A DNA stretch of 8,607 nucleotides from a bacterium (GTDB lineage Bacteria > T1Sed10-126), in contig PWOD01000041.1 of NCBI GenBank assembly GCA_003557545.1, positions 1 through 8,607 on the forward strand, in the 5' to 3' direction. Below the pieces are notes generated by a model, which was not told the origin of the DNA, ran no database searches, and saw only the letters and a list, made by a program, of their open reading frames with translations. Below are positions 1 to 8,607 of the stretch, in pieces; position 1 is the stretch's first letter; every line of letters begins with the position of its first letter. Position numbers and translations under genes: made by a program.

Positions 1-39
1 ATCAATTTTTAGATCATACTAATCAGCTGTGCACAGTTT

Positions 40-64
40 AAAAAAGGCTGCTCAATAAGCCTTT
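40..64 (-). terminator. Intrinsic terminator of the leftward acetyltransferase gene
   Basis: Read on the minus strand, AAAGGCT (64-58) pairs with AGCCTTT (49-43) around an 8-nt loop. The right arm runs into six T residues (45-40). The hairpin begins inside the stop codon of the leftward gene, so termination is immediate. The stem has only four G/C-containing positions, so strength is probably moderate. Confidence 0.6.
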
Positions 65-335
65 AAATATGGGCAGAGTCGCCGTCGATAAACTGTTGAG
101 CTGTGGCGGGCTCAGGGATTAGAGCTTGCTCCTCAGCATAGCTGTAAGCGGACTGAATAATCTCTTCACCAAGGCCGTTACTTCTGAGAGAAGGCGGGAC
201 AAAGATCGAAAGAAATTTGATCTGTTTTTCATCTTCGTCCAGTTGATAACGCAGCACCGCCTGTTTATCGGAAAAGGGAACGTAAAATTTACCGTTGCCT
301 TCATCATGTAAAACAGTGGGAGAATTTTTACTCAT
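63..335 (-). CDS. Small YjdJ-like GNAT-family N-acetyltransferase
   Basis: This 90-residue protein resembles the single-domain GNAT family COG2388/YjdJ (PF14542), small cytoplasmic acetyl-CoA-binding proteins of mostly unknown substrate. Residues 12-31 read like the first strands (GKFYVPF, then AVLRYQLDE). Residues 43-62 carry the acetyl-CoA pyrophosphate-binding signature: a strand ending in VPPSLRSNGLGEEI, where R51-S-N-G-L-G matches the R-x-x-G-x-G/A loop, followed by a helix (IIQSAYSYAEE). The start is well set: AAGGTG lies 7 nt upstream on the minus strand. The usual family C-terminus, a Cys/Pro-containing strand and a final helix ending near HPEY, is not recognisable. Residues 72-90 are instead Pro/Ala/Asp-rich. 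The other frames there close quickly, so I see no simple frameshift. It has its own promoter and terminator and is a single-gene unit. The family call is good; the substrate is unknown. Confidence 0.75.
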   Translation of the reverse strand: MSKNSPTVLHDEGNGKFYVPFSDKQAVLRYQLDEDEKQIKFLSIFVPPSLRSNGLGEEIIQSAYSYAEEQALIPEPATAQQFIDGDSAHI

Positions 336-352
336 AACTATTCACCTTTGCT

Positions 353-380
353 TTGTGAGTTTGTCCAGAACAATTATAAC
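353..380 (+). promoter_or_regulatory. Possible rightward promoter for the queuosine-salvage gene
   Basis: TTGTGA (353-358) and TATAAC (375-380) are 16 nt apart on the plus strand, with matches of 4 of 6 and 5 of 6. Initiation near 387 would leave a leader of about 97 nt before the ATG at 484. AT-rich sequence at 440-467 (TATAAC at 446, TATAGA at 462) could hold an alternative promoter, but no good -35 box accompanies it. Confidence 0.35.
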
Positions 381-401
381 AGGAATCGTAATGAGTTTAA
401 A
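373..401 (-). promoter_or_regulatory. Sigma-70-type promoter for the leftward acetyltransferase
   Basis: On the minus strand, TTTAAA (401-396, 4 of 6 to the -35 consensus) is followed after 17 nt by a perfect TATAAT (378-373). Transcription would begin near 366, about 30 nt upstream of the start codon at 335. The -10 box overlaps a candidate rightward -10 (375-380). Confidence 0.6.
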
Positions 402-483
402 CGGTTGTCCGGGGAGGGGCAGTTTAAGAATAGGGACTTAATTAATATAACTGATAAATCTTATAGAATCGAGTTGACTGGAA

Positions 484-1542
484 ATGTTCAAATTGAACTT
501 TGAAAGAATGCAGCAGATAGAAACAATAGTGGAGAAGATGCTGGCTGTTGAAACAGTTGATCCGGCTCCCTGGCAGAATCCGGAGATGATCGAGGATATT
601 TCTTTATTTCCGACTGTTAATAATTCTGAAGCCCTTGAGTTTTTATTTTTTGTTGGTGCCTTAAACTTTTCATACTGGATTAAACAGGAGGGCAGAGTTG
701 AAACCTGGGGAGTTCTGACTCCATCAGGCCAGCGGGTGAAAGATATTTTTGCTTTAACCTTTTGTGTGTCCTATGCAGTTGAGACGGGAGAGCTGGAGCT
801 GACAGCCTCTTCATATGAAAAATTTGACCGGAAGTCAGCTGAAAAAATGTTTGCTCCGGTGGAAAAAAGCTGCACAATACCGATGTTGGAGAGTCGGATT
901 AAAAAAATTAATGAACTGGGAGAGGGTTTGAAAAGATTTGGTGAAGATCATGGAACAACTCCAAGTTTTCGGGCTTTTTGCCGGGAACAGGAATCCCTGG
1001 AACAGTTCTTGGAAGGTTTGTCCGACTATTTCCCTTATTCTTTTGGTGATCCATTTCAAAAACTATCCCAGCTACTGTTTAAAATTATAGTTGATCGGTG
1101 TCCAGAAAATATGCCGGAGTCGCAGCTGTTTCCGGAAGAGGATGGCTGGAGCCGGTCTGTCAACTTCGGGGGGATAGAAAAACTAACTGCACAACCTGAT
1201 TATATGCTCCCTCTGTTTTCTCTCAAAACAGGTTTGTGGGATATGGAACCGACTGTCAAAAAATATTTTTCTGATCAGATAGAATTACCGATGGATCATC
1301 CGGTTGAAGTTGAAATACGCAGGCTGACGGTGGAAACTGTGGCGATTCTTGCCGATAGAGTTCCTGGAAACAGTGGGCTGAATGCCGGTAAGATCGATTC
1401 GATAATGTGGCAGCGGGCGGTCAAAGGTTGTTTTCCGAGAGATTGTCAGGGATGTAAATTCATTGACTGGTGTGCGGCAAAAACAACTGAACCATGGAGG
1501 ATGAAACTGGACCATCATTTAACCCGAACGATTTATTATTAA
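484..1542 (+). CDS. Queuosine 5'-phosphate N-glycosylase/hydrolase (QNG1, DUF2419 family)
   Basis: I recognise this 352-residue protein as a member of the queuosine-salvage family DUF2419 (QNG1). The family hydrolyses queuosine-5'-phosphate to free queuine, allowing the base to be re-inserted into tRNA. Family landmarks in order: an N-terminal helix (residues 2-20), LNFSYW near 60-65 (the conserved N-F-x-F/Y-W substrate-pocket segment), LTAQPDYMLP near 234-243 with D239 in the conserved aspartate position, an EVEIR motif near 277-281 followed by a long helix, IDSIMW near 305-310, and a family-like terminus HHLTRTIYY. Length is normal. An unusual feature is C316-x4-C-x2-C-x5-C330, a cysteine set resembling the FeS loop of endonuclease III. 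The start has no strong Shine-Dalgarno. ATG at 508 is an alternative, but it would remove the first eight residues of a helix that fits the family. No other queuosine gene is nearby. The family assignment is confident from motifs; the activity is inferred. Confidence 0.85.
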   Translation: MFKLNFERMQQIETIVEKMLAVETVDPAPWQNPEMIEDISLFPTVNNSEALEFLFFVGALNFSYWIKQEGRVETWGVLTPSGQRVKDIFALTFCVSYAVETGELELTASSYEKFDRKSAEKMFAPVEKSCTIPMLESRIKKINELGEGLKRFGEDHGTTPSFRAFCREQESLEQFLEGLSDYFPYSFGDPFQKLSQLLFKIIVDRCPENMPESQLFPEEDGWSRSVNFGGIEKLTAQPDYMLPLFSLKTGLWDMEPTVKKYFSDQIELPMDHPVEVEIRRLTVETVAILADRVPGNSGLNAGKIDSIMWQRAVKGCFPRDCQGCKFIDWCAAKTTEPWRMKLDHHLTRTIYY

Positions 1543-1568
1543 CAAGTTTTTTAGGGTTTGTAGATTTG

Positions 1569-1597
1569 TTGACGGCAGTTAGAAAAACTCATATGAT
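1569..1597 (+). promoter_or_regulatory. Promoter of the outer-membrane protein gene
   Basis: TTGACG (1569-1574, 5 of 6) and TATGAT (1592-1597, 5 of 6) are separated by the optimal 17 nt. Transcription would start near 1604, giving a leader of about 154 nt before the ATG at 1758. A second copy of TATGAT lies 15 nt downstream (1607-1612) because the -10 region is duplicated. Confidence 0.65.
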
Positions 1598-1612
1598 AAA
1601 AACTCATATGAT
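1583..1612 (+). repeat. Perfect tandem 15-bp duplication over a promoter -10 box
   Basis: AAAAACTCATATGAT occurs twice head to tail (1583-1597 and 1598-1612) without mismatch. Each copy contains the CATATG palindrome and the TATGAT -10 hexamer. It looks like a recent slippage duplication or a doubled regulator site. Confidence 0.9.
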
Positions 1613-1742
1613 TAGATTGAACTGTTAAATCTGGTTGTGGACGGGCAGGATTTTGTAACAGGAGGTGAAGCCGGGCAACTTGTTATTGGTTGGATTATCT
1701 TATATGAAGCTGTTGTGTACAGGCAACAAAAACAGTTTCAAA

Positions 1743-1748
1743 GGGAGG
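1743..1748 (+). promoter_or_regulatory. Ribosome binding site that fixes the OMP start
   Basis: GGGAGG (within AAGGGAGG) lies 9 nt before the ATG at 1758. The frame is open back to a GTG at 1665, but that codon overlaps an AGGAGG (1660-1665) and so cannot use it as a ribosome site. The signal peptide also begins exactly at 1758. Confidence 0.8.
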
Positions 1749-1757
1749 CAAATTAAC

Positions 1758-2492
1758 ATGAAACAGGTAATGGCAGCTTTTCTGATGGTTCTTCTGGTGG
1801 GATCTTTTCTGGTTGGTCCAGTTGCTGCTCAGCAGCATAATTCTGTACTTCGTACAACGCCGGTGGCGATTGCTCCGATTGGACAGATGTTACTGGAACT
1901 TAACGCTGAGTATAGAACAAATGATGATGATAACCTGGTTTTGCAACCGGCAAATATCCGATTTGGTTTAGCCCCTAACATGGAAGGTTATGCTGGATTA
2001 GCCTTTGCGGTTGGAGATGCGGAGGATGAGCTGGCCTATCTGAACTTTGGTGGTAAGGTTGCTTTGACTCCGAATGTTTCATTGGATGTTACGCTGGTGC
2101 TGGACCAGGGAGCGGAAGAAAACCCTGCGGCCTGGGGTGGTGATGAACTGGATCTCAGAGTTGTCCTGCCGGTGCAGTTTCAGGTTGGACCGTTGAGTTC
2201 AATCTATGGTCAGCTGGAGGTTTACAAGATGGATATACTGGATGAAGAGGACAATATTGATATTGATCCCTTTGTCGATCTGGCGGTTGGTTTTAAGCAT
2301 GATGCGCTGGCACTGGAGTTTCATGCCAACGATCTTACCGATGCCATTGATGTTGACTTTGATCCTACTTTTGACCTTGTTGCAGGCTGGCATCTGCCGG
2401 GAAATATCAGTCCGTACGGTGCAGTGTTTAATATAACAGAAGAAAATGATCGTGATATGGCCTATGCCGCTGGCATTCGTTTTAAGTTTTAA
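1758..2492 (+). CDS. Outer-membrane beta-barrel protein with signal peptide (function unknown)
   Basis: The 244-residue product begins with a classical Sec signal peptide: K2 for charge, a hydrophobic core at residues 5-21, and a V-A-A cleavage site, likely after A24. The mature 220 residues have alternating polar and hydrophobic stretches typical of transmembrane beta strands (for example ANIRFGLAP, EGYAGLAFAVG, LNFGGKVAL, VSLDVTLVL, SIYGQLEVY, VDLAVGFKH). These are separated by acidic turns rich in Asp and Glu. The last strand ends in GIRFKF, with the C-terminal Phe characteristic of barrels inserted by the BAM complex. Residue count suggests an 8 to 12-strand barrel. No specific porin, transporter or adhesin family is recognised. 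The acidic turns are compatible with a salty habitat, though that is weak evidence. It stands alone, with its own promoter, a leader of about 154 nt and a strong ribosome site. No clear intrinsic terminator follows. I infer that the organism has an outer membrane. Confidence 0.75.
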   Translation: MKQVMAAFLMVLLVGSFLVGPVAAQQHNSVLRTTPVAIAPIGQMLLELNAEYRTNDDDNLVLQPANIRFGLAPNMEGYAGLAFAVGDAEDELAYLNFGGKVALTPNVSLDVTLVLDQGAEENPAAWGGDELDLRVVLPVQFQVGPLSSIYGQLEVYKMDILDEEDNIDIDPFVDLAVGFKHDALALEFHANDLTDAIDVDFDPTFDLVAGWHLPGNISPYGAVFNITEENDRDMAYAAGIRFKF

Positions 2493-2576
2493 GCGATATT
2501 AGCGGTAAGCAGTATATTTGATAAGAGAATTGTTGCAGGCAAAGTCTGTTTTGGAACTGCTGATTGAGGGATTGGT

Positions 2577-2624
2577 TTATCGATAACAGCTGTTAGTCGG
2601 TGGTTGGGGAAATTATCGATAATT
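2577..2624. repeat. Paired TTATCGATAA palindromes with an interleaved CAGCTG palindrome
   Basis: The 10-bp palindrome TTATCGATAA occurs at 2577-2586 and 2613-2622, 36 bp apart start to start. The second copy extends to a 14-bp palindrome, AATTATCGATAATT (2611-2624). The first overlaps the 12-bp palindrome TAACAGCTGTTA (2584-2595). The arrangement looks like a dimer-binding operator pair about 50-100 bp upstream of the tRNA promoter, but no regulator can be named. Confidence 0.45.
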
Positions 2625-2673
2625 ATCCGGATTCAGCGGAGCGGTGAATTGTACAGTAAAAGATTTAAGCGAC

Positions 2674-2702
2674 TTGTCGGGACAGGGTTTTATTGGTAAA
2701 AT
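2674..2702 (+). promoter_or_regulatory. Promoter for the tRNA-Pro/tRNA-Gly unit
   Basis: TTGTCG (2674-2679, 4 of 6) and TAAAAT (2697-2702, 5 of 6) are separated by 17 nt. Initiation near 2709 would give a 5' leader of about 120 nt before tRNA-Pro. Confidence 0.5.
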
Positions 2703-2760
2703 CTTGGCTGGTCAAAACTGGTTTATTGTGCAGTAGCCCGGGCGGTTGTGGTCGGGTTTA

Positions 2761-2803
2761 GAGGATTTTAGGAAGCTTTACAGGTGACCTGCTGAAAATC
2801 TTC
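2761..2803 (+). other. Nested stem-loop in the tRNA-Pro leader
   Basis: GAGGATTTT (2761-2769) pairs with AAAATCTTC (2795-2803) over 9 bp with one G-U pair. Inside it, CAGG (2781-2784) pairs with CCTG (2788-2791) around TGA. No U-tract follows, so it is not an intrinsic terminator. It ends 25 nt before the tRNA and may guide processing of the precursor. Confidence 0.3.
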
Positions 2804-2828
2804 AAAATAACCAGCTGTTAGATGGCCC

Positions 2829-2903
2829 CGGGGCGTGGCTCAGCTTGGCAAGAGCGCTGCGTTCGGGACGCAGAGGTCGCCGGTTCAAATCCGGCCGCCC
2901 CGA
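2829..2903 (+). tRNA. tRNA-Pro (anticodon CGG)
   Basis: A full cloverleaf can be drawn. The acceptor CGGGGCG (2829-2835) pairs with CGCCCCG (2896-2902), with discriminator A at 2903. The D stem is GCTC/GAGC with GG in its loop. The anticodon stem is CTGCG/CGCAG with loop TTCGGGA, giving anticodon CGG (2864-2866), which reads CCG. The T arm is GCCGG-TTCAAAT-CCGGC. C1-G72 and A73 are the usual proline identity elements. CCA is not encoded. It is the first gene of a two-tRNA unit, with 61 nt to tRNA-Gly. Confidence 0.95.
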
Positions 2904-2918
2904 CTGGAAGAGGTTAGT

Positions 2919-3060
2919 GGGAACAGCAGTTTATTTCGAATGACCCCGGATGTTATATGGATCCGCGGGGGTAGTTCAATGGTAGAACTCCAGCCTTCCA
3001 AGCTGGTCATGCGGGTTCGATTCCCGTCCCCCGCTTTTTGTTATGATACAGGCTGTTCCC
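2919..3060. repeat. 9-bp perfect inverted repeat flanking tRNA-Gly
   Basis: GGGAACAGC (2919-2927) lies before tRNA-Gly and its exact complement GCTGTTCCC (3052-3060) lies after it. With one G-U pair the pairing extends to 11 bp (2917-2927 with 3052-3062). In a precursor transcript the two arms would form a stalk enclosing the tRNA. Confidence 0.6.
2965..3035 (+). tRNA. tRNA-Gly (anticodon TCC)
   Basis: The acceptor GCGGGGG (2965-2971) pairs with CCCCCGC (3028-3034), with discriminator T at 3035 as expected for bacterial glycine tRNA. The D arm is GTTC/GAAC. The anticodon stem is CCAGC/GCTGG with loop CTTCCAA, giving anticodon TCC, which reads GGA. The T arm is GCGGG-TTCGATT-CCCGT, with one G-T pair. 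CCA is not encoded; five T residues begin at the discriminator (3035-3039). Its 5' leader can pair with the acceptor strand (see findings). Confidence 0.95.
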
Positions 3061-3082
3061 GCCGGAGTCGATAATCATTTAT

Positions 3083-3166
3083 TGACTTGCCACCTGTGAA
3101 AGTCAGGCGAAGGTGTGACTGGTCGGTGAAACCAGGATGTTGATGTAACTGTTTCGTTGACGTTAC
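3083..3166 (+). other. Cluster of three possible hairpins upstream of the unknown gene
   Basis: TGACTT (3083-3088) can pair with AAGTCA (3100-3105). CTGGT (3119-3123) can pair with ACCAG (3131-3135) around a 7-nt loop. GTAAC (3145-3149) can pair with GTTAC (3162-3166), lengthened by an inner GT/AC. A GTGAAA..CAGG motif occurs twice (3096-3107 and 3126-3136). It matches no riboswitch consensus that I can recall. It could be a leader RNA or chance pairing. Confidence 0.25.
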
Positions 3167-3185
3167 CGGTGGGGAGGAGTAAACT
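3157..3185 (+). promoter_or_regulatory. Promoter candidate for the unknown 138-aa protein
   Basis: TTGACG (3157-3162, 5 of 6) and TAAACT (3180-3185, 4 of 6) are separated by 17 nt. Initiation would fall near 3192, about 45 nt before the GTG start at 3237. It overlaps the third hairpin of the upstream cluster, so promoter and leader-RNA readings compete. Confidence 0.4.
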
Positions 3186-3222
3186 TTTATAGAGAATCTT
3201 GTATAACTGGTAATTATGCCGT

Positions 3223-3228
3223 GGGAGG
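3223..3228 (+). promoter_or_regulatory. Ribosome binding site selecting a GTG start
   Basis: GGGAGG (3223-3228) lies 8 nt before GTG at 3237. The upstream in-frame ATG at 3216 has no purine-rich site before it, and the GGGAGG would fall inside its coding sequence. GTG is therefore preferred. Confidence 0.7.
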
Positions 3229-3236
3229 CAGTTAAA

Positions 3237-3653
3237 GTGGCCGATGAGTTTGACAGAATTTCGCCTGAAGAACAGCAAAGACGTGATCGCCGTCGTAATA
3301 TTATGGAGAAAAACTACGAGCTTCTGGAAGAGCTTGAACAGCGTAATATTAAGCTGAGTTCTAACCGTTATGATCATGAAGATCGTGAATATTACGTTCA
3401 GAAGGTTGAAAAAACATACCTTGATGGGGCTACCGGTTATATACCTTCTGTGAAGCTTGTGAATGAAACGGTTCGCCCCTCTCTCCAGCCTGTTTTAAAA
3501 CTTCCCCGAAACCTGATTCCGGTTGATAAAAAGGGTGGCAGTAAGACCCTTAACCTGATCTATTCATCAGAACCCTCCGTTGAACAGTCTTTCCACTATA
3601 TGAATCGTTATGAACGACCTGACCTGGAGATATATATTACTTACGAGGAATGA
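3237..3653 (+). CDS. Uncharacterised 138-residue charged cytoplasmic protein
   Basis: I do not recognise a family for this product. It has no signal peptide and no membrane segment, so it should be cytoplasmic. From the GTG start, residues 8-42 are highly charged and predicted helical (SPEEQQRRDRRR, then EKNYELLEELEQRN), with heptad-like leucines suggesting a short coiled coil. Residues 48-138 are richer in beta-forming residues, with many Tyr and Val (YYVQKVEKTYL, GYIPSVKLVNETV, LNLIYSS, LEIYITYEE). Codon use resembles the neighbours and the frame is clean, so it is likely a real, expressed gene. If ATG at 3216 were used the protein would be 145 residues. It lies alone between the tRNA pair and the phosphorylase gene, with a candidate terminator just after its stop. 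That position gives little hint of its role. It may be restricted to this lineage. Confidence 0.7.
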   Translation: MADEFDRISPEEQQRRDRRRNIMEKNYELLEELEQRNIKLSSNRYDHEDREYYVQKVEKTYLDGATGYIPSVKLVNETVRPSLQPVLKLPRNLIPVDKKGGSKTLNLIYSSEPSVEQSFHYMNRYERPDLEIYITYEE

Positions 3654-3680
3654 CTCTTCCAACCGGTTCCTAGAGTTTTT
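3653..3680 (+). terminator. Weak intrinsic terminator after the unknown gene
   Basis: ACTCT (3653-3657) pairs with AGAGT (3672-3676) across a symmetrical internal loop, with AA/TT pairs closing a CCGG tetraloop. Five T residues follow (3676-3680). The first base of the left arm is the last base of the TGA stop codon at 3651-3653. The stem is short, so termination may be partial. Confidence 0.4.
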
Positions 3681-3831
3681 CTTTGCAGCAGTTTTACGCT
3701 TTGCAGGGTCGGGTTATTCGGCAATTATTGTTAAAGTTCCAACCAGCAGAAAAAATTGTTAAAATTACAGGCTTCAATCAGTACGGTTAAATAATTTTTA
3801 CACTATTTTATCTCAAAGGGAGGAACCCCTG

Positions 3832-5181
3832 ATGGATCCGTATGAATTAATAATGAAAAAACGTGATGGTGGGGAACTGAGCAGCAGGGAAGTAAAGTAT
3901 ATGGTGGAGGGTTTTACTGACGGTGAAATTCCTGATTACCAGATGGCGGCCTGGCTAATGGCTGTGTGGTTTAAGGGGATGACCGGCCCGGAGCGGGCAA
4001 TTTTCACCCGTTCAATGGTTGATACAGGGGTGACGCTTTCCTATCCGCGAATAGAAGAAAAACTAGTTGACAAACACAGTACCGGCGGAGTTGGCGACGG
4101 TGCGTCGTTAGCACTGGTTCCCCTGGTGGCCAGCTTCGGTGTGAAAATTCCGATGATGTCAGGCCGTGGGCTGGGCCATACTGGTGGAACGCTGGACAAG
4201 CTTGAGTCGATTAATGGTTTCCAGGTTGAGTTCAGTGAGGCGGAGATTAACCGGCTGCTTGATAGAACCGGGGCGTTAATAATGGGCCAGACAGGAGAAG
4301 TTGCGCCGGCCGATAAAAAGATGTATGCTCTGCGGGATGTTACGGCCACGGTTGATTCGATAGATTTAATTGCCGGGAGTATCATGAGTAAGAAGATCGC
4401 CGAGGGAATGGATGCCCTTATTCTTGACGTGAAGACGGGAGCCGGGGCGTTCATGAAAGAATATGAGGATGCTGTTGAGCTTGCCCGGGCGATGATAGAG
4501 ATCGGTGTTGAGCTGGGCAAACAGATGGGGGCGCTTATTACTGATATGGAACAGCCGCTGGGTAAGCTGGTGGGAAATGGTCTGGAGATGAAACAGGCGG
4601 TGGAGATTGTCCGGGGGGAGGGTCCCGAAGATTTGACTGAACTGGTCTGTTACCTGGGGGCTGAGATGCTGCTTATGGCTGATAAGTTTGACCGGTTTGA
4701 GGCTGCTCTGGAAGCAGCACAAAAGCGGATAAAAACTGGTCAGGCAGCTGACAAACTGGCGGAAATAGTTGCTGCTCAGTCGGGTGATCCGGAGTTTGTA
4801 GAGAACACCGAGCTGTTTCCGAAACACGATGATGAGTTTGTAGTCCGGGCGGTGGAAGATGGTTTTGTAGGAGGGTTAAATGCTTATCAGGTTGGTATGG
4901 CTGCCAAGGCTCTGGGAGCAGGTCGGGAGACAATGGAAAGTCAGTTGGATTATGGTGCCGGGGTAATTCTTGAGAAAAAGCTGGGTGATCCGGTGGAGGC
5001 TGGAGAACCCCTGGCGGTGCTCTGTTACAATGAAGCTCTATCTGAAAAAGGTTTAAAAATTGACCTGGAGACAGCTAAAGAGCGAATTGATAACGCCTAT
5101 GAGATTGTCGGGGAAAAACCACGGAAAAGAAAACTTATTCATGCCAGGTTGGATGCTGCGGGTCAGCTTGAAGAGTTTTAG
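3832..5181 (+). CDS. pdp: Pyrimidine-nucleoside phosphorylase
   Basis: This 449-residue cytoplasmic enzyme phosphorolyses uridine, thymidine and deoxyuridine to the free base plus (deoxy)ribose-1-phosphate, the first step of pyrimidine-nucleoside salvage and catabolism. The N-terminal alpha domain (1-65) starts with the familiar MDPYELIMKKRDGGELS. The phosphate site is K81-H-S-T-G-G-V-G-D with S83, S110 and T120. The family signature S-G-R-G-L-G-H-T-G-G-T-L-D-K-L-E spans 110-125. The base-contacting residues R168, S183 and K187 are all present and sit at the same numbers as in the well-studied Bacillus enzyme. The C-terminal domain carries the usual KKLGDPVEAGEPL segment. Length is slightly above the usual 433-440. 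AAGGGAGG lies 8 nt before the ATG, so the start is secure. It could be labelled deoA, but the Bacillus-like features favour the broad-specificity Pdp type. No deoC, cdd or nucleoside transporter gene adjoins it. miaB follows after 79 nt in the same direction. Confidence 0.93.
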   Translation: MDPYELIMKKRDGGELSSREVKYMVEGFTDGEIPDYQMAAWLMAVWFKGMTGPERAIFTRSMVDTGVTLSYPRIEEKLVDKHSTGGVGDGASLALVPLVASFGVKIPMMSGRGLGHTGGTLDKLESINGFQVEFSEAEINRLLDRTGALIMGQTGEVAPADKKMYALRDVTATVDSIDLIAGSIMSKKIAEGMDALILDVKTGAGAFMKEYEDAVELARAMIEIGVELGKQMGALITDMEQPLGKLVGNGLEMKQAVEIVRGEGPEDLTELVCYLGAEMLLMADKFDRFEAALEAAQKRIKTGQAADKLAEIVAAQSGDPEFVENTELFPKHDDEFVVRAVEDGFVGGLNAYQVGMAAKALGAGRETMESQLDYGAGVILEKKLGDPVEAGEPLAVLCYNEALSEKGLKIDLETAKERIDNAYEIVGEKPRKRKLIHARLDAAGQLEEF

Positions 5182-5260
5182 AAGCAAGCAAAGATTGTTC
5201 TGGAAAATAGTGGGATCAGTGAGCGTTATAAAAACCAGTAGATTTGATCGGTGATTGTTG

Positions 5261-6622
5261 GTGAACGGTACTTATAAAGTTGTGACTTTTGGTTGTCAGA
5301 TGAATAAAGCTGATTCGGAAGCAATCTCTGGATTGCTTGAACAGATGGGATATGCACCGTCAGGCAGGGTAGAAAATGCTGAAATCATAGTGGTAAACAG
5401 TTGTGCTGTGCGAGAGCATGCCGAACATAAGGCCTACAGCCACCTGGGTCATTATTTGAAGTTAAAAAGACAGCAGCCCGGGAGGGTGGTTGTGCTGGCC
5501 GGGTGTGTGGCTCAGAAACAGGGAATACAGCTGTTGGAAAGATTTCCGTACCTCGATCTGGTGATCGGTCCGCGGAATCTAACCGGACTGCCCCGGTATC
5601 TAGATAAACTGCATTCTCAGGGGAAACGGTTTGTCGCGACCGATGGGGAAGAGGCTCTCGTCTCATCGACAACACCCCGGGTTCGTAAAACCGCCACAAC
5701 AGGCCGGGGTTGGGTTTCTATTATGGTGGGGTGTGATCGGTTCTGTTCCTACTGTATCGTTCCCTATACTCGCGAACGGGAAAGTTGTCGTTCGCCGGAA
5801 GATATTTACCAGGAGGTTGAACAGCTTGTTAGCCGGGGATGTAAGGAGATAACCCTGTTGGGGCAGTCGGTTACCGGTTATGGAAAAAAACAGGCTACAT
5901 TACCGGATTTTGCCGGGTTGTTAAAAAAACTTGATCAAATTCCCGGTGATTACTGGCTGCGCTATACCAGCCCCTATCCGGGTGATTTTGATAGTCGTTT
6001 GGTGGCCTGTTATGACCGATTGGAACATCTGGCCCCGCACCTTCATTTGCCGGTTCAATCCGGTTCAAACTCGGTTTTGAAACGGATGAACAGAAAATAC
6101 AGTCGAGAAGATTACCTGGAGTTGATCGATCAGGTGGATCAATTAAAGGCCGACGTAGCCCTGACGACCGATGTGATTGTTGGTTTTCCCGGTGAGACTG
6201 AAAAAGATTTCGAACAGACCTGTGAACTATTTGAGCAGGTTATGTTTGATAAGGTCCATCTGTTTAAATTCTCTCCCCGAGAAGGAACGCCGGCTGCTAC
6301 CCTGTCGGAGCAGGTTCCCTCGGAGGAGATCGATCGTCGTCATAGCCGGTTATTAGATCTTTATGAGCAGCTGTCCCGTCAAAAACATCAGAAAAAAGTT
6401 GGTCAAACCTATTCCGTACTTGTCCAGGGTGAAAGTCCTAAAAGCACAGAAAAAAAGCCCCAGTTTACAGGTCGTACGGGACAGAACGACGTGGTTGTTT
6501 TTCCTCGAGTGGAAGGGGTTAAACCGGCTGAATTCTGTCAGGTGGAGATTCAGCGGGCTGAATCATATACGCTTTTTGGACGGATAGTTGAGTCTGAGAA
6601 AGGGGGAAAAACCGATGGCTGA
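5261..6622 (+). CDS. miaB: tRNA-2-methylthio-N6-dimethylallyladenosine synthase (MiaB)
   Basis: MiaB is a radical-SAM methylthiotransferase that converts i6A37 to ms2i6A37 in tRNAs reading UNN codons, using two [4Fe-4S] clusters. Domains in order: an N-terminal UPF0004 domain with cysteines C12 (TFGCQMN), C48 (NSCAVRE) and C82 (AGCVAQ); a radical-SAM core with C158-x3-C162-x2-C165 in GCDRFCSYCIVPYTR; the HLHLPVQSGSNSVLKRMNR segment; and a C-terminal TRAM domain from about residue 385 to 450. The CIVPYTR and GCQMN wording separates it from MtaB and RimO. The loop normally GQNVNSYG reads GQSVTGYG, a conservative variant. Length (453) is typical. GTG at 5261 is chosen because GGTGA (5250-5254) lies 6 nt before it. 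TTG at 5255 or 5258 would add one or two residues. It follows the phosphorylase after 79 nt, with no clear promoter between, and its stop overlaps the next gene. Confidence 0.93.
   Translation: MNGTYKVVTFGCQMNKADSEAISGLLEQMGYAPSGRVENAEIIVVNSCAVREHAEHKAYSHLGHYLKLKRQQPGRVVVLAGCVAQKQGIQLLERFPYLDLVIGPRNLTGLPRYLDKLHSQGKRFVATDGEEALVSSTTPRVRKTATTGRGWVSIMVGCDRFCSYCIVPYTRERESCRSPEDIYQEVEQLVSRGCKEITLLGQSVTGYGKKQATLPDFAGLLKKLDQIPGDYWLRYTSPYPGDFDSRLVACYDRLEHLAPHLHLPVQSGSNSVLKRMNRKYSREDYLELIDQVDQLKADVALTTDVIVGFPGETEKDFEQTCELFEQVMFDKVHLFKFSPREGTPAATLSEQVPSEEIDRRHSRLLDLYEQLSRQKHQKKVGQTYSVLVQGESPKSTEKKPQFTGRTGQNDVVVFPRVEGVKPAEFCQVEIQRAESYTLFGRIVESEKGGKTDG
6601..6606 (+). promoter_or_regulatory. Ribosome binding site inside the 3' end of miaB
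   Basis: AGGGGG (6601-6606) lies 8 nt before the ATG at 6615, within the last codons of miaB. It picks this ATG over the upstream in-frame ATG at 6588, which would place a charged nonapeptide before the membrane segment. The arrangement suggests translational coupling to miaB. Confidence 0.7.
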
Positions 6623-7652
6623 AGAAAATCTAAACCGCTATGCGGCCAGTTTACTTATCTCATTATTGATTGTTCTGGCGAGTTTATTTGTAAGTAGTCC
6701 GGTGGTTGGATCATATCTGCAATTGGAAGAAAAGTTAGAGGAGTCGGAGATTCCTTCGGCTGAGTTTGTCGATCAGTTGCCGGAGCCTCAAACGGCCCGG
6801 CAATACTGGTTGTTGAGTCAGGTTACGGAGGAACTGTCGCTGGCTCTGGAGAGAGTGGAAAAAGCAGTTGAGAAGGCCGAGGATGATTGGATAGCATATT
6901 TCGATGACTGGCTCCAGATGAATTTATTGGGTTTCCAGGGTGATAATGAGTTTTTTGTTGATCATCTGGTTAAACTCCTGGAGAGTGAAAAAAAACCAGA
7001 TACGGCGGTTTTTTTGAGGGCCGGTCGGGTTGCTGAAGAACAGCAGTTATACAGCCATGCCCGAGAACTTTATGAGGAAGCCTACCGGATGTCGGATAAC
7101 TATCAACTCAAGCTTAAACTGGCTCGAGTATTGCTCCAGCTCGGTAAGCTGGAGCAGGCGGACCGGTTACTGGAAGATTATTTCCTTTCCGGAGTTGAGG
7201 AGCAGCGGCCGGACTACTGGTTGATCCGTGGGGAGTTTTATGAACTGAGTGGGGCTGATACCGATGCATATCTCGCTTATAGCCATCTGGTTGATAACTA
7301 TCCAGAGGCTTTGCTGGTGGTTGAAGCGGAGAAAAGAATTGAGCGGCTGGGTGATATGGAAGGGCTTGACCGGCTCTCCGATCGGCGGGTTGCCAGGCAG
7401 AAGAGTTTGCTGGAAAAGCCACACTATCGTGTCCAGGTGGGCGCGTTCAGGAGGCGTTCCGAGGCAGAGACTAAAAAACAGAATTTATTGCCTGGCCCTG
7501 AGGAAATGGTACTGATAACTGAAGCTGAGGTTAATGGACAACTATTTTATCGGGTGCAGGTGGTGACCGGTGCTGAGCGCAGTACTGCTCAGAATTACCT
7601 GAAAAAATTGAGTGAGCGGGGATTAGATGGATTTATTGTGCATGTTGACTGA
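6615..7652 (+). CDS. Membrane-anchored TPR and SPOR domain protein
   Basis: This 345-residue protein begins with a short charged N-terminus and one hydrophobic segment (about residues 9-32), acting as a signal anchor or uncleaved signal peptide, so the rest should be outside the cytoplasmic membrane. Residues 34-105 are acidic and helical. Residues 135-245 form two or three TPR-like helix pairs (AGRVAEEQQLYSHARELYEEA, then ARVLLQLGKLEQADRLLEDY, then GADTDAYLAYSHLVDNYP). Residues 268-345 are a SPOR domain: YRVQVGAF opens the first strand, FYRVQVV forms the second repeat, and the sequence ends in GFIVHVD. SPOR domains bind denuded glycan strands of peptidoglycan, usually at division sites, so a role in cell-wall remodelling or division is likely but inferred. 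The ATG overlaps the miaB stop by 8 nt with a strong ribosome site, implying co-transcription. No clear terminator follows. mutS begins 149 nt later with its own promoter candidate. Confidence 0.82.
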   Translation: MAEENLNRYAASLLISLLIVLASLFVSSPVVGSYLQLEEKLEESEIPSAEFVDQLPEPQTARQYWLLSQVTEELSLALERVEKAVEKAEDDWIAYFDDWLQMNLLGFQGDNEFFVDHLVKLLESEKKPDTAVFLRAGRVAEEQQLYSHARELYEEAYRMSDNYQLKLKLARVLLQLGKLEQADRLLEDYFLSGVEEQRPDYWLIRGEFYELSGADTDAYLAYSHLVDNYPEALLVVEAEKRIERLGDMEGLDRLSDRRVARQKSLLEKPHYRVQVGAFRRRSEAETKKQNLLPGPEEMVLITEAEVNGQLFYRVQVVTGAERSTAQNYLKKLSERGLDGFIVHVD

Positions 7653-7732
7653 TTAAAGAAGAAATTTGTTAGAGATAGTTGTCCGGTCGGTAAGCTGGTC
7701 TTAAAATGGCTTGGGCGAGTTTACAGTAATAA

Positions 7733-7759
7733 TTGAGAAATTTATTAGAGGACTATAAT
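7733..7759 (+). promoter_or_regulatory. Promoter candidate for mutS
   Basis: A perfect TATAAT (7754-7759) is preceded by TTGAGA (7733-7738), with a 15-nt spacer that is shorter than ideal. Initiation near 7766 would leave a leader of about 36 nt. mutS could therefore be transcribed alone as well as by read-through from the miaB cluster. Confidence 0.5.
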
Positions 7760-7801
7760 AGAGCAGATAAGTTCCTGGAGACGGAGTTGAACTGATCGAT
7801 T

Positions 7802-8607
7802 ATGGCTGAAAAAACTCCACTGTTAAAACAGTATCATCGTATAAAGGATAATCATCTGGATGAACTGTTGTTTTTTAGACTGGGTGATTTTTATGAGATG
7901 TTTTATGATGATGCCAAAATTGCGGCCCGGGAGCTGGAACTCACCTTAACTTCCAAGCCGGTGGCCAAGGATACCGATATTCCGATGGCCGGAGTGCCGG
8001 TTCACGCAGTTCAGTCCTACCTGGAAAAATTAATTGATAAAGGGCACAGGGTGGCGATCTGTGAACAGGTGGAGGAGGCATCTAAGTCAGCCGGGATAGT
8101 CAAACGGGAGGTTGTTCGGGTGGTGACCCCGGGAACTCTTACCGAAGAGGATTACCTCGACAGCAAGAAAAATAACTATCTGCTGGCTTTCTGCTGGGAG
8201 GGGGATTTTTTAGCTGAAAATCAGCAGTCCGTGGGAGTGGCCTATGTAGATCTCTCAACCGGAGAGTTTGAAACCACGGAATTCGTCGATGATGGGGATA
8301 AAAATGTTCTGTTCTCAGAAATTAATCGTTTGCATCCTGCCGAGCTGATCATTCCGGATGTTGAACAGAAAGAGCAGTTTATTAAACGGTTGAAAACCTA
8401 TCATGATAACCTGGCAATAACCGTGCGCCCGGGCTGGCAGTTTGAATATGATGAGGCTCGTCGGGCGGTAGAAACCCAGTATTCCGAAGAAAAACTTAAA
8501 AATTTTATTGACGATCGGTTGATCATCAGGGCCTGTGGTGCCCTGGTTAGCTATCTGGCTGAAACACAAAAACGGACGTTGGCCCATCTTAATATGATAA
8601 AAACCTA
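7802..8607 (+). CDS. mutS: DNA mismatch repair protein MutS, N-terminal part (cut by window end)
   Basis: The 268 complete codons present correspond to roughly the first third of MutS (usually 850-880 residues), the mismatch-recognition ATPase that starts methyl-independent or methyl-directed repair with MutL. Domain I is clear: TPLLKQYHRIKD, then the mismatch-wedge motif F30-Y-E32 within FRLGDFYEMFYDDA, then IPMAGVPVHAVQSYLEKLI and GHRVAICEQVE. The segment VKREVVRVVTPGTLTEE leads into the connector domain II (from about residue 120: YLLAFCWEG, VGVAYVDLSTGEFETTEF). The start of the core lever domain (ALVSYLAETQKRTLAHL) is reached at the window edge. The walker ATPase is outside the window. 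The ATG at 7802 is the only ordinary start because a stop precedes it in frame at 7793. Its ribosome site is weak: GGAG at 7783 is 15 nt away. The miaB-to-mutS order is common in related bacteria, often followed by mutL. Confidence 0.95.
   Translation, partial: MAEKTPLLKQYHRIKDNHLDELLFFRLGDFYEMFYDDAKIAARELELTLTSKPVAKDTDIPMAGVPVHAVQSYLEKLIDKGHRVAICEQVEEASKSAGIVKREVVRVVTPGTLTEEDYLDSKKNNYLLAFCWEGDFLAENQQSVGVAYVDLSTGEFETTEFVDDGDKNVLFSEINRLHPAELIIPDVEQKEQFIKRLKTYHDNLAITVRPGWQFEYDEARRAVETQYSEEKLKNFIDDRLIIRACGALVSYLAETQKRTLAHLNMIKT

Follow-up and report, generated by a model that had tools for sequence, protein, structure and literature searches.

A divergent branch of the Qng1 glycosidase family with a conserved endonuclease III-like four-cysteine loop

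Qng1 enzymes release queuine, a micronutrient, from nucleotides. The likeness of the Qng1 fold to that of DNA glycosylases is already known, and the role of the iron-sulfur (FeS) cluster in the HhH glycosylase superfamily is unexplained. A Qng1-like gene in the window, by which we mean the whole stretch of 8,607 nucleotides analyzed (contig PWOD01000041.1), raises the question of whether the four cysteines near the C-terminus of its product form an FeS loop of the endonuclease III (Nth) type, and on what substrate such a protein would act.

The four-cysteine loop and its occurrence in the Qng1 family

The gene (positions 484..1542, forward strand) encodes a 352-aa protein, which was assigned to the Q_salvage/Qng1 family (PF10343) as a divergent HhH-fold N-glycosidase on the basis of its Pfam match (77 bits at a curated cut-off of 25), an ortholog in a sister genus and the same gene neighborhood there. 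No named NCBIfam model matched any of the glycosidase proteins analyzed, and PF00730 gave no match to the window protein to E 0.001 and none to its relatives to E 10 (HMMER filters on). Cysteines occupy residues 94, 130, 166, 206, 316, 321, 324 and 330, of which the last four form the motif C316-x4-C321-x2-C324-x5-C330 (1429..1473, forward strand), predicted from alignments and profile matches to be a [4Fe-4S] loop. Their codons, all TGT, start at 1429, 1444, 1453 and 1471, and C330 lies 22 residues ahead of the C-terminus, so that spacing and position are exactly those given by an earlier, sequence-only reading of this DNA. The pattern C-x4..8-C-x2-C-x5-C arose by chance in 40 of 200,000 shuffles of the window protein; conservation is the stronger argument for the motif.

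We compared 20 divergent homologs with 8 canonical Qng1 proteins (28 sequences) and distinguished four groups: the window protein with its sister genus (W), two distant four-Cys groups (A and B), and canonical Qng1 (C). The four loop columns hold Cys in every sequence of the alignment of the 20 divergent homologs and in none of the 8 canonical proteins, where three of the four columns are gaps. The four cysteines therefore co-vary as a subgroup, the point on which the sequence-only reading had made its proposal depend, and their absence from all canonical members agrees with its statement that the cluster is not known as a hallmark of the characterized eukaryotic enzymes. For most four-Cys homologs, the sequence through which they were ascertained did not include the loop: only N-terminal patterns were used in the genome scan ([VS][KLM]HQ[FY]GFW and [LF]KGSD[FY][IV]W), the homolog in genome G029 was first found via residues 39-249, and those in G162 and G214 via N-terminal PF10343 matches. 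The genome-contig profile scan was seeded with the group-A alignment, and later group-B members were found by a profile that took in the loop.

In the searched set, the phylum of the window comprises two genomes, G000 (the source of the window) and G001, whose ortholog is 51% identical over the full length; both proteins keep the four cysteines. Group A occurs in MAGs labelled Lindowbacteria, Hydrogenedentota, Kiritimatiellae, Myxococcales and Acidimicrobiia, and group B in G162 and its phylum and in G214. The suggestion of a distinct subtype in an anaerobe's Qng1 thus holds for the subtype, as the Cys block marks one part of the family, but it is not confined to a single anaerobe and extends over several phyla. 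Searches of viral contigs and plasmids revealed no relative of the window protein or of group A.

The spacing C2-x2-C3-x5-C4 of groups W and A is identical to that of Nth and MutY. In group B, a long insertion with two further Cys separates C2 from C3; G390 and G387 have lost both insertion cysteines and kept the core four. The C1-C2 interval is x4 in the window protein, x7 in group A, x6 or x7 in group B, and x6 in Nth. A very distant relative in G426 (L112, 713-1963) has the arrangement C-x6-C, long insertion, C-x5-C. Separately, two AGOG-like proteins (L034, 1045-1941; L038, 973-1881) carry a C-terminal four-Cys stretch of their own and possibly represent a further FeS-like HhH family.

Relation of the loop to the iron-sulfur loop of endonuclease III

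In the unrooted tree of the 28 sequences, the canonical Qng1 proteins fall on one side of a single branch (support 99/95), and a second split separates groups W and C from groups A and B (100/98), so that the Cys-bearing group W is placed beside the canonical group. Both splits persist after removal of the loop columns (97/95 and 100/98, respectively). Because the canonical group forms a single bipartition with or without the loop, the distribution of the cysteines requires only one change. Since the outgroup, Nth, has the cysteines, we infer that their presence is the ancestral state and that canonical Qng1 has lost them.

A profile of five four-Cys sequences matched Qng1 in the PDB with an E-value of 6e-19, followed by Nth (0.019-0.023) and MutY (about 0.1); the latter two were matched at the FeS loop, with E-values that are weak one by one. 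The same profile also draws Nth-like proteins from genomes. When the 20-sequence alignment was compared with 20 Nth sequences by hhalign, the match reached 94% (E 8.5e-8), and a single path paired RKINMLL with RKTANIVL and VDYH with VDTH (the catalytic Lys and Asp) as well as the four cysteines with the four FeS-ligand cysteines. Canonical Qng1 matched Nth at 60%, the control profiles for TGT (tRNA-guanine transglycosylase), QueA and PfkB at 0.1-0.6%, and 60 column shuffles at no more than 7.8%. Masking the four cysteines reduces the match to Nth to 19% (score 32, with the highest-scoring shuffle at 28). The Lys and Asp segments stay in register when the loop is left out, at a low score. Because of the drop on masking, the sequence case for a common loop hinges largely on the cysteines themselves. 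A 93% hhalign match between the four-Cys alignment and PfkB proved to be an artefact of kinase slices that extended into the fused glycosidase.

Predicted structures were obtained for both a group-A protein and the window protein, and their folds lend support that is independent of the sequence signal. For the group-A AF2 model (pLDDT 90.7; loop blocks 87-92), Qng1 is the top match with Z about 27; AGOG (14.9) and Nth (14.2) follow, and the alignments span almost the entire chain. The aligned range of this model with 2abk stops at residue 302, paired with 208; provided that no gap lies between, C297 would face C203, a cluster ligand. The AF2 model of the window protein, for which only that protein and ten group-A sequences served as input, has a pLDDT of 67, with loop residues 317-320 below 50; it also ranks Qng1 first (Foldseek E about 1.2e-8; VIA Z 19.5 over 284 residues), followed by Nth (Z 9.2). 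Iron-sulfur DNA glycosylases rank directly behind Qng1 in both the sequence and the fold searches of the PDB. The resemblance of DUF2419 proteins to DNA glycosidases, from which the sequence-only reading had started, is therefore seen along the whole predicted chain, which matches Nth, MutY and AGOG after Qng1. Its proposal of an evolutionary link to FeS HhH glycosylases gains from this fold match and from the register of the Cys, Lys and Asp residues with endonuclease III, and is weakened by the differing C1-C2 spacing.

Independent gain of a C-terminal Cys cluster in this branch, rather than descent from the Nth loop, would account for the weak profile similarity to Nth after Cys masking, and the unrooted tree allows one gain. 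However, the fold is shared, the loop occupies the same place behind the final core helix, and its hydrophobic-G-R-x-x-C context in groups A and B is that of Nth; Lys, Asp and Cys fall on one hhalign path, and the K/D register outlasts the loop. We thus consider convergence improbable. A different ligand is a separate matter: four cysteines suit a structural Zn ion equally well, whether the loop derives from an FeS loop or arose independently, and the variable C1-C2 spacing (x4, x6, x7) and the two additional cysteines of the group-B insertion would be compatible with it. We regard Zn as unlikely, though by no means negligible, since the C2-C4 spacing in groups W and A is that of Nth and MutY, the hhalign register is with FeS ligands, and the best non-Qng1 sequence matches in the PDB are FeS enzymes and include no Zn proteins.

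The Nth-like loop is a real, conserved feature of a divergent Qng1 branch, and it is probably an iron-sulfur loop. With good though not full confidence, we interpret the window protein as a nucleotide/nucleoside N-glycosidase with the Qng1 (DUF2419) fold and its loop as a homolog of the FeS loop of endonuclease III, in which a [4Fe-4S] cluster most likely plays a structural part. In the literature searched we found no link of the Qng1 family to iron-sulfur loops, which is not proof of novelty.

Active site, queuosine pathway and kinase partners

The catalytic residues of Qng1 are conserved in the window protein. K193 (codon 1060..1062, forward strand) corresponds to the catalytic K199 of solved Qng1 (mutant 7u5a) and to the HhH-glycosylase Lys in alignments of the four-Cys profile to solved Qng1 (HMMER) and of the Nth profile; D239 (1198..1200, forward strand) corresponds to the catalytic D231 (mutant 7ulc) and to the HhH-glycosylase Asp in the Nth profile alignment. 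Among the PDB titles are K199C and D231N mutants of Qng1, as well as complexes in which queuosine-5'-monophosphate is bound. D305-x3-W309 (1396..1410, forward strand) aligns, among the 28 sequences, with D298 and W302, named as active-site residues of S. thermophilus Qng1 (PMC11592518). The equivalents of K193, D239 and D305 are invariant in 28/28 sequences, and the W309 column is Trp in groups W, C and B and Phe in group A. The C-terminal tail R348-T349-x-x-Y352 (1525..1539, forward strand) is common to canonical Qng1, with Y352 invariant and T349 nearly so.

The features by which Nth binds DNA differ. The GhGxKTA DNA-binding hairpin is present in all 20 Nth sequences and in none of the 28 four-Cys and canonical Qng1 proteins, and the C1-C2 loop has a mean net charge of +1.7 in Nth, -1.8 in group A and 0 in group W. 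Because the loop is kept without these features, a structural role is favored. The HhH-glycosylase fold, the Lys/Asp pair, the FeS loop and a genome without TGT, QueA or an over-cut-off QueC match (see below) could also point to a repair-type glycosylase with DNA or RNA as its substrate; this is very unlikely given the missing hairpin, the non-basic loop, the dominance of Qng1 among the fold matches, and the presence in both G000 and G001 of an Nth-like protein of their own. For the last of these reasons, we also rejected the idea that the window protein replaces a missing Nth.

TGT gave no matches in G000 and G001, and all 14 control genomes were positive. QueA was not found in either genome by the genome search, the QueC search yielded nothing in G000 and a single below-cut-off match in G001, and the yajC loci of both genomes lack queA-tgt. 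Elsewhere, TGT is present in 11/11 genomes with canonical Qng1, adjoining the Qng1 gene in several of them, and in 7/9 genomes with four-Cys proteins, the exceptions being G000 and G001. Because these two MAG-like assemblies are incomplete (91.9% and 93%), the joint absence of TGT and QueA is likely real rather than proven. An ordinary queuine-salvage Qng1 that feeds tRNA queuosine formation would fit the PF10343 membership, the full active site, the Qng1 fold, the occurrence of TGT in all genomes with canonical Qng1 and in all seven other genomes with four-Cys proteins, and G214, where the group-B gene lies just downstream of a TGT fragment (a second TGT) at a contig start. However, without TGT, QueA or an over-cut-off QueC match, salvage of queuine into tRNA is unlikely in G000 and G001; we give this role only a small chance, and the window protein probably does not serve tRNA queuosine in its own cell. 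The label of queuosine glycosidase hence stands as to family, fold and catalytic residues, and is uncertain as to queuosine salvage.

Groups A and B are associated with PfkB kinases, either by fusion or within operons. In Myxococcales and Acidimicrobiia MAGs, the group-A protein is fused to a PfkB kinase domain, as confirmed by Pfam in L048, L050 and L054; L053 (which ends at a contig end), G434 and G435 have the same arrangement by sequence, and the kinase part of G434 matches ribokinase-type models. A kinase-sized ORF lies directly upstream of the group-B gene in G162, G393, G386, G390 and G387; three of these ORFs (G162, G386 and G390) gave matches to ribokinase/nucleoside-kinase models, all below a curated cut-off. 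Counting fusions and immediately preceding genes together, PfkB kinases accompany four-Cys Qng1-like proteins in L048, L050, L054, L110, L111 and L074 (4167-5060). We propose PfkB and the four-Cys protein as a candidate kinase-glycosidase module for nucleoside salvage. The arrangement suggests that in groups A and B the kinase first phosphorylates the nucleoside and the 5'-nucleotide is then cleaved to the base, a two-step route that would fit the preference of Qng1 for the 5'-monophosphate.

The gene order common to the window and G001 is an acetyltransferase-like ORF, the Qng1-like gene, a conserved short ORF, pyrimidine-nucleoside phosphorylase, miaB, a TPR/SPOR ORF and mutS. Between the Qng1-like gene and two tRNA genes, tRNA-Pro(CGG) and tRNA-Gly(TCC) (2829-3035), the window has a secreted, beta-barrel-like ORF (1665-2492) with no Pfam or NCBIfam match and not at the same place in G001. 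A 145-aa ORF without a family match (3216-3653) is apparently conserved in G001 (L072, 8772-9275).

For the preferred reading of the window protein as an FeS-loop nucleotide glycosidase, K193 and D239, together with D305 and W309, would bind a 7-deazaguanine-type nucleotide, and its N-glycosidic bond would be hydrolyzed; the cluster may pin the C-terminal segment, which by analogy with canonical Qng1 would adjoin the substrate pocket. The family probably arose from an FeS DNA glycosylase, in which the hairpin for DNA binding and the basic loop would have disappeared first; the canonical eukaryotic and bacterial Qng1 branch would later have lost the cluster, in a single event.

Comparison with known systems

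The four-Cys branch is a probable missing link between the Qng1 family and DNA-repair glycosylases: by keeping the Nth-type Cys loop, it would provide a link at the sequence level and a direction, from an FeS DNA-repair glycosylase to a clusterless metabolite glycosidase. It also allows the role of the cluster to be tested in a setting without DNA, in which DNA sensing is not an option, and the genomes that lack TGT prompt the question whether the substrate is a different one. We tentatively suggest, with somewhat less than even confidence, that the four-Cys proteins form a new FeS branch, PfkB-partnered in groups A and B, which survives as the intermediate stage between FeS DNA glycosylases and Qng1 without a cluster, and that in the TGT-less lineage it handles another nucleotide, or queuosine nucleotides for a non-tRNA use.

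Among known systems, Qng1/DUF2419 (PF10343; 7u91, 7ulc, 7u5a, 7ugk) is the closest, sharing with the window protein the fold, the equivalents of K199, D231, D298 and W302, and the C-terminal T..Y tail; canonical members differ in lacking the four-Cys loop, in an identity of about 20%, and in that the window genome is without TGT. Endonuclease III and MutY (HhH-GPD, PF00730, [4Fe-4S]) have in common with it the fold, the catalytic Lys and Asp, and the C-x2-C-x5-C loop end at the same position, whereas the window protein has no GhG hairpin, no basic loop, a shorter C1-C2 interval, no PF00730 match, and a Qng1-like N-terminal part. The AGOG 8-oxoguanine DNA glycosylase (PF09171) is the second-ranked fold for the group-A model and gives weak PF09171 scores in group B, but its substrate is DNA and the group-B sequence match is below the Pfam cut-off. 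Finally, clusterless MutY, as the passage of PMC11078426 citing Trasvina-Arenas 2016 presents it, is a precedent for loss of [4Fe-4S] within an HhH glycosylase family, with the difference that there the cluster was lost inside a DNA-repair enzyme.
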